Source of the DNA: Clostridia bacterium | Lineage (GTDB): Bacteria; Bacillota; Clostridia; Oscillospirales; CAG-272 | Direction of reading: 5' to 3' | DNA: 64,000 nt | Assembly (NCBI GenBank): GCA_017463125.1 | Contig: JAFTPV010000018.1 | Location: forward strand, 119,866 to 183,865 | In this document: positions 1 through 64,000 of the stretch, in pieces | Numbering within the stretch: position 1 is the first letter of the stretch | How the letters are laid out: the number at the start of each line of letters is the position of its first letter | Notes under the pieces: generated by a model | Databases searched by the model: none | What the model saw: only the letters and a program-made list of their open reading frames with translations | What the model was told of the DNA's origin: nothing | Position numbers and translations under genes: made by a program

Positions 1-1
1 A

Positions 2-958
2 TTACACTCAACCGACCCATATCACAACTTGGCTGTCGAAGAATACATGTTCCGAAAAACGCAGGATAATATATTTATTCTTTGGCAGAACGACAAAACT
101 GTCGTTATCGGCAAAAATCAAAATATAAATTGTGAGCTTAATTTTGATTTTGTGAATAAGAACGGAATCAAGGTTGCAAGGCGTATTACAGGCGGCGGCG
201 CAGTCTACCATGACTTTGGTAATCTTAATTACAGCTTCATTTCATCGACAGAAAAAGAGGGCATAGATTTTGCCTATTTTACAAAGCCCATAATTGAGGC
301 ACTCAATGCCCTCGGAGTTGATGCAAGACTGACCGGCAGGAACGATATTGAGGTTGAAGGGAAGAAAATTTCCGGAAATGCCCAGTATTCAAAAAACGGC
401 AGAACTCTTCATCACGGAACACTGCTTTTTGATACCGATTTATCTGTACTTTCATCAGCGCTTCACGTTGATGAGGAAAAAATCAAATCAAAAGCAATAA
501 AATCCACAAGATCAAGAGTCACAAACCTTAAATCTCTTATTCCTATAAAGAATATTAACGAATTTATAGATTATCTTTGCTGCTATGTTATTAATAAATA
601 TTCTCCGGAGATAATTTCCGAGCCGTCTGATTTGTATATTACGGAATTAGAAGAGAGAAATAAGTCAGAGGAATGGCTTTTCCCGAAAAACTCCTATCTT
701 TCTACCTTCACGGTGAGAAAAAAGAAAAAATACGACTTTGGAATAGTTGATATTGAACTTTCCATGAACGGTGATATAATCTCGGATATCAAAATTTACG
801 GTGATTTCTTTGGTACAAAGGATGTAAGTGAGCTTTCGGAAAAAATATCAGGTAATAGCCTTGATTTAATCGATGAAATTCTAGAAAGCATTAACCTTTC
901 AGACTATATACTTGGAATGACTGTTAATGAATTTTCCGAGCTTATAAAAAGAGGATGA
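2..958 (+). CDS. lplA: Lipoate--protein ligase A (5' end beyond window)
   Basis: Cytoplasmic enzyme that activates lipoate with ATP and attaches it to the lipoyl lysine of E2 or GcvH proteins. The frame is open from base 2 and already reads STDPYHNLAVEEY, the usual N-terminus of LplA, so the true start lies upstream of the window and the first in-window start-like codon (TTG at 29) is internal. Family motifs are clear: RRITGGGAVYHDFGNLNYSF (lipoate/ATP-binding loop) and GRNDIEVEGKKISGNAQ with the catalytic lysine region, followed by HHGTLLFDTDL. The C-terminal part carries the LplA accessory domain. About 318 residues are visible, close to full length. The gene ends inside a bidirectional terminator. 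Confidence 0.93.
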   Translation, partial: LHSTDPYHNLAVEEYMFRKTQDNIFILWQNDKTVVIGKNQNINCELNFDFVNKNGIKVARRITGGGAVYHDFGNLNYSFISSTEKEGIDFAYFTKPIIEALNALGVDARLTGRNDIEVEGKKISGNAQYSKNGRTLHHGTLLFDTDLSVLSSALHVDEEKIKSKAIKSTRSRVTNLKSLIPIKNINEFIDYLCCYVINKYSPEIISEPSDLYITELEERNKSEEWLFPKNSYLSTFTVRKKKKYDFGIVDIELSMNGDIISDIKIYGDFFGTKDVSELSEKISGNSLDLIDEILESINLSDYILGMTVNEFSELIKRG

Positions 959-980
959 CAAAAATCATCCTCTTTTGTTT
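947..980. terminator. Bidirectional intrinsic terminator between lplA and the fused transporter/activase gene
   Basis: Eight-base stem GAGGATGA / TCATCCTC (951-958 and 965-972) with A-rich flank on the left and T-run on the right, so it works for both converging transcripts. The lplA stop codon lies within the left arm. Confidence 0.85.
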
Positions 981-2701
981 TATATAACCGTATGTCCCGA
1001 TTTTCTCAAAAGCTCTTTAGCGTGTGCAATTTCCTCGTCTGTCGGAAGCTTTTCGGGCATTTTAGATGCGATGCCTAGGGACTTATATTTCGATTCCGAG
1101 TAATTGTGATACGGCAAAAGTCTTATCTTGGTAATATTCTTGATATTTTTTAAAAAATCCGCCATTTTTTCAATCTGCTCGGAATTATGTTCAGGAATAT
1201 AAGGAATCCGTATTTCAATTTGCTTGCCGATGCTGTCAAGATACTTGAGATTTTCTATAATCAGCTTGTTTGATTTTCCCGTGCATCTGATATGTACGTC
1301 CTCGTCATACGCCTTAAAATCATAGAGAAAAACATCGGTATAGGGAATCACTTTGTCAAGACTTTCACTAGGCACATAACCGCAGGTGTCAACTGCCGTA
1401 TGAACGCCGTTTGCTTTTAACTCCTTTAATAGTTCGGCGCAAAAGTCAGCCCACATTAAGCATTCACCGCCCGAAAGGGTAACACCGCCGTCGGAATTAT
1501 CAAAGAATTCCTTATCTTCAAGCAGGATTGGCAAAAGCTCGGAAACACTTACTTCCTTGCCATATTCCACACGCGCACCGCCAAGACAATCCGAAACACT
1601 AAAACCATTCTTTTGGCACTCACCGCAGCCTATGCACTTATGCTCGTAAAATCCAACCTCATACTTTGCCGAAAGTCCCTCAGGATTATGACACCAAAGG
1701 CACCTAAGAGGGCAACCCTTAAAGAATACAGTTGTCCTTATTCCGTCACCGTCGTGAACGGCAAAGCGCTTTATTTCAAAGATTTTAGACTTCATTTTAT
1801 TATTCCTTACCTTTTTGTTTCCCAAAGTTATACCTGCTGAAATCAAAATAAATGCGATTAAATACTGCCATTTGAATATATTTTCTGAAAGTAGTATTGC
1901 GCCAAAAATGCAGGCAAAAAGCGGCTCGGCAAATTTTATAATAAACATATTTGAAAGCTCGCAGGTTTTTAATATGTTATTCCAAAGAAGATAAGCCACC
2001 ATAGAAGCGGTGCAAATGTATGTAAAGACCAAAAGACTATCTAAATTAAAACTCAGGAAATCAGCGCCCATAATCAAAGCAACAAAAAGTAAAACGATAC
2101 CGCCCGAAAGCTGAGATATTCCGGTTATCCAAAAGGGTGAATTGTTTTCAAGCGTCTTTTTGCTTAAAATACTTGCAACAACGGTACAAACAGAAGCAAG
2201 AATAATAAGAATATCACCGAAAGAAAAGCTAATACCGCCGGGATTAAAGTTAATAGCAATAATTCCGAAAAAGCCTATAATAGCGCCGATTATCTTCCAA
2301 ATACTATATGTTTCATTCTTAAAAAACAGAAAGGCGAAGCATACATATATTAAAGAACCCAGCTGTTTTATAAGAGCGGTTTTAGAGCTATCTGTGGAGC
2401 TTAATCCTATGTAGGTAAAGGCATAATGAAGAATTATCGAAAACAGACCTATCAAAAGAATCATGCCGAAAGTTTTGATTTTTGGAGCCTTAATTTTATC
2501 TTTTTTCAAAAAGGCCATGAAACAGACGATAGCACCGCAAAGTGCAAATCTTGTTCCCGCAAACATTAAAATGCTAGGAATATCACTTCCGTTTATTTCA
2601 AAGACTTCGTAACCTATCTTTACCATTGGGAATAACGAACCCCAAAGCGCCATTACGAGAAGCGATAAAAAAAGTGTTCTTAAATTTAGTGTGCTTTTCA
2701 T
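980..2701 (-). CDS. EamA/DMT-type transporter fused in frame to a glycyl-radical-enzyme activase
   Basis: Two proteins in one frame. Residues 1-302 are a ten-helix EamA/DMT permease. Residues from about 303 (internal ATG at 1795) are a 271-residue radical-SAM activase: GDGIRTTVFFKGC, the C-x3-C-x2-C cluster motif in CPLRCLWC, an Fe-S insert around CIGCGEC, and GGVTLSGGECL. It would install the glycyl radical on the GRE encoded upstream in the same operon. A good ribosome site (AAGGTAAGGA) precedes the internal ATG, and a TAATAA lies one frame away just before it. One extra base in the A-run at 1812-1816 would separate the genes. The fusion is therefore either real and recent, or a one-base assembly error. 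The ATG at 2701 overlaps the preceding stop by 4 bases. Confidence 0.85.
   Translation of the reverse strand: MKSTLNLRTLFLSLLVMALWGSLFPMVKIGYEVFEINGSDIPSILMFAGTRFALCGAIVCFMAFLKKDKIKAPKIKTFGMILLIGLFSIILHYAFTYIGLSSTDSSKTALIKQLGSLIYVCFAFLFFKNETYSIWKIIGAIIGFFGIIAINFNPGGISFSFGDILIILASVCTVVASILSKKTLENNSPFWITGISQLSGGIVLLFVALIMGADFLSFNLDSLLVFTYICTASMVAYLLWNNILKTCELSNMFIIKFAEPLFACIFGAILLSENIFKWQYLIAFILISAGITLGNKKVRNNKMKSKIFEIKRFAVHDGDGIRTTVFFKGCPLRCLWCHNPEGLSAKYEVGFYEHKCIGCGECQKNGFSVSDCLGGARVEYGKEVSVSELLPILLEDKEFFDNSDGGVTLSGGECLMWADFCAELLKELKANGVHTAVDTCGYVPSESLDKVIPYTDVFLYDFKAYDEDVHIRCTGKSNKLIIENLKYLDSIGKQIEIRIPYIPEHNSEQIEKMADFLKNIKNITKIRLLPYHNYSESKYKSLGIASKMPEKLPTDEEIAHAKELLRKSGHTVI
1793..1816 (-). 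other. Fusion junction: internal ATG, out-of-frame TAATAA and A5 tract
   Basis: On the minus strand the order is AAA-AAG tract, ribosome-site-like AAGGTAAGGA, TAATAA (1802-1797, out of frame) and ATG (1795-1793). The tandem AAA AAG codons resemble a slippery site. A -1 shift or one inserted A leads at once to the TAATAA and leaves the activase to start at its own ATG. Confidence 0.7.
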
Positions 2702-3555
2702 TTTATTTCTCCAAATAAATAAGGGAGTCTTCCTACTGTTTTAGATTTTTTTACAATTGTAAATCCTGCGTTTTTGTCATCTTTAATATCTGCCCCAAAG
2801 CTAGCTGTTGTGATAGCTAATATATCCATATTTTCACCGCAAAAAGAGCAGCTTGTGGGAATTTGTGTTGGTATATCTATGTAGTCACATATTTCAAGAG
2901 AAGATGTGTCAACCACAGCAATATGCCCGCCGCCCCAACATCCGACGTACAAACGTCCATCCTTACCAATAGTAAATCCGTCAACACCTAGAACCGCAAT
3001 TTGTCTGCCCGAATATGTAATAGCTCCACTTGCTTTATCAAAACTATATTCCTTGATAATTTGCGTATCGCTATCGGTATGATAAAATTTGGTTTCATCT
3101 ATGGACCACTCCATACCGTTTGATAAGAGTAGCCCGTCTAGCAACACTCTTACGCTTCCGTCAGAGGAAATTCGATATAATTTGCCGTCGATCTTATCGG
3201 ATATTCCTTTTCGCTTTTCGCTTTGCGTGCCAACGTATATAGCACCGTCAGGACCAACCTTCATATCGTTAGCATGCTTTATCTCGAATTTTGTGTGGTC
3301 ATAAATCTGTGATATGGAACCCGAGTCGTTCAGGATATGAACACCGCCTTCGTGGGATATAATAAGACGATTATTAATATCAAAGGCAAATGATGAGATA
3401 CCAAATGGAAGAGCACGAACACTCACTTTATCGGTTGTAAAATCGTAAGTGCAGATTTCATTTCCAAATCCATTGGTAAAATATAGCTTTTGCTCTTTTT
3501 CGCTCCATATCGGACCTTCGCCGATAATACAACGTTTGTCTGTCAAAATTTTCAT
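2698..3555 (-). CDS. SMP-30/gluconolactonase/LRE family sugar lactonase
   Basis: A 285-residue six-bladed beta-propeller protein of the SMP-30/gluconolaconase-like family, which typically opens sugar lactones using a bound divalent metal. The metal-binding signs are present: the N-terminal GEGPIWSEKE glutamate, HANDMKVGPDGAIYVGTQ (Asn and Asp ligands) and the blade motif SNGMEWSIDETKFYHTDS. The start ATG overlaps the upstream esterase stop by 4 bases, and its own stop overlaps the next start by 4, so translation is coupled through the GRE operon. No signal peptide, so cytoplasmic. Substrate is unknown; a product of the GRE or of a deacetylated sugar is an inference from context. Confidence 0.85.
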   Translation of the reverse strand: MKILTDKRCIIGEGPIWSEKEQKLYFTNGFGNEICTYDFTTDKVSVRALPFGISSFAFDINNRLIISHEGGVHILNDSGSISQIYDHTKFEIKHANDMKVGPDGAIYVGTQSEKRKGISDKIDGKLYRISSDGSVRVLLDGLLLSNGMEWSIDETKFYHTDSDTQIIKEYSFDKASGAITYSGRQIAVLGVDGFTIGKDGRLYVGCWGGGHIAVVDTSSLEICDYIDIPTQIPTSCSFCGENMDILAITTASFGADIKDDKNAGFTIVKKSKTVGRLPYLFGEIK

Positions 3556-4250
3556 TTTTTTACTATTTGTAAGTACGCATTAAAGTAACGCTTACCAAAC
3601 TCACGGTAGGATACGGAATTAAAATGAATACCGTCATCCTTGCATTTAAGACCTTCGGCACTTACAAATGCTCCGTAGTCAGCTGCTAATTTTTCAAGAA
3701 TCGTATTTATTTCCTCAAAATATCTGCATCTTCCGTCTTGATATTCACCTACAAAATCTCCTAAAGCACCGATTATTATGGGGATATCATCCGATAGATC
3801 AAGCTCTTTTTTCAAGGTATCTATTGTATTCTTGAAGCGTTCTGCGTATTTTTTTACGTCAGATAAGTCAATACTGTCATTTTCGCCTTGGTGCCAGAGA
3901 ATACCGACAATTTCGGAGCTTCTTTGCGCAAGCCTTGCTTGATTTACCGCATTGTCAAACAGAATCTCGTCCGGCTGCCACTCGGAGATAGACGTTCCCC
4001 CATCGGCGCAGGGAATTAGCCCAACCTTCTCATTAAAGTATTTTGCGTACTCGTCGGCAAAGCTTGCCGCAAGACCGACACCGCTATGAAAATCACCCCA
4101 TATCTTTCTGTCGGGATTTATCGGCTCTGACATAGGAATAAATCTACCGTTTCTGAGCATAAAGCAGTTGGGGTTTACAATTTCGGGTACTTCGCCAAAA
4201 TCTCCGCGCCCCGCCATATTGGATTGCCCTATCATAAGAAAAGATTTCAT
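3552..4250 (-). CDS. SASA-domain (sialate O-acetylesterase-like) carbohydrate esterase
   Basis: A 232-residue SGNH-type esterase. The block-I serine lies in MIGQSNMAGRG, the canonical GQSNM(A/S)G signature of the SASA/DUF303 family; IPCADGGTSISEW and GILWHQGENDS follow, and the C-terminal DDGIHFNSVSYREFG supplies the Asp/His pair. Family members remove O-acetyl groups from sugars. No signal peptide is visible, so it probably acts on an imported substrate. It overlaps the GRE stop by one base (TAATG) and the next gene by four, which ties it to the GRE pathway. The exact substrate cannot be read from sequence. Confidence 0.85.
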   Translation of the reverse strand: MKSFLMIGQSNMAGRGDFGEVPEIVNPNCFMLRNGRFIPMSEPINPDRKIWGDFHSGVGLAASFADEYAKYFNEKVGLIPCADGGTSISEWQPDEILFDNAVNQARLAQRSSEIVGILWHQGENDSIDLSDVKKYAERFKNTIDTLKKELDLSDDIPIIIGALGDFVGEYQDGRCRYFEEINTILEKLAADYGAFVSAEGLKCKDDGIHFNSVSYREFGKRYFNAYLQIVKK

Positions 4251-6466
4251 TATACAAGTCCCTCTGCCTGACGGATAAATCCGTCCTGTTCTTTCTTATT
4301 TATATTGTTCCAGAGTACGTTCCAGCCGCAAACACGTATTTGCAGATCCTCGTATTTCTCAGGGTGCTTTTGTGCGTCTCGGAGTGTCTCGGCATCAAAA
4401 ACGTTGATATGAATTGCATGACCGCCCCGCTTTCTGAATGTGGTGACAAGTCCGTACATAGCTTCAAGTCCGTCATCGCCTTGAACGGCAGAGGGCAGGA
4501 GTCCGAGATCCAGCGCCGCATCGCTTGTAAATTCGGTTGCATCAATTTTTGTAGCCGAGAGTATAGCCGCAGTTGCGCCATCGCGGTTTTGTCCCATAGA
4601 TGCAGAAACGTTTTTGGAAAGCTCCTCTCCGATAAGTCTGCCATTTGCCGACGATGCGGTTTTATCTGCCATTGTGTAAGACATTCTTGCAACGTGGAAG
4701 CCGCAACCCCATTTTCCGCCTCTTTTGGGAGAGGTCGGTCTGCCCATAACATTCTTTGCGATAAAGGAAGTCAAATCTTTTGCAAAAGAGTCGGGAACTT
4801 CCTTGTTGTTTCCGTATTTTTCTTTGTCTGCAAGCAGTTTTTTGCGGAATATATCATGTCCCTCGTAGTTTTTATCAAGAATTTCGACAAACTCAGAGAG
4901 TGTAAGCTCTTTTTTGTCGTAAACGTACTTTTTAAGCATAGTCAGCGAGTCAACAATGTCAGCAAGGAAACCAAACTGTACAGATGATGCGGTTTTTGTA
5001 CCGCCCTCCAGGACGTCTTTGCCGTTATCGACGGCTTTTTTTATTGTTCCCGAGAACATAGACAAAGGATTTATATACGAAAGATGATCCTCAAAGCTAT
5101 TTACCGTTTCAATAACCTTATTTATATGATAAAGAAGAATTCTCTTGTATTCATCATATAATTTCTCAAACGTAGTGTAGTATTCAATGGAAGGAACACC
5201 GTCCATATATTTAATAGCGGTTACACCGTCGCATCCCTCGTGAAGAGCCTGTTCAAGAGGCTTCAAAAGGTTGAAATAGTTCATTCCGCCGCCAAAGGAG
5301 CCGGGTGTAGAATATTCGTAACAACCTTTTACTACTGCGAGCCTTGCTTCCTCTTCGGTCGCACCTGCGTTCATAAGAGCTGCACGAATAGTTTCATCAC
5401 AAACAAATACGATGCAGTTGTTTCCGCGACGTATCATATCAAGCGCTTTGAAAACAAAATCCTTAGGAGTATTTTCCGCAAGCTTTATCTGAATTTTGGG
5501 ATTGTAAATTCCCATCTTGTCATAAACGTCAAGGAATAGGTAAGAAAGCTCGTTTATTTCGGTTGTACCGTCAGCCTTTGTGCCTCCGAGGTAAACAGGC
5601 TGGTTCCAGTAGTTTCCGATTGCGGTAAACTGCAAGAAGAAGTAGGCAAGGGTAGTGCGGATCTCCTCTTCGGTTACACCTCTTTCAAGATCGCTCTTAT
5701 AAAGACCGTATAACTGCCTATCAATATTGGAAAGTGAACGCACCTGAAGGCAGTCAATATGCTCGCTTATCATAAAGTATATATAAACAAGTAGTAATGC
5801 CTCGTAAAAGCTACTTGGAGGGTTCTGCTTAAGATTATTTAACGCTTTTGCAAGTTTTTCAGATCCCATAGTTTTGTGTGCCAAATTCTCAAGTCTTGAC
5901 AAAAAGTCGATAAAAGCAGAGTAGCTGTATTTTACAACATCGTAAAATTCTTGCTTTTCGGGGTATTTATTTGTTACCGCCTTTTCACTGACCTCTGCAA
6001 GAATTCCTGAAAATCCAAGGGTGAAGAGTCTATCAAAATCGGGAACGCTATGGTCAAAATCTGGCCAGATCGTACAAATAGAGGCATTTGTGTATTTATC
6101 CATTTCGTCAAGAACGTCGGGAATCTTCTCTCTGAAAAGCTCGTTGTACCATTTGCCGATTATGGTTTTGTTAAGTGGACGGTCAATAGAATTGATAGCA
6201 GGGAAGATATCTCTGCTGTCGCAGGATATTCTTGTGTTTTTCAAAACAAACTCAAGTGCCTTTGCCTTTCTGACCGGGTGGGAGAGGTGTGACATTTTCT
6301 CGTCATCTTCCATAATTTTTTGAATTATAACATCCCCGTCAAGTCCTGTGCTTTCATCAAAAATCCGGTCCTGTCTTACAAAACGGCTTCTTCCAACGAT
6401 AGACTGGGGCTCATCGGCATACTTTTGCATTATGTACTCATAATCTTCGTTTTTGATATACTGCAT
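4250..6466 (-). CDS. Glycyl radical enzyme, PFL-like family, substrate class unassigned
   Basis: A 738-residue glycyl radical enzyme. The thiyl cysteine sits in KGCYEYSTPG (Cys382 with Glu384, the C-x-E arrangement of dehydratase-type GREs rather than the Cys-Cys pair of pyruvate formate-lyase). The glycyl loop near the C-terminus reads RVCGWN (Gly714), with Trp where the family nearly always has Tyr. It is shorter than most characterised GREs. First gene of an operon with an esterase, a lactonase, a transporter and its own activase, so a sugar-derived substrate is inferred. No microcompartment shell genes are nearby. Ribosome site AAGGAG 8 bases before the ATG. Expression is probably controlled by the divergent AraC protein. 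Confidence 0.88.
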   Translation of the reverse strand: MQYIKNEDYEYIMQKYADEPQSIVGRSRFVRQDRIFDESTGLDGDVIIQKIMEDDEKMSHLSHPVRKAKALEFVLKNTRISCDSRDIFPAINSIDRPLNKTIIGKWYNELFREKIPDVLDEMDKYTNASICTIWPDFDHSVPDFDRLFTLGFSGILAEVSEKAVTNKYPEKQEFYDVVKYSYSAFIDFLSRLENLAHKTMGSEKLAKALNNLKQNPPSSFYEALLLVYIYFMISEHIDCLQVRSLSNIDRQLYGLYKSDLERGVTEEEIRTTLAYFFLQFTAIGNYWNQPVYLGGTKADGTTEINELSYLFLDVYDKMGIYNPKIQIKLAENTPKDFVFKALDMIRRGNNCIVFVCDETIRAALMNAGATEEEARLAVVKGCYEYSTPGSFGGGMNYFNLLKPLEQALHEGCDGVTAIKYMDGVPSIEYYTTFEKLYDEYKRILLYHINKVIETVNSFEDHLSYINPLSMFSGTIKKAVDNGKDVLEGGTKTASSVQFGFLADIVDSLTMLKKYVYDKKELTLSEFVEILDKNYEGHDIFRKKLLADKEKYGNNKEVPDSFAKDLTSFIAKNVMGRPTSPKRGGKWGCGFHVARMSYTMADKTASSANGRLIGEELSKNVSASMGQNRDGATAAILSATKIDATEFTSDAALDLGLLPSAVQGDDGLEAMYGLVTTFRKRGGHAIHINVFDAETLRDAQKHPEKYEDLQIRVCGWNVLWNNINKKEQDGFIRQAEGLV

Positions 6467-6482
6467 AACAAATCTCCTTTAG

Positions 6483-6543
6483 AGTGTTTTGAGTTAAGTA
6501 TAGCACACTAAAAAATAAATGTAAATGTAAAAAACAAAACACT
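6483..6543. promoter_or_regulatory. Inverted repeat in the GRE/AraC divergent region
   Basis: AGTGTTTTG (6483-6491) and CAAAACACT (6535-6543) form a perfect 9-bp inverted repeat 43 bp apart, enclosing both promoters' core region. A candidate binding site for the AraC regulator. Sequence symmetry is seen; binding is inferred. Confidence 0.45.
6497..6525 (-). promoter_or_regulatory. Sigma-A promoter of the GRE operon
   Basis: On the minus strand: -35 TTTACA (6525-6520), 17-bp spacer, -10 TATACT (6502-6497). The weak -35 suits an activator-dependent promoter. Confidence 0.7.
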
Positions 6544-6571
6544 TGACTATTTCAAAACAAAATGTTATAAT
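6543..6571 (+). promoter_or_regulatory. Sigma-A promoter of the AraC regulator
   Basis: TTGACT (6543-6548), 17-bp spacer, TATAAT (6566-6571), followed by ribosome site GAGGTGATGG before the ATG at 6592. Confidence 0.8.
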
Positions 6572-6591
6572 AAATTCGAGGTGATGGATTT

Positions 6592-7380
6592 ATGACAGAA
6601 TTTATGAAGTGTAACTTTGATATATCAAAAATTGTAGTTGCGTGCTTCGTAGCAAAGGGAAATGGTAAGGCTAGCCATAAGGACCGTCCAAATCACGGAT
6701 TGGCGTTACACCTTGACGGAAAGAAGGAGTATTGTTTTTTTGACGGAAGAAAGCTCATGGTTGAAAAAGGGGATATCATATATCTTCCCAAGGATTCTAC
6801 GTATACGGTAAAGTCATCCTTGCCGGGCGACTGTTACGCAATCAACTTTCACGTATCAAACGATATATCTTTTCCGCCCTTTGTTTTTCGCGTAAAATCT
6901 ATTTCAAAGTATCTTGACAGCTTCTCATCGGCACGAAGAATATGGGATAGTAAGAACATCGGATACGAAATGCGTTGCAAGGCTTTACTCTATTATGTAA
7001 TTTCTGATATGCAAACAGAATCTGCCGAAAAATATCAACCCAAGAGTAAATATAAGGTAATCGAGCCTGCAGTCAATTATATCAACGAAAACTTTTCCTT
7101 GGAGCTTTTGAACATTTCAAAACTTTCGGCAATGTGCGATATTACTCCGGAATATTTCAGAAAAATTTTCAGAGAGCATTTTGGCAACTCTCCGATAGCA
7201 TATATAAACAAAATGAAGATTTCGAGAGCTAAGGATCTGATATTATCCGGCATGTACTCGCTTGGCGAGGTCTGCGAACTTTCCGGATATTCAGACTTTA
7301 GCCATTTTAGCAGGGAGTTTAAAAAGGCGACTGGTTATCCTCCTTCGGAGTATACGGAAAATAAAAAAGTGCAATCTTAA
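6592..7380 (+). CDS. AraC-family transcriptional regulator of the GRE operon
   Basis: A 262-residue regulator. The N-terminal half is a cupin-like ligand domain (DRPNHGLALHLDGKKEYCFF, then GDIIYLPKDSTYTV). The C-terminal 100 residues are the two helix-turn-helix motifs of AraC/XylS: LLNISKLSAMCDITPEYFRK and SLGEVCELSGYSDFSHFSRE, with the closing GYPPSEY. It is divergent from the GRE operon, with 125 bp between starts and an inverted repeat between the promoters. It is inferred to sense a sugar or intermediate of the pathway and activate the operon. Confidence 0.9.
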   Translation: MTEFMKCNFDISKIVVACFVAKGNGKASHKDRPNHGLALHLDGKKEYCFFDGRKLMVEKGDIIYLPKDSTYTVKSSLPGDCYAINFHVSNDISFPPFVFRVKSISKYLDSFSSARRIWDSKNIGYEMRCKALLYYVISDMQTESAEKYQPKSKYKVIEPAVNYINENFSLELLNISKLSAMCDITPEYFRKIFREHFGNSPIAYINKMKISRAKDLILSGMYSLGEVCELSGYSDFSHFSREFKKATGYPPSEYTENKKVQS

Positions 7381-7396
7381 CGATTGCACTTTTTTG
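7363..7396. terminator. Bidirectional terminator between araC-type gene and rplA
   Basis: Stem GTGCAATC / GATTGCAC with A-run left (7363-7368) and T-run right; loop TTAAC contains the regulator's stop codon. Serves both converging transcripts. Confidence 0.88.
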
Positions 7397-7410
7397 CGTT
7401 AATATTAAAA

Positions 7411-8106
7411 TTAACCGAGCTTAGCGTAGTTTACCTTAACGCCGGGGCCCATAGTAGTTGCGATTACGCAGCTCTTGATGTACTGACCCTTAGCAGCAGC
7501 GGGCTTAGCCTTGATAACAGCGCCAACGAGAGTGTTGAAGTTCTCGGTGAGCTTCTCCGCACCGAAGGATGCCTTACCGATGGGGCAGTGGATGATGTTG
7601 GTCTTGTCAAGACGGTACTCGATCTTACCTGCTTTAGCTTCCTGAACAGCCTTAGCAACGTCGGGGGTAACGGTACCTGCCTTGGGGTTAGGCATAAGTC
7701 CCTTAGGACCAAGCACCTTACCAAGACGGCCGATAACGCCCATCATGTCGGGAGATGCGATAACAACGTCGAAATCAAACCAGTTCTCAGTTGTGATCTT
7801 CTGTACCATATCTTCAGCACCTACGTAATCAGCACCTGCTGCGAGAGCAGCCTCAGCCTTGTCACCGCGAGCGAAAACAAGGGTTCTAACAGTCTTACCT
7901 GTACCGTTGGGGAGGACGATAGCGCCTCTAACCTGCTGGTCAGCGTGACGTGAGTCAACGCCGAGACGAATGTGGATCTCAACGGTCTCGTCAAACTTTG
8001 CCTTTGCAGTCTGGCAAACGAGTGCAACAGCCTCGTCTACGTCATAAAGCTTTGCTTTATCTACAAGCTCTGCACTTGCCTTATACTTTTTACCTAATTT
8101 AGCCAT
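7411..8106 (-). CDS. rplA: 50S ribosomal protein L1
   Basis: A 231-residue L1, full length for the family. It binds 23S rRNA at the L1 stalk and moves with the exiting tRNA. Characteristic stretches are [42 protein letters not shown] and the C-terminal [12 protein letters not shown]. Ribosome site AGGAGG lies 8 bases before the ATG. Last gene of the leftward rpmG-secE-nusG-rplK-rplA operon. The rplJ-rplL pair that often follows is absent here; a convergent regulator and a shared terminator follow instead. In many bacteria L1 represses its own operon, but no leader copy of its binding site was recognised. Confidence 0.97.
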
Positions 8107-8121
8107 CTGTATGTCCTCCTA

Positions 8122-8547
8122 TCACTCTTCTACGGTAATGCCCATCGAGCGAGCAGTACCTGCCACCATGCTCATAGCGGCTTCGATAGAAGCGGCATTG
8201 AGGTCGGGCATTTTTGTTTCAGCAATTTTGCGAACCTGATCCTTGGTGAGAGATGCAACCTTTGTCTTGTTGGGAACAGCGGAAGCAGTCTCAATGCCTG
8301 CAGCCTTCTTGATAAGAACTGCTGCGGGAGGAGTCTTTGTGATGAAAGTGAAGGAACGGTCTGCGTAAACGGTGATGATAACGGGAATGATAAGACCGAT
8401 ATCGTTCTTTGTTCTCTCGTTGAATTCCTTTGTGAAGTTAGGGATAGAAACACCGTACTGACCGAGTGCGGGACCTACGGGAGGCTGGGGAGTAGCCTTG
8501 CCTGCAGGAAGTTGCAATTTAATGTAACCTTGAATTTTCTTAGCCAT
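8122..8547 (-). CDS. rplK: 50S ribosomal protein L11
   Basis: A 141-residue L11, part of the GTPase-associated centre. The start is set at 8547 ([20 protein letters not shown]) because GGAGGT lies 10 bases upstream; an in-frame ATG at 8565 has no ribosome site and would place the Shine-Dalgarno inside the gene. The conserved [20 protein letters not shown] and the C-terminal rRNA-binding motif GTARSMGI are present. Sits 15 bases before rplA. Confidence 0.97.
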
Positions 8548-8654
8548 AATTAATATAACCTCCAAATGTGGTAATTGAAATCGGGAGAATTAAAAAATAT
8601 TTTTCTCCCTCCCACGATTGCTTCATGGCGAAGCGTTAAAAGAGCGGGGAATGA

Positions 8655-9197
8655 TTATTCCGCCAGTGCGACATCCTTGGTTTCAACCATAATGGGAATA
8701 TCGCGTCTTTCAGTGACTGCAAGAATCGTAAGAGATTTCTTATCCTCACTGATTTCTTGAAGAGTTCCCGAGTAACCCTGGAAGATACCCGAAACAACTT
8801 CAACCCTGTCACCGATCTTGAGCTTGAATTCCTCGGAAACGACCTCAACGTTGAACATTTCGATTTCAGCATCGGTGAGGGGCGTAGGCTCTGACCCGGG
8901 ACCTACAAAGCCCGTGACGCCGGTAATGTTTCTTACAACATGCCAGGACTCGTCATTCATGGTCATTTTGATAAAGACGTAACTGGGAAACAACTTAGTT
9001 TCAACGATTTTCTCTTCACCCTTATCATTCTTTTCAACGGTTTCCTCAACAGGAACCTTGATGTCGTAGATAAGATGACCGAGACCTCGGTTTTCAACTA
9101 TTTTCTCAATGCTGTCTTTAACCTTGTTCTCATAGCCCGTGTAAGTATGAGCAACGTACCATCTGGGACCAATGTTTTTTTCGTTAATGTTACTCAT
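8655..9197 (-). CDS. nusG: Transcription termination/antitermination factor NusG
   Basis: A 180-residue NusG that binds the RNA polymerase clamp and links it to Rho or the ribosome. The N-terminal NGN domain starts RWYVAHTYTGYENKVKD and has LFPSYVFIKM and VRNITGVTGFVG. The C-terminal KOW motif reads GDRVEVVSGIFQGYSGTLQEI. Follows secE by only 5 bases. The 107-bp gap to rplK contains a weak A/T-rich hairpin (GGGAGAA...TTCTCCC, 8582-8608) but no gene. Confidence 0.97.
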   Translation of the reverse strand: MSNINEKNIGPRWYVAHTYTGYENKVKDSIEKIVENRGLGHLIYDIKVPVEETVEKNDKGEEKIVETKLFPSYVFIKMTMNDESWHVVRNITGVTGFVGPGSEPTPLTDAEIEMFNVEVVSEEFKLKIGDRVEVVSGIFQGYSGTLQEISEDKKSLTILAVTERRDIPIMVETKDVALAE

Positions 9198-9202
9198 TTT
9201 AC

Positions 9203-9496
9203 TTAACCGATAAGACCAGCTATTGTATTGATGATGAATGAAGAAACAACATCAATAAGAGCGATAGCAAGACCAACGGCTACAACTGTAGCTATAACAA
9301 GCTTGAAGCTCTTGAAGACATCAGAGCCGGACATCCAGACGACCTTTTTCATCTCGCCCTTTGTGTCCTTGATGAACTTTACGAGCTTTGAGCAAATACG
9401 AACAATGAAATTAGGCTTCTTGTTCGCGGATTTTGTTTTAACCTCTACCTTGTCAGACGCGCTGTCGGTAGAAAGGTTCTTCTTTTCATCTGCCAT
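9203..9496 (-). CDS. secE: Preprotein translocase subunit SecE
   Basis: A 97-residue SecE, the small clamp subunit of the SecYEG channel. It has a charged, Lys-rich N-terminal extension typical of Gram-positive proteins, the amphipathic helix FIKDTKGEMKKVVWMSGSD, and one C-terminal membrane helix (VIATVVAVGLAIALIDVVSS). It lies between rpmG and nusG, the standard order. A GAGAGGA ribosome site precedes the ATG. Confidence 0.95.
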   Translation of the reverse strand: MADEKKNLSTDSASDKVEVKTKSANKKPNFIVRICSKLVKFIKDTKGEMKKVVWMSGSDVFKSFKLVIATVVAVGLAIALIDVVSSFIINTIAGLIG

Positions 9497-9514
9497 CTCG
9501 TTATCCTCTCGAAA

Positions 9515-9664
9515 TTATTTTGTTTCCTTGTGCAAAGTATGTTTGCGGCAGAAACGGCAATACTTATTCATTTCAAGTCTGTCGGGATCGTTTTTCTTGT
9601 TTTTCTTTGTGTCATAATTTCTTTGCTTGCATTCAGAGCATGCGAGTGTAATTTTGACTCTCAT
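9515..9664 (-). CDS. rpmG: 50S ribosomal protein L33
   Basis: A 49-residue L33 beginning [19 protein letters not shown] and ending [16 protein letters not shown]. The paired Cys-x2-Cys motifs form a zinc-ribbon (zinc-containing type). Ribosome site GGAGGTG lies 9 bases before the ATG. First gene of the operon, 18 bases upstream of secE, and read from a strong sigma-A promoter about 120 bases upstream. Confidence 0.95.
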
Positions 9665-9754
9665 TATATCGGCACCTCCTAGTAGAATTCGGGCAAAGCC
9701 CGTTGAATACCTCCCTCAATGGCGAAGGGGCGTACGCCTGTCCCAAATTTGCGC

Positions 9755-9780
9755 ACAAAAAAAGCCCTCCGACAGAGGTA
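9755..9780 (-). other. Possible early leader hairpin of the rpmG operon
   Basis: Directly after the predicted transcription start the minus strand reads CCTC-TGTCG-GAGG followed by GC and seven T. It looks like a small terminator or attenuator at the head of the transcript. A second small palindrome (CGGGCTTTGCCCG, around 9689-9701) follows. Neither matches a known leader family. Confidence 0.35.
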
Positions 9781-9785
9781 AAGAC

Positions 9786-9814
9786 ATTATACCATTATTT
9801 TCTTCTGTTGTCAA
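9786..9814 (-). promoter_or_regulatory. Sigma-A promoter of the rpmG-secE-nusG-rplKA operon
   Basis: Minus strand: TTGACA (9814-9809), 17-bp spacer, TATAAT (9791-9786). A consensus promoter, fitting a ribosomal operon. Confidence 0.85.
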
Positions 9815-9861
9815 GGGGTTTTACAAAAATATTTTAATAAATGACATATAATGTTAAAAGG

Positions 9862-9890
9862 TTGACTTTCTTAATTGTATATTGTATAAT
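9862..9890 (+). promoter_or_regulatory. Sigma-A promoter of the hydroxyacid dehydrogenase gene
   Basis: TTGACT (9862-9867), 17-bp spacer, TATAAT (9885-9890). Confidence 0.8.
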
Positions 9891-9925
9891 ATTTGTGCTA
9901 AAACATTTTGGAAGAGGCAGCTTTT

Positions 9926-10876
9926 ATGAGAATAGTTTTGCTTGACCGAGCATCTCTTGGGGAGGACACACCTGTCTGTAAGCTTAAGTCCCTTGGCGAG
10001 CTTGTGATATACGATTCAACACCGGCGCATAAGCTTGCAGAAAGAATAGCGGACGCTGACGTCATAGTCATAAATAAGATTAAAATTACCGAAGACATCT
10101 TAAAAACGGCAAAAGACCTTAAGCTTATCTGTGTTTTTGCTACCGGATTTGATAATATTGATATCGTTGTTGCTAAAAAATACGGAGTTGCCGTTTGCAA
10201 TGTGCCTGGATATTCTTCGGAGAGCGTTGCACTCTTTACCGCTGCTACCGTTTTAGCACTTTACTCGCATATATTTGAATATAATGAATTTGTAAAAAAC
10301 GGCGAATATATCCGTCTTGGTTTGCCTAATCGCCTGATCCCCGTATATCATGAGCTTGCGGGCAAAACGTGGGGTATTATCGGTTACGGCGGAATAGGGA
10401 AGGCTGTTGCAAGGATTGCGGGCGGCTTTGGGGCAAAAGTCATCGTCAACAAGAGAACTCACGACCCCGAGTGCGAATGTGTTGATATAGATACTCTTTG
10501 CGCCGAGAGCGATATTATAACTATTCACTGTCCGTTAAACGAGAAGAGTCGGGGCCTTATTAACAAAGACCGTATTAACAAAATGAAGCGCGACGTAATA
10601 ATAGTAAACGAGGCAAGAGGTGCCGTTGTTAACGAGAGCGACGTCCGTGACGCCGTAATTGAAAAGCGTATCGGCGGATATGGCTGTGACGTATATTCTA
10701 AGGAGCCTTTTGACAAGAGTCATCCTTATAATGATATAATGTTACTCCCAAACGTTCTTTTAACTCCACACGCAGCGTGGGGAGCATACGAGGCAAGAGA
10801 ACGTTGCCTTAATATTATTATTGATAACATTAATTCGTTTATTGAAGGAAAATTCTTGAATAGAGTAGATAAATAG
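9926..10876 (+). CDS. D-2-hydroxyacid dehydrogenase (NAD-dependent)
   Basis: A 316-residue member of the D-isomer-specific 2-hydroxyacid dehydrogenase family, oxidising or forming 2-hydroxyacids with NAD(P)H in the cytoplasm. The Rossmann motif is GKTWGIIGYGGIGKAVARIA. The catalytic triad is visible: Arg in VNEARGAVVNE, Glu in the RIGGYGCDVYSKEPF region, and His in LLTPHAAWGAYEAR. Substrate-side motif ATGFDNIDI is standard. The start is placed at the ATG at 9926, 8 bases after GAAGAGG, rather than at the upstream TTG at 9908. Glycerate, lactate or phosphoglycerate-type specificity cannot be decided. Single-gene unit with its own promoter and terminator. Confidence 0.9.
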   Translation: MRIVLLDRASLGEDTPVCKLKSLGELVIYDSTPAHKLAERIADADVIVINKIKITEDILKTAKDLKLICVFATGFDNIDIVVAKKYGVAVCNVPGYSSESVALFTAATVLALYSHIFEYNEFVKNGEYIRLGLPNRLIPVYHELAGKTWGIIGYGGIGKAVARIAGGFGAKVIVNKRTHDPECECVDIDTLCAESDIITIHCPLNEKSRGLINKDRINKMKRDVIIVNEARGAVVNESDVRDAVIEKRIGGYGCDVYSKEPFDKSHPYNDIMLLPNVLLTPHAAWGAYEARERCLNIIIDNINSFIEGKFLNRVDK

Positions 10877-10883
10877 AGGCAGA

Positions 10884-10916
10884 AAAACCGAATGGCGCGT
10901 ACCATTCGGCTTTTCT
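10884..10916 (+). terminator. Intrinsic terminator after the dehydrogenase
   Basis: Stem CCGAATGG (10888-10895) / CCATTCGG (10902-10909) followed by CTTTTCTTT. Confidence 0.85.
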
Positions 10917-10927
10917 TTATAAAAGAG

Positions 10928-12100
10928 TTATCCTCTATCTATGGTGATAACACAAAAGTGATCCGGACGCTTCTCGCTTACGGCGCTCTGAATTTTATGA
11001 ATAATTTCAGATTCACTATCCTCTATATCAAAGGGAACCACTAGGTCAAAAATCAGATTTGTGTGAGTGAGACCTATTACGGTTCTGAAATCGTGTATAG
11101 GATATGCAAGACTTGCATCCTTTAGAGTTTCAATCAAAAATGCCTTAAGCTCGTTAACAGCTTCATCGTCCGTAACGATAGGGTCCATATGGATTGTGCA
11201 GGAGATGTTAAGTCGCTCCTTTATAACACGCTCAACGTTATCTATCATATCGTGCAGATAATATATATCTGTTTTGCCGTCTACCTCTGCGTGAAAGGAT
11301 GCGATAAAGCTGTGGGGGCCGTAATTGTGTACAAGAAGGTCGTGAATTCCAAGAATTTCGGGGTATTCTTCGACCACAGAGATTATATTATCAACAGTTT
11401 CTTTTACCGGCGCTTCGCCTAAAAGAGCGTTTTTTGTTTCGTTAAGTATTTTTGCTCCTGCGACTATTACGAGAGCTGATACGATAATACCTACGATGCT
11501 GTCAAGTATTGCAAATCCCGTAAGGCTGACTATAAGAGAGGTAATAAGGACAGCACCGGTTGAAAGCGAATCCATTAACGAGTCGGTTGCCGATGCCATA
11601 ACTACCTTTGAATCTATCTTTTTGCCGATGCTCTTATAGAAAAATCCTAGCCACAGCTTTACGAGCACGGAGAATGCAAGAATTATCATCGTGATAACAG
11701 TTATGTTATGTGGCTCAGAGGTCTTAAAGCCAAGAAGTGTCTGTGCTGAGTCTATTAGCAGCTCTATACCGACGAGTAAAATCAAAAACGAAACTATTAT
11801 TGAGCAAATATATTCCATTCGCGCATGACCGAAGGGATGCTCTTTGTCAGCAGGCTTTGACGATAGCTTGAAGCTGAAGAAGGTGATAAGAGAAGCACCG
11901 GCGTCAGAGAGGTTGTTGACAGCGTCGGCAATAATGGAAGCCGAGTGTGCAAAAATACCCGCAGTAAGCTTGACTGCCGCTAAAATCATATTTATCACAA
12001 TACCGACAATGCCCGCCATAGTACCGTAGTCCTTTCGCACAACGGGGTTGTTTATGTCTTTATGATGTTTTACAAAAATTTTTGACAGTATTTCTGACAT
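10928..12100 (-). CDS. Cation diffusion facilitator (CDF) family metal exporter
   Basis: A 390-residue CDF transporter exporting divalent metals (Zn, Fe, Mn or similar) by proton exchange. It has six membrane helices; the metal site is formed by DAVNNLSDAG in helix II and TDSLMDS in helix V, with the family motif HPFGHARMEY between. A cytoplasmic C-terminal domain (PLAYP... HTNLIFDLVVP region, plus DLLVHNYGPHSFIASFHAEVD) is longer than in minimal members, as in the MMT/Fe-Zn subgroup. Metal preference is not resolvable here. Convergent with the preceding dehydrogenase. Confidence 0.9.
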   Translation of the reverse strand: MSEILSKIFVKHHKDINNPVVRKDYGTMAGIVGIVINMILAAVKLTAGIFAHSASIIADAVNNLSDAGASLITFFSFKLSSKPADKEHPFGHARMEYICSIIVSFLILLVGIELLIDSAQTLLGFKTSEPHNITVITMIILAFSVLVKLWLGFFYKSIGKKIDSKVVMASATDSLMDSLSTGAVLITSLIVSLTGFAILDSIVGIIVSALVIVAGAKILNETKNALLGEAPVKETVDNIISVVEEYPEILGIHDLLVHNYGPHSFIASFHAEVDGKTDIYYLHDMIDNVERVIKERLNISCTIHMDPIVTDDEAVNELKAFLIETLKDASLAYPIHDFRTVIGLTHTNLIFDLVVPFDIEDSESEIIHKIQSAVSEKRPDHFCVITIDRG

Positions 12101-12176
12101 ATTTTTTCCTCACGTATTTACTTTTTATTAAAAATGTGTTAAGATATACTTATAACTATTTAACAAGGAAAATAAA

Positions 12177-12506
12177 ATGAATTATAAAACCATTATTCCC
12201 GAAGGAAAGGATTATGCAGCTCTTGTTACCGAGCTCAGATACGCGGTGGCATCTGCAAGAGCCTCGGGCGAAGAGCTTGTAATTATAAATATCCCCGATA
12301 ACGACGATGTGCAGTCTAAAAAAACAAAGACTCTTATTATACGTATATTAAAGACTATGAAAAAAGAAGGTCTTATACAGTTTTATGCAACAGGGGAGAG
12401 CTTTGAGTCCTTGACGACAGAGGCAAGATTTCTTCTCAATAAATATCCGCAGATTATTTCCGATTCACAAAAAGATTCTGCTGATATATTATATGCAAAA
12501 ATATGA
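12177..12506 (+). CDS. Conserved small protein of unknown function
   Basis: A 109-residue cytoplasmic protein I do not recognise. It looks alpha/beta: a predicted strand EELVIINIPD, a basic helix KTKTLIIRILKTMKKEGLIQFYA and a further helix LTTEARFLLNKYPQII. No Cys, no metal motif and no signal peptide. It is transcribed alone, with AAGGAAAATAAA before the ATG, and ends at a strong hairpin. Reading frame, ribosome site and typical codon use support a real gene. Confidence 0.65.
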   Translation: MNYKTIIPEGKDYAALVTELRYAVASARASGEELVIINIPDNDDVQSKKTKTLIIRILKTMKKEGLIQFYATGESFESLTTEARFLLNKYPQIISDSQKDSADILYAKI

Positions 12507-12516
12507 TTATGAAATT

Positions 12517-12555
12517 AAAGGTTGCCGAAGGAAAGTCCGACGGCAACCTTTAACT
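12517..12555. terminator. Hairpin terminator between the hypothetical gene and acpP
   Basis: Eleven-base stem AAAGGTTGCCG (12517-12527) / CGGCAACCTTT (12541-12551). Lies between two converging genes and probably serves both. Confidence 0.7.
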
Positions 12556-12569
12556 ATATTACAAAAAAA

Positions 12570-12794
12570 TTAAACCTTGGATTCAAGATAATTAACAACA
12601 TCGCCAACGGTGTTGAAATTATGGAGATCCTCGTCTTCGATTACAACATTGAATTTTTCTTCACAGGCGTAAACAAGGTCTGCAAGCTCGAGAGAATTAA
12701 TGCCCAAATCGCCAGAAAGCTCTGCTTCCATAGTAATAGAATCAGGATTAACGTTGAGTTCTTCAGCCATAAAATTCTTTAAGGTTTCAAACAT
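12570..12794 (-). CDS. acpP: Acyl carrier protein
   Basis: A 74-residue acidic carrier protein for acyl chains. The phosphopantetheine serine lies in DLGINSLELADLV. The usual Asp-Ser-Leu motif is Asn-Ser-Leu here, and the following Asp of DSLD is Glu. It stands alone rather than beside fab genes, so it may be the housekeeping ACP or a specialised one. Ribosome site GGAGGG precedes the ATG. Confidence 0.88.
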   Translation of the reverse strand: MFETLKNFMAEELNVNPDSITMEAELSGDLGINSLELADLVYACEEKFNVVIEDEDLHNFNTVGDVVNYLESKV

Positions 12795-12838
12795 ATACTA
12801 CCCTCCTTTGTTATTTATCAAATGTTGATACCTGCTAT

Positions 12839-12867
12839 ATAATACTATATCTTTCCAATTTTGTCAA
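12839..12867 (-). promoter_or_regulatory. Sigma-A promoter of acpP
   Basis: Minus strand: TTGACA (12867-12862), 17-bp spacer, TATTAT (12844-12839). Confidence 0.75.
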
Positions 12868-12979
12868 GTGTTTTTTATGAAAAAACGCTTTTTATCCATT
12901 TTTTTCCACAAAACGAGATGCTTTGCTCTAAATTTACTAATTTTTAATATTTGGATTTGCAAAAAAACTACGCCATTGC

Positions 12980-13008
12980 TTGACAGTAAGATAAATATAT
13001 GTTATCAT
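12980..13008 (+). promoter_or_regulatory. Sigma-A promoter of the NfeD-like gene
   Basis: TTGACA (12980-12985), 17-bp spacer, TATCAT (13003-13008); a better TATAAT lies 5 bp further but with a 22-bp spacer. Confidence 0.6.
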
Positions 13009-13041
13009 ATAATCTGTGAGAAAGCATTTGGAGGTACACTT

Positions 13042-13335
13042 ATGACATACGAATGGTTTTTGATCGCGCTCTGCGTGATAGCCATAATTCTTTTGATATA
13101 TTTCCTGTTAGCAAAGCATAAATCCACAAATCAAGGTGTTTCGGGGATAGAATCGGTGATAGGTGAGAAATGCGTCGTAACCGAGAAAATTGACAATTAC
13201 GCCGGATGCGGTCAGGTAAAAATTAACGGTCAGCTTTGGTCAGCGCGCAGCGCCTATGAAAACGATGTTTTCGAGGAAGGGGATCAGCTTTCAATCGTTG
13301 CTATCGAGGGCGTTAAGCTGATTTGCAAGAAATAA
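13042..13335 (+). CDS. NfeD-like C-terminal (OB-fold) membrane protein
   Basis: A 97-residue protein. The start is at 13042, where GGAGGT lies 8 bases upstream; earlier in-frame starts fall inside the promoter. One N-terminal membrane helix (FLIALCVIAIILLIYFLL) is followed by a small beta-rich domain with the NfeD signature: GEKCVVTEKI... GQVKINGQLWSARS ... GDQLSIVAIEGVKLIC. Full NfeD proteins partner with SPFH/flotillin-type proteins; this is the short OB-only form with no partner beside it. Role inferred as membrane-quality or microdomain related, weakly. Confidence 0.8.
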   Translation: MTYEWFLIALCVIAIILLIYFLLAKHKSTNQGVSGIESVIGEKCVVTEKIDNYAGCGQVKINGQLWSARSAYENDVFEEGDQLSIVAIEGVKLICKK

Positions 13336-13355
13336 GCGCGAAATATTTATAACGT

Positions 13356-13386
13356 AGAAGGACGGTTTGCCGTCCTTTTATATTTT
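13356..13386 (+). terminator. Terminator after the NfeD-like gene
   Basis: Stem AAGGACGG / CCGTCCTT (13358-13377) followed by TTATATTTT. Confidence 0.8.
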
Positions 13387-13390
13387 CGTA

Positions 13391-13443
13391 TCTCACTCCT
13401 AAAAGAAAATCCAAGCAAAAAGCTTGGATTTTTTTGGGTGAGA
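13391..13443 (-). repeat. Left copy of a 54-bp direct repeat with terminator hairpin
   Basis: Nearly identical to 13580-13633 (one single-base indel and one substitution). On the minus strand it holds the end of a tRNA-like acceptor arm (TTCTCACCCA) and a terminator hairpin, AATCCAAGC / GCTTGGATT. See the separate finding on the tRNA-His remnant. Confidence 0.8.
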
Positions 13444-13574
13444 AGGGATGTCGAACAGGCGACGTACATCTTTTTCAAATTCGTCGCCCGAAGTTTTATA
13501 AAAAACTTCTCCTCGGCGGTACTGGATATATTTAGCCGTTTTGTTAATGGCGGCCTTCGGAGTGGGTTCTCACC
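13437..13574 (-). pseudogene. Degenerate tRNA-like remnant downstream of tRNA-His
   Basis: On the minus strand the segment starts GGTGAGAA (13574-13567) and ends TTCTCACC-CA (13444-13435), an 8-bp acceptor-like pairing. A GTTCGA T-loop-like element lies near the 3' end, but there is no sound anticodon arm and the length (about 138 bases) is wrong for a tRNA. Internal small hairpins (GCGACG/CGTCGC, GAAGTTTT/AAAACTTC) occur. I read it as a decayed tRNA copy or a small remnant left by an integration at tRNA-His. No protein gene is credible here. Confidence 0.4.
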
Positions 13575-13579
13575 ACACA

Positions 13580-13633
13580 TCTCACTCCTAAAAGAAAAAT
13601 CCAAGCAAAAAGCTTGGATTTTTTGGGGTGAGA
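13580..13633 (-). repeat. Right copy of the 54-bp direct repeat (tRNA-His 3' end plus terminator)
   Basis: Covers the last bases of tRNA-His and its intrinsic terminator (AATCCAAGC loop GCTTGGATT followed by T-run on the minus strand). The left copy lies 189 bp away. Confidence 0.8.
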
Positions 13634-13701
13634 TATGGGATTCGAACCCACGGCCTCCAGGGCCACAACCTGGCGCTATAACCAGCTTAGCTAATCCCAC
13701 C
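13624..13701 (-). tRNA. tRNA-His (GUG)
   Basis: Minus strand. Acceptor GTGGGAT / ATCTCAC, preceded by the extra G-1 typical of tRNA-His and followed by discriminator C and encoded CCA. Anticodon arm CCAGG-TTGTGGC-CCTGG gives GTG. T arm GTGGG-TTCGAAT-CCCAT. All arms pair. Confidence 0.96.
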
Positions 13702-13706
13702 ATGTA

Positions 13707-13783
13707 TGGCGTGCCTTGAGGGACTCGAACCCCCGACCTACTGCTTAGAAGGCAGTTGCTCTATCCAGCTGAGCTAAAGGCAC
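13707..13783 (-). tRNA. tRNA-Arg (UCU)
   Basis: Minus strand. Acceptor GTGCCTT / AAGGCAC, discriminator G, CCA encoded. Anticodon arm ACTGC-CTTCTAA-GCAGT gives TCT. Upstream of tRNA-His with 5 bases between, in one transcript. Confidence 0.96.
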
Positions 13784-13802
13784 ATGCTTGACAACGGCTA
13801 TT

Positions 13803-13831
13803 ATTATAACAGAACATTTTAATTTTGTCAA
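13803..13831 (-). promoter_or_regulatory. Sigma-A promoter of the tRNA-Arg/tRNA-His unit
   Basis: Minus strand: TTGACA (13831-13826), 17-bp spacer, TATAAT (13808-13803), a full consensus promoter about 20 bases before tRNA-Arg. Confidence 0.88.
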
Positions 13832-13933
13832 TAGATTTTTCACAACTTTTTTCGGAAAAATAAAATTACTTGCTAAAAATCCTCTTGTTATGACAGGTTT
13901 ATCGATTTTTCATTTTAATTTATTATTTTTTCA

Positions 13934-13962
13934 TTTACATAAAAATGAGTGAATGTTATAAT
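13934..13962 (+). promoter_or_regulatory. Sigma-A promoter of the symporter gene
   Basis: TTTACA (13934-13939), 17-bp spacer, TATAAT (13957-13962). Confidence 0.75.
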
Positions 13963-14019
13963 GAGAGTGAATAATAGAAATAATACTTAGCTCAATCTAT
14001 AATGCTGTGGGAGAACTCT

Positions 14020-15441
14020 ATGGACCTTATACTTGATAAGATAGGTGAGATAAATTCATTTATATACGATAATTTTTTGAGCATTGCAATGCTGGTGCTT
14101 TTGATAGCTACCGGTCTGTTTCTCTCTGTTAAGACACGCTTTTTGCAGTTCAGGAAATTCGGTTACACTATCAAAAATACACTCGGAAGCCTGTTTTCTA
14201 AAAATCAGCATGAAAGCGACAAAGGAAGTGTCACGCCCTTCCAGGCGGTTACTACCGCTTTAGCAGGTACTATAGGCACGGGCAGCATTGCCGGTCTTGC
14301 AACCGCTCTGGTTTCCGGTGGACCGGGTGCTGTATTCTGGATGTGGATAAGCGCGCTTCTCGGAATGGTAACAAAGTATTCCGAGATCGTTCTTTCTATC
14401 AAGTACCGTGAAAAAAATGAAAAGGGCGCCTACGTCGGCGGACCGATGTATTATATCAAAAACGGTCTTGGTATGAAATGGCTCGCTGCACTTTTTGCGG
14501 TGTTTGCGATGATAGCCTGTCTTGGCACGGGTAATGCAACTCAGTCGAATTCAATTGCTGATGTTATGAATAAAACCTTTGAGGTACCAGTGCTGCTTAC
14601 CGGTTTAGTACTCACGCTTATCGTAGGTGCAGTTATCCTCGGAGGTGTCAAGCGGATCGCCTCCGTCAACGAAAAGCTCGTACCCTTCATGGCAGCATTT
14701 TTCATAATTTCCGCTGTAGCGGCACTCATTTTGAGGCTTGATAGAATTCCCGAGGCCTTCGCGCTGATATTTAAGGAAGCCTTTAATTTCAAGTCTGCCT
14801 TTGGCGGAGTTCTCGGTTACGGTGTCATATCGGCTATGCGTATGGGTATTGGGCGGGGAGTTTTTTCAAACGAGGCAGGCCTTGGCAGCGCACCGATTGC
14901 TCACGCCGCCTCCAGCACTAAGGATCCTGTAAAGCAGGGACTTTGGGGAATGTTTGAGGTATTTATAACAACCATTGTTATTTGTACTTTTTCTGCACTG
15001 GTGGTTTTAACATCCGATGCGTATTTTGTATCATCGTCAGAGTTTCTTGCGACAGGTTCTGCCGCTATTAACGGCGCTTCCTTAAGCAGTGCGGCGTTTA
15101 ACGAGGCACTTCCCGGTATCGGAAGCATCGGCGTTGCTATATCAACGATATTTTTCTCGCTTTCTACGATTCTTGGTTGGGCGTATTACGGAGAGGTGTG
15201 CGCGGGTTATCTGTTCAAGAAGCATCGCAACGCTGCCGTATGGGTATACAGAATAGTCTACGTCGCCTTCGTCTTTATCGGTACCACCGTAAATCTTCAG
15301 GTGATATGGGGAATTGCCGATACTATGAATGCTCTTATGGCAGTGCCAAACCTTATCGGTATCATCGGTCTTTATAAGGTCGTTAAGAGCTTGACTAAAG
15401 AGCATTTTGAAAAGAAAAATATCCCTTCAATAAAGGAATAG
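14020..15441 (+). CDS. Sodium:alanine (AGCS family) symporter
   Basis: A 473-residue membrane protein importing alanine, glycine or a related amino acid with Na+. Family marks: FLSVKTRFLQFRKFGYTIK near the N-terminus, FQAVTTALAGTIGTGSIAGLA, GPGAVFWMWISALLGMVTK, GGPMYYIKNGLG, and MGIGRGVFSNEAGLGSAPIAHA. About ten to eleven membrane helices. The start is set at 14020, because the ribosome site GGGAGA lies between the ATG at 14002 and this one. Single-gene unit with its own promoter and terminator. Confidence 0.93.
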   Translation: MDLILDKIGEINSFIYDNFLSIAMLVLLIATGLFLSVKTRFLQFRKFGYTIKNTLGSLFSKNQHESDKGSVTPFQAVTTALAGTIGTGSIAGLATALVSGGPGAVFWMWISALLGMVTKYSEIVLSIKYREKNEKGAYVGGPMYYIKNGLGMKWLAALFAVFAMIACLGTGNATQSNSIADVMNKTFEVPVLLTGLVLTLIVGAVILGGVKRIASVNEKLVPFMAAFFIISAVAALILRLDRIPEAFALIFKEAFNFKSAFGGVLGYGVISAMRMGIGRGVFSNEAGLGSAPIAHAASSTKDPVKQGLWGMFEVFITTIVICTFSALVVLTSDAYFVSSSEFLATGSAAINGASLSSAAFNEALPGIGSIGVAISTIFFSLSTILGWAYYGEVCAGYLFKKHRNAAVWVYRIVYVAFVFIGTTVNLQVIWGIADTMNALMAVPNLIGIIGLYKVVKSLTKEHFEKKNIPSIKE

Positions 15442-15446
15442 TAGGT

Positions 15447-15486
15447 AAAGGAAATCCGCTTGATTTTTGCGGATTTCCTTTCTTTA
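15447..15486. terminator. Terminator between symporter and clp ATPase genes
   Basis: Thirteen-base stem AAAGGAAATCCGC (15447-15459) / GCGGATTTCCTTT (15469-15481); usable by both converging transcripts. Confidence 0.85.
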
Positions 15487-15488
15487 TA

Positions 15489-17762
15489 TTATAACGCCGC
15501 CATAGATATCACGCTAATTTCTATCGTGTCGTACGGACACTCGACTATTAGCTTTGAGCCGAATACCGCATTGCCCGAGAGAATCATATCGGCAACCTTA
15601 CTTTCAATTTCTTCGGAAATAAGGCGCGCAAGCGGTCTTGCGCCAAATCCGTTTTGCTTTCCTTTTTTAGCAAGAAATTTATACACGCTCTCACCAATTT
15701 GAATATCGATACCTTTGACACATAACCTTTCACGTATTTCGGAAAGCTTTATTTTAGCTATTTGTACGAGTGCCTCTTCGCCGAGAGTAGAGAAGAGAAT
15801 AGTCCTGTCAATTCGGTTAATAAACTCCTCCTTAAAATACTCCTTAAGCGTTTCTGAAACGTTTTTCTCGGTCATCTGATGCATAAATCCTATTCCGCCA
15901 CCGGCGAGCTTCTCTCGACCGACGTTTGATGTCATAATTATATAGGAGTTACGGAAATTAATCTTTCGTCCAAGAGAATCCGTCAATATCCCCGTATCAA
16001 ATATCTGTAAAAATAAAGCTAGTACGTCCTTATGTGCTTTTTCTATCTCGTCAAATAAAATAACAGAGTAGGGGTGGCGGCGGATTTTTTCGAGAGCGGC
16101 ATTCTTTTCGTCATATCCGACGTATCCCGGTGCCGAGCCCACAAGCTTTGAGACTGCGTTTGATTCCGAAAATTCGGACATATCGTATCTTACAAGAGCT
16201 TCACTCGTGCCAAATAGCTCCTCTGCCAAAGCCTCGGAAAGTGCTGTTTTGCCCACACCACTCTCCCCAAGAAAGAGAAAAACTCCTCTCGGACGCCTTT
16301 GGTCGTTTATTCCGGCGCTGCTGCGTTTGACAGCGGAGATAAGGGCGGATATTGCCTCGTCCTGACCAACTACTCTTGTGCGAAGTCGCTCGTACATACC
16401 GTCATCTTTACCTGTACCCACGCGGTCTATTTTGTAACCGAGGATTTCAGATACTATCGATGCGATTGTATCCTCGGTGACAATCGTCGCTTGCTTCTGC
16501 CCAATATTTTCTGGGATATATACGGAATTTATACTATTTTCGCTCGACTCTAGACTTGCCTTGGCGCATGCCTCGTCGATAAGATCTATCGCCTTATCCG
16601 GAAGATTTCTGTCCGTGATATATCTCACGGAAAGTGTTACCGCAGCATTCAAGGCAGAGTCGTCTATTATGAGATTGTGATGGAGCTCGTAATTCGGTCT
16701 TATACCCCGTAAGATTTCAAGGGTTTGGCTGCTCGTAGGTTCATTTATCAATAGCGGTTGAAATCTTCTTTCCAAAGCGCCATCTTTTTCTATATATTTT
16801 CGGTATTCTTCGGCCGTTGTAGCTCCGATAAGCTGAAAATCGGCTCGCGCCAGTGCGGGCTTCATTATGTTTGAGGCGTCTATCGCCCCCTCGGCAGATC
16901 CCGCGCCCACTATCGTGTGCAGCTCGTCAATAAATAGTATAACCGACCTATTTGACGATGCCTCGTCAATAATATTTTTTATCCTTTCCTCAAAATCGCC
17001 CCTGTATTTAGCGCCCGCAACCATAGAGGTAAGATCAATAGAAATTATCATTTTATTTTTTAACGTTGCGGGTACGTCACCTTTTGCTATACGCTCTGCA
17101 AGCCCCTCTACGATTGCGGTTTTTCCGACTCCGGCCTCACCGATTAAGCAGGGGTTATTTTTTCTTTTCCTCGACAAGATGCGTATTATTCGTTCTGTTT
17201 CGGTATTCCTGCCTATAACGGGGTCAAAGGCACCGTTTTTTGCAAGATCTGTCATATTCTTTCCGTATTTTGTTAAATTTGGAATATTCGTATTTTTTGT
17301 GCTATCGCTTTTTGTAAGCTCACGTTCTACTATTCTAAGATATGTTACCACATCGTCTTTTATCGATGAGGGATTTGTGCTGATTTTCAAAATAAGCCTT
17401 CCCGCAACAGAATCCCTCTCGTCAAGTATTGCAAGAAGCAGATGCTCCGTGCCGACCTTGTCGGCAGAATACTTTATCGCTACTTTATAAGAGTCCTCTA
17501 AAATTCTTTTGCACCTCGGCGTAGTGTCCTCGGCAGTTAAAATAGATTTTGTTCCAACGCCGGAATATTCTCTGATATACTTATCAACTCGCTCTTTCGT
17601 AACGGAGTGCTTTGTGAGAATATTACTCGCGGCTGAATCCCTCTCGCTGCAAAGAGATATCAGTAAATGCTCGCTTCCTATATAAGTGTGTCCGTATCCC
17701 TCGGCAGCCGCCAGCGCCGCCTTCAGTACGTTTTCTGCCTTTTGTGTAAATCTGTTATCCAT
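15489..17762 (-). CDS. ClpA/ClpC-type AAA+ ATPase lacking the middle domain
   Basis: A 757-residue unfoldase that would feed proteins to ClpP. Double Clp_N repeat (residues 1-145), AAA-1 with Walker A GEAGVGKT (208-215) and Walker B ILFIDE, AAA-2 with Walker A GESGVGKT (499-506) and Walker B VILFDE. The ClpP-docking loop is present as IGF (624-626). The stretch between the AAA domains (around 400-430) is short and has no UVR or coiled-coil M-domain, so it is not a standard ClpC or ClpB and is closer to a ClpA-like layout, unusual in Firmicutes. No mcsA/mcsB/ctsR neighbours. Gene symbol left open. Confidence 0.9.
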   Translation of the reverse strand: MDNRFTQKAENVLKAALAAAEGYGHTYIGSEHLLISLCSERDSAASNILTKHSVTKERVDKYIREYSGVGTKSILTAEDTTPRCKRILEDSYKVAIKYSADKVGTEHLLLAILDERDSVAGRLILKISTNPSSIKDDVVTYLRIVERELTKSDSTKNTNIPNLTKYGKNMTDLAKNGAFDPVIGRNTETERIIRILSRKRKNNPCLIGEAGVGKTAIVEGLAERIAKGDVPATLKNKMIISIDLTSMVAGAKYRGDFEERIKNIIDEASSNRSVILFIDELHTIVGAGSAEGAIDASNIMKPALARADFQLIGATTAEEYRKYIEKDGALERRFQPLLINEPTSSQTLEILRGIRPNYELHHNLIIDDSALNAAVTLSVRYITDRNLPDKAIDLIDEACAKASLESSENSINSVYIPENIGQKQATIVTEDTIASIVSEILGYKIDRVGTGKDDGMYERLRTRVVGQDEAISALISAVKRSSAGINDQRRPRGVFLFLGESGVGKTALSEALAEELFGTSEALVRYDMSEFSESNAVSKLVGSAPGYVGYDEKNAALEKIRRHPYSVILFDEIEKAHKDVLALFLQIFDTGILTDSLGRKINFRNSYIIMTSNVGREKLAGGGIGFMHQMTEKNVSETLKEYFKEEFINRIDRTILFSTLGEEALVQIAKIKLSEIRERLCVKGIDIQIGESVYKFLAKKGKQNGFGARPLARLISEEIESKVADMILSGNAVFGSKLIVECPYDTIEISVISMAAL

Positions 17763-17841
17763 TTTCCGACCTTTCTACTTGGGTTTTAACGTTTTGAATT
17801 ATACCCTTTTTTTTATGAAATACTCAAAAAGCAAATCCTAA

Positions 17842-18348
17842 TCAGACAGAAAAGTCATATATAGAATCGTGGTCTAGGGAAATCCTCCTAAAAAATTCCT
17901 CATCTATTATACCCAGTCTTTCCATAGCGTAAATCTCACGTAATGCGATAACTGCTCTTTCGGTTTCCTCGGTAAATACAGACGTGTTTATTAATGAATG
18001 GATAACGCCGTAATAATCAAGCAGCCTGCCCATAATATGATTTATTTGCCTTACTGTTTGATTTTTTGTTCCACGTACTAACGGAAAAATAATTAAAGAA
18101 TCAAGAGCCTCGCTGACCTCATGTGCCCTTAAGGTTCTTATATAATTATCGTATAGTGTAATAAAGGTCAGATAATCAACGATACCGCTGGGCTCGATAC
18201 CAAATTCGTCTTGAAACTTTGTGACTGCCACTCTTGTAACGTCATCGTAGACTCCGCTGGGTGGAATAAATTTTGCGTCTTCCGAATATGACGACAGATA
18301 TTTTTGTACCTCTTTAATTGCAGATGGAGTGTCGGTTATTCTGTACAT
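17842..18348 (-). CDS. Peptidoglycan-binding-domain protein, small
   Basis: A 168-residue protein with one clear PG_binding_1 fold: AIKEVQKYLSSYSE ... GVYDDVTRVAVTKFQDEFGIEPSGIVDYLTF. A second, weaker copy follows (QTVRQINHIMGRLLDYYGV... FTEETERAVIALREIY). No signal peptide. Start set at 18348 because AGGAGAAAAA precedes that ATG; an upstream start would overlap the preceding gene. Third gene of a small operon with two related proteins, possibly spore-envelope; a sporulation role is inference. Confidence 0.75.
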   Translation of the reverse strand: MYRITDTPSAIKEVQKYLSSYSEDAKFIPPSGVYDDVTRVAVTKFQDEFGIEPSGIVDYLTFITLYDNYIRTLRAHEVSEALDSLIIFPLVRGTKNQTVRQINHIMGRLLDYYGVIHSLINTSVFTEETERAVIALREIYAMERLGIIDEEFFRRISLDHDSIYDFSV

Positions 18349-18358
18349 TTTTTCTCCT

Positions 18359-19756
18359 TTAAGAAATTTCATAGCCCGGATACTGTCCCGGGGCAACGGT
18401 CGCACCTGCGTACAGATCCTCGTATATACTTGCTATCGCGTTCCAAGCGGGAGCGTTAACTCTGTCTTCTGTACCGGGAATATTAAATATTCTCTTAAAT
18501 TCACGAACCTGTTCGGCTGTCGCGCTCCCAAAAACACCGTCAACGTTCACCTTGGGAATAGAGGGATAACTATCGGCTATAAGATTGAGATATTCCTGTA
18601 AAACTCTGACGTCGTTTCCTTCAACCCCTTCACGTAATATGCGTCCGGGAAAGGGAAGAATACGCCCTTCGTAAAAATCGTAATCTATCTCCTGCACTAT
18701 GCTGTAATAAACGTTTTCAATAGCGTCAAAGGTCGTACGGTCAACGACACCGGTTTCTGGAAGGTTATAGGTTTTTTGGAAGGAACGGACGGCGTTTGCC
18801 GTAGTAGGACCGAAGGAGCCGTCAAGTCCCGGGGAGATAACACTTGGAACGAAAAGAGAAATATAGCTTAAATAGTATTGTATATTAAGAACCCCCTCAC
18901 CGCTGTCACCCTCACTTAAATCGTTTGTAAATCGTGTTGTTACCTCAGTAATACTGAGCCCCTCCGAATTTACGCTCGACAGCTCTTTTACGGCATTATA
19001 TATTGCCTGTATTTGATTCCATGTAGCTCTGCCAACAAGTCCGTCAACGTTCAGATCAAAGACCTCTTGGAATTTTCTTACCGCCTCGGTCGTGCTACTG
19101 TCAAAGAAGCCGTCAGCAGGATAAATTTTAGGAATTCCCGGGAAATTGGCTGAAATTCTGTTAAGTCTGCGCTGTAATATCTCAACGTCAATGCCCGTAT
19201 CGCCTTCACGAAGTACAACAGGAGGAGCAATAGACGGGGCATCGCCTACGGGTACGTCGGTAACAATGCTTATATCGTTACCGTAATATCTTTGTAGAAT
19301 GGAAAAATAGTCAAGTCCCTCTTCGGCAAGCTCGACGCTCCCCCATTGTTCAAGACCGTCGCACTGTACCTCAACACCGTCACAAAACTCGGCAAAGAGC
19401 GGTTCTATATTTCCATCGCGACGTATGTAGCTGTTAAATATCTCGTCAACTATCTGCGATACGTTTGAAAAAATATCGCGTCCGTAAACGTAGGTCTGGT
19501 CATAGGCGGGGGAGCTGGTAATATCAAAATTATACCCTCGGCTGCGGTAAAATTCGGTGTAAACTCTGTTTAGTGCTACCGATATTTGCGCTAGTATATT
19601 AGCCCGCAGAGCTGCCTCGGGCCACGTAGGATAAATTTCGCTTGAGGCTACGTTTTTTATATATGATGCGAAGGTCTCCGTAACGTTCATAGCATCAGAA
19701 TCGGGAGAGCCCAGGTGTATTACTATTTTTTCTGGTATTCTTGGTTCAAACGGCAT
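18359..19756 (-). CDS. Multi-repeat peptidoglycan-binding protein with SpoIID/LytB-like N-terminus
   Basis: A 465-residue protein. The N-terminal half (TWPEAALRANILAQISVAL, AYDQTYVYGRDIF, FAEFCDGVEVQC, QWGSVELAEEGLDYFSILQRYYG) resembles the catalytic or scaffold region of SpoIID/LytB-type proteins. Three PG_binding_1 repeats follow, each of the form GxDVxxLQxxLN ... DGxFxxxTxxAVRxFQ ... GxVxxxTWNxI (about residues 185-255, 285-350, 375-440). No signal peptide is seen, which fits proteins delivered inside the mother cell or forespore. Acidic and rich in Tyr. Function in spore-cortex or envelope is inferred, not shown. Confidence 0.75.
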   Translation of the reverse strand: MPFEPRIPEKIVIHLGSPDSDAMNVTETFASYIKNVASSEIYPTWPEAALRANILAQISVALNRVYTEFYRSRGYNFDITSSPAYDQTYVYGRDIFSNVSQIVDEIFNSYIRRDGNIEPLFAEFCDGVEVQCDGLEQWGSVELAEEGLDYFSILQRYYGNDISIVTDVPVGDAPSIAPPVVLREGDTGIDVEILQRRLNRISANFPGIPKIYPADGFFDSSTTEAVRKFQEVFDLNVDGLVGRATWNQIQAIYNAVKELSSVNSEGLSITEVTTRFTNDLSEGDSGEGVLNIQYYLSYISLFVPSVISPGLDGSFGPTTANAVRSFQKTYNLPETGVVDRTTFDAIENVYYSIVQEIDYDFYEGRILPFPGRILREGVEGNDVRVLQEYLNLIADSYPSIPKVNVDGVFGSATAEQVREFKRIFNIPGTEDRVNAPAWNAIASIYEDLYAGATVAPGQYPGYEIS

Positions 19757-19761
19757 AATTA

Positions 19762-20157
19762 TTACTCCAGGTCGGGATTAGTATTTTCAGAATCGTATTC
19801 ACTATAATCGGGTAGGGGGTATGACGAGGTCGGCGTCATTTCTATTAAGAGCTCCGAGTTTATATCTGCAAAAACGGCAGCACCGTATATTTTTTTCTTA
19901 AAATATCCGTCCTTGCTGACCTCAACGTCATAGATAGCGTACGGTGCCTCGGGTGGCTCGGGTGAGGTTGAGAGGCTCCTTTCGGGTGCGGGCAAATATA
20001 CGGTTTTCGTAACACCGTCCCTGTCTGTAAGAAGTGAATATGAAACGTCTCGGTTTGCCTCTTCCGCTCCGAGTATACGCACTACAGCGTCCTCTACCGG
20101 CAAAGCACCTCCGGCGGTATACACCCTTACTGCCATCGTTCCGGATTGATTTAACAT
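19762..20157 (-). CDS. Small carboxypeptidase-regulatory-like (beta-sandwich) protein
   Basis: A 131-residue protein. Start set at 20157, where GGAGG precedes MLNQSGTMAVRVYTAGGALP; longer in-frame starts lie in the neighbouring promoter. The sequence VEDAVVRILGAEEANRD ... LLTDRDGVTKTVYLPAP ... YAIYDVEVSKDGYFKKKIYG is the Ig-like fold of carboxypeptidase-regulatory/CnaB-like domains. First gene of a three-gene operon with two peptidoglycan-binding proteins (5 and 10 bases between genes). Confidence 0.7.
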   Translation of the reverse strand: MLNQSGTMAVRVYTAGGALPVEDAVVRILGAEEANRDVSYSLLTDRDGVTKTVYLPAPERSLSTSPEPPEAPYAIYDVEVSKDGYFKKKIYGAAVFADINSELLIEMTPTSSYPLPDYSEYDSENTNPDLE

Positions 20158-20216
20158 AAAAAAGACCTCCTTCGACTTTTTTCTGATTTTTCTCGTTCTT
20201 TTTGCAATAATTCCTA

Positions 20217-20245
20217 TTGACTTTATTGAAAAACTAATATATAAT
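20217..20245 (+). promoter_or_regulatory. Sigma-A promoter of the PRPP synthetase-like gene
   Basis: TTGACT (20217-20222), 17-bp spacer, TATAAT (20240-20245). Confidence 0.8.
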
Positions 20246-20287
20246 ATATGTGTATGACTAATTAAGTATATAAAACGGAGATTCAAA

Positions 20288-21403
20288 ATGAAGGAAAATA
20301 TGTACGGCGAGCTTAGCGTTATCGGAATGAAGGGTTGCGAAGATTTTGCAAGTCAGGTTGACTTTTATCTTAAGGAATGGCGTCGCCATGATAACGACGG
20401 TACTTTTCTTGTAGATGCTTCTTGCCCGAGATTTGGTAGCGGAGAGGCGAAGGGAACTATCCATCACTCCTTAAGAGGTAATGACGTTTACATTCTTTGT
20501 GATGTTTTTAATCACGGAGTTACTTATAAGATGTACGGTAACACCGTGCCTATGAGTCCCGACGATCATTTCCAGGATCTTAAGCGTATCATCGGAGCTA
20601 TCGGCGGCAAGGCGCGCAGAATCAGCGTTATTATGCCTATGCTTTACGAGGGCAGACAGCACAAGAGATCGGGCAGAGAGTCGCTCGACTGTGCACTTGC
20701 TCTTCAGGAGCTTACTAATATGGGTGTTACAAATATCATCACCTTTGACGCTCACGACCCCAGAGTCCAGAACTCCATTCCTCTTAACGGCTTTGAAGAC
20801 GTGCGCTCCTCTTACCAGATGATAAAGGCGATGCTCAGAAAATATCCCGACATTGATATCGACCCTGATAAGACGATGATAATCTCTCCCGACGAGGGCG
20901 GTATGGGTAAGTGTATGTATTACTCCTCCGTTATGGGTATCGACCTCGGTATGTTCTACAAAAGACGTGATTACTCGGTAATCATTAACGGTAAGAACCC
21001 CATAGTTGCTCACGAGTATCTCGGCAGAGACGTTAAGGATAAGGACGTTGTTATCGTAGACGATATGATCTCCTCCGGTGACTCTGTTATCGACGTTGCA
21101 AAGCAGCTTAAAGAGAAGGGCGCGAAGCGTATCTTCGTGTTTGCAACATTTGGTCTTTTCTGCAACGGTCTTGAGAATATCGACAAGGCATACGAGGAAG
21201 GCGTTCTTACTCAGATCTTTACGACAAACCTTGTATACAGAACTCCCGAGCTTCTCTCAAGAGATTGGTACACCGAGGTTAATATGTGCAAATACGTTGC
21301 ATACATAGTTGACACTCTTAACCACGACAGAACTATAAGCCACCTGCTTGATCAATCCAAGAAGATTCATAATATTCTTGATAAGTACAAGGCTAATAAA
21401 TAA
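20288..21403 (+). CDS. prs: Ribose-phosphate pyrophosphokinase-like protein (long form)
   Basis: A 371-residue phosphoribosyltransferase-fold enzyme, expected to make PRPP from ribose-5-phosphate and ATP. The PRPP loop is VVIVDDMISSGDSVIDVA and the catalytic-flap/ATP region includes MPMLYEGRQHKRSGRESLDC and TNIITFDAHDPRVQN. It is longer than the usual 310-320 residues, with an N-terminal extension and an altered first domain, as in a clostridial long-form branch. ATG preceded by AACGGAGA. Own promoter and terminator. Confidence 0.85.
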   Translation: MKENMYGELSVIGMKGCEDFASQVDFYLKEWRRHDNDGTFLVDASCPRFGSGEAKGTIHHSLRGNDVYILCDVFNHGVTYKMYGNTVPMSPDDHFQDLKRIIGAIGGKARRISVIMPMLYEGRQHKRSGRESLDCALALQELTNMGVTNIITFDAHDPRVQNSIPLNGFEDVRSSYQMIKAMLRKYPDIDIDPDKTMIISPDEGGMGKCMYYSSVMGIDLGMFYKRRDYSVIINGKNPIVAHEYLGRDVKDKDVVIVDDMISSGDSVIDVAKQLKEKGAKRIFVFATFGLFCNGLENIDKAYEEGVLTQIFTTNLVYRTPELLSRDWYTEVNMCKYVAYIVDTLNHDRTISHLLDQSKKIHNILDKYKANK

Positions 21404-21412
21404 GTTCTTTAA

Positions 21413-21446
21413 GCGGGGGCGCAAAGGTTCTTGCGCCCCTCTTGTT
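21413..21446 (+). terminator. Terminator after the PRPP synthetase-like gene
   Basis: Stem GGGGCGCAA (21416-21424) / TTGCGCCCC (21431-21439) followed by TCTTGTTTT. Confidence 0.85.
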
Positions 21447-21456
21447 TTAACACTAA

Positions 21457-21478
21457 ATAGCGAAAATCGCTATATAAT
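21457..21478 (+). promoter_or_regulatory. Rrf2 promoter with overlapping operator-like palindrome
   Basis: Perfect palindrome ATAGCGA-AAA-TCGCTAT (21457-21473) directly abuts and overlaps a TATAAT -10 (21473-21478). No good -35 is seen. The site is placed for autoregulation of the Rrf2 gene 13 bases downstream. Confidence 0.6.
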
Positions 21479-21490
21479 CGGAGGCAGAGA

Positions 21491-21907
21491 ATGAGAATTA
21501 CATTAGAGTCTGATTATGCATTGAGAATTTTGACGGCAATGGCAATGCACGAGGATGTCACCGATGCAAAGACCCTATCTGCCGAAACCTCCGTAACTCA
21601 GAGATTTACTCTTAAAATTTTGCATAAGCTGGTTACGGGCGGTCTTGTCAATTCTTATAAGGGTGTCAGGGGAGGTTATCGGCTTAAATTTCCGCCGAGC
21701 GATATAACTCTTAAACAGGTTATTGAGCTTATCGATGGACCTATCGTTATCGCGCGTTGCCTTTCAGACAGTGAGGAATGCTCGCTTAAATGTGATAAAA
21801 CCTCGTGTGAGTATCATCATATTTTCGACACTATAAGCGCCGACGTTGCTAAGAAGCTTGAAAAAATAACTATTTATGATGTTATAAACAAGTCGTATAC
21901 TCTTTAG
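21491..21907 (+). CDS. Rrf2-family (IscR-like) transcriptional regulator
   Basis: A 138-residue regulator. The winged helix starts MRITLESDYALRILTAMAMH and the recognition region is AETSVTQRFTLKILHKLV; the wing holds GVRGGYRLKFPPSDITLKQV. The C-terminal part carries a cysteine group, CLSDSEECSLKCDKTSC, suitable for an Fe-S cluster, so it may respond to iron-sulfur, redox or NO status. Upstream palindrome suggests it represses itself. It stands before lgt and folD, which may be read from the same transcript. Confidence 0.88.
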   Translation: MRITLESDYALRILTAMAMHEDVTDAKTLSAETSVTQRFTLKILHKLVTGGLVNSYKGVRGGYRLKFPPSDITLKQVIELIDGPIVIARCLSDSEECSLKCDKTSCEYHHIFDTISADVAKKLEKITIYDVINKSYTL

Positions 21908-21936
21908 AGTAGTGATATGAAAGGAGATTTATATTT

Positions 21937-22824
21937 ATGTTAAGAATTTCCACAATTTCTTTTCCGGGCATAGGGATAGGAGAGTTCAGCGTCAACAGCG
22001 TTGCCTTTTCTATTTTTGGCTTCGACATTGCCTGGTACGCGCTGCTGATAACCTTCGGTATGGTTTGTGCCGTAGCCTACGTTATCTACGAATCAAAAAA
22101 GATTGGTATAACCTCGGAGGACGTTTTGGATTATGCGCTGTTCGTTATTCCGATTGGTATTGTGGGCGCAAGACTCTATTACGTTTTAACCGAGCTTGAT
22201 AAATTCCATTCAATATGGGAGGTATTTAATATACGCGGAGGCGGTCTTGCCATTTATGGAGGAATTATTGCCGGCGGTATTACTGTACTCGTTGTTTCTT
22301 ACGTTAAGAAGATCAATTTCCTTGCCTTTGCCGACTGCGTTGCGCCCGGTGTTCTTCTGGCGCAGGGAATTGGCAGATGGGGTAACTTTATGAACGGTGA
22401 GGCCTACGGTTATGAATGTGATTGGTTCTGCCGTATGGGGCTTCAGAGCGCAAACACCGCTATGGATTTTGGTACAAGCGAGATGGTTTACGTGCATCCC
22501 ACCTTCCTCTATGAATCTCTTTGGAATTTTCTCGGAGTCGCGCTTGTTGTCCTGTTTGCTAAATATATAAAGAAGCAATATGACGGTCAACTGTTTCTTA
22601 TGATATTCGGCTGGTACGGTCTTGGCAGAATGTTTATTGAGGGACTCAGAACGGATAGCCTTTATATTCCCGGTACGGAGCTACGTATTTCTCAGGTTTT
22701 GGCTGGCATTATATTTGTATGTGCTACTGCAATTCTTATATATTTCGCTATAAAAAAGCCAAATAAGCCGCTCTATGTAAAAGAGTCAAAAACAAAGTTA
22801 ATTTCTAAAAAAGGTAAGAAATAA
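21937..22824 (+). CDS. lgt: Prolipoprotein diacylglyceryl transferase
   Basis: A 295-residue membrane enzyme that adds diacylglycerol to the lipobox cysteine of lipoproteins, such as the two large lipoproteins encoded at 40-49 kb. Seven membrane helices. The signature [13 protein letters not shown] is present, with [10 protein letters not shown] near the N-terminus, [10 protein letters not shown] and the C-terminal [15 protein letters not shown]. Ribosome site AAGGAGA before the ATG. 29 bases after the Rrf2 gene and 1 base before folD. Confidence 0.95.
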
Positions 22825-22825
22825 T

Positions 22826-23683
22826 ATGGCAGAAATCGTTAGTGGAAAGGTTGTTTCCGCAAAAGTAAGAGAAAAAATAAAGGGCGATGTTGCGTCATTT
22901 TACAAAAAACACGGCCGTGCACCCGGTCTTGCCGTAATAATGGTCGGCAATAATCCCGCAAGTGCCGTCTATGTGCGTAATAAGCACAAGGCCTGCCTTG
23001 AGGTAGGTATTACGTCATACGAAATTACCTTTGATGAAAATATATCAGAAGAAGAGCTTCTTGCAAAGATACGTGAGTTAAACGCGGATAGTTCTGTTGA
23101 TGGAATTCTCGTGCAGCTTCCTTTGCCAAAGCATATAAGTGAAGAAAGAGTTATTGAAACCATATCTTCCGTAAAAGATGTTGATGCCTTCCATCCAGAG
23201 AACGTCGGGAAAATTATGATCGGGAACTACACCTTTCTTCCTTGTACACCGGCAGGAGTTATTGAGCTGCTGGAGCATTATAACGTGCAGGTTGAAGGGA
23301 AAAAGTGTGTTATAATAGGCAGAAGTAATATTGTAGGCAAGCCTATGGCGCATCTTCTGCTTGAGCGTAACGGAACTGTAACGGTATGTCACTCGAGAAC
23401 GAGGGAGCTTCGCGAGATTGCAAAGGAAGCCGACATACTCGTCGTTGCTATCGGTAGGGCAAATTTTGTTACCGCCGATATGGTAAAGCCCGGGGCTGTA
23501 GTTATTGATGTCGGAATAAATAGGCTGTCTGACGGTAAGCTTGCAGGTGACGTTGATTTTTCCTCGGTAGAGCCTGTTGCTTCGCTTATCACTCCCGTTC
23601 CCGGTGGGGTAGGTCCTATGACTATAACTATGTTGCTAAAAAACACGCTTTCTGCGGCAAAAATGCACGAAAATAATAGATAA
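22826..23683 (+). CDS. folD: Bifunctional methylenetetrahydrofolate dehydrogenase/cyclohydrolase
   Basis: A 285-residue FolD that interconverts methylene-, methenyl- and formyl-THF for one-carbon metabolism. The catalytic Tyr/Lys lie in [28 protein letters not shown] and the PPG-like [17 protein letters not shown] are standard, and [15 protein letters not shown] is the NAD(P)-binding site. Starts almost at the lgt stop, so it is co-transcribed and probably translationally coupled. Confidence 0.96.
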
Positions 23684-23726
23684 AGCAATATTTTTTCCAC
23701 TTTTGTGAAAAAATTGAAAAAATCAC

Positions 23727-23755
23727 TTGACAAATAGGATTAAATGCTTTATAAT
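23727..23755 (+). promoter_or_regulatory. Sigma-A promoter of rpsU
   Basis: TTGACA (23727-23732), 17-bp spacer, TATAAT (23750-23755): a consensus promoter. Confidence 0.88.
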
Positions 23756-23813
23756 AATTAAGTAAAAATTTGAGATTTTATCTCTTTGCACAGCGAAGGG
23801 AGGGGAAATAAAG

Positions 23814-23990
23814 ATGGCAGAAATCAGAGTTAAAGAGAATGAAACTCTCGACAACGCGCTTCGTCGTTTCAAAAGACAGTGCGTTAAGTCCGGTATTCTT
23901 ACCGAGCTTCGTAAGAGAGAGCATTATGAGAAGCCCAGCGTTAAGCGTAAGAAGAAGGCTGAGGCAGCTAGAAAGCGTAAATTCAAATAA
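23814..23990 (+). CDS. rpsU: 30S ribosomal protein S21
   Basis: A 58-residue basic protein: [20 protein letters not shown], then [20 protein letters not shown] and a Lys/Arg-rich tail. It matches S21 throughout, and the length is normal. AGGGAGGGGAA lies upstream of the ATG. Monocistronic, with its own promoter and a hairpin terminator. Confidence 0.96.
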
Positions 23991-23995
23991 GCTTT

Positions 23996-24030
23996 TTTGA
24001 ACGGATGTTTTTGACATCCGTTCTTTATTT
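23996..24030 (+). terminator. Terminator after rpsU
   Basis: Stem GAACGGATG (23999-24007) / CATCCGTTC (24015-24023) followed by TTTATTTTT. Confidence 0.85.
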
Positions 24031-24094
24031 TTCCACTGATTATTCGCTTACAAAAAGATATAATAACAGTAGCGAAATTCAAAGGAAAAACAAT

Positions 24095-24874
24095 ATGAAA
24101 AAATATTTTCTAAAATTTATAAGTATCATTTCATTAATATCCGTGCTCTTATCCGTTTCCGTGTCTGCTGCTGCACCTAAGGATAAATGCTGGTACGTAC
24201 GCAGAAACGGAAGTTGTCAGCCTTCATTTCCGGAGGAGGCAGAAAGTCTAAAGCAGTATAATTGCTATTATATTGATGAAAGATACGGTGACCAAACCCC
24301 AGAAAAACGAATATATCTGACCTTTGATGCGGGATATGAGAACGGGAATATAGAAAAGATACTTGATGTTTTGAAAGAAGAGGAGGTTCCTGCCGCCTTT
24401 TTCATTCTTGATTATATTATACTGAAAAATACCGATTTGGTTACAAGAATGTCAGATGAGGGTCATCTTGTGTGCAACCATACGAAAAAGCATAAAAATC
24501 TTTCAAATTCAAGTAAAGAAGAGATAAAAGAAGATTTACAAGCACTGGAAAAAATATATTATGAAAAAACGGGCAGGCAGATGAGCAAATATTTCCGGTT
24601 TCCCGAGGGCAGGTATAGCGAGTCTGCCGTAAAGGCGGTCTGTGAGCTTGGCTACAAGACTGTGTTCTGGAGCTTTGGTTACGATGACTGGGACGACAGA
24701 AGGCAACCGAATCCTGAGGCTGCAAAAAGAAAAATACTGACTAATACGCATAACGGTGCAATAATTCTCCTGCATCCCACATCTGCAACGAATGCCAAAA
24801 TACTCGGAGATGTGATAAAAGAATGGAAGGCTCTCGGCTACACCTTTGGTACACTTGACGATCTGAGCTCGTGA
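24095..24874 (+). CDS. Exported polysaccharide deacetylase (PdaA-like)
   Basis: A 259-residue NodB-fold deacetylase. Start set at 24095 after AAAGGAAAAA. Signal peptide FLKFISIISLISVLLSVSVSAAA. The metal-dependent active site is YLTFDAGYENG (in place of TFDDG, with Ala for the second Asp), CNHTKKHKN (the HxxxH-like pair), RFPEGRYSE and IILLHPTSATN. This combination is typical of PdaA, which deacetylates muramic acid in making spore-cortex delta-lactam; the DAG variant is the PdaA form. A spore-cortex role is likely. Confidence 0.85.
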   Translation: MKKYFLKFISIISLISVLLSVSVSAAAPKDKCWYVRRNGSCQPSFPEEAESLKQYNCYYIDERYGDQTPEKRIYLTFDAGYENGNIEKILDVLKEEEVPAAFFILDYIILKNTDLVTRMSDEGHLVCNHTKKHKNLSNSSKEEIKEDLQALEKIYYEKTGRQMSKYFRFPEGRYSESAVKAVCELGYKTVFWSFGYDDWDDRRQPNPEAAKRKILTNTHNGAIILLHPTSATNAKILGDVIKEWKALGYTFGTLDDLSS

Positions 24875-24875
24875 T

Positions 24876-24912
24876 AAAAAAATGTCGGCTCAATGAGCCG
24901 ACATTTTTTTAC
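24876..24912. terminator. Bidirectional terminator after the deacetylase
   Basis: Ten-base stem TGTCGGCTCA / TGAGCCGACA (24883-24903) flanked by A-run on the left and T-run on the right. Confidence 0.9.
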
Positions 24913-25955
24913 ATATTGTTTTTCTTTTTTATTTCTTCCAAGCGTTCCTTTTCGGAAACGTCGTCGTGCATTATTATTTCATCTTCCGTATTTTCCTCGT
25001 AAAGCTCGGGGTGCTCCGCCTTATAAGGATCGATTATTATTTCCTTTATCTTAAAATATGAGGCGTATACCTTCATATATGCAGAGCCGGAGAACATCAT
25101 TATAAGAGGCACGGCAACTGCAAGGGGGAGAAGAACTCCACCGGGGAAGAATAAGAAGAATATCTCGAGTGCCAGCATAACGGCAGTACCAAGGAAGGCG
25201 AGAATGTTGCGCTTAAGTCCAAGCAGAGAGAATATCAGCGCATTTTTCAGAATTTTGAACACCGTAAGGTCGAAGGTTACCATCTGTACGTATATGTAGC
25301 AACGCATAAAGAAATACAGGATAAAGAGAACAACGTTTGACCAGAACATCATTGAAACAAGAAAATCCGACGATGTTACAGTTGTGTAAAGATTGAATAT
25401 TAAAACCGCGTTTATAATTCCGTCAATAATGCCGAAGGGAATCGCCTGCTTATAATTTCTTTTAACAGCGTACCAGAAATCTCCCCATACAAACACAGGC
25501 TCACCCATAGCAATATTTCTAAGAACGTAAGCTGTGCCTGCGTTTACGACTCCAAATGTGAAAAGAAACAGCGCGCCTATACCGATAAATACGTAAGTCA
25601 TGGTAGTATTTATATATATTTGAGCGTTCATACCCTCAAGGGCATAAAGCGACATCTGTGCAGGAGTCATTTCCTCAAGCATAAAGAGCGATGAGAGATT
25701 TTGCCCTATATCGTTAAGCGGCAAATATGAAATATTTTTAGTAAAGCCTGCTAGCACTGCCACGAGGAAAAGGGCAGGAAAATTACCAAGCACCATTATC
25801 ATATTGACAAGTATCAGCTTTCCGAAATTATTCTTATATGTAAGGAAAAAACGTTTTAGCCCCGAGGGGTTAAGCGGCTCTCTTTTGCTGATGCCCTTAC
25901 CGTCTTTGGTAAAGTCATAGATCCTGAGCCTTTTATTATTGTTTGAGTTTTTCAA
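24909..25955 (-). CDS. DUF624/YesL-like multi-pass membrane protein
   Basis: A 348-residue membrane protein with about six helices. Start set at a TTG codon at 25955, 7 bases after GGAGGT; the in-frame ATG at 26057 lies in A/T-rich DNA without a ribosome site. The N-terminal GLKRFFLTYKNNFGKLILVN and WGDFWYAVKRNYKQAIPFGI resemble YesL (DUF624), often found beside carbohydrate ABC systems. The C-terminus is an acidic/charged cytoplasmic tail. No transporter neighbour is present. Function unknown. Confidence 0.75.
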   Translation of the reverse strand: MKNSNNNKRLRIYDFTKDGKGISKREPLNPSGLKRFFLTYKNNFGKLILVNMIMVLGNFPALFLVAVLAGFTKNISYLPLNDIGQNLSSLFMLEEMTPAQMSLYALEGMNAQIYINTTMTYVFIGIGALFLFTFGVVNAGTAYVLRNIAMGEPVFVWGDFWYAVKRNYKQAIPFGIIDGIINAVLIFNLYTTVTSSDFLVSMMFWSNVVLFILYFFMRCYIYVQMVTFDLTVFKILKNALIFSLLGLKRNILAFLGTAVMLALEIFFLFFPGGVLLPLAVAVPLIMMFSGSAYMKVYASYFKIKEIIIDPYKAEHPELYEENTEDEIIMHDDVSEKERLEEIKKKNNM

Positions 25956-26061
25956 GATATATACCTCCAAATCAACACAATATATAATAACATATTTACA
26001 ATGTAAATACAAGGTAAAAAGACAAAAGTTTTGTAAAAATTCAAAATTTAATTCCAAACTA

Positions 26062-26090
26062 TTGATAATACCGTGACAATTTGTTATAAT
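26062..26090 (+). promoter_or_regulatory. Sigma-A promoter of the acetyltransferase gene
   Basis: TTGATA (26062-26067), 17-bp spacer, TATAAT (26085-26090). Confidence 0.75.
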
Positions 26091-26121
26091 TTTCTTATAA
26101 CTTAAAGAAACGGTACAAGGT

Positions 26122-26685
26122 ATGACAAAGCAAGATTTGAAATTATTTATAGATCCGCCGATTTTAATTACCGAGAGGCTGAAGCTGAGGAAATTCGGAA
26201 AATCGGATCTTTTTGACGTATATAAATATGCAAGAAGCCCTAGTGTAACAAAATACTTGCTTTGGTCACCCCACCCATCTATCGATCATACAAAGAAATA
26301 TCTCTCCTTTATCGAGAAAAAATATCTACGAGGCGAGTTTTACGACTGGGGGATAGAATATAAAGGCGAGATGATAGGAACGGTAGGCTTTACGCGTCTT
26401 AACTGCGAGGATAACGAGGGTGAGGTTGGATTCGTTCTGCGTGAGGACAAATGGGGTATGGGACTTGCAAGTGAGGCAGCGGAGGCTGTTATTAGGTTCG
26501 GCTTTGAGGTCTTGGGACTTCATCGCATCGAGGCACGCTGTATGGAAGAAAACGAGCAGTCTGCATCTGTTTTGATTAAATGTAAAATGAAATACGAGGG
26601 AACCTTGAGAGAAGCCGTGTTTACCAAGGGACTTTATGTTAATGTTAAGGTTTTTTCGATTATAGATAAGGAATATTTTAGCTGA
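26122..26685 (+). CDS. GNAT-family N-acetyltransferase (RimJ/RimL type)
   Basis: A 187-residue acetyltransferase using acetyl-CoA. It starts with the RimJ/L pattern ILITERLKLRKFGKSDLFDVYKYA. The acetyl-CoA pyrophosphate site is REDKWGMGLASEAAEAVIRF, followed by LGLHRIEARCMEENEQSASVL and the final KCKMKYEGTLREAVF. The target (ribosomal protein or small molecule) is not determinable. Confidence 0.88.
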   Translation: MTKQDLKLFIDPPILITERLKLRKFGKSDLFDVYKYARSPSVTKYLLWSPHPSIDHTKKYLSFIEKKYLRGEFYDWGIEYKGEMIGTVGFTRLNCEDNEGEVGFVLREDKWGMGLASEAAEAVIRFGFEVLGLHRIEARCMEENEQSASVLIKCKMKYEGTLREAVFTKGLYVNVKVFSIIDKEYFS

Positions 26686-26743
26686 AAGAATAACTTTCTC
26701 CTTTCTTTAATAAGATTAATAAAAAGATTTTTAGGAGGAGAAA

Positions 26744-27931
26744 ATGAAAAAAATTCTTACGCTTTTTTTAGCGGTAACACTTACGTTCATGTCACTGAAC
26801 GTGTCAGCTTTTTCAAAAAATGACTCAAAATACGCGGCAGACTCAAGTTTTGCGTCCATAGACTATTCCGGTCTTGAGCTTGATCCGGAAATAAGATCCG
26901 CATATCTTATTGAGGCGGGCACGGGGGACGTTTTGTATGCAAAGAACGAATTTAAGAGCGCATCTCCCGCATCGGTTACGAAGATAATGACGCTGCTGCT
27001 TGTTGCGGAGGCACTAAAAGACGGCAGATTTGATCTTGATACTATCGTATCCGTAAGCTCTCACGCGGCTTCGATGGGCGGAAGCCAGGTCTTTCTAGAG
27101 GAGGGCGAGCGTATAAGCGTCAGGGATTTGATTAAAAGCACGGTTATTGCCAGTGCAAACGATGCGGCGGTTGCTCTTGCAGAGCTTACTGCGGGATCAG
27201 AGAGTGCTTTCGTCAAGAAAATGAACGAGCGTGCCTCGGAGCTTGGACTTACAAACACCTCGTTTGAAAACACTACGGGACTTGACGACACTACTACAAA
27301 TCATTATAGCTGTGCCGCCGACATCGGAAAAATGTCAAGAGAGCTTATTAAGCACGATATAATTCTTGAATACAGCTCTATATGGCAGGACACCATAAGA
27401 AACGGAGAGTTTACTCTCACAAACACTAACCGTCTGGTCAGATACTACGACGGCTGCAACGGCCTAAAAACCGGCTCTACCGACAAGGCAGGCTATTGCG
27501 TCAGCGCTACCGCAAAGCGCGGAAATATGCAGCTCATAGCCGTCATAATGGGTGCACCAAGCCGTGATGCGAGAAACGAGGCTGCAAGGGAGCTGTTAGA
27601 CTACGGATTTGCAAATTTTGCGGTGTATGAGTCAGGGGAGAGCTTTATCGAAAGTATTCCCGTACTATCAGGCGTTAAGGATTTTGTTCCTACTCACTCG
27701 TCGCCATTTACCGCCGTTGTTAATAAATCAAAGCTTTCATCGGTTGAGCAAATATATGATATTCCGGAAACTCTGACAGCACCGATAAGCGAGGGGCAGG
27801 TCGTTGGACGCATAGTATATAAGTTAGACGGTGAGCAGCTTGGTTATTCCGATATTTACGCGGCTGACTCGGTAGACGAGATAACATTTTTTGATATTCT
27901 AATAAGACTTTTGAAAAGAATGGTTGAATAA
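26744..27931 (+). CDS. dacF: D-alanyl-D-alanine carboxypeptidase (DacF/PBP5 type)
   Basis: A 395-residue exported serine peptidase that trims the terminal D-Ala of peptidoglycan stems. Signal peptide KILTLFLAVTLTFMSLNVSA. Active-site motifs: SVTK (77-80), SAN (137-139), KTG (242-244). A C-terminal beta domain follows, but the protein ends with a short amphipathic helix (FFDILIRLLKRMVE) that would anchor it to the membrane surface, as for PBP5. AGGAGGAG before the ATG. DacF acts on spore peptidoglycan in some species; the assignment between dacA and dacF is inferred. Confidence 0.9.
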   Translation: MKKILTLFLAVTLTFMSLNVSAFSKNDSKYAADSSFASIDYSGLELDPEIRSAYLIEAGTGDVLYAKNEFKSASPASVTKIMTLLLVAEALKDGRFDLDTIVSVSSHAASMGGSQVFLEEGERISVRDLIKSTVIASANDAAVALAELTAGSESAFVKKMNERASELGLTNTSFENTTGLDDTTTNHYSCAADIGKMSRELIKHDIILEYSSIWQDTIRNGEFTLTNTNRLVRYYDGCNGLKTGSTDKAGYCVSATAKRGNMQLIAVIMGAPSRDARNEAARELLDYGFANFAVYESGESFIESIPVLSGVKDFVPTHSSPFTAVVNKSKLSSVEQIYDIPETLTAPISEGQVVGRIVYKLDGEQLGYSDIYAADSVDEITFFDILIRLLKRMVE

Positions 27932-27953
27932 TCAACTTTTTTTGCTTGAATAC

Positions 27954-27982
27954 TTGAAATAAGCAATAAATTGATGTATAAT
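27954..27982 (+). promoter_or_regulatory. Sigma-A promoter of pgi
   Basis: TTGAAA (27954-27959), 17-bp spacer, TATAAT (27977-27982). Confidence 0.75.
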
Positions 27983-28015
27983 TTATATAGTAATTACAAA
28001 GAAAGGTCAAAGAAA

Positions 28016-29359
28016 ATGAGTGTTAAATTAAATTGCAAATTTACCGAAGGCTTCGTTGCCTCCCATGAAATCGAGTATATGAAGCCCTTTGCCAAGGTTG
28101 CTCACAATATGCTTATGTCTGCCAACGGACAGGGTAACGACTTTATTGGCTGGGTGAATCTTCCCGAGAATTATGATAAGGAAGAGTTTGCTCGTATTAA
28201 GGCGGCGGCCGAAAAAATAAATAAGACTGCTGATATACTTATTGTAATCGGTATAGGTGGCTCCTATCTCGGCGCCAGAGCCGTTATCGAGTTCGTTAAG
28301 AGCCCTCTTTATAATAATCTTAAGAAGGATACCCCTGACATATATTTCGCGGGAAATAATATATCCACTACAGCTCTTACCGAGTTGCTCTCTATCTGTG
28401 AGGGCAAGGATATTGCCGTAAACGTTATTTCAAAGTCCGGCACTACGACAGAGCCCGCAATAGCCTTCAGAGTATTTAAGTCGCTTCTTGTTGAAAAATA
28501 CGGTGTTGAGGGCGCTAGGGAGCGTATTTTCGTAACGACTGATAAGGCTCGCGGAACTCTTAAGAAGTTTTCCGATGAGGCGGGTTATGAAACCTTTGTA
28601 GTTCCCGATGACGTAGGCGGCAGATACTCCGTTCTTACAGCAGTAGGACTTCTTCCTATCGCTGCTGCGGGTATTGATATTGACGCTCTTATGAGCGGTG
28701 CAGAAAAGGCTATGGTAACATACAGATCCGACGATCTTGATACCAATGACGCTCTTAAATATGCCGTTATGAGAAATATCCTTTACAGAAAGGGAAAGTC
28801 CAGCGAGATCCTTGTTGGCTACGAGCCGTATCTCCTTATGTTCAACGAGTGGTGGAAGCAGCTTTACGGCGAGAGCTCGGGCAAGGACGGGAAGGGAATA
28901 TTCCCGAATTCCGTTATTTTCTCGACAGACCTTCATTCTCTTGGTCAGTATATTCAGGCAGGTCAGCGTAATCTCTTTGAAACGGTTATTAACGTTAAGG
29001 ATTCAGGCGCAAGCTTTGAGATTCCTAACGACCCTGCAAACGTTGACGGACTTAATTTTATTTCCGGCAAGGACCTTGATTACGTAAACAAGACCGCTAT
29101 GCTTGCAACTCTAATAGCGCATAACGACGGCGGTGTTCCTAACCTTATGCTCGAGGTAGAGGACAGGGGCGCATACTCGCTTGGTTACCTTATCTATTTC
29201 TTCGAGTTTGCTTGTGCTATGTCCGGATATCTTCTCGGAGTTAATCCGTTTGACCAGCCGGGTGTTGAGGCGTATAAGAAAAATATGTTCGCTCTTCTTG
29301 GTAAGCCCGGCTACGAGGATCAGAAATCCGAGCTTGAAAAAAGGATTTGTGATAAATAA
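28016..29359 (+). CDS. pgi: Glucose-6-phosphate isomerase
   Basis: A 447-residue isomerase interconverting glucose-6-phosphate and fructose-6-phosphate. Start at 28016, after GAAAGG; an in-frame ATG at 27971 overlaps the promoter. Sugar-phosphate sites: [31 protein letters not shown] and the [20 protein letters not shown] block with the catalytic residues; [13 protein letters not shown] closes the fold. Length fits the bacterial clostridial form. Links to the glycogen operon at 58-64 kb through hexose phosphate. Confidence 0.96.
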
Positions 29360-29424
29360 TTCTTTCCATAATTGTGAAAGTTACACAAAAGTTATATTTC
29401 GCAAAGAAATTTGGTGTAAACCTA

Positions 29425-29453
29425 TTGCTTTTTTTCGAGTTTTAGTGTAAAAT
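29425..29453 (+). promoter_or_regulatory. Probable sigma-A promoter of the P-loop gene
   Basis: TTGCTT (29425-29430), 17-bp spacer, TAAAAT (29448-29453). Confidence 0.55.
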
Positions 29454-29497
29454 AAATGTAAGAGATGAAAGTCTCAAAAAACAGGAGGATTTCAAAA

Positions 29498-29899
29498 ATG
29501 ATTAAACTATTCATCGGTGGTAAAGGCTCCGGAAAGACCAAAACTCTTATAGAGATGGTTAACAATGCAACTAGCACGTCTAACGGCAGTGTTGTATGCA
29601 TTGAGAAGGGTGATAAGCTTATTCATGATGTTACATATAAGGCAAGACTTATTGATACAGATGCATACGCAGTTGTAGATGCCGAGGCTCTCTACGGCTT
29701 TATCGCAGGTATTCTCGCTTCTAATTCTGATATAACGGATATCTTCGTTGATTCCGCTCTTAAGATTATTGGTAACGACGTTGCAGCCTTTGAGACCATG
29801 CTTAAGAAGCTTGAGGTAATTACTAAGGACGTAAACCTTGTAATGACAGCTTCTATCGCAGTTGACGAATGCCCCGACGCTATTAAGGCATACGCGTAA
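29498..29899 (+). CDS. Small P-loop protein of unknown function
   Basis: A 133-residue protein starting MIKLFIGGKGSGKTKTLIEM, with an intact Walker A (GGKGSGKT). A Walker B-like acidic strand (DITDIFVDSALKIIG) follows. The rest is compact alpha/beta with no membrane or DNA-binding motif. Start at 29498, 8 bases after AGGAGGA. It looks like a minimal ATP-binding protein conserved in Clostridia; I cannot name a role. Own promoter and strong terminator. Confidence 0.75.
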   Translation: MIKLFIGGKGSGKTKTLIEMVNNATSTSNGSVVCIEKGDKLIHDVTYKARLIDTDAYAVVDAEALYGFIAGILASNSDITDIFVDSALKIIGNDVAAFETMLKKLEVITKDVNLVMTASIAVDECPDAIKAYA

Positions 29900-29917
29900 A
29901 TTGTTTTTATAAAGTAA

Positions 29918-29950
29918 TCGGAGCCGATCCATCAGATCGGCTCCTTTTTC
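29918..29950 (+). terminator. Terminator after the P-loop gene
   Basis: Ten-base stem GGAGCCGATC (29920-29929) / GATCGGCTCC (29935-29944) followed by TTTTT. Confidence 0.9.
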
Positions 29951-29968
29951 AGTAGTTTAATATTTGTG

Positions 29969-30020
29969 ACCATTATTTCCGGATTATCATAATATGATAA
30001 CAAGATAGGTTTTTCCTATC
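29969..30020 (+). promoter_or_regulatory. Palindromes and possible sporulation promoter before the Cys-rich gene
   Basis: TTATCAT-AAT-ATGATAA (29984-30000) and GATAGG-TTTTT-CCTATC (30004-30020) are two small palindromes. AC at 29969-29970, 17 bases, then CATAATAT (29988) resembles a sigma-K promoter. No sigma-A promoter is evident. Suggestive only. Confidence 0.3.
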
Positions 30021-30050
30021 GTAATTATTGCATAAGGAATGGTCATAACA

Positions 30051-30899
30051 ATGCAAGAAAATAGAAACGCATCCTTCTGTCAAGGTGGCACAGGAGCCCA
30101 AAACAACGGAACGGTATGCATAGACACTATGAGAGTACTTGACTGCTGCCGCGACAGAGATTGCTTCGAGGATCAGAGAGTATATCTCACAGCCTGCGGC
30201 GAGCAGATCCTTGCAAATGCAAGTAACGTAAGAACTCGCTCGGCAAACCTTTTATGGGCGTTCGTAGGTGTTGACGAGGTACCGTTTAACTGCGGATTTT
30301 TCCAGGTTACAGTACGCTACTACATTGAGGTAGATTTTGAAGCCTGTACAGGTGTTGGCAGAAGCCAGACCTTTAAGGGCCTTGCAGCGCTTGAGAAAAA
30401 CGTAATTCTTTACGGCGGCGAGGGTAGGGCACTCACCTTCTCATCTTCGCCGAAAAACACTTACTGCTCGATTAAGGACTTTAACACAGCAGGCGATAAC
30501 GACCCTAAGGCTATCGTAGAAACGGTAGAGCCAATCGTTCTCGGAACCAAGGTTTCCGACTGCAATTGCCCTTGCCCATGCTCAAGCACCGAGTATCACG
30601 ATATACCCGAAGGTATCAGAAACAGCCTCGGCGACGAGCTTGTTCTCTCGAGCGAGGGCACGAGAATCTTCGTTTCATTCGGTATATTCTCCGTTATTAG
30701 AATAGTAAGACCTGCACAGCTCTTGGTACACGCAACCGATTACAGCGTACCCGATAAAGAATGCACGGATGCGACAAACAATGATAACCCCTGCGCTCTT
30801 TTCAGAAACATCGCTTTCCCTATCTCTCAGTTTCGCGGAACGGACGCTATATCCGATCAGAAGCCGCAAAAACCAGGTGGCTCCTGTGGATGTAAATAA
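30051..30899 (+). CDS. Cys-rich conserved clostridial protein, probably spore surface
   Basis: A 282-residue protein with many cysteines: RVLDCCRDRDCFEDQRVYLT near the N-terminus, a DCNCPCPCS cluster in the middle and GGSCGCK at the C-terminus. No signal peptide, no membrane helix. The pattern (RV-D-C-D-CFED-RVYLT, then a beta-rich body with PFNCGFFQVTVRYY) is that of a family common in spore-forming Clostridia and usually left unnamed. Spore coat or exosporium location is inferred from composition and from the adjacent spoIIID region. ATG at 30051 preferred over 30039, which is too close to the AAGGA. Confidence 0.7.
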   Translation: MQENRNASFCQGGTGAQNNGTVCIDTMRVLDCCRDRDCFEDQRVYLTACGEQILANASNVRTRSANLLWAFVGVDEVPFNCGFFQVTVRYYIEVDFEACTGVGRSQTFKGLAALEKNVILYGGEGRALTFSSSPKNTYCSIKDFNTAGDNDPKAIVETVEPIVLGTKVSDCNCPCPCSSTEYHDIPEGIRNSLGDELVLSSEGTRIFVSFGIFSVIRIVRPAQLLVHATDYSVPDKECTDATNNDNPCALFRNIAFPISQFRGTDAISDQKPQKPGGSCGCK

Positions 30900-30910
30900 A
30901 GTATAATATT

Positions 30911-30948
30911 ACAAAAAAACTGCCTTATTTTAAGGCAGTTTTTTCTTT
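30911..30948. terminator. Bidirectional terminator between Cys-rich gene and SpoU methylase
   Basis: Stem AACTGCCTTA (30918-30927) / TAAGGCAGTT (30931-30940) with A-run and T-run flanks. Confidence 0.88.
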
Positions 30949-31716
30949 TCGGTTTTGGCGCTTGATTTCGTATGCAAACATAGCAGCTGCGGAGGCGGCA
31001 GAAAGTGAGGCCTGAAACTCTCGTCCGTAATCTATTTTTACTAAAACGTCAGCGGTATCAAGTAATGACTTTGATATTCCACGCTTTTCTCCGCCAATTA
31101 TCAAAAGCAGGGGGAGCTTAAGCTCGCATTTACCGAGAACGTTTTCCGTACGCTCATCAGCACACACTATGGAAAATCCTCTTTTTTTGAAATAATCTGC
31201 GGCATAAGCGGCGCTATTTCTATACATTTTGAGCATCTCTGAGGCACCGGCAGAGCTTCTTGCTACAACACCGGCAGCACTCATCCAGTTGCGCTCGGAG
31301 AGAATTATTCCGTCACAGCCCATAGCGTAAAGAGAGCGTAAAGCGTATCCGAAATTATACGGATCCTCTATTCCTTCAATCATTACGTAAAAGTCGCCGT
31401 CAAGCGTTGCGGATTTGTCAAGGCAGGGAATTGTTCTCTCGGAGCATATTGCCACAATACCGCCGTGTGAGGTTCCAAGTGTAATCTTCTCAAGGTCTTT
31501 CCCTGTTGTTTCGACTAGCGTGAATCCGTATTTTTGAGAAACTGCCTTCAAATATCCTACGTTCTTGCCGATTTTTTGTATTTTTTCTTTATCAAAAAGA
31601 ATTTTTTCAATACGCCTGTCAGATATATTATTATCGATACCTTTAATTATCGCGCGAATAGACGTCATTCCTTCAAAAATCAAGGAATCTTCAAATTTTA
31701 TGCTTTCTTTTTGCAT
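30925..31716 (-). CDS. SpoU/TrmH-family RNA ribose methyltransferase
   Basis: A 263-residue knotted (SPOUT) methyltransferase expected to 2'-O-methylate a ribose in rRNA or tRNA. Substrate-binding N-domain (residues 1-95), then motif 1 GIEDPYNFGYALRSLYAMG, motif 2 LLLIIGGEKRGISKSLLD and motif 3. Motif 3 is unusual: FQASLSAASAAAMFAYEI where most members have SLNVSVAAA. The catalytic Arg of motif 1 is kept. Convergent with the Cys-rich gene and sharing its terminator. Confidence 0.85.
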   Translation of the reverse strand: MQKESIKFEDSLIFEGMTSIRAIIKGIDNNISDRRIEKILFDKEKIQKIGKNVGYLKAVSQKYGFTLVETTGKDLEKITLGTSHGGIVAICSERTIPCLDKSATLDGDFYVMIEGIEDPYNFGYALRSLYAMGCDGIILSERNWMSAAGVVARSSAGASEMLKMYRNSAAYAADYFKKRGFSIVCADERTENVLGKCELKLPLLLIIGGEKRGISKSLLDTADVLVKIDYGREFQASLSAASAAAMFAYEIKRQNRKEKTALK

Positions 31717-31787
31717 TTTTTTATCTAGCCTTTCATATATTGTATAAAACTCCGAATATAAAACAGTATTTCTTGGGGGATAAATTT

Positions 31788-32057
31788 ATGATAGATTTAT
31801 TTGGCAGAGAACGTGCGGAGCTGCTTGGTGAATACGTGATAGATACGGGAGCCACTGTTAGATGTGCAGCAGTACGCTTTGGTATAAGTAAAAGTACGGT
31901 ACATAAGGATCTTACGTATAAATTGAATAAAATTAATCCCGCGCTTGCAGAGCAGGTTAGGGAGGTTTTGGCAAAAAATAAATCAGAACGCCATTTAAGA
32001 GGCGGAGAAGCTACTAGGAAAAAATACCTAAAGCAGAGAGAAAGAAAAAAGACATAA
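31788..32057 (+). CDS. spoIIID: Sporulation transcriptional regulator SpoIIID
   Basis: An 89-residue DNA-binding protein that tunes the sigma-E regulon in the mother cell. Start set at 31788 with GGGGGA upstream. It reads RERAELLGEYVIDTGATVRC, a helix-turn-helix (AAVRFGISKSTVHKDLTYKL) and the basic tail RHLRGGEATRKKYLKQ that contacts DNA. Length and composition match SpoIIID from other spore-formers. This is the clearest single sign that the organism makes endospores. Confidence 0.95.
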   Translation: MIDLFGRERAELLGEYVIDTGATVRCAAVRFGISKSTVHKDLTYKLNKINPALAEQVREVLAKNKSERHLRGGEATRKKYLKQRERKKT

Positions 32058-32061
32058 CTAC

Positions 32062-32092
32062 GGCAGGGAAGCGCCCTTCCCTGATTTTTCCT
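32062..32092 (+). terminator. Terminator after spoIIID
   Basis: Stem CAGGGAAG (32064-32071) / CTTCCCTG (32076-32083) followed by ATTTTTCC. Confidence 0.8.
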
Positions 32093-32431
32093 GTTATTTT
32101 GATTTTTGCATTTCTATATTGATATTATATACTATTTTTTTGTTTTTTTCAATACCCCGGCGTTATTTGTTTTAATAAATCAGCATCGGACTCAAAAAAG
32201 TGCGTAAACCGTTTTATCTAATTTTCGATTAATAAACTGTACCAAGGCTCTAATTGAAAATGCAAAAAAATTCATACTTATAAGTGTACGATAGGAATAT
32301 CGCGAAGAGATTTTTATAAAATAAAATAAATAAGATATTATAAAAGAATTAAATAAAAGTAAAACAAACACCAAAATACGTCACAACCGGTTATTTTGCT
32401 ATTTTGACTTCCCTAAATTATACAAAATTTT
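32093..32431. other. A/T-rich intergenic stretch left of the integrated element
   Basis: Very A/T-rich, with stop codons in all frames. I see no gene, RNA or repeat other than the palindrome at 32416-32445 at its right end. Confidence 0.6.
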
Positions 32432-32445
32432 CATTTTGTATAATT
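32416..32445. repeat. 30-bp palindrome at the left attachment site (probable attB core)
   Basis: Perfect 13-bp inverted repeat, AATTATACAAAAT (32416-32428) and ATTTTGTATAATT (32433-32445), with spacer TTTC. The right arm belongs to the duplicated attachment sequence, the left arm to the host. Read as 11-6-11 it has the layout of a tyrosine-recombinase crossover site of dif type; the right arm shares 8 of 11 positions with the B. subtilis XerD arm as I recall it. Confidence 0.55.
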
Positions 32446-32473
32446 GGTGTTATAGTTCTTTACCCTGCTATTT
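32432..32473. repeat. Left attachment repeat of the integrated element
   Basis: 42-bp direct repeat, matching 35399-35440 at 41 of 42 positions. It bounds the GC-rich element on the left. Confidence 0.85.
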
Positions 32474-32558
32474 GGGTTTCTCGCTCCTTTAGTTTACCAC
32501 AGGGCTTGCAGTTTGTCAAGTCCCGAGGTATTTTTTGCTTTATTAGCGTTGGTAAATA

Positions 32559-32643
32559 GGGGCGGCGGTTTCACCGTCTGTGCTCCTTCAGAGTGCGACC
32601 TTCGCCCTCACTCTGACCGCTTCGCCAAGTACCGCACGCCCCT
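32559..32643. repeat. Internal 85-bp direct repeat, copy 1
   Basis: Matches 34781-34865 at 83 of 85 positions. Contains the hairpin CAGAGTG (32589-32595) / CACTCTG (32609-32615). The two copies flank ORF104, int, rep and the origin. Confidence 0.85.
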
Positions 32644-32795
32644 CGGTGCGTACCTGTCCATCTACTTCTCCTTTCCCTGCCCACGCTTTCGGCTCTTGCA
32701 ATTTTAGCATGTCCGTCAAGGGTTCCGAAGCGCCCTTGACCGCCACGCTCCTTAAAGAGTGAGCCGAAAGGCAAGTTCATTGAAAGGAGAATACG

Positions 32796-33110
32796 ATGGA
32801 AAGTTGGTTTTTTGCGCTTCTTGCTACTCGCAAGAAGCTCGAGAAGAAAGAGCCTTTTGAGGCTCCGGACTGGATTTCGGAACCTAGCCTGGTTAGTTCT
32901 CTCGTGATGTTTACCGAGCTCTCCCGTGACCCTCGGGTTTCCGGGCGGTTCGCACAGCTTCAGAGCCACGTTGAGAGAGTCTGCGAGCTCTCCGGTGACA
33001 TGCTCCCCGGGGTCGAACCCTCGACGCCTAATTATTGGTTCTTGCTTGGTTACAATCTCGCGCTTAAATCCGTGTCGGCTGTTGCCGACGAGCTGAAGAA
33101 GGGAGGCTAG
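32796..33110 (+). CDS. Unknown 104-residue protein of the integrated element
   Basis: Reads rightward toward the recombinase gene and overlaps its end by 4 bases. AAGGAG lies 6 bases before the ATG, so translation is likely. Sequence: MESWFFALLATRKKLEKKEP, then a helical body (RFAQLQSHVERVCELSG) ending LALKSVSAVADELKKGG. No recognisable domain, no signal peptide, no helix-turn-helix. Codon use is GC-rich like the rest of the element. Could be a recombination directionality factor or accessory protein; I cannot tell. Confidence 0.6.
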   Translation: MESWFFALLATRKKLEKKEPFEAPDWISEPSLVSSLVMFTELSRDPRVSGRFAQLQSHVERVCELSGDMLPGVEPSTPNYWFLLGYNLALKSVSAVADELKKGG

Positions 33111-33718
33111 CCTCTCTTCTTTTTCTTGCTCTCATGCGCGAGCTTGTAACCATCACCCAAAGCCTCGATAACCATTTTGACAATGAGCTGTAAGTCCTTG
33201 CGCGTGAGCGCGGCGTCGGCGTTCTTCCCCGTTGACCAATCCGCATAGCTGTAAATCTCTGTCGTGGCTCCGTTGCTGTGCTGCAGCGCTTCCTGCACCG
33301 CCCGGAAACCTCGGTCGCGGTAAAGCTCAACCGCAAAGACTTTTCTCATTGAGTGTGGGGACACGCCCTCTGGGTCGATATTTTGTGCCTTGCAGGCTCG
33401 TTTGACCCTCGCCCATACGCATTGCCGCGTAATGTGTGCGCCGCTCTTGTAGGGTGAAGGAAAGAGCCATTTGCCCTTCCGACCAGCCTCGAGTTGCTTC
33501 CGTAGTCCGCTGCTTATCTTCGCCTTCCCTGCCTTGCCCGTTTTCTGTGCCCTGTAGTGCAAGCCGTCGGGCTGGAGATTGGCTCTTCGCAGCTTCACCA
33601 CGTCACCAACTCGGAGCCCTGTCTCCAGGCTTACCGCAAGCGGCAGCCACGCATGTTCGCCAAGAGCTTCTCGCATTCGCTCGAGCTCCCCTTCTTCCAG
33701 ATATTTTGACTTTCCCAA
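33107..33718 (-). CDS. int: Minimal tyrosine recombinase (integrase)
   Basis: A 203-residue catalytic-domain-only integrase. The full active site is present: Arg36 in LETGLRVGDVV, Lys in the QKTGKAGKA beta-hairpin, His122-x-x-Arg125 in SPHSMRKVF, His147 in ALQHSNG, and nucleophile Tyr156 in TTEIYSYAD. The N-terminal core-binding (SAM-like) domain of most integrases is missing. The start is a TTG at 33718, 13 bases after the rep stop, with only a weak ribosome site. Encoded directly downstream of rep, so both are probably on one transcript. Expected to move the element at the 42-bp repeats. Confidence 0.85.
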   Translation of the reverse strand: MGKSKYLEEGELERMREALGEHAWLPLAVSLETGLRVGDVVKLRRANLQPDGLHYRAQKTGKAGKAKISSGLRKQLEAGRKGKWLFPSPYKSGAHITRQCVWARVKRACKAQNIDPEGVSPHSMRKVFAVELYRDRGFRAVQEALQHSNGATTEIYSYADWSTGKNADAALTRKDLQLIVKMVIEALGDGYKLAHESKKKKRG

Positions 33719-33731
33719 AATGTCAAATCCG

Positions 33732-34352
33732 TCACTTGACGAGTGACAACTCCGCCTCCACTCTCTTGGCTTCTATTTTGTCCTTGGCTCTTGAGTAGCT
33801 GTTACGCCGAGAAGCAATGTAAGAGTTAAAGAAGAAGGTGTGGTTCATAGCTACGTCAGCCTCTGTAAACATCTCATTATCGTTAAGTATGTCGATAAGG
33901 TCGGCGTATTCGATGATGTCTGCTTCTCTGATGAGCTTAAGTATCTCCTTCTTGATGTGGGATACCTCACTGTTGGTGAGCTCCACCAGGTCGGCTATGT
34001 TGAAGCCGTTGAGGGTGAGTATCTCGTGCTCTTCGTACTGATACTTTTCGGGGTTGTCCTTGTGGGTAAGGTATCGGTACATTCCCTTTACGGACTCTAG
34101 GGGTTGGGGTATGGTTGCGTTAAGACTTGCCGTAAACGAAGCTACGGCGTTATAGGTTGTGGGTCCGGAGTACACCACGATGACGTGGTGATGCGCTTTT
34201 TTGGGTTCTCCGGTAGGGTCCAGGTCTTTGTCGTGCAATGGGCTCACAGCACACAGCAAGCCCGATTTCTTAAGCTGCTCTCGCCAATCGGACGGAGCGC
34301 TCTCCGGGTATAGCACGAATGCCCAGTTTCGTTTTTTTACGTTGTTTTTCAT
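33732..34352 (-). CDS. rep: Rolling-circle replication initiator, pMV158 RepB-like (Rep_2)
   Basis: A 206-residue HUH endonuclease. Motifs in order: SPLHDKD (38-44), HHHVIVVY (metal-binding histidines 54-56) and MYRYLTHKDNPEKYQY, which holds the catalytic tyrosine (Tyr92 or Tyr94). A C-terminal helical region (120-206) would allow oligomers. Length and motif order agree with RepB of pMV158. AAAGGAGA precedes the ATG. The matching origin lies only 55-80 bases upstream. No CopG-type repressor gene precedes it, unlike in pMV158. Confidence 0.9.
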   Translation of the reverse strand: MKNNVKKRNWAFVLYPESAPSDWREQLKKSGLLCAVSPLHDKDLDPTGEPKKAHHHVIVVYSGPTTYNAVASFTASLNATIPQPLESVKGMYRYLTHKDNPEKYQYEEHEILTLNGFNIADLVELTNSEVSHIKKEILKLIREADIIEYADLIDILNDNEMFTEADVAMNHTFFFNSYIASRRNSYSRAKDKIEAKRVEAELSLVK

Positions 34353-34383
34353 TGTCTCCTTTCTCTAAAATTTGCAAGAAAAT

Positions 34384-34402
34384 GTCACTTGTCACAAGTC
34401 AC
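34384..34402. repeat. Three 7-bp-spaced GTCAC iterons (bind locus)
   Basis: GTCAC at 34384, 34391 and 34398, one every 7 bp. They lie between the nick hairpin and rep, where pMV158-type origins have direct repeats bound by RepB. Confidence 0.65.
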
Positions 34403-34406
34403 TCAT

Positions 34407-34432
34407 AGGGGGTGTGTCGTAGTACACCCCCT
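34407..34432 (-). other. Double-strand origin hairpin with TACTACGAC nick sequence
   Basis: Nine-base stem (34407-34415 with 34424-34432) and an 8-base loop. On the minus strand the loop region reads TACTACGAC (34424-34416), the conserved pMV158-family cleavage sequence, in which RepB cuts between G and A. The strand and position agree with rep being read leftward from it. Confidence 0.85.
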
Positions 34433-34953
34433 CACGCCACCCGCACACCAGGGCGCAAACGGCAAAATAACAGCCTGCGGGCTGGGGGATTTTTTTGCCC
34501 GCCCTCCGCTGCTCGCCACTCGCAGCTCCTTCGGAGTCTGCTCGGGTTCCCTCCGGCTCGCCCGCGCCCCGTGCGTCGCGTTGCTCCGCCGCCCCGCTAG
34601 CGTAATTCTAGCGTCACGCCGCTTTTGTGCAGTCATCTGCCCCTGGGTAGTGTTCTGTTCGCCCTTGCCCCTTGTTCGTCGTTCTCGGGGCTTCTCCGCT
34701 TCGCTCCAACAACGCCCCTCGCCGCGCCCAAGGGGTTCGGGCTTTCATAGCAAGAGGGAAATCTAGCGTTGGGAAGATGAGGGGCGGCGGTTTCACCGTC
34801 TGCGCTCCTTCAGAGTGTGACCTTCGCCCTCACTCTGACCGCTTCGCCAAGTACCGCACGCCCCTTGGGGTTGCGGCTCTGCGGAGCCGCTTCGCCTCTG
34901 CGGAGGCAGGAGCTTCCCCCTCCCGTCCCCCAGGGGAGCGCGGTTCTGGGTAA
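34433..34953. other. GC-rich non-coding part of the element
   Basis: No ORF here has a ribosome site or protein-like sequence. It holds the second 85-bp repeat and two tandem hairpins with the same TGCG loop, GCGGCTC/GAGCCGC (34873-34890) and GCCTC/GAGGC (34894-34907). These could belong to a single-strand origin. Confidence 0.5.
34781..34865. repeat. Internal 85-bp direct repeat, copy 2
   Basis: Partner of 32559-32643; two substitutions. Offset between copies is 2222 bp. Confidence 0.85.
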
Positions 34954-35107
34954 AGCAAAAGGTGCCCCGAACTAACGGAAGCACCCAAAAAAGAGATAAT
35001 TATGTCAGCAGCTTGCCCCCCGGCGCAAGATCCTCGCCGCTGCTTGCGAGGTTGGCGTGGTAGTCGGTAGTGTGACTCGGAGAGCCTTGACGTTTACCCG
35101 TCACCGC
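34954..35107 (-). ncRNA. Candidate small RNA or leaderless peptide unit of the element
   Basis: A consensus promoter at 35114-35142 predicts a start near 35107, and a hairpin GGTGC/GCACC followed by TTTT (34985-34954) would end the RNA after about 150 bases. A GTG frame at 35104-35000 (34 residues, TGKRQGSPSHTTDYHANLAS...) lies almost at the 5' end without a ribosome site. It may be a regulatory RNA, as in copy control of rolling-circle plasmids, or a leaderless peptide. Confidence 0.45.
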
Positions 35108-35113
35108 AAGCCT

Positions 35114-35142
35114 ATTGTAGCATGTGGCCGACAGATTGTCAA
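35114..35142 (-). promoter_or_regulatory. Sigma-A promoter inside the element
   Basis: Minus strand: TTGACA (35142-35137), 17-bp spacer, TACAAT (35119-35114). Confidence 0.75.
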
Positions 35143-35308
35143 GGCTTTTTTCGATTTTTTCTCTCTTTTTTGCTTTTTTGCTCCGCTTTGTGCGGTTTTT
35201 GTGCGCTTTTTGTGACGTTTGTGCTTCGAGACGTGCCAAACAGCAAGCCCTGGGGTCATTCGTCCCCGACCACCAATTACAAGGGGGCTACGCCCCTACA
35301 AAACAATC

Positions 35309-35394
35309 GTTAGGTATGGCGCTTGGTGTAGTTTGGCTGTGTCCGCGTCCCTCTGACCGTTCACAAGATTTTGATAGTAGCTGCCAAACCTAAC
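35309..35394. repeat. Inverted repeat near the right end of the element
   Basis: TCGTTAGGTATGGC (35309-35322) and GCCAAACCTAACGA (about 35382-35395) pair at 13 of 14 positions, just inside the right attachment repeat. Possibly an arm-type binding site for the integrase or a structure at the circle junction. The rest of 35143-35398 shows no gene. Confidence 0.5.
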
Positions 35395-35398
35395 GAGA

Positions 35399-35440
35399 CA
35401 TTTTGTATAATTGGTGTTATAGTTCTTTACCCTACTATTT
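35399..35440. repeat. Right attachment repeat of the integrated element
   Basis: Partner of 32432-32473. To its left the palindrome's host arm is missing and is replaced by CTAACGAGA, as expected for an att junction. Confidence 0.85.
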
Positions 35441-35473
35441 TCTGATTTGGAACGCGGTTATGATAAATAATAC

Positions 35474-35502
35474 TTGAAATATTATAAAAAGTGTGTTATA
35501 CT
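35474..35502 (+). promoter_or_regulatory. Sigma-A promoter of the 140-residue gene
   Basis: TTGAAA (35474-35479), 17-bp spacer, TATACT (35497-35502), just right of the element. Confidence 0.75.
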
Positions 35503-35566
35503 ATAAAAAGAGAAAAGTCGGGTTTTCCTGCTCTTTTTCAGTTTAACTTTCGGAGGAAGATTTATT

Positions 35567-35989
35567 ATGAGAATGCGTGTTCTTACAAAAACAAACAAGG
35601 GAAAGCTTCTTGCTATTGCAGACGAGGTTACGAAGCTTATAGAGGCTGATAAGGCGGCTGACGTTATTCCATCTGCCTACCCCTGCGACGGCGAGCGTCT
35701 GGTGGTTATTATCGCTACGGCAAAGGCAGAGATGCCCGAGGACTTCTGCCGCTTTGTACGTTCACTTAAGAGAGCTATGACAGCCAACGTTGCGTTTATT
35801 ATTGACGGTACACCCGAGAATGCTGCAAAAATCGTCGAGATGGCAAAAACAGGCAATTCCAAGGTGTTTGAGGACAATATCCTTTACATAGACGGCGGAC
35901 TTCCCTTCAAGTTCCTTTCCAAAGTATCTCCTGAAGAGATGCAGAAAGTGCGCGAGTGGGTAAAAGAGATCAGAGCAAATCTTGCTTAA
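35567..35989 (+). CDS. Conserved protein of unknown function, possibly flavodoxin-like fold
   Basis: A 140-residue cytoplasmic protein. Alternating strands and helices (RVLTKTNKGKLLAIADEVTK, LVVIIATAKAEMPEDFCRFV, ANVAFIIDGTPENAAKIVEM) suggest a flavodoxin-like fold, but the FMN phosphate loop (T/S-x-T-G-N-T) is absent. C-terminal helix PEEMQKVREWVKEIRANL. CGGAGGA before the ATG. Single-gene unit with own promoter and terminator. The role is not clear. Confidence 0.7.
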   Translation: MRMRVLTKTNKGKLLAIADEVTKLIEADKAADVIPSAYPCDGERLVVIIATAKAEMPEDFCRFVRSLKRAMTANVAFIIDGTPENAAKIVEMAKTGNSKVFEDNILYIDGGLPFKFLSKVSPEEMQKVREWVKEIRANLA

Positions 35990-36004
35990 GCTCTTCCCTG
36001 CTTT

Positions 36005-36041
36005 GAAAAAACGGTAGCAGTTTTTCTGCTACCGTTTTTCT
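36005..36041. terminator. Bidirectional terminator between the 140-residue gene and the SGNH hydrolase
   Basis: Fourteen-base stem AAAAACGGTAGCAG (36007-36020) / CTGCTACCGTTTTT (36026-36039). Confidence 0.9.
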
Positions 36042-36836
36042 TTATATATATGTTCTGTCGTATTCAAATTCCGACACACCAACCGTCTTGAATTTTTCAA
36101 GATTGTGGCGGATTATATAGTCCATATATGAGCATATAACCTTCGCACTAAACATATATCCTGCGGCATTGAGGTGTCCGTTAAGCTTAAAAAGCTTGCC
36201 CCACTCGGCATTATACTCTACTCCGTATTTCATAAGGTCGATAACGTAGGTGTTGTCAAATATATCGGCAAAGGCGTAGAGCGCCTCCATAAACTTATCA
36301 ATAACGCCTGTATTCCCTCCTCTTCTGCCCTTAGGGAACGTAACGAGGAAGAAATGAGCATCTGGAGCGATAGTCTTATACTTCTGTATAATAGCGGCAT
36401 AATAACCTATGAAGGTTTCCTTATTCTTCGTGTAGTCATCAAGGCAAACGTCGCTCATATCACCGATCTCCCACTTTCTGTTAAGAAGATCGTTTACACC
36501 AAGAGCGATAACGTACGCATCGGCTCTCAGCGCAGGATTCCAGAAGCCCTGGCGGTTTGCAAAGGATGTCATATATTCCTTTGCGGTCATGCCGCCCTTT
36601 GAGAAATTATATACCTTAGATCCCGCCATTCTGCCGAGGAACTGACCCCAAGAATAGTCGTAGCGGTCGAGATACATTACCTCACCGGTAGCGGAATCCT
36701 TAAGCTCAAATTCGCCGGAAGCAAGACTGTCACCAACACAGGCGATAGTTCTGAAAATGCCTACGAAGCCACCGTCTGTAACTATTTTGTCAAGCGGTTT
36801 TTCATCAGGGGTGCCTATAATATCCTCGAGTACCAT
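36042..36836 (-). CDS. SGNH/GDSL-family hydrolase
   Basis: A 264-residue esterase-like protein. Block I ACVGDSLASGEFE (nucleophile Ser), block III ALGVNDLLN (Gly/Asn oxyanion hole) and block V NGHLNAAGYMFSAK (catalytic His; the Asp three residues earlier is replaced by Gly-His-Leu, so the D-x-x-H form is modified). No signal peptide. It starts on the aspartokinase stop (TAATG), so the two are translationally coupled, though no metabolic link is obvious. Substrate unknown. Confidence 0.82.
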   Translation of the reverse strand: MVLEDIIGTPDEKPLDKIVTDGGFVGIFRTIACVGDSLASGEFELKDSATGEVMYLDRYDYSWGQFLGRMAGSKVYNFSKGGMTAKEYMTSFANRQGFWNPALRADAYVIALGVNDLLNRKWEIGDMSDVCLDDYTKNKETFIGYYAAIIQKYKTIAPDAHFFLVTFPKGRRGGNTGVIDKFMEALYAFADIFDNTYVIDLMKYGVEYNAEWGKLFKLNGHLNAAGYMFSAKVICSYMDYIIRHNLEKFKTVGVSEFEYDRTYI

Positions 36837-38149
36837 TATTTTACAAACTCCTTGTAAATTGCGTTGAGTGCTGTTACGTAGTCGTTAGCATCAACGCCGA
36901 CGATTATGTTAAGCTCGCTCGAGCCCTGGTCGATCATACGGATATTGACGCCCGCCTCTGCAAGCGCAACAAAAATACGAGCGGCAGTACCCTTCGCCTT
37001 AACCATTCCGCGTCCTACTATTGCAACAAGAGCGAGATTCTCTTCAACAAAAACGTTGTCGGGATTTATATTCTTGCAAATACCGGCAAGAACGTCAGCA
37101 CGCTTATCCTGTAGCGCCTTCGTGGAAACGACGACTGTCATAGTATCTATACCCGAGGGGAAATGCTCGAATGAAACGTTGTTTTCCTCAAGAACCTGAA
37201 GCACCTTTCTGCCAAGACCGAGCTCAGAGTTCATCATCGCCTTCTCTATCGTAATATTTGAGAAGCCGGTCTTTCCTGCGATACCGGTAATGATATAGTC
37301 GCTTATCTCATCGGTTTCGGGAACGATGAAGGTACCCTTATCATCGGGGCTGTTTGTGTTTCTGATATTAATCGGTATTTTAGAGTATCTTACGGGGAAA
37401 ATAGCGTCCTCGTGAAGAACCGTTGCACCCATATACGAAAGCTCACGAAGCTCTTTATAGGTTATAGTCTTGATAGGCTTCGGATTATCGATAATTCTCG
37501 GGTCTGCCATAAGGAAGCCGGAAACGTCCGTCCAGTTCTCATAAAGAGTAGCAGACGCAGCTCTTGCAACGATGGAGCCCGTTATGTCAGAGCCACCTCT
37601 GGAGAAGGTCTTGATAGTACCGTTAGGCATAGAGCCGTAGAAGCCGGGGATAACGGCGTATTCTCTGGTAGAAAGAGCGTCACGCATAACGTCATTCGTT
37701 CTCTCGGCGTTAAAGGTACCGTCCTCGTTGAAGAACACGACCTTTTTAGCATCTATAAAATCAAATCCGAGATACTTTGCAAGAATCATTGCATTGAGAT
37801 ACTCACCTCTTGAGGCAACGTAATCTCTACCCGAGTTATGAAGCATGGAGAAGCGAATCTTCTCATAAGCCTCGGTGAGATCAAGCTCAATGCCAAGCTC
37901 CTCTATGATACTGTTATATCTCGCCTTTATCTCGTCAAATACCTCTGTAATATCCTCATCGTCACAAGCGAGAGCATAGCACTTGTAGAGAAGGTCCGTG
38001 ACCTTAGAATCTCCGCTCATACGCTTGCCGGGAGCGGAAGCAACAACATATCTTCTGGCAGGGTCGCTCTTTACAATTTCAGCAACCGAGCGAAAATGCT
38101 CCGCGTCTGCAAGAGAGCTTCCTCCAAATTTCAATACCTTAAGACTCAT
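36836..38149 (-). CDS. lysC: Aspartate kinase
   Basis: A 437-residue aspartokinase, first step to Lys, Thr, Met and diaminopimelate. N-terminal kinase motif LKVLKFGGSSLADAEHF, FSRGGSDITGSIVARA and the substrate loop TWTDVSGF-like ENWTDVSGFLMADPR. Two C-terminal ACT domains (about 300-437), ending with IDQGSSELNIIVGVD, so feedback control by an amino acid is expected. GGAGA ribosome site. No lysine riboswitch is seen in the short leader. Confidence 0.94.
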   Translation of the reverse strand: MSLKVLKFGGSSLADAEHFRSVAEIVKSDPARRYVVASAPGKRMSGDSKVTDLLYKCYALACDDEDITEVFDEIKARYNSIIEELGIELDLTEAYEKIRFSMLHNSGRDYVASRGEYLNAMILAKYLGFDFIDAKKVVFFNEDGTFNAERTNDVMRDALSTREYAVIPGFYGSMPNGTIKTFSRGGSDITGSIVARAASATLYENWTDVSGFLMADPRIIDNPKPIKTITYKELRELSYMGATVLHEDAIFPVRYSKIPINIRNTNSPDDKGTFIVPETDEISDYIITGIAGKTGFSNITIEKAMMNSELGLGRKVLQVLEENNVSFEHFPSGIDTMTVVVSTKALQDKRADVLAGICKNINPDNVFVEENLALVAIVGRGMVKAKGTAARIFVALAEAGVNIRMIDQGSSELNIIVGVDANDYVTALNAIYKEFVK

Positions 38150-38181
38150 TATAAAAATCTCCTAAATAAAAAGATAATATA

Positions 38182-38210
38182 ATTATATGAAATTTTGCAT
38201 TGTTTGTCAA
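38182..38210 (-). promoter_or_regulatory. Sigma-A promoter of lysC
   Basis: Minus strand: TTGACA (38210-38205), 17-bp spacer, TATAAT (38187-38182). Confidence 0.85.
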
Positions 38211-38303
38211 GTGTAAAAACTTACAAAATATTATAAAATTATGGCGAATTTTGTATAAGTTGCGAAATTATAAGAAAAAGTGATAAAAATGCAAAAAAAT
38301 TAC

Positions 38304-38332
38304 TTGACTTTTCTAAAAAACTTTGTTATAAT
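38304..38332 (+). promoter_or_regulatory. Sigma-A promoter of tRNA-Ser
   Basis: TTGACT (38304-38309), 17-bp spacer, TATAAT (38327-38332). Confidence 0.85.
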
Positions 38333-38345
38333 ATAGGAGTCGCGT

Positions 38346-38436
38346 GGAGAGATGGCCGAGTTGGTCTAAGGCGCACGACTGGAAATCGTGTATACCCTAA
38401 CCGGTATCAAGGGTTCGAATCCCTTTCTCTCCGCCA
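38346..38436 (+). tRNA. tRNA-Ser (GGA)
   Basis: Acceptor GGAGAGA / TCTCTCC, discriminator G, CCA encoded. Anticodon arm CACGA-CTGGAAA-TCGTG gives GGA. Long class-II variable arm (TACCC...GGTATC) and T arm AAGGG-TTCGAAT-CCCTT. Confidence 0.96.
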
Positions 38437-38442
38437 TACGCA

Positions 38443-38470
38443 AAACCGCCCAAAAGGGCGGTTTTTTGTT
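38443..38470 (+). terminator. Terminator after tRNA-Ser
   Basis: Stem ACCGCCC (38445-38451) / GGGCGGT (38456-38462) followed by TTTTTGTTTT. Confidence 0.88.
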
Positions 38471-38481
38471 TTGCGTTTGTC

Positions 38482-38617
38482 GGAGAGAAAGCCAACGCCG
38501 ACCCCTGCGCCGTTGGGGCGCAAGGGTTCGCATACCTCGTGAAGCGCGCGTCAAGCTCGCTTGTAAGCGGCAAGCGAGAGTATCTTCGCTTGCGAATACC
38601 CCTTTCTATACGCAAAA
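38482..38617 (+). pseudogene. Degenerate tRNA-Ser-like copy downstream of tRNA-Ser
   Basis: Begins GGAGAGA (as the real acceptor) and ends near CGAATACCCCTTTCTATACGC, close to the real gene's T-loop, 3' stem and downstream CATACGC, with several bases missing. The middle has an unrelated perfect hairpin CTCGCTTG/CAAGCGAG (around 38552-38574). It cannot fold as a functional tRNA. I read it as a decayed duplicate or small integration remnant. No protein gene between 38437 and 38723. Confidence 0.4.
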
Positions 38618-38663
38618 AACGCATCAAAACTGTAGTCAAAATGATGTCAAAATTAAATTGATA

Positions 38664-38718
38664 AAAAACGCTAGGTAAAGTCACCCCTATAAAAACGAGC
38701 GACCGGCCTAGCGTTTTT
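38664..38718. terminator. Long-loop inverted repeat at the end of the toroid gene
   Basis: Twelve-base arms AAAAACGCTAGG (38664-38675) / CCTAGCGTTTTT (38707-38718), 31-base loop. Terminator for the leftward locus and possibly for rightward transcription past tRNA-Ser. Confidence 0.65.
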
Positions 38719-38723
38719 ATTAT

Positions 38724-40061
38724 TTAATTCCAAACCGTTCCCTCGGGAACAAGACAGCTATCAAACCAATCGGGCTTCGGATTTATTTTTGGATACTGCT
38801 CAGCGTTATTAAGTATATCGTGGAAGAGGTTTGCATCCTCGTCGCAGAAGGCGGGAATCTTTCCTATACCGAGCGCTTGGCACATATTTCCAACTGCTCC
38901 GCTTAGACAAATACACGCACCGTTTACGTCAGCGTCATCCTTAAGGCCCAATGAAACGGGAGCCATTTGCGAACGATAGCTCTTTCTTTCATAATAATAA
39001 GGATTGTATGCAAAGGAGCCGTCAGGAAGACGACATAGCGAAACCTTCTCCCTAGTACGCTTTATTATAGCGGGAGCTTTAGCAATAATTTGTGCACGAA
39101 GATCATCTGCCTTTGTTTTACTATCAAATTTTGCGATATTGGACAAAATTGAATTTATTGTTGAGAAGGGGTTATAGAATTGACAACAGAATACTATCTC
39201 CTGATCAGAGAGAGCTGCCGTTATAGCGCTTTGAAGTCCTTGTATCGCATTAGGAATCGGCTCGCTAAGAGCAGAATAAATAAGTGAAAGCTTCATAAGG
39301 CCGTTTACCGAATCGTAGTTCACAACCTCCTGCCAAAGACCGTTATCAGCCCTTTGATGAGCTTTCAACCATGAGAACAACTCTCTTACAAACTCATCAC
39401 CAGCTGCTCTTATCTGTGATGCTTGTGATTGCAGCATATTGCCGATCCAATAGGATTTTTCAGCGAGATTAAACTCTGAAAGATATTTTTTGAAGGCATC
39501 AATGCTTTGGAGATATTCCGGCAGATAGGCAGATTTTTTTCCATCTTCGTTCTTAACGAGGGGTGTTGGATACAAGGGCTTAGCATCAAACATATTAAAA
39601 AGCTTTGTTGACCAGCCAAGATCTCTTCCTCGTCTAGGGGTATTAATATTACGTCCCCATTGAGGATGATAGAAGTACCCGTTTTCAGAATCCTGAAGGC
39701 TTTGTGCAAATTTAACAAGTGCTGCTTTTATATTATCGGAGTATACCTCTCTTGAGGGTTTGCCATAGGTCAGACCGTTATTTTGCGCGCAATTTAGAGC
39801 TTGGACGGTTGACTCAATATCGGGCAGAAATCCCTCGGTATCTCTTCCGGAACGCGAGAAATAAAATCCTCCTATTTTAGGATCATATAGGCTAGCAAGC
39901 CAAAGATAATATCCCTCGTCAAATATATTATACAGCTCGCGCAACTCGCGGACTCCCTCGTCACCTATAACAGATGCCGCCTTTTCAAAATATCCCTCAC
40001 GCATTACGGTGCGAGCTTCCCTGCATTTTTTCAGCCTTTCTTCTGTAATTAAATCTTTCAT
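38724..40061 (-). CDS. Cytoplasmic alpha/alpha-toroid-like protein, paralogue of the two large lipoproteins
   Basis: A 445-residue protein without signal peptide. It is colinear with a domain found in the 850- and 2112-residue lipoproteins upstream: IGGFYFSRSGRDTEGFLPDI, GYFYHPQWG then RRGRDLGW, NGLWQEVVNYDSVNGLMKLS, and DADVNGACICLSGAVGNMCQ. The repeated G-G-F/G-x-W motifs resemble the toroid of terpenoid-cyclase/prenyltransferase and many carbohydrate-active proteins. No catalytic family can be named. Last gene of the leftward locus; GGAG-type ribosome site. It lacks the LamG modules and the N-terminal domain of its paralogues. Confidence 0.75.
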   Translation of the reverse strand: MKDLITEERLKKCREARTVMREGYFEKAASVIGDEGVRELRELYNIFDEGYYLWLASLYDPKIGGFYFSRSGRDTEGFLPDIESTVQALNCAQNNGLTYGKPSREVYSDNIKAALVKFAQSLQDSENGYFYHPQWGRNINTPRRGRDLGWSTKLFNMFDAKPLYPTPLVKNEDGKKSAYLPEYLQSIDAFKKYLSEFNLAEKSYWIGNMLQSQASQIRAAGDEFVRELFSWLKAHQRADNGLWQEVVNYDSVNGLMKLSLIYSALSEPIPNAIQGLQSAITAALSDQEIVFCCQFYNPFSTINSILSNIAKFDSKTKADDLRAQIIAKAPAIIKRTREKVSLCRLPDGSFAYNPYYYERKSYRSQMAPVSLGLKDDADVNGACICLSGAVGNMCQALGIGKIPAFCDEDANLFHDILNNAEQYPKINPKPDWFDSCLVPEGTVWN

Positions 40062-40109
40062 AAGTATTTCTCCTATAGTAAAGTTTTTTAATAAGTATTT
40101 TCAAAAGTA

Positions 40110-42647
40110 TTATTCGTTTAACACATATCCTGCGTAAACGTTATCTATCGCTATGGCGTCATCCGTATCGTACTGCCTTAAGATTATTGAAACCCTTTTT
40201 GCCGTTTTTTCGGTGTCGTCTGCCGACTTGAGAGTGCAGGTATAGACGCCGTTTACATATAGCTTTACAGCTCTTGTAGTACTGCACGCGTAGGTTTCAA
40301 ATCTAAGATTATACCATTTGTTTTCTTCAAGTGAAATATTATTACCGTCTAGTACGCTCGAGTTGACGGTTGAAACGCTTCCCTCCTCACCCTTAAAGTA
40401 TATAGACGTCAATTCTTCGCCGTCATACATATTTATTTGCATTCCCGCAGCTTTTGTAGAACCTGTATAATTAGAAAATCCGCAAAAAGCAATATCAAGC
40501 TCAAATATTACTCCGCTTGCTCCCTCGGGTATGGATACGGGAAGAGTGAAGGTTATTTCGTCCTGCTTATTTACTCCGTCCTCGGCTATGTTCTTATAGA
40601 AATACACGTATTTATCCTCGGTATTACTGAGGACGGATTTTGCGGTAGGAGTGGTTACTGAAGGTGGGCTGATAGAGCCGTACTTTGTCGAGCTTTCGTA
40701 ATACTTACCGGTACCCCGCTCTCCTGTAAGAGTCGGATAATCAATGTCCTCGGGGGCATTTTTTACTATCGGGTCACGGTTTTCGATTATCTTCGAGAAG
40801 ATAACGTAATCAATATCACAGTAAAGAGGGACCTTTTTGACTCCCAGCGCTGTAAAAATGTTTGTTACAATACCGGTGGTGCATATAGCGGTTGCGTTTA
40901 CGTCACTCTCGGGAGATGTGGCGCATGCAACAGGAGCCTTCTGCGAAGCGTTACAAGGCTTTTTCTCAAAATAGGAGAAGCCGCCCTCCGTTCTCTTGTG
41001 GGTAAGTATCTTATCGTAAGTGATTTTTATAAGATCCGGAGCTTTCTCAAAAATAATTGCTCGCAGGCTTGCGACAAGCTCTTCGCCACCCGTTTCCTTG
41101 GCAGAATCGAGTATTTGACTAAAGTTTACCCATGTGTTGTAGGTGTTACAGACGTGCAGATCCACTTCATCTGTGTCCGTTGTCAAAAGGATCTCGATAG
41201 TGCTGGCGAGCGCTTTTTCTACCTCGGGGATAACCCTGTCGTAGTAAGTATAGGAATGTGAGAGCTTCATAAAGCCGTTCATCGTAACGTAGCTGACTCC
41301 CTCACCCCAAAATCCTGTTTCTTTATTCTGCTTTATAGTGAGATAATTCGTGAGATAATCGATATATTCTTCACCCGCTGCGGATATTTCGTTATGCTGT
41401 GCTGCAAGAGTGTTGCCTGCCGTGTACGGATCATCACAAATATCAAGCCCTATAATATAGGTTTCCCATTTATCGAGTGACCTTAAGTGCTCGGGTAAAT
41501 ACGCGGTGACTGAAACAAGCTTTGAAACCGCACATACTCCTGAATCCGTAAGTCTAGCAGTTAAAGCTGATGCCGTCGAGGCACCGGGCGCGCCAAGCTC
41601 CCCCTCAACACCGCCAGGGGTGGTCCATTTCGGTTTACCGCCAAGAGCCTTTATAAGCTGGGTAGCCCAACCGAGATCGCGTCCCCTGCGTGCATCTATA
41701 ATATCCTCTCCCCATTGAGGATGATAGAAATATCCGTCCTTCGAGCTTTGAAGCCCCTTTGCAAAATTAAGCAGAGCTGCTTTTATATCCTCGGATAGTG
41801 CAGTTGCATAGCTACCGCCGACTGAATCAAACATTCCGCCGCTTCTTAAGTGATTTAGTACCTGAACCGTAGATTCTATGTCCGGAAGGTATGTATAATT
41901 ATCCCTACCAGTATTGGAAAAATAAAATCCTCCTGTGATAGGGTCGTATAGATTTGCAAGCCAAACGTAAATATCATCGGTATATAGAGTGTATAAATTT
42001 CTTAGCTGATCGGTAATCTCCTTACCTACCTCGTTCTCTAAATCCGTGAATGCGTCTCCTCTCGTTTTTTCCCGTACCTCATCAGCAAGCTCTGCGAGTA
42101 AGAATTTTTCCTCTGCAGCGATACCGACACTCTCGTATTTTAACGTTTCTTCTGTTAATATAACCGATTTTATATATTCGATAGCATACCTCATTGCAAT
42201 ATCGCCTGAATATGCAAAGGCAATTGAACGTCCGTCTGTATATGCAATCCAACCTTCTTCGCCGTTTTCGGTATTTATTCTTTGGCAGAGTTCTTGATAT
42301 GCTTTTTTATAAAGCTCTCGATCCATCTCTCCGAAGATAAACTCGTGATCCGATGGTAAGGAGGTATCTGACACGTACTTAGGTGTTTCACCCGTATGGC
42401 TGTATACCGCGCCGGCAATGTCATAATATTGAAGCTCGGAATTTGAATTAATAAGAATTTTGAGTACTATTCCCTCTGACCAAACGGTATCCTCGTTAGG
42501 TTGAAAATTATCAGTATTATTATCTTCGTTATTGTCTTTACCGCTTGCACTGTTATTACTATTATCTGCGGTAATAAAATCACAGGAAAACGTGCTAAAA
42601 GCGGTAAAAACGATAAGGAATATAATTAATATCATTTGCTTTTTCAT
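40110..42647 (-). CDS. Exported lipoprotein: toroid-like domain plus one LamG-like module
   Basis: About 845 residues. Signal peptide with lipobox STFSC (MILIIFLIVFTAFSTFSC), so anchored outside the membrane. Region 40-170 resembles the N-terminal domain before many glycosidases (DHEFIFGEMDRELYKKA ... GWIAYTDGRSIAFAY). Then the toroid-like domain (about 215-640: TGGFYFSNTGRDNYTYLPDI, GYFYHPQWGEDI, RRGRDLGW, GFWGEGVSYVTMNGFMKLS, SDVNATAICTTGIV) and a C-terminal LamG/ConA-like module ending IAIDNVYAGYVLN. Start at 42647 preferred over 42662. A carbohydrate substrate is inferred. Confidence 0.78.
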   Translation of the reverse strand: MKKQMILIIFLIVFTAFSTFSCDFITADNSNNSASGKDNNEDNNTDNFQPNEDTVWSEGIVLKILINSNSELQYYDIAGAVYSHTGETPKYVSDTSLPSDHEFIFGEMDRELYKKAYQELCQRINTENGEEGWIAYTDGRSIAFAYSGDIAMRYAIEYIKSVILTEETLKYESVGIAAEEKFLLAELADEVREKTRGDAFTDLENEVGKEITDQLRNLYTLYTDDIYVWLANLYDPITGGFYFSNTGRDNYTYLPDIESTVQVLNHLRSGGMFDSVGGSYATALSEDIKAALLNFAKGLQSSKDGYFYHPQWGEDIIDARRGRDLGWATQLIKALGGKPKWTTPGGVEGELGAPGASTASALTARLTDSGVCAVSKLVSVTAYLPEHLRSLDKWETYIIGLDICDDPYTAGNTLAAQHNEISAAGEEYIDYLTNYLTIKQNKETGFWGEGVSYVTMNGFMKLSHSYTYYDRVIPEVEKALASTIEILLTTDTDEVDLHVCNTYNTWVNFSQILDSAKETGGEELVASLRAIIFEKAPDLIKITYDKILTHKRTEGGFSYFEKKPCNASQKAPVACATSPESDVNATAICTTGIVTNIFTALGVKKVPLYCDIDYVIFSKIIENRDPIVKNAPEDIDYPTLTGERGTGKYYESSTKYGSISPPSVTTPTAKSVLSNTEDKYVYFYKNIAEDGVNKQDEITFTLPVSIPEGASGVIFELDIAFCGFSNYTGSTKAAGMQINMYDGEELTSIYFKGEEGSVSTVNSSVLDGNNISLEENKWYNLRFETYACSTTRAVKLYVNGVYTCTLKSADDTEKTAKRVSIILRQYDTDDAIAIDNVYAGYVLNE

Positions 42648-42676
42648 AGGGAATGCCTGCATTTCGTTTTTATTTG

Positions 42677-42704
42677 CCTAGGTGCGCACAGTGGCGCACC
42701 TAGG
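42677..42704. other. Intergenic hairpin between the two large lipoprotein genes
   Basis: Perfect 11-bp inverted repeat CCTAGGTGCGC / GCGCACCTAGG with 6-base loop, in the transcribed strand of the leftward locus. No T-run follows on that strand, so it may be an RNA-stability or processing element rather than a terminator. Confidence 0.6.
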
Positions 42705-42731
42705 ACTTTTAGTTTTTAGCTTTTCTGATAA

Positions 42732-45700
42732 TCAGTTGTTAGTAATACTCTCGTCATAGAGCTTCACAAACCTATAATTATCAAAGTAAATGTAGCCGTC
42801 CGCTGCGGGATTGCTCGTCATGTGTACTCTCGCAAGACTGGAAATGGAGATTGCGTCTGCCTCGTATGCCGCCCCTGACGTCTTTGTGGCAATGAGGTTA
42901 TCACCAACGTAAACATCTGCCGAGGGATAGAACTCTCCTTCCTTTTCTACAATCTTATAAACGAGCTTAAGGCTTATCTCTTCATTGGTGCTGCCTAGAT
43001 CATAAGTATTATCAAGCTTTAGTGCAGTTCCGTCAAGGTAAATATTAAAGCTCAAGAGAACCTCTGAAGCGTTTCTAATATTTAAAGTATAGATTTTTCC
43101 GCTTGTGGCAGCATCAGGAGCAATTATAATATCCGATTCCCAAACGGCGCAGTTAGCATCAAGCTCCGTTCCTGTAGCATAGAAGGACCATTCGTTGTTT
43201 CCATTGTTAATAAGGCTTGTATCACCTTCGTAAACCTTGGGTGCCGTAACCTTCAGCCTATTTGAGTTCATAAAGGTTTCTATCGCGAACTCAACGGCAT
43301 ATTTGCCGCTTCCGCTCTTGATGCTCGTAGCAGGCGGTACAACAGCGTTCTCTCCCTCAAAATCGTTAAGTCTGAATCCGGGATCAACGTATTCCTCTGT
43401 ATGATAACCGGTATATACGTTATCTACAAGTACGTAATCGTCTGCTTCAAATTGACACAATGTGAGGTTGGTATAATTTTGTGTTCTTGATTTAACGTCT
43501 GCACCTTGGATATCGCAATAATACTGACCGTTTACGTATAGCTTGAATATTCTTGTTTCATTACCGTCAACAACTTTGGAATAGCTCTTAAGGGTTAAAT
43601 TATACCAGGTGTTTTCATCAAGAGCAATGTTTTTACCGCTAATAATGGGACTCGCACTTTCTTTAATTGCTATTTTCCCGCTATCATCGGCATAGAAATA
43701 AACTTCTGCCATATATTTACCATCGAAAATGGCAATTTTGAAGCCAGGAGCATCCTTGCGGTCTGACTGGGTTGTCGTATATTCCGAGAAATTGCCAAAC
43801 GCAATGTCAAGCTCAAGCAGGTTTCCGAGGGCATCGGTTGGACGTGTAGTGTGGCTATAGCTCAATGACTGTTGAGCGTTTGCCACTTCATCATAAATCC
43901 ATTTACCGAACCAAACAAAATTATCGCCATCAGCATCGGAGAACAATTCTGCACGACCCGGAGCAGTCAAAGAAGGAGCCGATGTGGCACTGTTGTAGTT
44001 CACCGTCGTGGAATTTGCAGCGTTCTCACCCTCACCTCTCGTTCCCAAAATTTCGGGAAGCGTAATTTCGGGAGGTTCGGGAGGTCGAATGCTTTCGGGA
44101 ATTTCATAAGCGTCCATTGTAAAGCCTGTGTAAAGGTTGTCAATAAGAATAGCAGTTTCGGTTGCATACGCTCTCAAAGTCATTTTAACGTTGTCAGAGC
44201 TTCCATTCTTAACTTCGATAGCGTTAAATGATGCAGCTGCCGAACCGTTAATATAAAGATTTACCTTAAGCTCACCCGTGTCACTTAACCAATATTCAAA
44301 GCGAAGATTATACCATTTTTCAGCCTCGATTGCTATGTTTTCGCCTGCTTCAATTGAGGCAGAATGAAGAACTATTTTACCGTTGCTTGTCGTGAAATAT
44401 ACTTGACCTACCTTTCCATCACTTGTTGCAAGTGCAATTTGTAGGAAAATATTGTTGACATTAAAGAAAGCGGCATCAAATTCTACTATGTTACCAAGCT
44501 TTCCATTTGGCGCTTCTCCGAATGGAATGTTCAAGTTAACCTGCGATGTAGTTCCTTTAACTCGCTCGAATACCATATATCCTTGCTTTGTCATATAAGT
44601 GATTGCCTGTTGAGTATTTGAGGTACTTAACGGCTTGTCACTTGTCAAGTTGTCCCATGAATATCTTGTATCACCGTTTACCGCTTCGCCGCTATACAGT
44701 ACGCCATTACCGCACTCACCCGTAGGCGAGTATATAGATTCCACCGGCTCTGTAACCTCCGGTGTTGTCGGAGTATCGGGAGTGTCGCCGGGCTCTTCTG
44801 TGCCGGGAGACGTGGGTACTGTAACGCCCTCTGCCGCCACGTATTCCTTGGAAACAAAGCCGAAGAAGAGGTTATCAAGCGCAACGTATCCGTCTGACTC
44901 CATGTTCTGTGCATAGATGAGAACGCGGTTATACGTGCTTTCGCTTATACCGTTTGCGACAAGATCAGCGGCAAACGTACCGTTGACGTATGCCTTAACC
45001 ATTATAGCGCCGTCATATATTTCGTCAGAAAGGAAATAGAATTCAAGTCTGATATTGTACCATTCGCTCTGCTCAAGCGGTGTGAACGTTGCAGCGGCAT
45101 TACCCTGCATTAAGTTAAAGTAAAGCTTTCCGTTCTCGTCAGCGTGAATATAAACGTGCGCGTTGCGGCCGTTTGCATTAAGTCTTATCTGCGAGAAATA
45201 AGTTGTACCGTTATCTACTCTGCCGAGCGCCATATCTGCCTCGTATATGAAGCATAGATTCTCGAGCTCGGGTGCCTTATCTATTGTATATTTTACGAAG
45301 TCCTGCGAACCGCCTTTGCCTGCACGGTAGAAATAAACGTAACCGTCCTCGCCAACGTAAGTACCCGTGTAATCGCCATAGGCAGTAACAGGCTTCATTG
45401 CGTGAGGTTCAACGGGAACTCTGATACCAGCATATTCCTCGGTGCTATTGAATATTTCACCGCCATCGTGCGTTCCCAAGATACTATCCGCAGGATAATG
45501 CTCGGGAACAATCTCGCGCGATGCTTCAAACTCTTTATTATCGTGACCGATATAAACGTTATCAAGCATAACGTATGCTTCGGGACCAGCCTTTTGAAGC
45601 TGAATGATCACGTTATTAGCATTTGAACCGGAACGTACTGCAAAGTCAACAGCATCAAGCTCTATCGAGAATTCACCGTCAACATAAACCTTGATGCGTC

Positions 45701-48700
45701 CTTGCTTCGCTTCTGCATCGAGAGTGTAGAACTCGAAGCGCATGTTATACCATTTATCCTGTTCGAGAGGTACGTAATGAGAGCTTTCGACTGCCTGAAT
45801 GAATTTAAGATTTCCGTTCTTGTCCGTTGAGAGATATACGTCAGCCTTTGCATCTTGCCCTGTAATACGCATCATAACTACGTAATTACCATTCACCGAC
45901 TCAAATGCCGGAATACCGCCAAAGAGCATGTCGGCCTCGAATATTGCAACGGGATGCTCGTACTGAAGCTGCTCGTCATTCATAGCTTGGCCGCGCAGCT
46001 GAATGTATTCGTGACCCGTAGCGTCAACGGTGTCAATGCCAAGACGATAGAAATAGAGCACTCTTTCAATCGCGTTTTCGGTCTCACTCTGAACTATGTA
46101 GTAGTTATTTGCGTAAATTCCGGGGTTAACTCCGGGCAGACCAACCGTACCGTTAAAGTCGTAGCGAACTCCGACCTTGTTTGCAGTATCCGTATAGTAT
46201 ATACCCGTGCCGGAGGGGTTGTTCGTTGCCTCAGGGATCGTGGGAGTCTGCTTTTCGGGTAGCGTTGGCTCAACGTACTTTTTATCAACCTTCTCTGCGT
46301 GAATATTATCAAGATACATTTCCATGTTCGTTGACTTGTAATACGTGAGAAGAACGTTACTTATGGGTCTGTCATAAATATAGGTCTTTCCAAGCGAATC
46401 GGTATTAACTCTTGCCGCGTCACTTATTGCAACGGGTACGTCATTGATATAAATTATGGAGTAGATTTCAAGAGTTTTATTTGTCGTACCCTCTATCGTT
46501 GTAAATATCTTGTAGGTTTCCATACGGAAATTAATCCACTCGCCGCACGGAATATCTGTTACAAGCCTTGTGTTACTAACACCATCAAGACCAACGTACA
46601 TGGAATCAACATTATCACCGATCATAAAATACCATTCGCCATTCTTCTGATATGCGTAGAAGCTGAGCGCGAAAATATGCGAGCGTCCGCTTGTAGTCTT
46701 TTGCTGCAGGAAGAGCTGCATAAAGCACTTTCCATTTTCAACCTCGTTTACGTACATATCCATAGAGCATGAGTAGCAGTCGGCGAGCAGCACGGAGTTT
46801 GTAAAATCAATAACGGTATTACTGTATCCTGATGCGTACTCTATCTCGTTTTTATTTCCTCCAACGACGGGATATGTATAGTTATTGATCTTAAGTGCTT
46901 TGTCGTTATTATCCTTAGGAGCGGGATCGGCAACTACCTCTGCGCCGAAATATTTATTCTTACCATTTGAGCCAAGCACGTCGTTGTTAAGCTCGATTGA
47001 GGTGTACTCACCGGGATAGAGAACGACTCCCTGCTCTGTTTCAGCAGAGGCTGAATTAAAGCTGTCAAAGGTTTCGGTTTCAACGACCGGAATCTCGGTT
47101 TTCATTACCAAATCAAGCTCTCCTATTATCTCCATAAAGTAGAGGTAGTCGTCGTGATAGTAAAGCGGAACGCTTTCTACACCAAGGACATCAAAGACGT
47201 TGTTTACAATACCTCCGGTACATATACTCGTAGCGTTTACGTCACTTTCCGGTATTGTAGCACAGCCGACGAGTGCCTTCTGCGAAGTGTTGGCACAGGT
47301 GATCTTGAAATAAGAGAAACAGTTGTCTGAACGTCGGTGCGTACCGATCTTTTTGTTTGTTGCTACTATAAGCTCGGGGAGCCTTTCGATCAGCTTTGCA
47401 CGAAGCTCATTTACGGTTTTTCCGTCGTCATCATAGAAATTGGGATTTCCCGCAATGTCAAGTATCGTTGAAAAGTTTACCCAAGTATTATAGGTATTAC
47501 AAACGTGAAGGTTCTCTGTGTCAGGCGATAGCAAAATTTCAATAGTACTGTCAAGAGCCTTATCGATATTGGGAATATTGTGATCGTAATAGGTGTATGA
47601 ATACGACAGCTTCATAAATCCGTTCATCGTAACGTAGCTGACACCCTCGCCCCAGAAGCCTGTTTCTTGGTTTTGATTTTCGGTAAGATAATTTGTTATG
47701 AACTCGATATATCCGTCTTTTGCCGGACGAGAGGGAGTATACTGGTTAGGCTTTCTGCCCTCGCCCTGACTTACCCAAAGCAGCTTATCCGCCGCCTCAA
47801 TGCTGTTATGGTTTGCAGCAAGAGTGTTACCGGAGGTATAAGGATCCCCAAGTATATTCAGCTCCTCTGTTATATACCTTTCCCAGTTGCTGACAGACTG
47901 AAGATACCAGGGGAAGCTGGAGTAAGACGTGGCAATAACCTTTGAAACCGCAGTAACGGTAGACTTGTTCGAGATAGGCTCGGTTATAAACGATGCCGAT
48001 GAAGAACCGGGTAATGCCGCCTCTCCGTCAGTGTTACCTGGGGTGTTCCACTTTGGCTTTCCGCCGAGTCTGCCTATAATGTTCTTCGCCCAGGAGAAAT
48101 CTCTGCCTCGGCGGGCGTCGATAATGTCAGTTCCCCACTGCGGATGGTAGAAATATCCGTCAACAGGGCTCTGAAGGCTTTTTGCAAAGTAAAGAAGCCC
48201 CTTCTTCATTTGGTCTGTAATAGCGTTCTGGTATTTTCCTCCAACGCTATCAAACATACCGCCATTCTCAAGGTGGTTGAGAATTTGGGACGTTGATTCA
48301 ATATCCGGCAGGAATCCGACGTTATCACGACCGGAGTTTGAGTAATAGAATCCACCCGTACCGGAACATTCATCAGATCCCTGACATTCTTTGGTTTCAC
48401 AAACGCATATACGAGGGTCGTATAGATTTGCCATCCATACGTAAACGTCTATGGAATAAAGCTTGTAAAGATCCTCAATGGCGTCAGTAATCTCGTCACC
48501 AACCTCGCCGCGCAGACGCTCAAAAGCCTCCGCTTTCTTCTGCGCGTTTGTTTCCTTGGCACGCTCGGAGAGAAGGTAGTGGTCGTACTTAACGATACCT
48601 TCGTCAAACTTGAGCGTTGTCTTTGTGTAGTAGTTATCCTCGATATACTGCGCCGCCTCAACAGCCGCAAGGCTTGACGAGTAAGCAACGGCAAGAGAGC

Positions 48701-49070
48701 CACCGCGCGCATAGATGAGCCAGCCGTGCTCGCCGCCGTCAATGTCAACGTACTCTTCAAGAAGACGGTAAGCGTAGGTGGAGTTTGGTCTGTTTACCTT
48801 ACCGAATAAGAATTCATGATCCTGCTCTGCACGCTCGTCGTTTGTGTACGTAGGAGTTTTGCCGGTAAGAGCAAATACTTTTGACATCAACTTCGACGTA
48901 TCCAACAAAGCGTCAGGCTCTTTTATTATGTAAAGCGATATTCCAGGTCCCCAAACTGCATCCGGGTCCGCTGTGACCCCGCCGTCTTCCTTGTCACTCA
49001 CCGTACACGAGCACACGGCAATGATAGAAAGGAGCAAGGTCAAAATATAGAGAGCAATTCTTTTTAACAA
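42732..49070 (-). CDS. Giant exported lipoprotein: toroid-like domain plus about six LamG-like modules
   Basis: A protein of 2112 residues. The start is a TTG at 49070, 7 bases after GGAGG; the ATG at 49112 has no ribosome site. Lipobox AVCSC in LLLSIIAVCSC. Order: glycosidase-type N-domain (GWLIYARGGSLAVAY), toroid-like domain (FYYSNSGRDNVGFLPDI, GYFYHPQWGTDI, GFWGEGVSYVTMNGFMKLS, SDVNATSICTGGIV), then repeated LamG/ConA-like modules, each ending in a Asp-Asn motif: MYLDNIHAE, VMLDNVYIGH, VALDNLFFGF, ILIDNLYTGF, VLVDNVYTGY, IYFDNYRF. A Pro/Thr-rich linker (EEPGDTPDTPTTPEVTEP) splits them. Likely binds and perhaps processes a surface polysaccharide. No GH/PL family recognised. Confidence 0.8.
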   Translation of the reverse strand: MLKRIALYILTLLLSIIAVCSCTVSDKEDGGVTADPDAVWGPGISLYIIKEPDALLDTSKLMSKVFALTGKTPTYTNDERAEQDHEFLFGKVNRPNSTYAYRLLEEYVDIDGGEHGWLIYARGGSLAVAYSSSLAAVEAAQYIEDNYYTKTTLKFDEGIVKYDHYLLSERAKETNAQKKAEAFERLRGEVGDEITDAIEDLYKLYSIDVYVWMANLYDPRICVCETKECQGSDECSGTGGFYYSNSGRDNVGFLPDIESTSQILNHLENGGMFDSVGGKYQNAITDQMKKGLLYFAKSLQSPVDGYFYHPQWGTDIIDARRGRDFSWAKNIIGRLGGKPKWNTPGNTDGEAALPGSSSASFITEPISNKSTVTAVSKVIATSYSSFPWYLQSVSNWERYITEELNILGDPYTSGNTLAANHNSIEAADKLLWVSQGEGRKPNQYTPSRPAKDGYIEFITNYLTENQNQETGFWGEGVSYVTMNGFMKLSYSYTYYDHNIPNIDKALDSTIEILLSPDTENLHVCNTYNTWVNFSTILDIAGNPNFYDDDGKTVNELRAKLIERLPELIVATNKKIGTHRRSDNCFSYFKITCANTSQKALVGCATIPESDVNATSICTGGIVNNVFDVLGVESVPLYYHDDYLYFMEIIGELDLVMKTEIPVVETETFDSFNSASAETEQGVVLYPGEYTSIELNNDVLGSNGKNKYFGAEVVADPAPKDNNDKALKINNYTYPVVGGNKNEIEYASGYSNTVIDFTNSVLLADCYSCSMDMYVNEVENGKCFMQLFLQQKTTSGRSHIFALSFYAYQKNGEWYFMIGDNVDSMYVGLDGVSNTRLVTDIPCGEWINFRMETYKIFTTIEGTTNKTLEIYSIIYINDVPVAISDAARVNTDSLGKTYIYDRPISNVLLTYYKSTNMEMYLDNIHAEKVDKKYVEPTLPEKQTPTIPEATNNPSGTGIYYTDTANKVGVRYDFNGTVGLPGVNPGIYANNYYIVQSETENAIERVLYFYRLGIDTVDATGHEYIQLRGQAMNDEQLQYEHPVAIFEADMLFGGIPAFESVNGNYVVMMRITGQDAKADVYLSTDKNGNLKFIQAVESSHYVPLEQDKWYNMRFEFYTLDAEAKQGRIKVYVDGEFSIELDAVDFAVRSGSNANNVIIQLQKAGPEAYVMLDNVYIGHDNKEFEASREIVPEHYPADSILGTHDGGEIFNSTEEYAGIRVPVEPHAMKPVTAYGDYTGTYVGEDGYVYFYRAGKGGSQDFVKYTIDKAPELENLCFIYEADMALGRVDNGTTYFSQIRLNANGRNAHVYIHADENGKLYFNLMQGNAAATFTPLEQSEWYNIRLEFYFLSDEIYDGAIMVKAYVNGTFAADLVANGISESTYNRVLIYAQNMESDGYVALDNLFFGFVSKEYVAAEGVTVPTSPGTEEPGDTPDTPTTPEVTEPVESIYSPTGECGNGVLYSGEAVNGDTRYSWDNLTSDKPLSTSNTQQAITYMTKQGYMVFERVKGTTSQVNLNIPFGEAPNGKLGNIVEFDAAFFNVNNIFLQIALATSDGKVGQVYFTTSNGKIVLHSASIEAGENIAIEAEKWYNLRFEYWLSDTGELKVNLYINGSAAASFNAIEVKNGSSDNVKMTLRAYATETAILIDNLYTGFTMDAYEIPESIRPPEPPEITLPEILGTRGEGENAANSTTVNYNSATSAPSLTAPGRAELFSDADGDNFVWFGKWIYDEVANAQQSLSYSHTTRPTDALGNLLELDIAFGNFSEYTTTQSDRKDAPGFKIAIFDGKYMAEVYFYADDSGKIAIKESASPIISGKNIALDENTWYNLTLKSYSKVVDGNETRIFKLYVNGQYYCDIQGADVKSRTQNYTNLTLCQFEADDYVLVDNVYTGYHTEEYVDPGFRLNDFEGENAVVPPATSIKSGSGKYAVEFAIETFMNSNRLKVTAPKVYEGDTSLINNGNNEWSFYATGTELDANCAVWESDIIIAPDAATSGKIYTLNIRNASEVLLSFNIYLDGTALKLDNTYDLGSTNEEISLKLVYKIVEKEGEFYPSADVYVGDNLIATKTSGAAYEADAISISSLARVHMTSNPAADGYIYFDNYRFVKLYDESITNN

Positions 49071-49151
49071 AGTTATGCCTCCTTTCAATTTGTTTCTGCT
49101 GTGAATTTTCACCTAAATTTTAATCTTTTACAGGTTTTTTAGGGTATAATA

Positions 49152-49184
49152 GCCCGCAGCTATTGAATTTACAAAGTTGCGGGC
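49152..49184. other. Intergenic inverted repeat between giant lipoprotein and 733-residue gene
   Basis: GCCCGCA (49152-49158) / TGCGGGC (49178-49184) in the leader of the giant lipoprotein gene. Possibly a processing or attenuation element; no proper T-run. Confidence 0.5.
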
Positions 49185-49233
49185 CATTACGTTAAGGTTT
49201 TGTTTTATAATAATGCTTTATAGCTAGTTGAAA

Positions 49234-51435
49234 TTACTGTTCGTATCCGATATAAACGTTGTCGTAGCAGAAGGTTACGGTTTCTTCGGCAGGACGAAGC
49301 TGAATTGTAACATTGTTGTTGCTTGTATCAGCGGTGGAGTCAACACCCTTGATAACGCCAACAAGCTCACCGTTAATATAAAGATCAGCAAGGATATAGC
49401 CCTTATTCTGCTCAGTATTAGTCGCAACCCAAGTATCCTTCTTGATAACAAGTCTTACGTTAATCCACTCGTTTTCGTTAAACTCAACGGACTTACCATC
49501 TACTACGCTATCCATATTATTGAATTTAAGTGTGCCGTCAGCAGCACCGGGTACGATATAGAAGTCGGCTTTGTATCCGTTAAGCCTTGTTGTCAATACG
49601 ATCGGATAGTCGCACGAAGGAGTTCCTACTGCCATATCAAGCTCAACGACACTCTTATTAACAGTCGCAGTAGGTGCGGTAACGTTATACTGAATCGTGC
49701 CGGCACCCGAAGAAGCACCCGTCTTATAAGCGTATGCAAATCCGTTTGCGTTAAAGGCGTTTATGCCTGATGTAGTACCATTTACGACAGGACCGACATC
49801 TGCATAAACTCTTCCATTATCATGGAAATTAGGATCATTCTCAAAGTTAAGTCTGCCGCCGGTAAACGTGCTGTTGTTATAATAAACGCCGCCGGTGTGC
49901 GTACCTGTAAGAACGGGAGCCGCAGTCTTAACAGTATCACTGTATTCCTTATCGGTTCTGATGAAGGAAATATTATCCCAATAGGTCGTCATATTTCTGT
50001 TTAGATATTCAAGCTCAATGTGCGTAACCTCTGTCTGATTTGCTGTTTGATATGCATTATCCTCAAATACGTATACGCCGTCAAGGAAATATCTGGCAGA
50101 CCAAGAACCGTCTACGTAATAAAGCTCAATGGTAATATTTACCCACTCGTCAGCAGTGTTAAAGCCGCCGAAATAGTCGTAAGCAGGGCCGTAAGTGTTG
50201 CCGTCAATGACAGTACCGCGCTGGCTCGCCATTATATAAATGAATTTACCATTAGCGCTGATTTGAGCTGAAGAAGAGGCTACAGAAGAATAATTCCATC
50301 CGGGACGCTGAACCATAGTAGTTCCGTTCATAAACTTGAACCACATAAATCTGTCAACGTTAGACTGATCGGGATAATAGAAATCACCGGAGAATACGTA
50401 GCAGTTACCTTCATCGCCGGTAAGCCCGATGGTTATAGTCGAGGAGCTATTCGATGATGTGCTTGCAGCCTTTAGCGCCTTGTCACCGTCGTGACGTGCG
50501 GCAGGAGAATCGACTATCTCGGCAGTAAACGTATCTGTACTTTCGGGTAAGGTGATACCCTCATTTGTTCCATCGTCGAATGTAACGGAAACGGTCTTAA
50601 CCTCGGGAACTGCAACTACGTGCTTATCCTCGATAGTAATAGTCGTGCCGTCTGCTATGGTTTCGGTAGTTACTACACCTTCATTTGCGGTATATGTAAC
50701 GTTCCACTCAACGTACTGACCTGCGGAAAGCTCGCCGTCATACTTAAGAGTGAAGCTCTCGCCTTCCTTCATGGTAGCGGTGTCAAGGGTTGCGGTGTAG
50801 CCGTCACGAGAGATGGTTTCAACAGCAGCACCCTTTGCGTTTACGTAATAGTAATCAGCGGGAGTGTCGGTTGGATTCACATTGGCGGTTATCTGAAGAT
50901 TTGTGCCCATGCCGATTACGTTGCTATAAAGAGCTGCCTGGTAATCCTTAACCTCGGGGGCGGCTGCGTCATAGCCGCAAGCATCGTAGTAAAGGCGCTT
51001 GTAGTTATACTCTACTACGCTGAATCTTGAAAGCTCACTATAATAAGTTTCACCGTCAACGGTTGCAACAAGCTGAACTATAACCTCGTCTGCAAGGTGC
51101 GCAAGAGAGATTCCGGGTGTTTCAAATACGTAGTAAGTAACGCCCTCGTCAATAGTGGAATCTTCTTTATAATCGCTTATGTAGACGATTTTTTCACCTT
51201 CATCGGTATTAACGTAGCATTTAAGCTTAAGGTCGGGATTTTCGCCAACGTTTTCCGCCTTTGTGGCGAACATAATAGCGATATCATCGTAGTAAATAAG
51301 ATTTCTCTTGCTTATCTCAAGAGTGGGGTCTGCCGACTCTGTACCTGTTGCAAGAGCGGTTACTGTGAAGATACAAGCAACGAGAATCGCGAGAGATGCT
51401 ACCAGTAGTGTGATTTTCTGTAGTTTTTTGTTCAT
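49234..51435 (-). CDS. Exported protein with two LamG-like modules
   Basis: A 733-residue protein. N-terminal signal LQKITLLVASLAILVACIFTV with a possible lipobox (LVAC) but also an ALA-TG signal-peptidase-I site; anchoring is therefore uncertain. Residues 35-300 are Ig/beta-rich (NLIYYDDIAIMFATKAENV, VVTTETIADGTTITI). Two LamG/ConA-like modules follow, ending TTYWDNISFIRTDKEYS and TFCYDNVYIGYEQ. It lacks the toroid domain. AAAGGAAAGAA ribosome site. Gene order suggests it is co-transcribed with the small peptide gene upstream and the lipoprotein genes downstream. Function unknown; surface carbohydrate binding is inferred. Confidence 0.78.
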   Translation of the reverse strand: MNKKLQKITLLVASLAILVACIFTVTALATGTESADPTLEISKRNLIYYDDIAIMFATKAENVGENPDLKLKCYVNTDEGEKIVYISDYKEDSTIDEGVTYYVFETPGISLAHLADEVIVQLVATVDGETYYSELSRFSVVEYNYKRLYYDACGYDAAAPEVKDYQAALYSNVIGMGTNLQITANVNPTDTPADYYYVNAKGAAVETISRDGYTATLDTATMKEGESFTLKYDGELSAGQYVEWNVTYTANEGVVTTETIADGTTITIEDKHVVAVPEVKTVSVTFDDGTNEGITLPESTDTFTAEIVDSPAARHDGDKALKAASTSSNSSSTITIGLTGDEGNCYVFSGDFYYPDQSNVDRFMWFKFMNGTTMVQRPGWNYSSVASSSAQISANGKFIYIMASQRGTVIDGNTYGPAYDYFGGFNTADEWVNITIELYYVDGSWSARYFLDGVYVFEDNAYQTANQTEVTHIELEYLNRNMTTYWDNISFIRTDKEYSDTVKTAAPVLTGTHTGGVYYNNSTFTGGRLNFENDPNFHDNGRVYADVGPVVNGTTSGINAFNANGFAYAYKTGASSGAGTIQYNVTAPTATVNKSVVELDMAVGTPSCDYPIVLTTRLNGYKADFYIVPGAADGTLKFNNMDSVVDGKSVEFNENEWINVRLVIKKDTWVATNTEQNKGYILADLYINGELVGVIKGVDSTADTSNNNVTIQLRPAEETVTFCYDNVYIGYEQ

Positions 51436-51480
51436 CTTTTCTTTCCTTTCTAATTTAGGTAATTTTTTTGTTGTTGCGGT

Positions 51481-51615
51481 TTAGGACCACGTGTTTTCGT
51501 AAACACCTTCCCAACCGCCAAGGTTAGAGGTTGCTATAACGTCCGCTTCATCAATTATGATGATTTTGATTTCAGCCTCGTCATAGCGTTGCTTTAAGAT
51601 CCTATTACCTTCCAT
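51481..51615 (-). CDS. Small 44-residue peptide, head of the LamG locus
   Basis: An ORF starting MEGNRILKQRYDEAEIKIII and ending GGWEGVYENTWS. AGGAG lies 7-8 bases before the ATG, and the codons fit the organism. The core E-x-K-I-I-x-I-D-x-A-D-V-I-A-T-S is a pattern I associate with short unnamed proteins of gut Firmicutes, though I cannot search to confirm. No signal peptide, no Cys. It stands between the operon promoter and the 733-residue gene, 45 bases before it. It could be a precursor peptide, regulator or leader peptide; undetermined. Confidence 0.6.
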   Translation of the reverse strand: MEGNRILKQRYDEAEIKIIIIDEADVIATSNLGGWEGVYENTWS

Positions 51616-51637
51616 CAAGGCTTCTCCTTTCTGCCCG

Positions 51638-51655
51638 TCTTGACGGGCGGCTTAA
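51638..51655 (-). other. Hairpin just upstream of the small peptide gene
   Basis: GCCCGTC-AA-GACGGGC in the leader RNA, ending about 15 bases before the peptide's ribosome site. Confidence 0.55.
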
Positions 51656-51706
51656 AAAATTTGCTGACAGTGTTATTGTTTATGATATACTTAATACTGT
51701 CTGTTA

Positions 51707-51748
51707 GGCAAAATCTTTCTCACAAAAGATTTTGCCCCTAGGGGCAAG
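51707..51748 (-). promoter_or_regulatory. Overlapping, mutually exclusive leader hairpins
   Basis: In the leftward RNA a 16-base palindrome TTGCCCCTAGGGGCAA (51748-51733) is directly followed by a 12-bp hairpin GGCAAAATCTTT / AAAGATTTTGCC (arms 51736-51725 and 51718-51707). The two share the GGCAA segment, so only one can form at a time, as in attenuators. Not a riboswitch family I recognise. Confidence 0.5.
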
Positions 51749-51848
51749 AAAATCCAATTTTTACCTTAATAGGCATATTGCACAAAACCAAGTCAAAATC
51801 AATGTACAATATGACGGATTTGATAAAAATTCAACTTTTTACACCCAT

Positions 51849-51857
51849 ATTATAGCA
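51849..51857 (-). promoter_or_regulatory. Probable extended -10 promoter of the LamG locus
   Basis: Minus strand TGC-TATAAT (51857-51849) with no good -35 at 16-18 bp, which suits activation by the divergent AraC protein. It would give a leader of about 230 bases before the peptide gene. The rest of 51749-52016 is A/T-rich with no gene. Confidence 0.5.
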
Positions 51858-52016
51858 TAAATAAAAATTTATTTCCTTAAAATTTTTGACTACTTTATAT
51901 GATATTTCTTGAATTTTTTGACATTTTGTATGAAATGAGCACTTTATCACTTTTTTCAAAAATAAACAAAAATTTTCTATTTAAGAGATAATAAATATAA
52001 GAATCAAAAAATGGGA

Positions 52017-52045
52017 TTGATTTTTTGTACGTTTTAGTGTATAAT
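52017..52045 (+). promoter_or_regulatory. Sigma-A promoter of the second AraC gene
   Basis: TTGATT (52017-52022), 17-bp spacer, TATAAT (52040-52045). Confidence 0.75.
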
Positions 52046-52079
52046 AATATACGAATTTCAAGAAAAAAGGGGCAAGAAA

Positions 52080-52976
52080 ATGGCCTGCAAGCAAAGAGTT
52101 GTTAAGGAATACGACTTACAGCGCTCAATAGAGGTTACCAGCATTAGTTCAATTCATTACTTTGAATTTGACGACAGCTTTTTAGACTCCGAGGAGGCGC
52201 ACGAGCCTTGGGAGGTCGTGTATATCGACCGAGGTGACTGTAACGTTATGAGCGACGGCGAGCTGATACACCTAAAGCAAGGAGAAATGTATTTTCACAA
52301 GCCTTACGAGCGGCATATGCTCAAGGTTGACAAGGGCTCGACGCCGAATATTTTTATAATCACGTTTAAGTCCGCCTCTGACGCTATGCGTTATTTTGAA
52401 AAACGCAAGATAGTTGCTTCAATGACGACAAAGCAGCATATAGCCGCAATAATACACGAGGCGTCAAACACCTTTGACCTTCCCTTCAACAATCCGAAAA
52501 TGAAGAGGCTGAAATTAAAGCCGGAGGACGGACTATGGGCTGGACAGCAAACTATCGTTTTACGCCTTGAGCTGATGCTTATTGAAATCGTCAGAGAAAA
52601 TCAATATTATATTACTAATAGGAAAATGTTTTTCCCCAAGGACATTATCGAAGACGAGTTCGTACTGAAAATTATTGGCTTTATGGAGGATAGGCTTTAC
52701 GGCAGGTTTACAATGGAGGAGCTGAGCCGCGAGATGAATTTCGGTAAAACCTACATATCCCGTGCTTTCGTTAAGGCGTGCGGCTATTCCATAATCGATT
52801 ATTTTGCTAAAATGAAGATAAATGAAGCAAAGCGTCTTATCAGAGAGTCAAAATATAATTTCTTTGAGATATCGGAGATGCTGATGTTCACAAACTCACA
52901 CTATTTCTCCTCCGTTTTCAAAAAGCATACGGGTATGACCCCAACTCAGTACAAAAAATCTTGCAGAAGAACTTGA
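52080..52976 (+). CDS. AraC-family regulator divergent from the LamG locus
   Basis: A 298-residue regulator. An N-terminal cupin-like domain (HEPWEVVYIDRGDCNVMSDG, GEMYFHKPYERHML) is followed by two helix-turn-helix motifs: FTMEELSREMNFGKTYISRA and FFEISEMLMFTNSHYFSSVF, closing with KHTGMTPTQYKKS. AAGGGG before the ATG. It is 465 bp from the small peptide gene on the other strand. Control of the LamG locus is inferred from position and from the weak -35 of that operon. Confidence 0.9.
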   Translation: MACKQRVVKEYDLQRSIEVTSISSIHYFEFDDSFLDSEEAHEPWEVVYIDRGDCNVMSDGELIHLKQGEMYFHKPYERHMLKVDKGSTPNIFIITFKSASDAMRYFEKRKIVASMTTKQHIAAIIHEASNTFDLPFNNPKMKRLKLKPEDGLWAGQQTIVLRLELMLIEIVRENQYYITNRKMFFPKDIIEDEFVLKIIGFMEDRLYGRFTMEELSREMNFGKTYISRAFVKACGYSIIDYFAKMKINEAKRLIRESKYNFFEISEMLMFTNSHYFSSVFKKHTGMTPTQYKKSCRRT

Positions 52977-52987
52977 TAAGTCTGAAC

Positions 52988-53038
52988 AAAAAAAAGAGAG
53001 AACAAAACGGTAATTCCGCAGAGTTCTCTCTTTTTATA
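52988..53038. terminator. Bidirectional terminator between AraC gene and comF
   Basis: Thirteen-base arms AAAAAGAGAGAAC (52991-53003) / GTTCTCTCTTTTT (53023-53035) with a 19-base loop. Confidence 0.8.
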
Positions 53039-53042
53039 TAAA

Positions 53043-53768
53043 TTATTTATCAAAATATGCGATTGCAAGGCAAGCGCCGATGATGCGCTTGGGGCCAAGG
53101 GCTTTAATCATTGTGGCTGATTTACCCATTGAGGCACCGGTTGTAACTATATCATCTATTATTATAACGGTTTTCCCCTTCAGACTTTCATCGGTAATTA
53201 GGTCAAAGTCGGCATTGCTCAGTCTTTCGGCTGCTGTCAGACTTTTCTGCGCGTATTTGGAAAGTGATACCAAAAGAGGTCTGTATTCAATACCGAGCTT
53301 TTGGGCAACAGCCTTTGCCAAAACTGCAGCGTGATCCATTCCGCGCTCTCTGATTTCGCTTTTTCGGTTAGGCACGTTTGTTATAACCGTATCGGAGAAA
53401 TCGGATACCGAATTTTTTATGGCGCCTATCAGCTCATCAGAGAAAAAGTCTGTTACGTCCTTTCTGCTCCGTTTTTTCATACGATAAATCAATGAATTTG
53501 CAACACGATTATCGGGCGATACGCGATATCTGAATACCTTTATCAGCCCTTTGACAAAATGCTTTTCCAAATATTCGTTTGCACAAAAGCAGCTCTCAAG
53601 CGGTCTTGCACAACGAGCGCAGGAGCGGTCCTTCGTGTTAAGATATTCACTGTAACAGTTAGAGCAAACGGCGAGCTGATCAAGTTGCAAAATACGCTTA
53701 CAGGACACGCATTTTGGTACGGTTATCCTGTAAGCGATTCTTTTTATCAGAGAGGCCTTGCCGCTCAT
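53043..53768 (-). CDS. comFC: ComF-family phosphoribosyltransferase-like protein
   Basis: A 241-residue ComF/GntX-type protein. An N-terminal zinc-finger-like cluster (CVSCKRILQLDQLAVCSNCY, CARCARPLESCFC) is followed by a phosphoribosyltransferase domain with the PRPP loop VIIIDDIVTTGASMGKSA. Implicated in DNA uptake in competent species; its enzymatic role is unsettled. Its start overlaps the glnS stop by 4 bases, so it is translated after GlnRS in one transcript. No comFA helicase gene nearby. Confidence 0.88.
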   Translation of the reverse strand: MSGKASLIKRIAYRITVPKCVSCKRILQLDQLAVCSNCYSEYLNTKDRSCARCARPLESCFCANEYLEKHFVKGLIKVFRYRVSPDNRVANSLIYRMKKRSRKDVTDFFSDELIGAIKNSVSDFSDTVITNVPNRKSEIRERGMDHAAVLAKAVAQKLGIEYRPLLVSLSKYAQKSLTAAERLSNADFDLITDESLKGKTVIIIDDIVTTGASMGKSATMIKALGPKRIIGACLAIAYFDK

Positions 53769-55423
53769 TTCTGCGCCTTCGGGAAGCTGTCCTTGAGGCC
53801 GACTATTCTATTAAAGGTGCCGTCGCGCTTCGTATCCTTTACGAAATATCCGACTCTGACGAATTGGAATCTCTCGCCCGGGGTCGCCTCATCAAGAGAT
53901 GGCTCAACCTTCGCGCACTCGATTTTCGTCACAGAGCTCTTGTTGAGATAATCGTCGTAGGTCTTGTCCTCTGGAATGTCCGAGGTGTTCTCTATATCGA
54001 AGAGAAAATCGTAGAGCATAAGCGTGGTATCCTTAGCATACTCGGAAGAGAGCCAATGAATAGTTCCCTTCACCTTTCTGCCGTCAGTGGGCATACCATT
54101 TCTCGTTTCGAGATCGGCGGTACAACGAATTTCGGTAATATTTCCGTCAGCGTCCTTAATTATCTCGTTACATTTAACGATATACGCGCCCATAAGACGT
54201 ACCTCGCCGTCAGGCTTCATTCTGAAGAACTTAGGAGGCGGAACCTCAGTAAAGTCATTGGCATCTATATAAAGCTCTCTTGTGAACGGAAGACTTCTCG
54301 TGCCGGTTTCGGGGTGGTTAGGATTATTAGGAACGTCAAAATACTCAACTTTGTCTTCGGGATAGTTGGTTACTACTACCTTTATAGGCTTGAGGATAGC
54401 GATACGGCGAGGTGCAGTATCGTTGAGCTCCTCTCTTATGCAATGCTCGAGAAGCTCGTAGTCAACTACGCTATACGCCTTCGCAACTCCGGCTCTTGAA
54501 ACGAAATCAAAGATAGATGCGGGAGTATAGCCGCGACGCCTCAAACCGCAGAGCGTGGGCATTCTGGGGTCGTCCCAGCCGTCCACAAGATTTTCCTCAA
54601 CAAGCTTACGAAGATAACGCTTTGACATAACTGTGTGAGTTACGTTAAGGCGGGCAAACTCGCGCTGCTTCGGCTTTTGCTCAAAGCCGATATTATCAAT
54701 AACCCACTCGTAGAGGGGTCTGTGGTTCTCAAATTCGATAGAACAAAGAGAGTGGGTTATACCCTCAAGAGCGTCCTGAATGGGATGAGCGTAGTCGTAG
54801 AGAGGATAAATGCACCACTTGTTGCCCTGTCTGTGATGATTTACGTGTACTATACGGTATATGGCAGGATCGCGCATATTAATGTTTGAAGAAGCCATAT
54901 CGATCTTTGCACGCAGGGTCTTTGCGCCGTCGGGGAACTCACCGTTCTTCATTCTCTCGAAGAGGTCGAGGTTTTCCTCCACGCTTCTGTCACGGTAGGG
55001 GCTGTTTTTTCCGGGAACGGTGAGTGTTCCGCGATATTCGCGCATCTCTTCGGCATTGAGGTCGCAGACATACGCCTTCCCTTCCTTAATGAGCTTTACT
55101 GCATACTCGTAGCATTTATCAAAATAATCCGAGCCGTAGAAAACGCCGCCCGTCGGCTCACAGCCAAGCCACTTAAGGTCCTCGTAGATGCTCTCAACGT
55201 ACTCTGTATCCTCCTTCGAGGGATTGGTATCGTCGTAACGGAGATTGAAAAGACCGCCGTATTTCTTTGCCGTCATAGCGTTTATCCATATAGCCTTTGC
55301 CGAGCCGATATGGAGATATCCGTTAGGCTCGGGGGGGAATCTCGTGTGTATTTTCAGGTCGGGATTTACCTTAAGATCCTCGTCAATAATGTCGTGAATA
55401 AAATTGTTTTTAAGCTCTTCCAT
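53765..55423 (-). CDS. glnS: Glutaminyl-tRNA synthetase
   Basis: A 552-residue class-I synthetase charging tRNA-Gln. PEPNGYLHIGSAKAIWIN holds the HIGH-type motif (HIGS, 38-41), NLRYDDTNPSKED and SIYEDLKWLG are GlnRS-specific, and VMSKRYLRKLV is the KMSKS-type loop; WDDPRMPTLCGLRRRG follows. A C-terminal beta-barrel anticodon domain is present. Many Clostridia use the GatCAB route instead, so a GlnRS may mark lateral acquisition in this lineage. Part of a gene group: MBL hydrolase, glnS, comF. Confidence 0.95.
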   Translation of the reverse strand: MEELKNNFIHDIIDEDLKVNPDLKIHTRFPPEPNGYLHIGSAKAIWINAMTAKKYGGLFNLRYDDTNPSKEDTEYVESIYEDLKWLGCEPTGGVFYGSDYFDKCYEYAVKLIKEGKAYVCDLNAEEMREYRGTLTVPGKNSPYRDRSVEENLDLFERMKNGEFPDGAKTLRAKIDMASSNINMRDPAIYRIVHVNHHRQGNKWCIYPLYDYAHPIQDALEGITHSLCSIEFENHRPLYEWVIDNIGFEQKPKQREFARLNVTHTVMSKRYLRKLVEENLVDGWDDPRMPTLCGLRRRGYTPASIFDFVSRAGVAKAYSVVDYELLEHCIREELNDTAPRRIAILKPIKVVVTNYPEDKVEYFDVPNNPNHPETGTRSLPFTRELYIDANDFTEVPPPKFFRMKPDGEVRLMGAYIVKCNEIIKDADGNITEIRCTADLETRNGMPTDGRKVKGTIHWLSSEYAKDTTLMLYDFLFDIENTSDIPEDKTYDDYLNKSSVTKIECAKVEPSLDEATPGERFQFVRVGYFVKDTKRDGTFNRIVGLKDSFPKAQK

Positions 55424-55435
55424 TTAAGCCATTCC

Positions 55436-56038
55436 TTATCTTAAATAATCTTTTTTATATTCTTTAATCGTAGTTTTGCCGTCGTGACCGGGATAGACTG
55501 TTATATTTTCGTCAAGCCACAAGATTTTAATTATAGATTTGCGTATCTCGGCAAAATCACCGCCGGGAAAGCAGCATTTTCCGTACCCGCCTCCTGCAAA
55601 TATCGTATCACCGACGAAGAGTGAGCTACCCGCTAACAAAGAAACCGAGCCGGGTGTGTGTCCCGGAGTTGATATAACCTTAATGCTCTCATGACCTAAA
55701 GGATAGATATTTGAGTCCTTCATTTTCTCCGCCCTGCCGTAGTAGCCCTTATCCTTGTGGGTTAAGAGCATATAACAGTTTTTCTCCGAGTCGGCAAGAG
55801 CATCGTAATCGTGCTCTGATACCAAAACGGTAGCACCGGTCTTCTCCACCCACTCGTCAATATCAAGCATGTGGTCAAAGTGCGCGTGCGTCAGAAAAAT
55901 ATATTTTACCTTCCCCTTAACGTAAGACTCGTCATAGGGCGAAGAGGGGTCAATAACGGCGCACTCATCTGCTGAGGTCAAAAGGTAAGTATTTGACGCA
56001 AAGGGGTGGGAATGCGGTAAAATTTCTATACGGAGCAT
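55436..56038 (-). CDS. Metallo-beta-lactamase-fold hydrolase (glyoxalase II-like)
   Basis: A 200-residue hydrolase. The zinc motif is LTHAHFDHMLDIDEWVEKTG (HxHxDH), followed by STPGHTPGSVSLLAGSSLFVGDTIF (third His and bridging Asp) and VYPGHDGKTTI (last His). Small size and layout fit the glyoxalase II/rhodanese-associated branch that cleaves thioesters, but the substrate is not certain. Cytoplasmic. 12 bases upstream of glnS. Confidence 0.9.
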   Translation of the reverse strand: MLRIEILPHSHPFASNTYLLTSADECAVIDPSSPYDESYVKGKVKYIFLTHAHFDHMLDIDEWVEKTGATVLVSEHDYDALADSEKNCYMLLTHKDKGYYGRAEKMKDSNIYPLGHESIKVISTPGHTPGSVSLLAGSSLFVGDTIFAGGGYGKCCFPGGDFAEIRKSIIKILWLDENITVYPGHDGKTTIKEYKKDYLR

Positions 56039-56209
56039 AGCTACCTCGTTAATTTAACTAATAATATTTAGTATAACATAGAAGAAAAGAAATGTCTAGC
56101 GTTTTTTTGATATTTTTAGCAACTTTTTATTTTTTTTACATAAACTGATAATAAATTCGGGGTCACTCTCCGAATTTTAAGTCCATCTTGGTAAGGGGGA
56201 TATTTTAGC

Positions 56210-56419
56210 TTGGATGAGATGCTATTCATTTTTGCCTCCTTCACCTACGCCGCAAAGGCGAAAAAGCTGCTTTTGCGTACAGGCATCGCAGCAAGGCAAA
56301 AAAAGATTTCGCTGGAGGAGGGGTGCCAGCACTCTGTGGCAGTTGCCCGCTCCGATTTTTTCAAGGCTGTTCGTGTCCTTCGCGAAGGCGGCGTAGATTA
56401 TACGGTGGCCGGTAGTTAA
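56210..56419 (+). CDS. DUF3343 protein, putative sulfur/selenium carrier
   Basis: A 69-residue protein, start TTG at 56210, 9 bases after AAGGGGGA. It reads FASFTYAAKAKKLLLRTGIA and EEGCQHSVAVARSDF, the DUF3343 layout with one conserved Cys (Cys39) thought to carry S or Se. It ends 2 bases before a cysteine desulfurase gene, which supports transfer of sulfur or selenium from that enzyme to this carrier. The use of the atom downstream is not known. Confidence 0.8.
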   Translation: MDEMLFIFASFTYAAKAKKLLLRTGIAARQKKISLEEGCQHSVAVARSDFFKAVRVLREGGVDYTVAGS

Positions 56420-56421
56420 AA

Positions 56422-57537
56422 ATGGTCTATCTAGATAATGCTGCGACAAGCTTTCCAAAGCCCGATTGCATAATAAGGGATCTGAATTTTTGCTTAAGAA
56501 AATATTGCGGCAATCCCGGAAGGAGCGGACACACGCTGTCTATCGAAGCCGGAGAGCGCATTTACGAGGTGCGTGAGCTAATCGCCGATTTTCTAAACTA
56601 TGAAAATCCCGAATGCGTAGTATTTACCTATAACGCAACCTACGCGCTTAATCTTGCAATAAAGACTAAAATAACGAAGAAATGCCATATAATAATCTCT
56701 GACACCGAGCATAACGCGGTTTTTAGACCTATCGAGAGCCTTAAAGAAAGGCTTGGAGTTGAATATTCAGTGTTTGAAAGTGGCGGGGACATCAGGTCCT
56801 CAATAGAAGGTGCTATCCGTAATGACACAGAATGCATCATATCTACACTTCAGTCAAACGTTACGGGCAGAAGAATACCGCTGGAAATTCTATCAAGCGT
56901 TGCAAAAAAGCACGGGCTGTATCTTATAGTAGATGCGTCCCAAGCCATAGGTCACGAGAAGATAGATCTAAAAAAGACACCGTGTGACGTACTTTGTGCT
57001 CCGGGACATAAGGCGCTTTTTGGCATACAGGGCGGCGGCTTTGCTGTATTTAAGTCAAAGGAACGGCTCTCAAGCTTTATTGAAGGCGGCAGCGGATCCG
57101 AGTCGAAAATGCCCTATATGCCACGACGGCTCCCCGAGGGATACGAGGCAGGCACACTCTCGACCCCTGCTATCATAACGCTGGGAAGCGGTATCAGATA
57201 TATAAACGGTGTGGGGCTTGACAGTATCGAAGCAAAATGCTCATATTTTTCAAAAAAAATAAAAGATACCCTTGATATACCGAAAAGAATCCGCCTTTAC
57301 GAAAGCTTTGGCAGTATCGTTTTATTCAATATTATCGGAAAGGATTCGGATACCGTCACGCAAATGCTGGATAAGGAAGGCATCTGTGTACGTGGCGGGC
57401 TACACTGTGCTCCTATGGCACATAGGCTCTTATCGACCGAGGACGGCGGTGCCGTCAGAGTATCATTGTCATATTTGAACAGTGAACGCGACGTTGACCT
57501 TTTTGGAAAAACGGTGAAAAAAATCTTGGCAGAATAA
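56422..57537 (+). CDS. Cysteine desulfurase-like PLP enzyme (class V aminotransferase)
   Basis: A 371-residue PLP enzyme that would remove sulfur (or selenium) from cysteine (selenocysteine). MVYLDNAATSFPKPDCI opens as in NifS/SufS; the PLP lysine is in APGHKALFG; the catalytic cysteine is in VRGGLHCAPMAHRLL with the loop form of the SufS/CsdA-like clade. Companion carrier gene directly upstream. No scaffold (SufU, IscU) or selD gene in view. Confidence 0.88.
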   Translation: MVYLDNAATSFPKPDCIIRDLNFCLRKYCGNPGRSGHTLSIEAGERIYEVRELIADFLNYENPECVVFTYNATYALNLAIKTKITKKCHIIISDTEHNAVFRPIESLKERLGVEYSVFESGGDIRSSIEGAIRNDTECIISTLQSNVTGRRIPLEILSSVAKKHGLYLIVDASQAIGHEKIDLKKTPCDVLCAPGHKALFGIQGGGFAVFKSKERLSSFIEGGSGSESKMPYMPRRLPEGYEAGTLSTPAIITLGSGIRYINGVGLDSIEAKCSYFSKKIKDTLDIPKRIRLYESFGSIVLFNIIGKDSDTVTQMLDKEGICVRGGLHCAPMAHRLLSTEDGGAVRVSLSYLNSERDVDLFGKTVKKILAE

Positions 57538-57542
57538 AAGAG

Positions 57543-57584
57543 CGGCAGAGATCGCGAACCAATCAAGATCTCTGCCTCATTTTG
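57543..57584. terminator. Terminator between desulfurase and aroK
   Basis: Ten-base stem GGCAGAGATC (57544-57553) / GATCTCTGCC (57567-57576), between converging genes. Confidence 0.75.
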
Positions 57585-57587
57585 TCG

Positions 57588-58088
57588 TTATATAAATTTT
57601 GAAATTTTTTCAAGAGCGTCCTTTTGATAGTATGAATAACGGCTACCGTCACAGTTTACCGTTACGTCCGCATATTTTTGCAGAAGCGGTGCGCGCTCGT
57701 TATATAGGTCAACTATCGTCTGCCCCGGCTTCAAAACGACCCCTCTCTTTGAAAAATCGCCAAGACGACGAATAAGATTTTTAGGACTGACGTAGAGATA
57801 AACAACTATTCCACGCTCCTTAAAATACGTCATTACGTTGTCGTAATAAATTGCGCTGCCGCCGGGGGTGATAATTACGTTATCCTCCTTTATGGATAAG
57901 AGGATTTCCTCCTCAAGCCGCTTAAAAGCGTCAAGTCCGTCCTCGTCAATAATGTCCTGAAGCGCTCTTCCGGTTACCTCTTCAATAAGGCGGTCACCGT
58001 CTATAACCTTCATTCCAAGCTTTTTTGCAAGGGCACGTCCCATACAGCTCTTGCCAGCTGCGGGCATGCCTATTAGAGTAATCGTCAT
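57588..58088 (-). CDS. aroK: Shikimate kinase
   Basis: A 166-residue kinase phosphorylating shikimate on the way to aromatic amino acids. Walker A GMPAAGKSCMGRALAKKLG, the shikimate-binding DGDRLIEEVTG (Asp pair DxD-like), GGSAIYYD (GGG motif) and the lid arginine region RRLGDFSKRGVVLKPGQ. It sits 2 bases after the GH13 gene at the end of the glycogen operon, an unexpected place for an aromatic-pathway gene. Confidence 0.92.
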   Translation of the reverse strand: MTITLIGMPAAGKSCMGRALAKKLGMKVIDGDRLIEEVTGRALQDIIDEDGLDAFKRLEEEILLSIKEDNVIITPGGSAIYYDNVMTYFKERGIVVYLYVSPKNLIRRLGDFSKRGVVLKPGQTIVDLYNERAPLLQKYADVTVNCDGSRYSYYQKDALEKISKFI

Positions 58089-58090
58089 TT

Positions 58091-60010
58091 CTATGCCTCT
58101 GAAATAATTTCAAAACCTGTTTCTTTTTTTGTCTTAAAAATTGCCGATGAGTTTGCCGAAAGCCGATATTCCTTCGGCCTTTTTTGTGAGATAAGCTCGC
58201 TAACGCGCACGTCAAAGGCGAGCGTTACGTTCTTATCCGAATTATTGTAAGCCGTAATATAAGTATCCCGACCGTCTGCTCGCTCAAATATAAGAAGCTG
58301 CTCTGTGAGATAGAGCACGTTGAATTCTCCCTCACGGTAGACCTTATGGCTTTTTCGGATAGCACCAATAGATCTGTAATGCGAAAGCAGCTCCGTATCC
58401 TCCTTGCCCCAGGGGTAAGGCATACGGTTGAAGGGGTCGCTATACCCTTCAAGTCCCGCTTCGTCACCGTAGAATATTGCGGGAATACCGGGAAGAGTCG
58501 CAAGAACGGTGTAAGCGGACATAAGCCTCTTTTTAGCAAGAGCGCGCTCAGCGGAGTCAAGGTGCATAACCGAAAGCTCGGAGTTAGCAATTCCCTCACC
58601 GGACTTGCCTGAGAGTGCTGTCAGAATACGAACTGTGTCGTGCGAGCCAAGCAAATTCATCTGCGTGTTTCTTATCCTTGGCGGCATATTCGACGTAACC
58701 TCGCCGAGAGCATACCTTATCTTCTCGCTATTCTTATTAACGATATAGTCGATTATACCGACTCTGACAGGATAATTCATAACGCCGTCGAGCTCACAGC
58801 CGTGATAATATTTTTTGCGCTTTCCGTAAGCGACTTTTGAGGACGCGTCCTCCCATACCTCACCGTAAAGCATAGACTCACCGCTTGCGGAGAGAGTATT
58901 CTTTATTTTTGCTATAAATTCGTCCGAAAGCTCGTCACAGACATCAAGTCTAAAGCCGTAAACGCCCATATCGCGATACTTTGCGATAACGCCCTCTTTA
59001 CCTGCGATATACTCTCCACATTCCGAAATATCGGGGTTAATACGCGGCAGAATAGGAATCCCCCACCAGCACGTATACTCATCCGGGAAGTTTTGGAAAT
59101 CATACCACGAGTAATACGGCGAATTCTTTGAATTATATGCACCGACCGTGTCAAAGCGAGAATATTTATTGAAATAAATACTGTCATCGCCCGTGTGATT
59201 AAATACTCCGTCTAGGATTATTTTGATATTTCTTTTCTCGGATTCCCGAAGAAGCAGTGAGAGAGCCTCATCGCCTCCGAACATCTCGTCAACGGTCATA
59301 TAATCGGCGGTATCATACTTATGATTTGAAACCGATGAGAAGATAGGCGAAAGATATATCGCCGTCGTACCCAGAGACTTAATGTAATCGAGCTTTTCTA
59401 CGATGCCGTAAAGCGTTCCACCGTAGAAGGTGTTATTTTTAAGCGGTGCTCCTGGATATTCGGGATATTCGGGAATAGATTCCCACTCGCCGCCTACGAG
59501 GACTGCCCCGTCGTATACAGGTACATCACCGCCCCGTCTGAATCTATCAACGAATATATGATAGATTATGCCACCGTACATTTTACTCGGCCTTTTATAT
59601 AAAAAGTCGCTGACGGTAAATTGGAAAAGACCTCCTGACGCATTATCTCTCGTAAGATATGCTCGGCCTGCGCGCTTTACGTACAGCTCACTGTCAAATA
59701 CCTTAACCGAAAAATCAAAGAAACGGATAGCCGGTGAAAAATCACACTCGCAAAAATCAAAAAGATATTCATCAACACCGAATGAATGATTACGCCACAC
59801 GCCCGGAACGGTCTTACCCGTAGGACGAAGATATTCATCAAAAATGCGGGCTGAAATTTCGGTTGCTCCGACCTCGCGAGAGATTCTTAATACAATTCTA
59901 ATATTTTCTTTAATGTCAAAGGCGGATACGGAGGAGTAGGTGTCGGAATGTAGATACGCAACCGACACCTCCATAGCATCCGTATTCGCCAGGGAGTACA
60001 GTCTATTCAC
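58091..60010 (-). CDS. Glycoside hydrolase family 13 alpha-glucanase (neopullulanase/alpha-amylase-like)
   Basis: A 639-residue intracellular GH13 enzyme. An N-terminal beta domain of about 150 residues (EISARIFDEYLRPTGK) precedes the barrel. Conserved regions: II GFRLDVCDELSDEF (nucleophile Asp), III MLYGEVWEDASS (acid/base Glu), IV NLLGSHDTVRILT (third Asp) and I ILDGVFNHTGDD. No signal peptide. Encoded with glgP and glgA, so it probably trims or debranches glycogen or maltodextrins inside the cell. Linkage specificity not determinable. Confidence 0.9.
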   Translation of the reverse strand: MNRLYSLANTDAMEVSVAYLHSDTYSSVSAFDIKENIRIVLRISREVGATEISARIFDEYLRPTGKTVPGVWRNHSFGVDEYLFDFCECDFSPAIRFFDFSVKVFDSELYVKRAGRAYLTRDNASGGLFQFTVSDFLYKRPSKMYGGIIYHIFVDRFRRGGDVPVYDGAVLVGGEWESIPEYPEYPGAPLKNNTFYGGTLYGIVEKLDYIKSLGTTAIYLSPIFSSVSNHKYDTADYMTVDEMFGGDEALSLLLRESEKRNIKIILDGVFNHTGDDSIYFNKYSRFDTVGAYNSKNSPYYSWYDFQNFPDEYTCWWGIPILPRINPDISECGEYIAGKEGVIAKYRDMGVYGFRLDVCDELSDEFIAKIKNTLSASGESMLYGEVWEDASSKVAYGKRKKYYHGCELDGVMNYPVRVGIIDYIVNKNSEKIRYALGEVTSNMPPRIRNTQMNLLGSHDTVRILTALSGKSGEGIANSELSVMHLDSAERALAKKRLMSAYTVLATLPGIPAIFYGDEAGLEGYSDPFNRMPYPWGKEDTELLSHYRSIGAIRKSHKVYREGEFNVLYLTEQLLIFERADGRDTYITAYNNSDKNVTLAFDVRVSELISQKRPKEYRLSANSSAIFKTKKETGFEIISEA

Positions 60011-60027
60011 TAGCCTGACCTCAAAAT

Positions 60028-62502
60028 TTAAGATTTAGCCTTGTTTATTGGCTTTGCGTGCCAGATATTTTCTGCATAATTAGTAATACTGTTATCAGAT
60101 GCGAAAATACCGCTCGTTGCAGTATTGATAAGCGACTTTTTAGACCAAAGGACGCTGTCCTTATAGTCCTTCATAGCGCCCATATATGCGTAGAGATAAG
60201 AGTCAAAGTCGGCAAGGCACATAAACGGATCGGCAATACCAAAGCTGCCATCAACCAGATAATCAGCAATATGCGAGAAACTCTCGCCGCCGATAGGCTG
60301 ATAGAGTCTGTCAACGACTCTCTTAAGTCGCTCGGAGGAATTATAATAATTTCTCGCGATATATCCGTTGCGCCAAAGCTCATCAACCTCGTGAGTATTA
60401 AGGCCGAAGATGTAAATGTTATCCTTTCCGCACGCCTCTTGAATTTCTACGTTTGCACCGTCAAGAGTACCCATCGTCACGGCACCGTTCATCATAAGCT
60501 TCATACAGCCCGTACCGCTGGCTTCCTTACCCGCAAGAGAAATCTGCTCGGAAATATCTGCCGAAGGTATGAGAATTTCTGCCATCGATACGTTATACTC
60601 TTCCATAAAGACGACCTTAAGTCTGTCACGCGTGAGAGGGTTTGATTCGAGCTCTTTAGCAAGGAACCAGATGAGCTTAATAATCTTCTTTGCCATCTGA
60701 TAGCCGGGTGCCGCCTTGCAGCCGAAGATGAAGGTCTGTGGAGGAATGTCGGCATTCGGATTGTCGAGAATTTCGTTATAAAGTGAAATAATCTTAAGAA
60801 CGTTTAAGAGCTGACGCTTGTATTCGTGCATTCTCTTTATCTGAACGTCGAAGATAGAATTGGTATCAATACGCTTGCCCGACCTGTTATAAGCGTAATA
60901 AGCAAAGCGCTCCTTATTTTTATGCTTTATGTCAGCGATTCTCGATAGCACTTGCGTATCGTCCTTATACATAAGGAGCTTTCCAAGCTCGACGCCGTTT
61001 TCACGGAAATCGGGGCCGATAAGCTCGTCAAGCAAGGACGCAAGGCCGGGGTTTGAATAATTCAGCCATCTTCTGTGAACGACGCCGTTTGTCACGTTAG
61101 TGAACTTCCAGGGTGTCATCTTATAGAAATCGTGGAAAATGGTCTTTTTAAGAATATCGCTGTGGAGCTTGGAAACTCCGTTTACGGTATGTGAGCCGAC
61201 TATGGAGAGATTTGCCATTCTCACCTGATTGTAGGCAACTATTGACATACGCGAGATTCTGTCCCAGTCCCCGGGATACAAATTCCAAAGGTCTGCCGTA
61301 AATCTGCGGTTTATTTCGTTTACAATCATAAAGATACGTGGCAGCTTCATACTGAAGAGGTCTACTCTCCAGCACTCCAGAGCCTCGGGAAGTACAGTAT
61401 GGTTAGTGTAGGAAACGCATTTTACAACGATTGCCCAAGCGTCGTCCCAGGAATAAGAATATACGTCCATAAAGATACGCATAAGCTCAGGGATACAGAG
61501 AGCCGGGTGTGTATCGTTAATGTGTATAGCAACCTTATCCTCAAAGCCCGCAAGAGAGCCGTGCTCCGCAAAATAGTCCTTGATAATGCTCTGCAAGGAT
61601 GCGGAAACGAGGAAATACTGCTGGGTAAGCCTTAAGAGCTTTCCTTCATCATAATTATCCGGCGGATAGAGCTGCTTCGTAATAGCCTCGGCACCGCTTC
61701 CCTCCGAAAGACTCTTAACGTAGCCTGCCTGAGTGGTATAGCCTGAGGTATCTCTTGAAGCCTCCTTTGCGCGCCAAAGCCTTATGGTATTAACAGCATT
61801 GGTTTCGGTTCCGGGGATAAGAAGATCGTAGGGGACGGCCTTTACTTCATCATACTCGTAATTAGTAAATTTGAGCTGACCGTTCTCATATCTCTCCTCG
61901 ATTTTTCCGCCAAATCTTACGGAAACCGATCTGTCGGTTCTAGGAACCAGCCAAACACCGCCGCTTGCAAGCCACTCGTCAGCAAGCTCAACCTGCTCAC
62001 CGTCAACGAGCCTCTGTTTGAAAAGTCCATTCTCGTAAAGAAGAGAGTAGCCGTTTGCGGCGTAGTCCTTTGCCGTCAGGGAGTCCATAAAGCAGGCAGC
62101 AAGTCTTCCTAGACCTCCATTACCAAGTCCGGGGTCTACCTCGCAGGAATAAACCTTCTCAAAGGAGGTGCCAAACTCGGTAAGAATTTCGGAAAGCTCG
62201 TTATAGATTCCGAGATTCATAACGTCATTTTTAAGTGCGCGGCCAACGAGAAACTCCATACAGAGATAGCATATCTTCTTACCGTCGGCAGCCTTTGTGC
62301 GCTTTTTGAAATCTGCTCTGTAATCGAGCATAATGTCCTTTAGCGTATGAACTGTTGCCTGATAAATCTGCTCATCTGTTGCTCGTGAGGGGTCGTAAAT
62401 TCCTCTGGTTACAAGCTTTGCTTCAATTTTTTCTTTTAATTCTTCTTTTGTAATCTTATTCTTTTGTCCGGTTATCGGATTTGCTCCGGCTTTGTTTATC
62501 AT
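60028..62502 (-). CDS. glgP: Glycogen/starch/alpha-glucan phosphorylase
   Basis: An 824-residue phosphorylase releasing glucose-1-phosphate from alpha-1,4-glucan. N-terminal AVKKRTKAADGKKICYLCME region, GNGGLGRLAACFMDSLT, HINDTHPALCIPELMRI, and the PLP-binding lysine in EASGTGCMKLMMNGAVTMGT followed by LDGANVEI. Full family length. Downstream of glgA by 15 bases and upstream of GH13 by 17, in one operon. Confidence 0.96.
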   Translation of the reverse strand: MINKAGANPITGQKNKITKEELKEKIEAKLVTRGIYDPSRATDEQIYQATVHTLKDIMLDYRADFKKRTKAADGKKICYLCMEFLVGRALKNDVMNLGIYNELSEILTEFGTSFEKVYSCEVDPGLGNGGLGRLAACFMDSLTAKDYAANGYSLLYENGLFKQRLVDGEQVELADEWLASGGVWLVPRTDRSVSVRFGGKIEERYENGQLKFTNYEYDEVKAVPYDLLIPGTETNAVNTIRLWRAKEASRDTSGYTTQAGYVKSLSEGSGAEAITKQLYPPDNYDEGKLLRLTQQYFLVSASLQSIIKDYFAEHGSLAGFEDKVAIHINDTHPALCIPELMRIFMDVYSYSWDDAWAIVVKCVSYTNHTVLPEALECWRVDLFSMKLPRIFMIVNEINRRFTADLWNLYPGDWDRISRMSIVAYNQVRMANLSIVGSHTVNGVSKLHSDILKKTIFHDFYKMTPWKFTNVTNGVVHRRWLNYSNPGLASLLDELIGPDFRENGVELGKLLMYKDDTQVLSRIADIKHKNKERFAYYAYNRSGKRIDTNSIFDVQIKRMHEYKRQLLNVLKIISLYNEILDNPNADIPPQTFIFGCKAAPGYQMAKKIIKLIWFLAKELESNPLTRDRLKVVFMEEYNVSMAEILIPSADISEQISLAGKEASGTGCMKLMMNGAVTMGTLDGANVEIQEACGKDNIYIFGLNTHEVDELWRNGYIARNYYNSSERLKRVVDRLYQPIGGESFSHIADYLVDGSFGIADPFMCLADFDSYLYAYMGAMKDYKDSVLWSKKSLINTATSGIFASDNSITNYAENIWHAKPINKAKS

Positions 62503-62517
62503 TTGCGTGTTTTCCTA

Positions 62518-63939
62518 TCAATTCAGTAAATTCTTGTAAATCTCAATATATTTTGCGGCAGAATTGTTCCAAGTGAAATTGGAATCCTTTGCGCTCTTTG
62601 TAAGCTCTGCCCATTTTGTCTTATCGGCGTATACGCTCACTGCGTGCTTTACAGTATAAAGAAGCTCGTGGGCGTTGTAGTTATCAAACCTGAAGCCGTT
62701 AGCTCCCTGCTCGCCGTACGGAATTATCGTGTCGTAAAGACCGCCGACGGAGCGTACAACGGGGACGGTTGCGTATGAGCAGGCTATCATCTGTGCAAGA
62801 CCGCAGGGCTCGCTCTTTGAGGGCATGAGAAATATGTCGGCTGCCGCGTACATTTTCTTCGACAGAACTCTGTCAAAGGTTATGAGAGCCTTGAGATTAT
62901 CATGCCTTGCCTCTGCATCACGGAGTGCATTTTCGTACTCCGCCTCACCTGTTCCCAAAACGACGAGCTGAACGTTTTCGCAAAGAAGCTCGTCAAGGAT
63001 AGCGAGGAGAAGGTCTATTCCCTTCTGGGACGCGAGGCGTGTTATCATAACGAGGAGCGGGGTGTCCTTCTTATATTCAAGGCCAATCTCCTCGCAAAGC
63101 GCCTTTTTGTTCTTTGCCTTACCAGTCTTATAATTTGTCTTGGTATATGGGTGATAGATATCTCCGCCGCACTCCGGTGAGAAATAAGAGTAATCAATAC
63201 CGTTAATAACTCCTGCCATCTTATGCGCCGACGCTTTGATTATCGGAGAAAGACCGAAAGCAAAGAAATCATACTCAAGCTCTCTTGCATAATTTGGGCT
63301 GACGGTTGTGACGAAATCAGAGGTGACGATAGCCGCCTTCATAAGATTAAGATCACCGTCAAAAACGCACAGGCTGCGGTACTCGCTGGAGATACCGAAA
63401 ACATCACCGAGAATATAAGGATTATACTTACCCTGATACTCGATGTTATGAATAGTGTAAACGGTCTTGATGTTTCTTAACGATTCGTAGCGGGCGTATT
63501 CGGTCTTAAGATAAACTACCGTAAGAGCCGACTGCCAATCGTTTGCGTGAAGGACGTCGGGAATATGCGAAAGCTGGAGCATAAACTCGATTACCGCTCT
63601 TGAGAAGAAGGCAAAGCGCTCTCCATCGTCAAATTCTCCGTAAAGACGTCCTCTGTCAAAATAATAGTGATTCTCTACGAAATAATAGGTAACGTCGCCG
63701 TTTGCAAGCTTATAGACCGAGGCGCCCGTATGACGCCAAGAGAGGTCGAAGGTTATATCCGCAACCAGCTCGAGCTTCTTGCGGTACTCCTCCTTCATAT
63801 TGCTGTAAAGAGGTAGTATTACCTCTGCGGTAACGTCCTTGTTTTCCGTAATAGCCTTGGGCAGAGCGCCCATAACGTCGCCCAGACCGCCGCTTGCAGC
63901 ATAAGGACCGGCTTCGCTTGTAACGTATAAAATTTTCAA
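62518..63939 (-). CDS. glgA: Glycogen synthase (ADP-glucose type)
   Basis: A 473-residue GT5 glucosyltransferase building glycogen from ADP-glucose. The ADP-glucose loop at the N-terminus reads YVTSEAGPYAASGGLGDVMG (K-x-GGL appears as A-S-GGL, a common variant with Ala for Lys), then HANDWQSALTVVYLK, and the C-terminal nucleotide domain has LVMITRLASQKGIDLL and MPSKSEPCGLAQMIACSYAT. Cytoplasmic. Leads into glgP and GH13. Confidence 0.94.
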   Translation of the reverse strand: MKILYVTSEAGPYAASGGLGDVMGALPKAITENKDVTAEVILPLYSNMKEEYRKKLELVADITFDLSWRHTGASVYKLANGDVTYYFVENHYYFDRGRLYGEFDDGERFAFFSRAVIEFMLQLSHIPDVLHANDWQSALTVVYLKTEYARYESLRNIKTVYTIHNIEYQGKYNPYILGDVFGISSEYRSLCVFDGDLNLMKAAIVTSDFVTTVSPNYARELEYDFFAFGLSPIIKASAHKMAGVINGIDYSYFSPECGGDIYHPYTKTNYKTGKAKNKKALCEEIGLEYKKDTPLLVMITRLASQKGIDLLLAILDELLCENVQLVVLGTGEAEYENALRDAEARHDNLKALITFDRVLSKKMYAAADIFLMPSKSEPCGLAQMIACSYATVPVVRSVGGLYDTIIPYGEQGANGFRFDNYNAHELLYTVKHAVSVYADKTKWAELTKSAKDSNFTWNNSAAKYIEIYKNLLN

Positions 63940-63973
63940 ATTAGGTTCTCCCGGTTATAATTTTAGTAAAAGG

Positions 63974-64000
63974 TTAGATTTTAGCGCCCTTCTGGATATA
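63974..64000 (-). CDS. 3' end of a gene cut by the right edge (possibly glgC or glgD)
   Basis: The last nine codons on the minus strand read YIQKGAKI-stop, 35 bases upstream of glgA. The short hydrophobic-Lys ending resembles the left-handed beta-helix tail of glucose-1-phosphate adenylyltransferase subunits, which usually precede glgA. Too short to be sure. Confidence 0.35.
   Translation of the reverse strand, partial: YIQKGAKI

Follow-up and report, generated by a model that had tools for sequence, protein, structure and literature searches.

The window, which is a stretch of 64,000 nucleotides from the genome of a Clostridia bacterium, contains an element of 2,967 bp (positions 32432-35398) located between two 42-bp direct repeats, identical at 41 of 42 positions with a spacing of 2967. 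It encodes a replication protein of the pMV158 type (Rep) with a nick hairpin, a tyrosine recombinase of 203 aa (Int) and a small ORF. We consider it likely that this element is a mobile plasmid alternating between a circle of 2,967 bp and a copy inserted at the host dif site, Int taking part in the insertion with the host Xer. It occurs as one copy in the 1.9-Mb genome and its G+C content is 54.5%, versus 41.9% in the flanks. An integrating rolling-circle replicon of less than 3 kb with its own tyrosine recombinase had been proposed by the initial annotation, and Rep, the hairpin and Int were indeed confirmed between the 42-bp repeats. The features are the following:

31740-32057, + strand: chromosomal neighbour, SpoIIID-type regulator (Pfam above the cut-off, NCBIfam just below)
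32417-32444, + strand: 28-bp palindrome (11-6-11) ATTATACAAAA-TTTTCA-TTTTGTATAAT, intact, left junction, probable dif
32432-32473, + strand: 42-bp direct repeat, left copy, made up of the right arm of dif and 28 further bp
32496-32526, + strand: left arm of a subterminal inverted repeat, 84% complementary to 35226-35256
32558-32646, + strand: 89-bp direct repeat, copy 1, which folds as single-stranded DNA
32796-33110, + strand: ORF of 104 aa, no function assigned, convergent with int
33107-33718, - strand: Int, 203 aa, tyrosine recombinase reduced to the catalytic domain (PF00589)
33732-34352, - strand: Rep, 206 aa, pMV158 RepB type, upstream of int and in the same direction
34407-34432, - strand: putative nick hairpin of the double-strand origin, AGGGGGTGT-ACTACGAC-ACACCCCCT, carrying TACTACGAC
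34780-34868, + strand: 89-bp direct repeat, copy 2 (97%)
35226-35256, + strand: right arm of the subterminal inverted repeat
35384-35411, - strand: remnant (modified) site, right junction, ATTATACAAAA and TG as in dif, then TCTC and a non-matching arm
35399-35440, + strand: 42-bp direct repeat, right copy
35567-35989, + strand: chromosomal neighbour, conserved protein of 140 aa, no family above the cut-off

The assignment of Rep to the pMV158 type, already made by the initial annotation, is borne out by the profile PF01719 (Rep_OBD, E-value 3e-43) and by the solved structure of pMV158 RepB (PDB 3dkx, E-value 1e-21). RepB_C is also matched (E-value 1e-6), HUH and YLxH motifs are recognisable in the translation, and the Pfam scan of the 206 residues found no helicase domain; a Rep_OBD protein with a RepB C-terminal domain and no helicase is what a pMV158-type plasmid requires. 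In these plasmids, the nick hairpin beside rep has a consensus loop of the TACTACG type, and a CopG repressor and an antisense control are further features. The hairpin of the element has such a loop. Its predicted fold is only slightly better than chance (z -1.9, 9 of 200 shuffles equally good), and the same nick motif in a hairpin was found in all four retrieved circles with related Reps, which is in favour of the matching origin announced by the initial annotation. The element shares with the pMV158/pE194 plasmids the Rep family, the YLxH motif and the nick hairpin, but it differs from them in being integrated and in carrying a recombinase. No CopG-type regulator was found in it, the only other ORF being the 104-aa one without family. 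Searches with Rep gave 560 matches among plasmid records, the best at 64.8%, and 48 among phage records, where the best reaches 52.5% and the viruses are small ones with the names bajarodino, Dulem and Inovirus. Close relatives are absent from the other 97 genomes, with the exception of one match at 28% identity. Rep was rejected as the marker of the family: it seldom has close relatives in related genomes, and elements whose Ints are related differ in their replication gene.

Int is matched by PF00589 from residue 10 (E-value 6e-18), and the Pfam scan detected no core-binding or SAM-like N-terminal domain; a core-binding N-terminal domain is usual in tyrosine recombinases. The residues R36, H122, R125, H147 and Y156 are invariant in the Ints aligned (9/9). 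A phylogenetic tree groups 17 Ints, from 11 integrated elements and six circles, in one clade (support 100/99) separate from Xer. The replication proteins of these 17 elements fall into four Pfam families, although Int is monophyletic. Since the elements were collected through Int, its presence in all of them partly follows from the sampling; within this sample, Int is the conserved part of the family and the replication gene the exchangeable one. With these homologues and circular relatives, the distinct family of minimal integrative plasmids suggested by the initial annotation is upheld, while the probable dif target, the conserved Int and the exchangeable replication gene had been overlooked. 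A wider integrase search gave matches in 138 of 391 genomes. At the 30 loci examined (26 weaker than E 1e-29), which contain other catalytic-only or longer integrases, no convincing Rep was found in the flanking 1.5 kb or less on either side with queries limited to the already known Rep types, one match reaching E 8e-4. One further Int (G069:C7) was dropped: it is placed outside the clade, on a 9-kb piece that shows no Rep, Xer or palindrome.

The six circles comprise five deposited plasmids and one contig with overlapping ends. The plasmids originate from the rat cecum (pRGF00147, pRGI00836, pRGI00952, pRGI01058 and pRGF00030; 2.2-3.8 kb). Like the window element they encode an Int of the clade and a replication protein; unlike it, they are represented by the free form only. 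The combination of Rep and Int is thereby present in a deposited circle, pRGF00147 being the closest in gene content. These five uncultured-bacterium circles were the ones retrieved from the 292 plasmid records matching Int, of which 20 were listed and for which seven uncultured records are counted, and other plasmids with an Int of this clade may exist. Int also matches 123 phage records, none above 38% among the matches listed, and the viral_contigs collection yielded three weak Int matches and no Rep relative. Arms resembling dif are present in three of the six circles; pRGF00147, pRGI00952 and pRGF00030 gave no match to any of the five types of arm searched for. According to the rat cecum study, inverse PCR confirmed 38 of the 40 circles tested (PMC3913684). 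We found the five circles described there neither as one family nor as inserting at dif.

The left 42-bp repeat overlaps the complete 28-bp palindrome, which is probably the host dif site. We read it in this way because of its 11-6-11 layout, its single copy, its position at the turn of the GC skew in four of the five contigs tested and the proximity of xer. The palindrome occurs once in its own genome when up to three mismatches are allowed. With at most two mismatches it was recovered in 48 of 98 genomes (own genome included), at one place in 47 of them and at two places in G069, and the reversed-pattern control gave 0. The initial annotation had proposed to look for empty sites in relatives; these are present, and the relatives devoid of the element keep the palindrome, nearly always as one copy. 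The GC-skew maximum is about 2 kb from the window palindrome when the element is masked. The cumulative maximum lies at 2.0 kb in G000 (where the curve is nearly flat for about 35 kb ahead of it), 1.1 kb in G019, 2.3 kb in G004 and 7.8 kb in the single contig of G067, whose palindrome is at 51% of 3.0 Mb; in G035 it lies 78 kb away. A xer gene is found at about 0.2 kb or less from the palindrome in G374, G081, G461 and G095 (no Int of this clade was found in G095). In G484 and G485 it is the other end of the inserted element(s) that adjoins xer, and in the own genome xer is about 52 kb from the palindrome. A host with a single-recombinase dif/Xer system would have one Xer, with dif next to its gene. 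Matches to the XerC model above 200 bits number one each in G019, G040, G050 and G036 and two each in G067, G374 and G095; in the own genome, the scan for Xer candidates covered the element Int and one of six integrase-family proteins. In G054, roughly 3 kb separate the palindrome from the conserved gene that follows; this interval contains two long ORFs that we take to resemble ordinary metabolic genes, and no Int or Rep. It is very improbable that the palindrome is some other conserved AT-rich element, for example a terminator, used as landing site. Such an element would suit the perfect symmetry, unusual for XerCD sites, and the discordant skew of G035; the layout, the single copy, the skew turn and the nearby xer of several genomes speak against it, and perfectly symmetric dif arms are described in Legionellales (PMC9765430).

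An 11-6-11 palindrome is located at an end of all 11 integrated elements and is perfect in eight. The far end keeps one arm and two to four central bases in nine of the ten elements with both ends readable, and host-specific variants of the arm recur there in G036, G081 and G482. The window element likewise has the intact probable dif at one end and the modified site at the other, and in G484 two exact tandem copies have an identical joint at all three ends. G485 fits poorly (one mismatch in the far arm, one central base matching) and in G461 the arm contains one mismatch. When one mismatch is tolerated, palindromes are frequent by chance (six over 120 kb of the contig that includes the window, two in 18 kb of G485), so that the palindrome alone means little in these two genomes and the support for their dif-palindrome ends is weaker. 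The 42-bp repeat was rejected as the true crossover core, because in most of the other elements the identity is limited to the arm, two to four bases and short runs. Its extra 28 bp are not accounted for by the crossover alone; as the identity in G081 continues past the arm for 30 bp or more (at least 45 bp shared), with a further arm nearby, such additional identity may be left over from a tandem or from an earlier insertion. Repeats of 42 bp here and of at least 45 bp in G081, in a MAG assembly, could also recall a free plasmid that the assembler had linked to the chromosome through a short shared sequence. We give hardly any credence to such an artefact, the same arrangement being found in 11 assemblies, mostly with shared cores of about 13-23 bp and in one case on a contig of 991 kb.

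In the life cycle that we propose, a presumably active element would replicate as a circle by the rolling-circle mode, Rep nicking the hairpin at 34407-34432. The circle would carry a dif mimic consisting of one true 11-bp arm and two matching central bases, and recombination at that arm would join it to the chromosome by one pair of strand exchanges, which we infer to be sufficient. One end would then be an intact dif, with which chromosome dimers could still be resolved, and the other a poorly recombining modified site. The catalytic-only Int would take part in the exchange, most likely with host Xer already bound at dif. Junctions resembling the VGJphi-type Xer products described in PMC5357621 and PMC4246890, the ability of dif-mimic elements to manage without integrase and an Int without recognisable core-binding domain would also suit an insertion by host Xer alone, of the kind seen in VGJphi or LME-1, Int doing other work such as the resolution of plasmid multimers. 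We hold this to be unlikely, Int being the sole gene common to the 17 elements (collected through it) in the face of four families of replication proteins. It is also rather unlikely that Xer has no role and that Int is an ordinary integrase which has dif as its attachment site by coincidence, a sub-case of the reading that we favour. The catalytic residues are present and the Ints form a clade of their own away from Xer, but attP keeps just one dif arm, the remnant arms track the host dif variants, and Int has no recognisable core-binding domain, with which most tyrosine recombinases contact the core site (PMC8138268). For a plasmid inserted at dif by Int together with Xer, a more specific scheme can be offered tentatively: Int, reduced in size and lacking the core-binding domain, could act beside Xer on one half of dif and catalyse on the mismatched arm, by which a small replicon would become a dif parasite. 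Int and the dif half-site would then form a portable cassette with which replication genes of four kinds have become associated by capture, and which possibly integrates directly from the single-stranded intermediate of replication.

Elements that insert at dif are designated as IMEX (PMC5357621, PMC9765430). The match of VGJphi to dif is confined to the bases adjoining one arm, and LME-1 of Legionella and the GGI are each bordered by one intact and one modified dif (PMC5357621, PMC4246890, PMC9765430). The present elements resemble the IMEX (VGJphi, CTXphi, TLCphi, LME-1, GGI) in the dif mimic carried, in the insertion at dif, here deduced from the sequence, and, for the window element too, in the two unequal ends. 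They differ from them by their size (about 2-4 kb) and by encoding a catalytic-only recombinase, whereas the IMEX are defined by their use of the host Xer and most of the vibriophages among them have no integrase. Contrary to the statement of the initial annotation that rolling-circle plasmids normally do not integrate, most groups of pCRESS1-9, small plasmids with HUH Reps, are integrated site-specifically in bacterial chromosomes, and an unexplained Clostridiales cluster of integrated Reps is named in the same paper (PMC6668415). The pCRESS Reps combine nuclease and helicase, unlike the window Rep, which has no helicase, and we found no mention of dif as their target in PMC6668415, whose site list is in the supplement. 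In the open-access literature we found no description of rolling-circle plasmids that target dif and encode a recombinase themselves (the scope did not extend to preprints, subscription journals and the PMC6668415 supplement). We read the family as dif-targeting minimal integrative plasmids that encode a recombinase, unlike typical IMEX. If this is true, they would constitute a compact class of dif parasites outside the phages, of about 2-4 kb, with one conserved recombinase and interchangeable replication genes. They would supply candidate dif sites in one group of uncultured Clostridia and allow a clean test of how strand exchange on one side of dif proceeds with an element-borne catalytic domain, and five anonymous circles of a gut plasmid collection would receive a reading.

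The 28-bp palindrome, the 104-aa ORF and the internal 89-bp repeat are absent from the initial annotation. No phage structural genes were recognised in the window element and Rfam gave no match. The scan with Pfam/NCBIfam-type profiles found no protein family for the 104-aa ORF, which displays a weak likeness (20/62 residues, pairwise E-value 2e-5) with an ORF of 122 aa at the same position in G050.

All positions given by the initial annotation for the 42-bp direct repeats, the replication gene, the integrase gene and the origin were borne out. The element measures 2,967 bp from repeat start to repeat start and is represented by a single copy in its own genome (1.9 Mb, 92% complete). Its G+C content is 54.5% versus 41.9% in the surroundings. 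The features discussed here are the following:

32417-32444: 28-bp palindrome, probable dif (chromosome dimer-resolution site)
32432-35398: integrated element
32558-32646 and 34780-34868: 89-bp internal repeat, copies 97% identical, both inside the element
33107-33718, minus strand: Int, tyrosine recombinase of 203 aa reduced to the catalytic domain
33732-34352, minus strand: Rep, pMV158 RepB type

The genes rep and int are codirectional with a called gap of 13 bp, and a 104-aa ORF convergent to them gave no match in the family search. Small viruses recorded from animal faeces (bajarodino, Dulem and Inovirus) have Reps with at most 52.5% identity to that of the element. As single-stranded DNA, the 89-bp repeat has a fold that beats nearly all shuffled sequences (z between -2.2 and -3.8 for the two copies on both strands), and these repeats could be single-strand origins.

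The left repeat overlaps the perfect palindrome ATTATACAAAA-TTTTCA-TTTTGTATAAT, which has the dif-like layout 11-6-11. With at most two mismatches, this palindrome was detected in 48 of 98 genomes (own genome included), at a single place in 47 of them and at two places in G069; the reversed-pattern control gave no match in the 98 genomes. The cumulative GC-skew peak is localized at most 2.4 kb from the palindrome in G000 (where a nearly flat stretch precedes the peak), G019 and G004. It is 7.8 kb away in G067, examined over 400 kb around a palindrome situated about halfway (51%) along a single 3.0-Mb contig. G035 is the exception, with a peak at 78 kb. The palindrome lies within about 0.2 kb of the chromosomal gene of the host Xer recombinase (xer) in G374, G081, G461 and G095, the last of which has the palindrome near xer but no element found. 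In G484 and G485, xer borders the element(s) at the end away from the palindrome, and in the own genome it is about 52 kb from the palindrome. A dif located close to the recombinase gene has been described as possibly typical of Xer systems with one recombinase (PMC5357621). Above 200 bits, host Xer has one match in each of the four other genomes of the genus searched; six order relatives were searched too, and three of them have two matches. From the layout, the copy number, the GC-skew peaks and the nearby xer, we infer that the palindrome is probably dif.

Empty sites in relatives, which the initial annotation had proposed to look for, were found: at 11 loci (L056-L062 and L191-L194, picked for a match to the neighbouring gene or the palindrome and then read through), the palindrome stands by a spoIIID-type gene without Int or Rep. 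No more than about 0.5 kb separates the palindrome from the conserved downstream gene in seven of these loci; at L060 two other genes intervene, and at L191-L193 the downstream gene was not found. L055 and L063 both reach contig ends and were excluded from the count. On the G002 contig with the conserved neighbour gene, a dif arm (one of the two 11-bp sides of the palindrome) is followed by other sequence about 0.1 kb before the contig end (L055:2691), the palindrome itself being near the end of a different contig. No Int was found in G002, whose site may be occupied. Many genomes of the genus have, next to the palindrome, a conserved 140-aa protein without known family (35567-35989).

Within the genus, Int has relatives in G050 (68%), G046 (49%) and G036 (47%). 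Both neighbouring genes are common to the window, G050 and G046. The G036 element is flanked by a spoIIID-type gene on one side and, on the other, by what we take to be an aspartokinase-type gene, also present further downstream in the window. Searching a contig collection with Int gave eight loci, these three and five new ones: three MAGs titled Clostridia, a Candidatus Merdivicinus (also Clostridia) and L117. The last, a contig assigned by binning to Paludibacteraceae, is a 2,895-bp circle, as its ends overlap by 141 bp. Pairs of Rep and minimal integrase, for which a search had been suggested, do recur: among 391 genomes of the class, Int matches at E 3e-47 or better were obtained in four (own, G374, G081 and G461), all with Rep, and the last three elements adjoin xer. 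No convincing Rep was seen at 26 weaker Int loci, read from the 138 of 391 class genomes with any match. The tree placed 17 of 18 candidate Ints in one clade (support 100/99), separate from eight Xers, two phage-type integrases and six other catalytic-only integrases; the clade is composed of 11 integrated elements and six circles. The Int of G069 fell outside this clade and was dropped. In G374, a second Int match past the first element (L184:8886-9203, within an open frame of 122 aa) is probably a decayed earlier insertion.

REP_ORF2-G2P is present in eight of the 17 elements, identified by Pfam in seven and by tblastn in L117. Rep_1 is present in five and Rep_OBD in three (the window by Pfam, G482 by 73% identity and the deposited rat cecum circle pRGF00147 by 64%). 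The remaining one has RepL, counted as a replication gene but not necessarily of the rolling-circle type. By this comparison the replication genes switch among elements and Int is the constant part, though the set was collected through Int.

The 11-6-11 palindrome is found at one end of all 11 integrated elements, perfect in eight, with one mismatch in G485 and G461 and two in G036. Since palindromes with at most one mismatch are not rare (six over 120 kb of the contig that holds the window, two in the 18 kb of G485), the palindrome alone is weak support in G485 and G461, where the case relies on place, matching arms and nearby xer. Both ends are readable in 10 of the 11 elements, G483 reaching a contig end. 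In eight of them (window, G050, G046, G484, G482, G374, G081 and G036), the far end, opposite the intact palindrome, consists of the exact 11-bp arm and two to four central bases, followed by divergence. The far end has one arm mismatch and two central bases in G461, and one arm mismatch and only one central base in G485 (direct-repeat sense). The far-end arm matches the host variant, ATTATACCTAA in G036, ATTAGACAAAA in G081 and ATTATATAAAA in G482, and is of the ATTTCGCTAAA type in G461 and, loosely, in G485. Candidate dif sites with arms of this quite different ATTTCGCTAAA type, and with same-family elements adjoining, are L185:6854-6881 and L217:9222-9249 (G461 and, less surely, G485). In G484 a 4,047-bp element is repeated exactly, as two copies in tandem between xer and the palindrome (L215:6404-14520), with the same joint three times. 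Dif-like arms are carried by three of the six circles (pRGI00836, pRGI01058 and L117); the other three were searched for five arm types and have none of them.

The far-end layout is that reported for VGJphi, where the match is limited to the bases beside the XerC arm (PMC5357621; PMC4246890). An intact site at one end and an altered one at the other likewise resemble the insertion of LME-1, after which one dif is reported to be intact and the other modified (PMC9765430).

The material consisted of MAGs, compared as assembled sequences; this comparison establishes the anatomy, the site, the form of the junctions and the circular relatives. Rep would drive rolling-circle replication at the hairpin, and integration would take a single pair of strand exchanges, at the common arm. 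The catalytic residues R36, H122, R125, H147 and Y156 are invariant in the nine aligned Ints. Int would take part in integration, probably together with host Xer, and this joint reaction is favoured because Int begins at the catalytic domain. Excision would be low because the far site is modified.

In the window, 28 bp past the dif arm are common to the left end of the element (32446-32473) and the right chromosomal flank (35413-35440). Such identity extends over at least 30 bp in G081 and far less in most other elements; the extra 28 bp may be left over from a tandem arrangement or a previous insertion. The att sites of three elements with Rep_1-type proteins (L106:1165, L184:9459 and L183:10040) have a centre of 10 bp, not 6.
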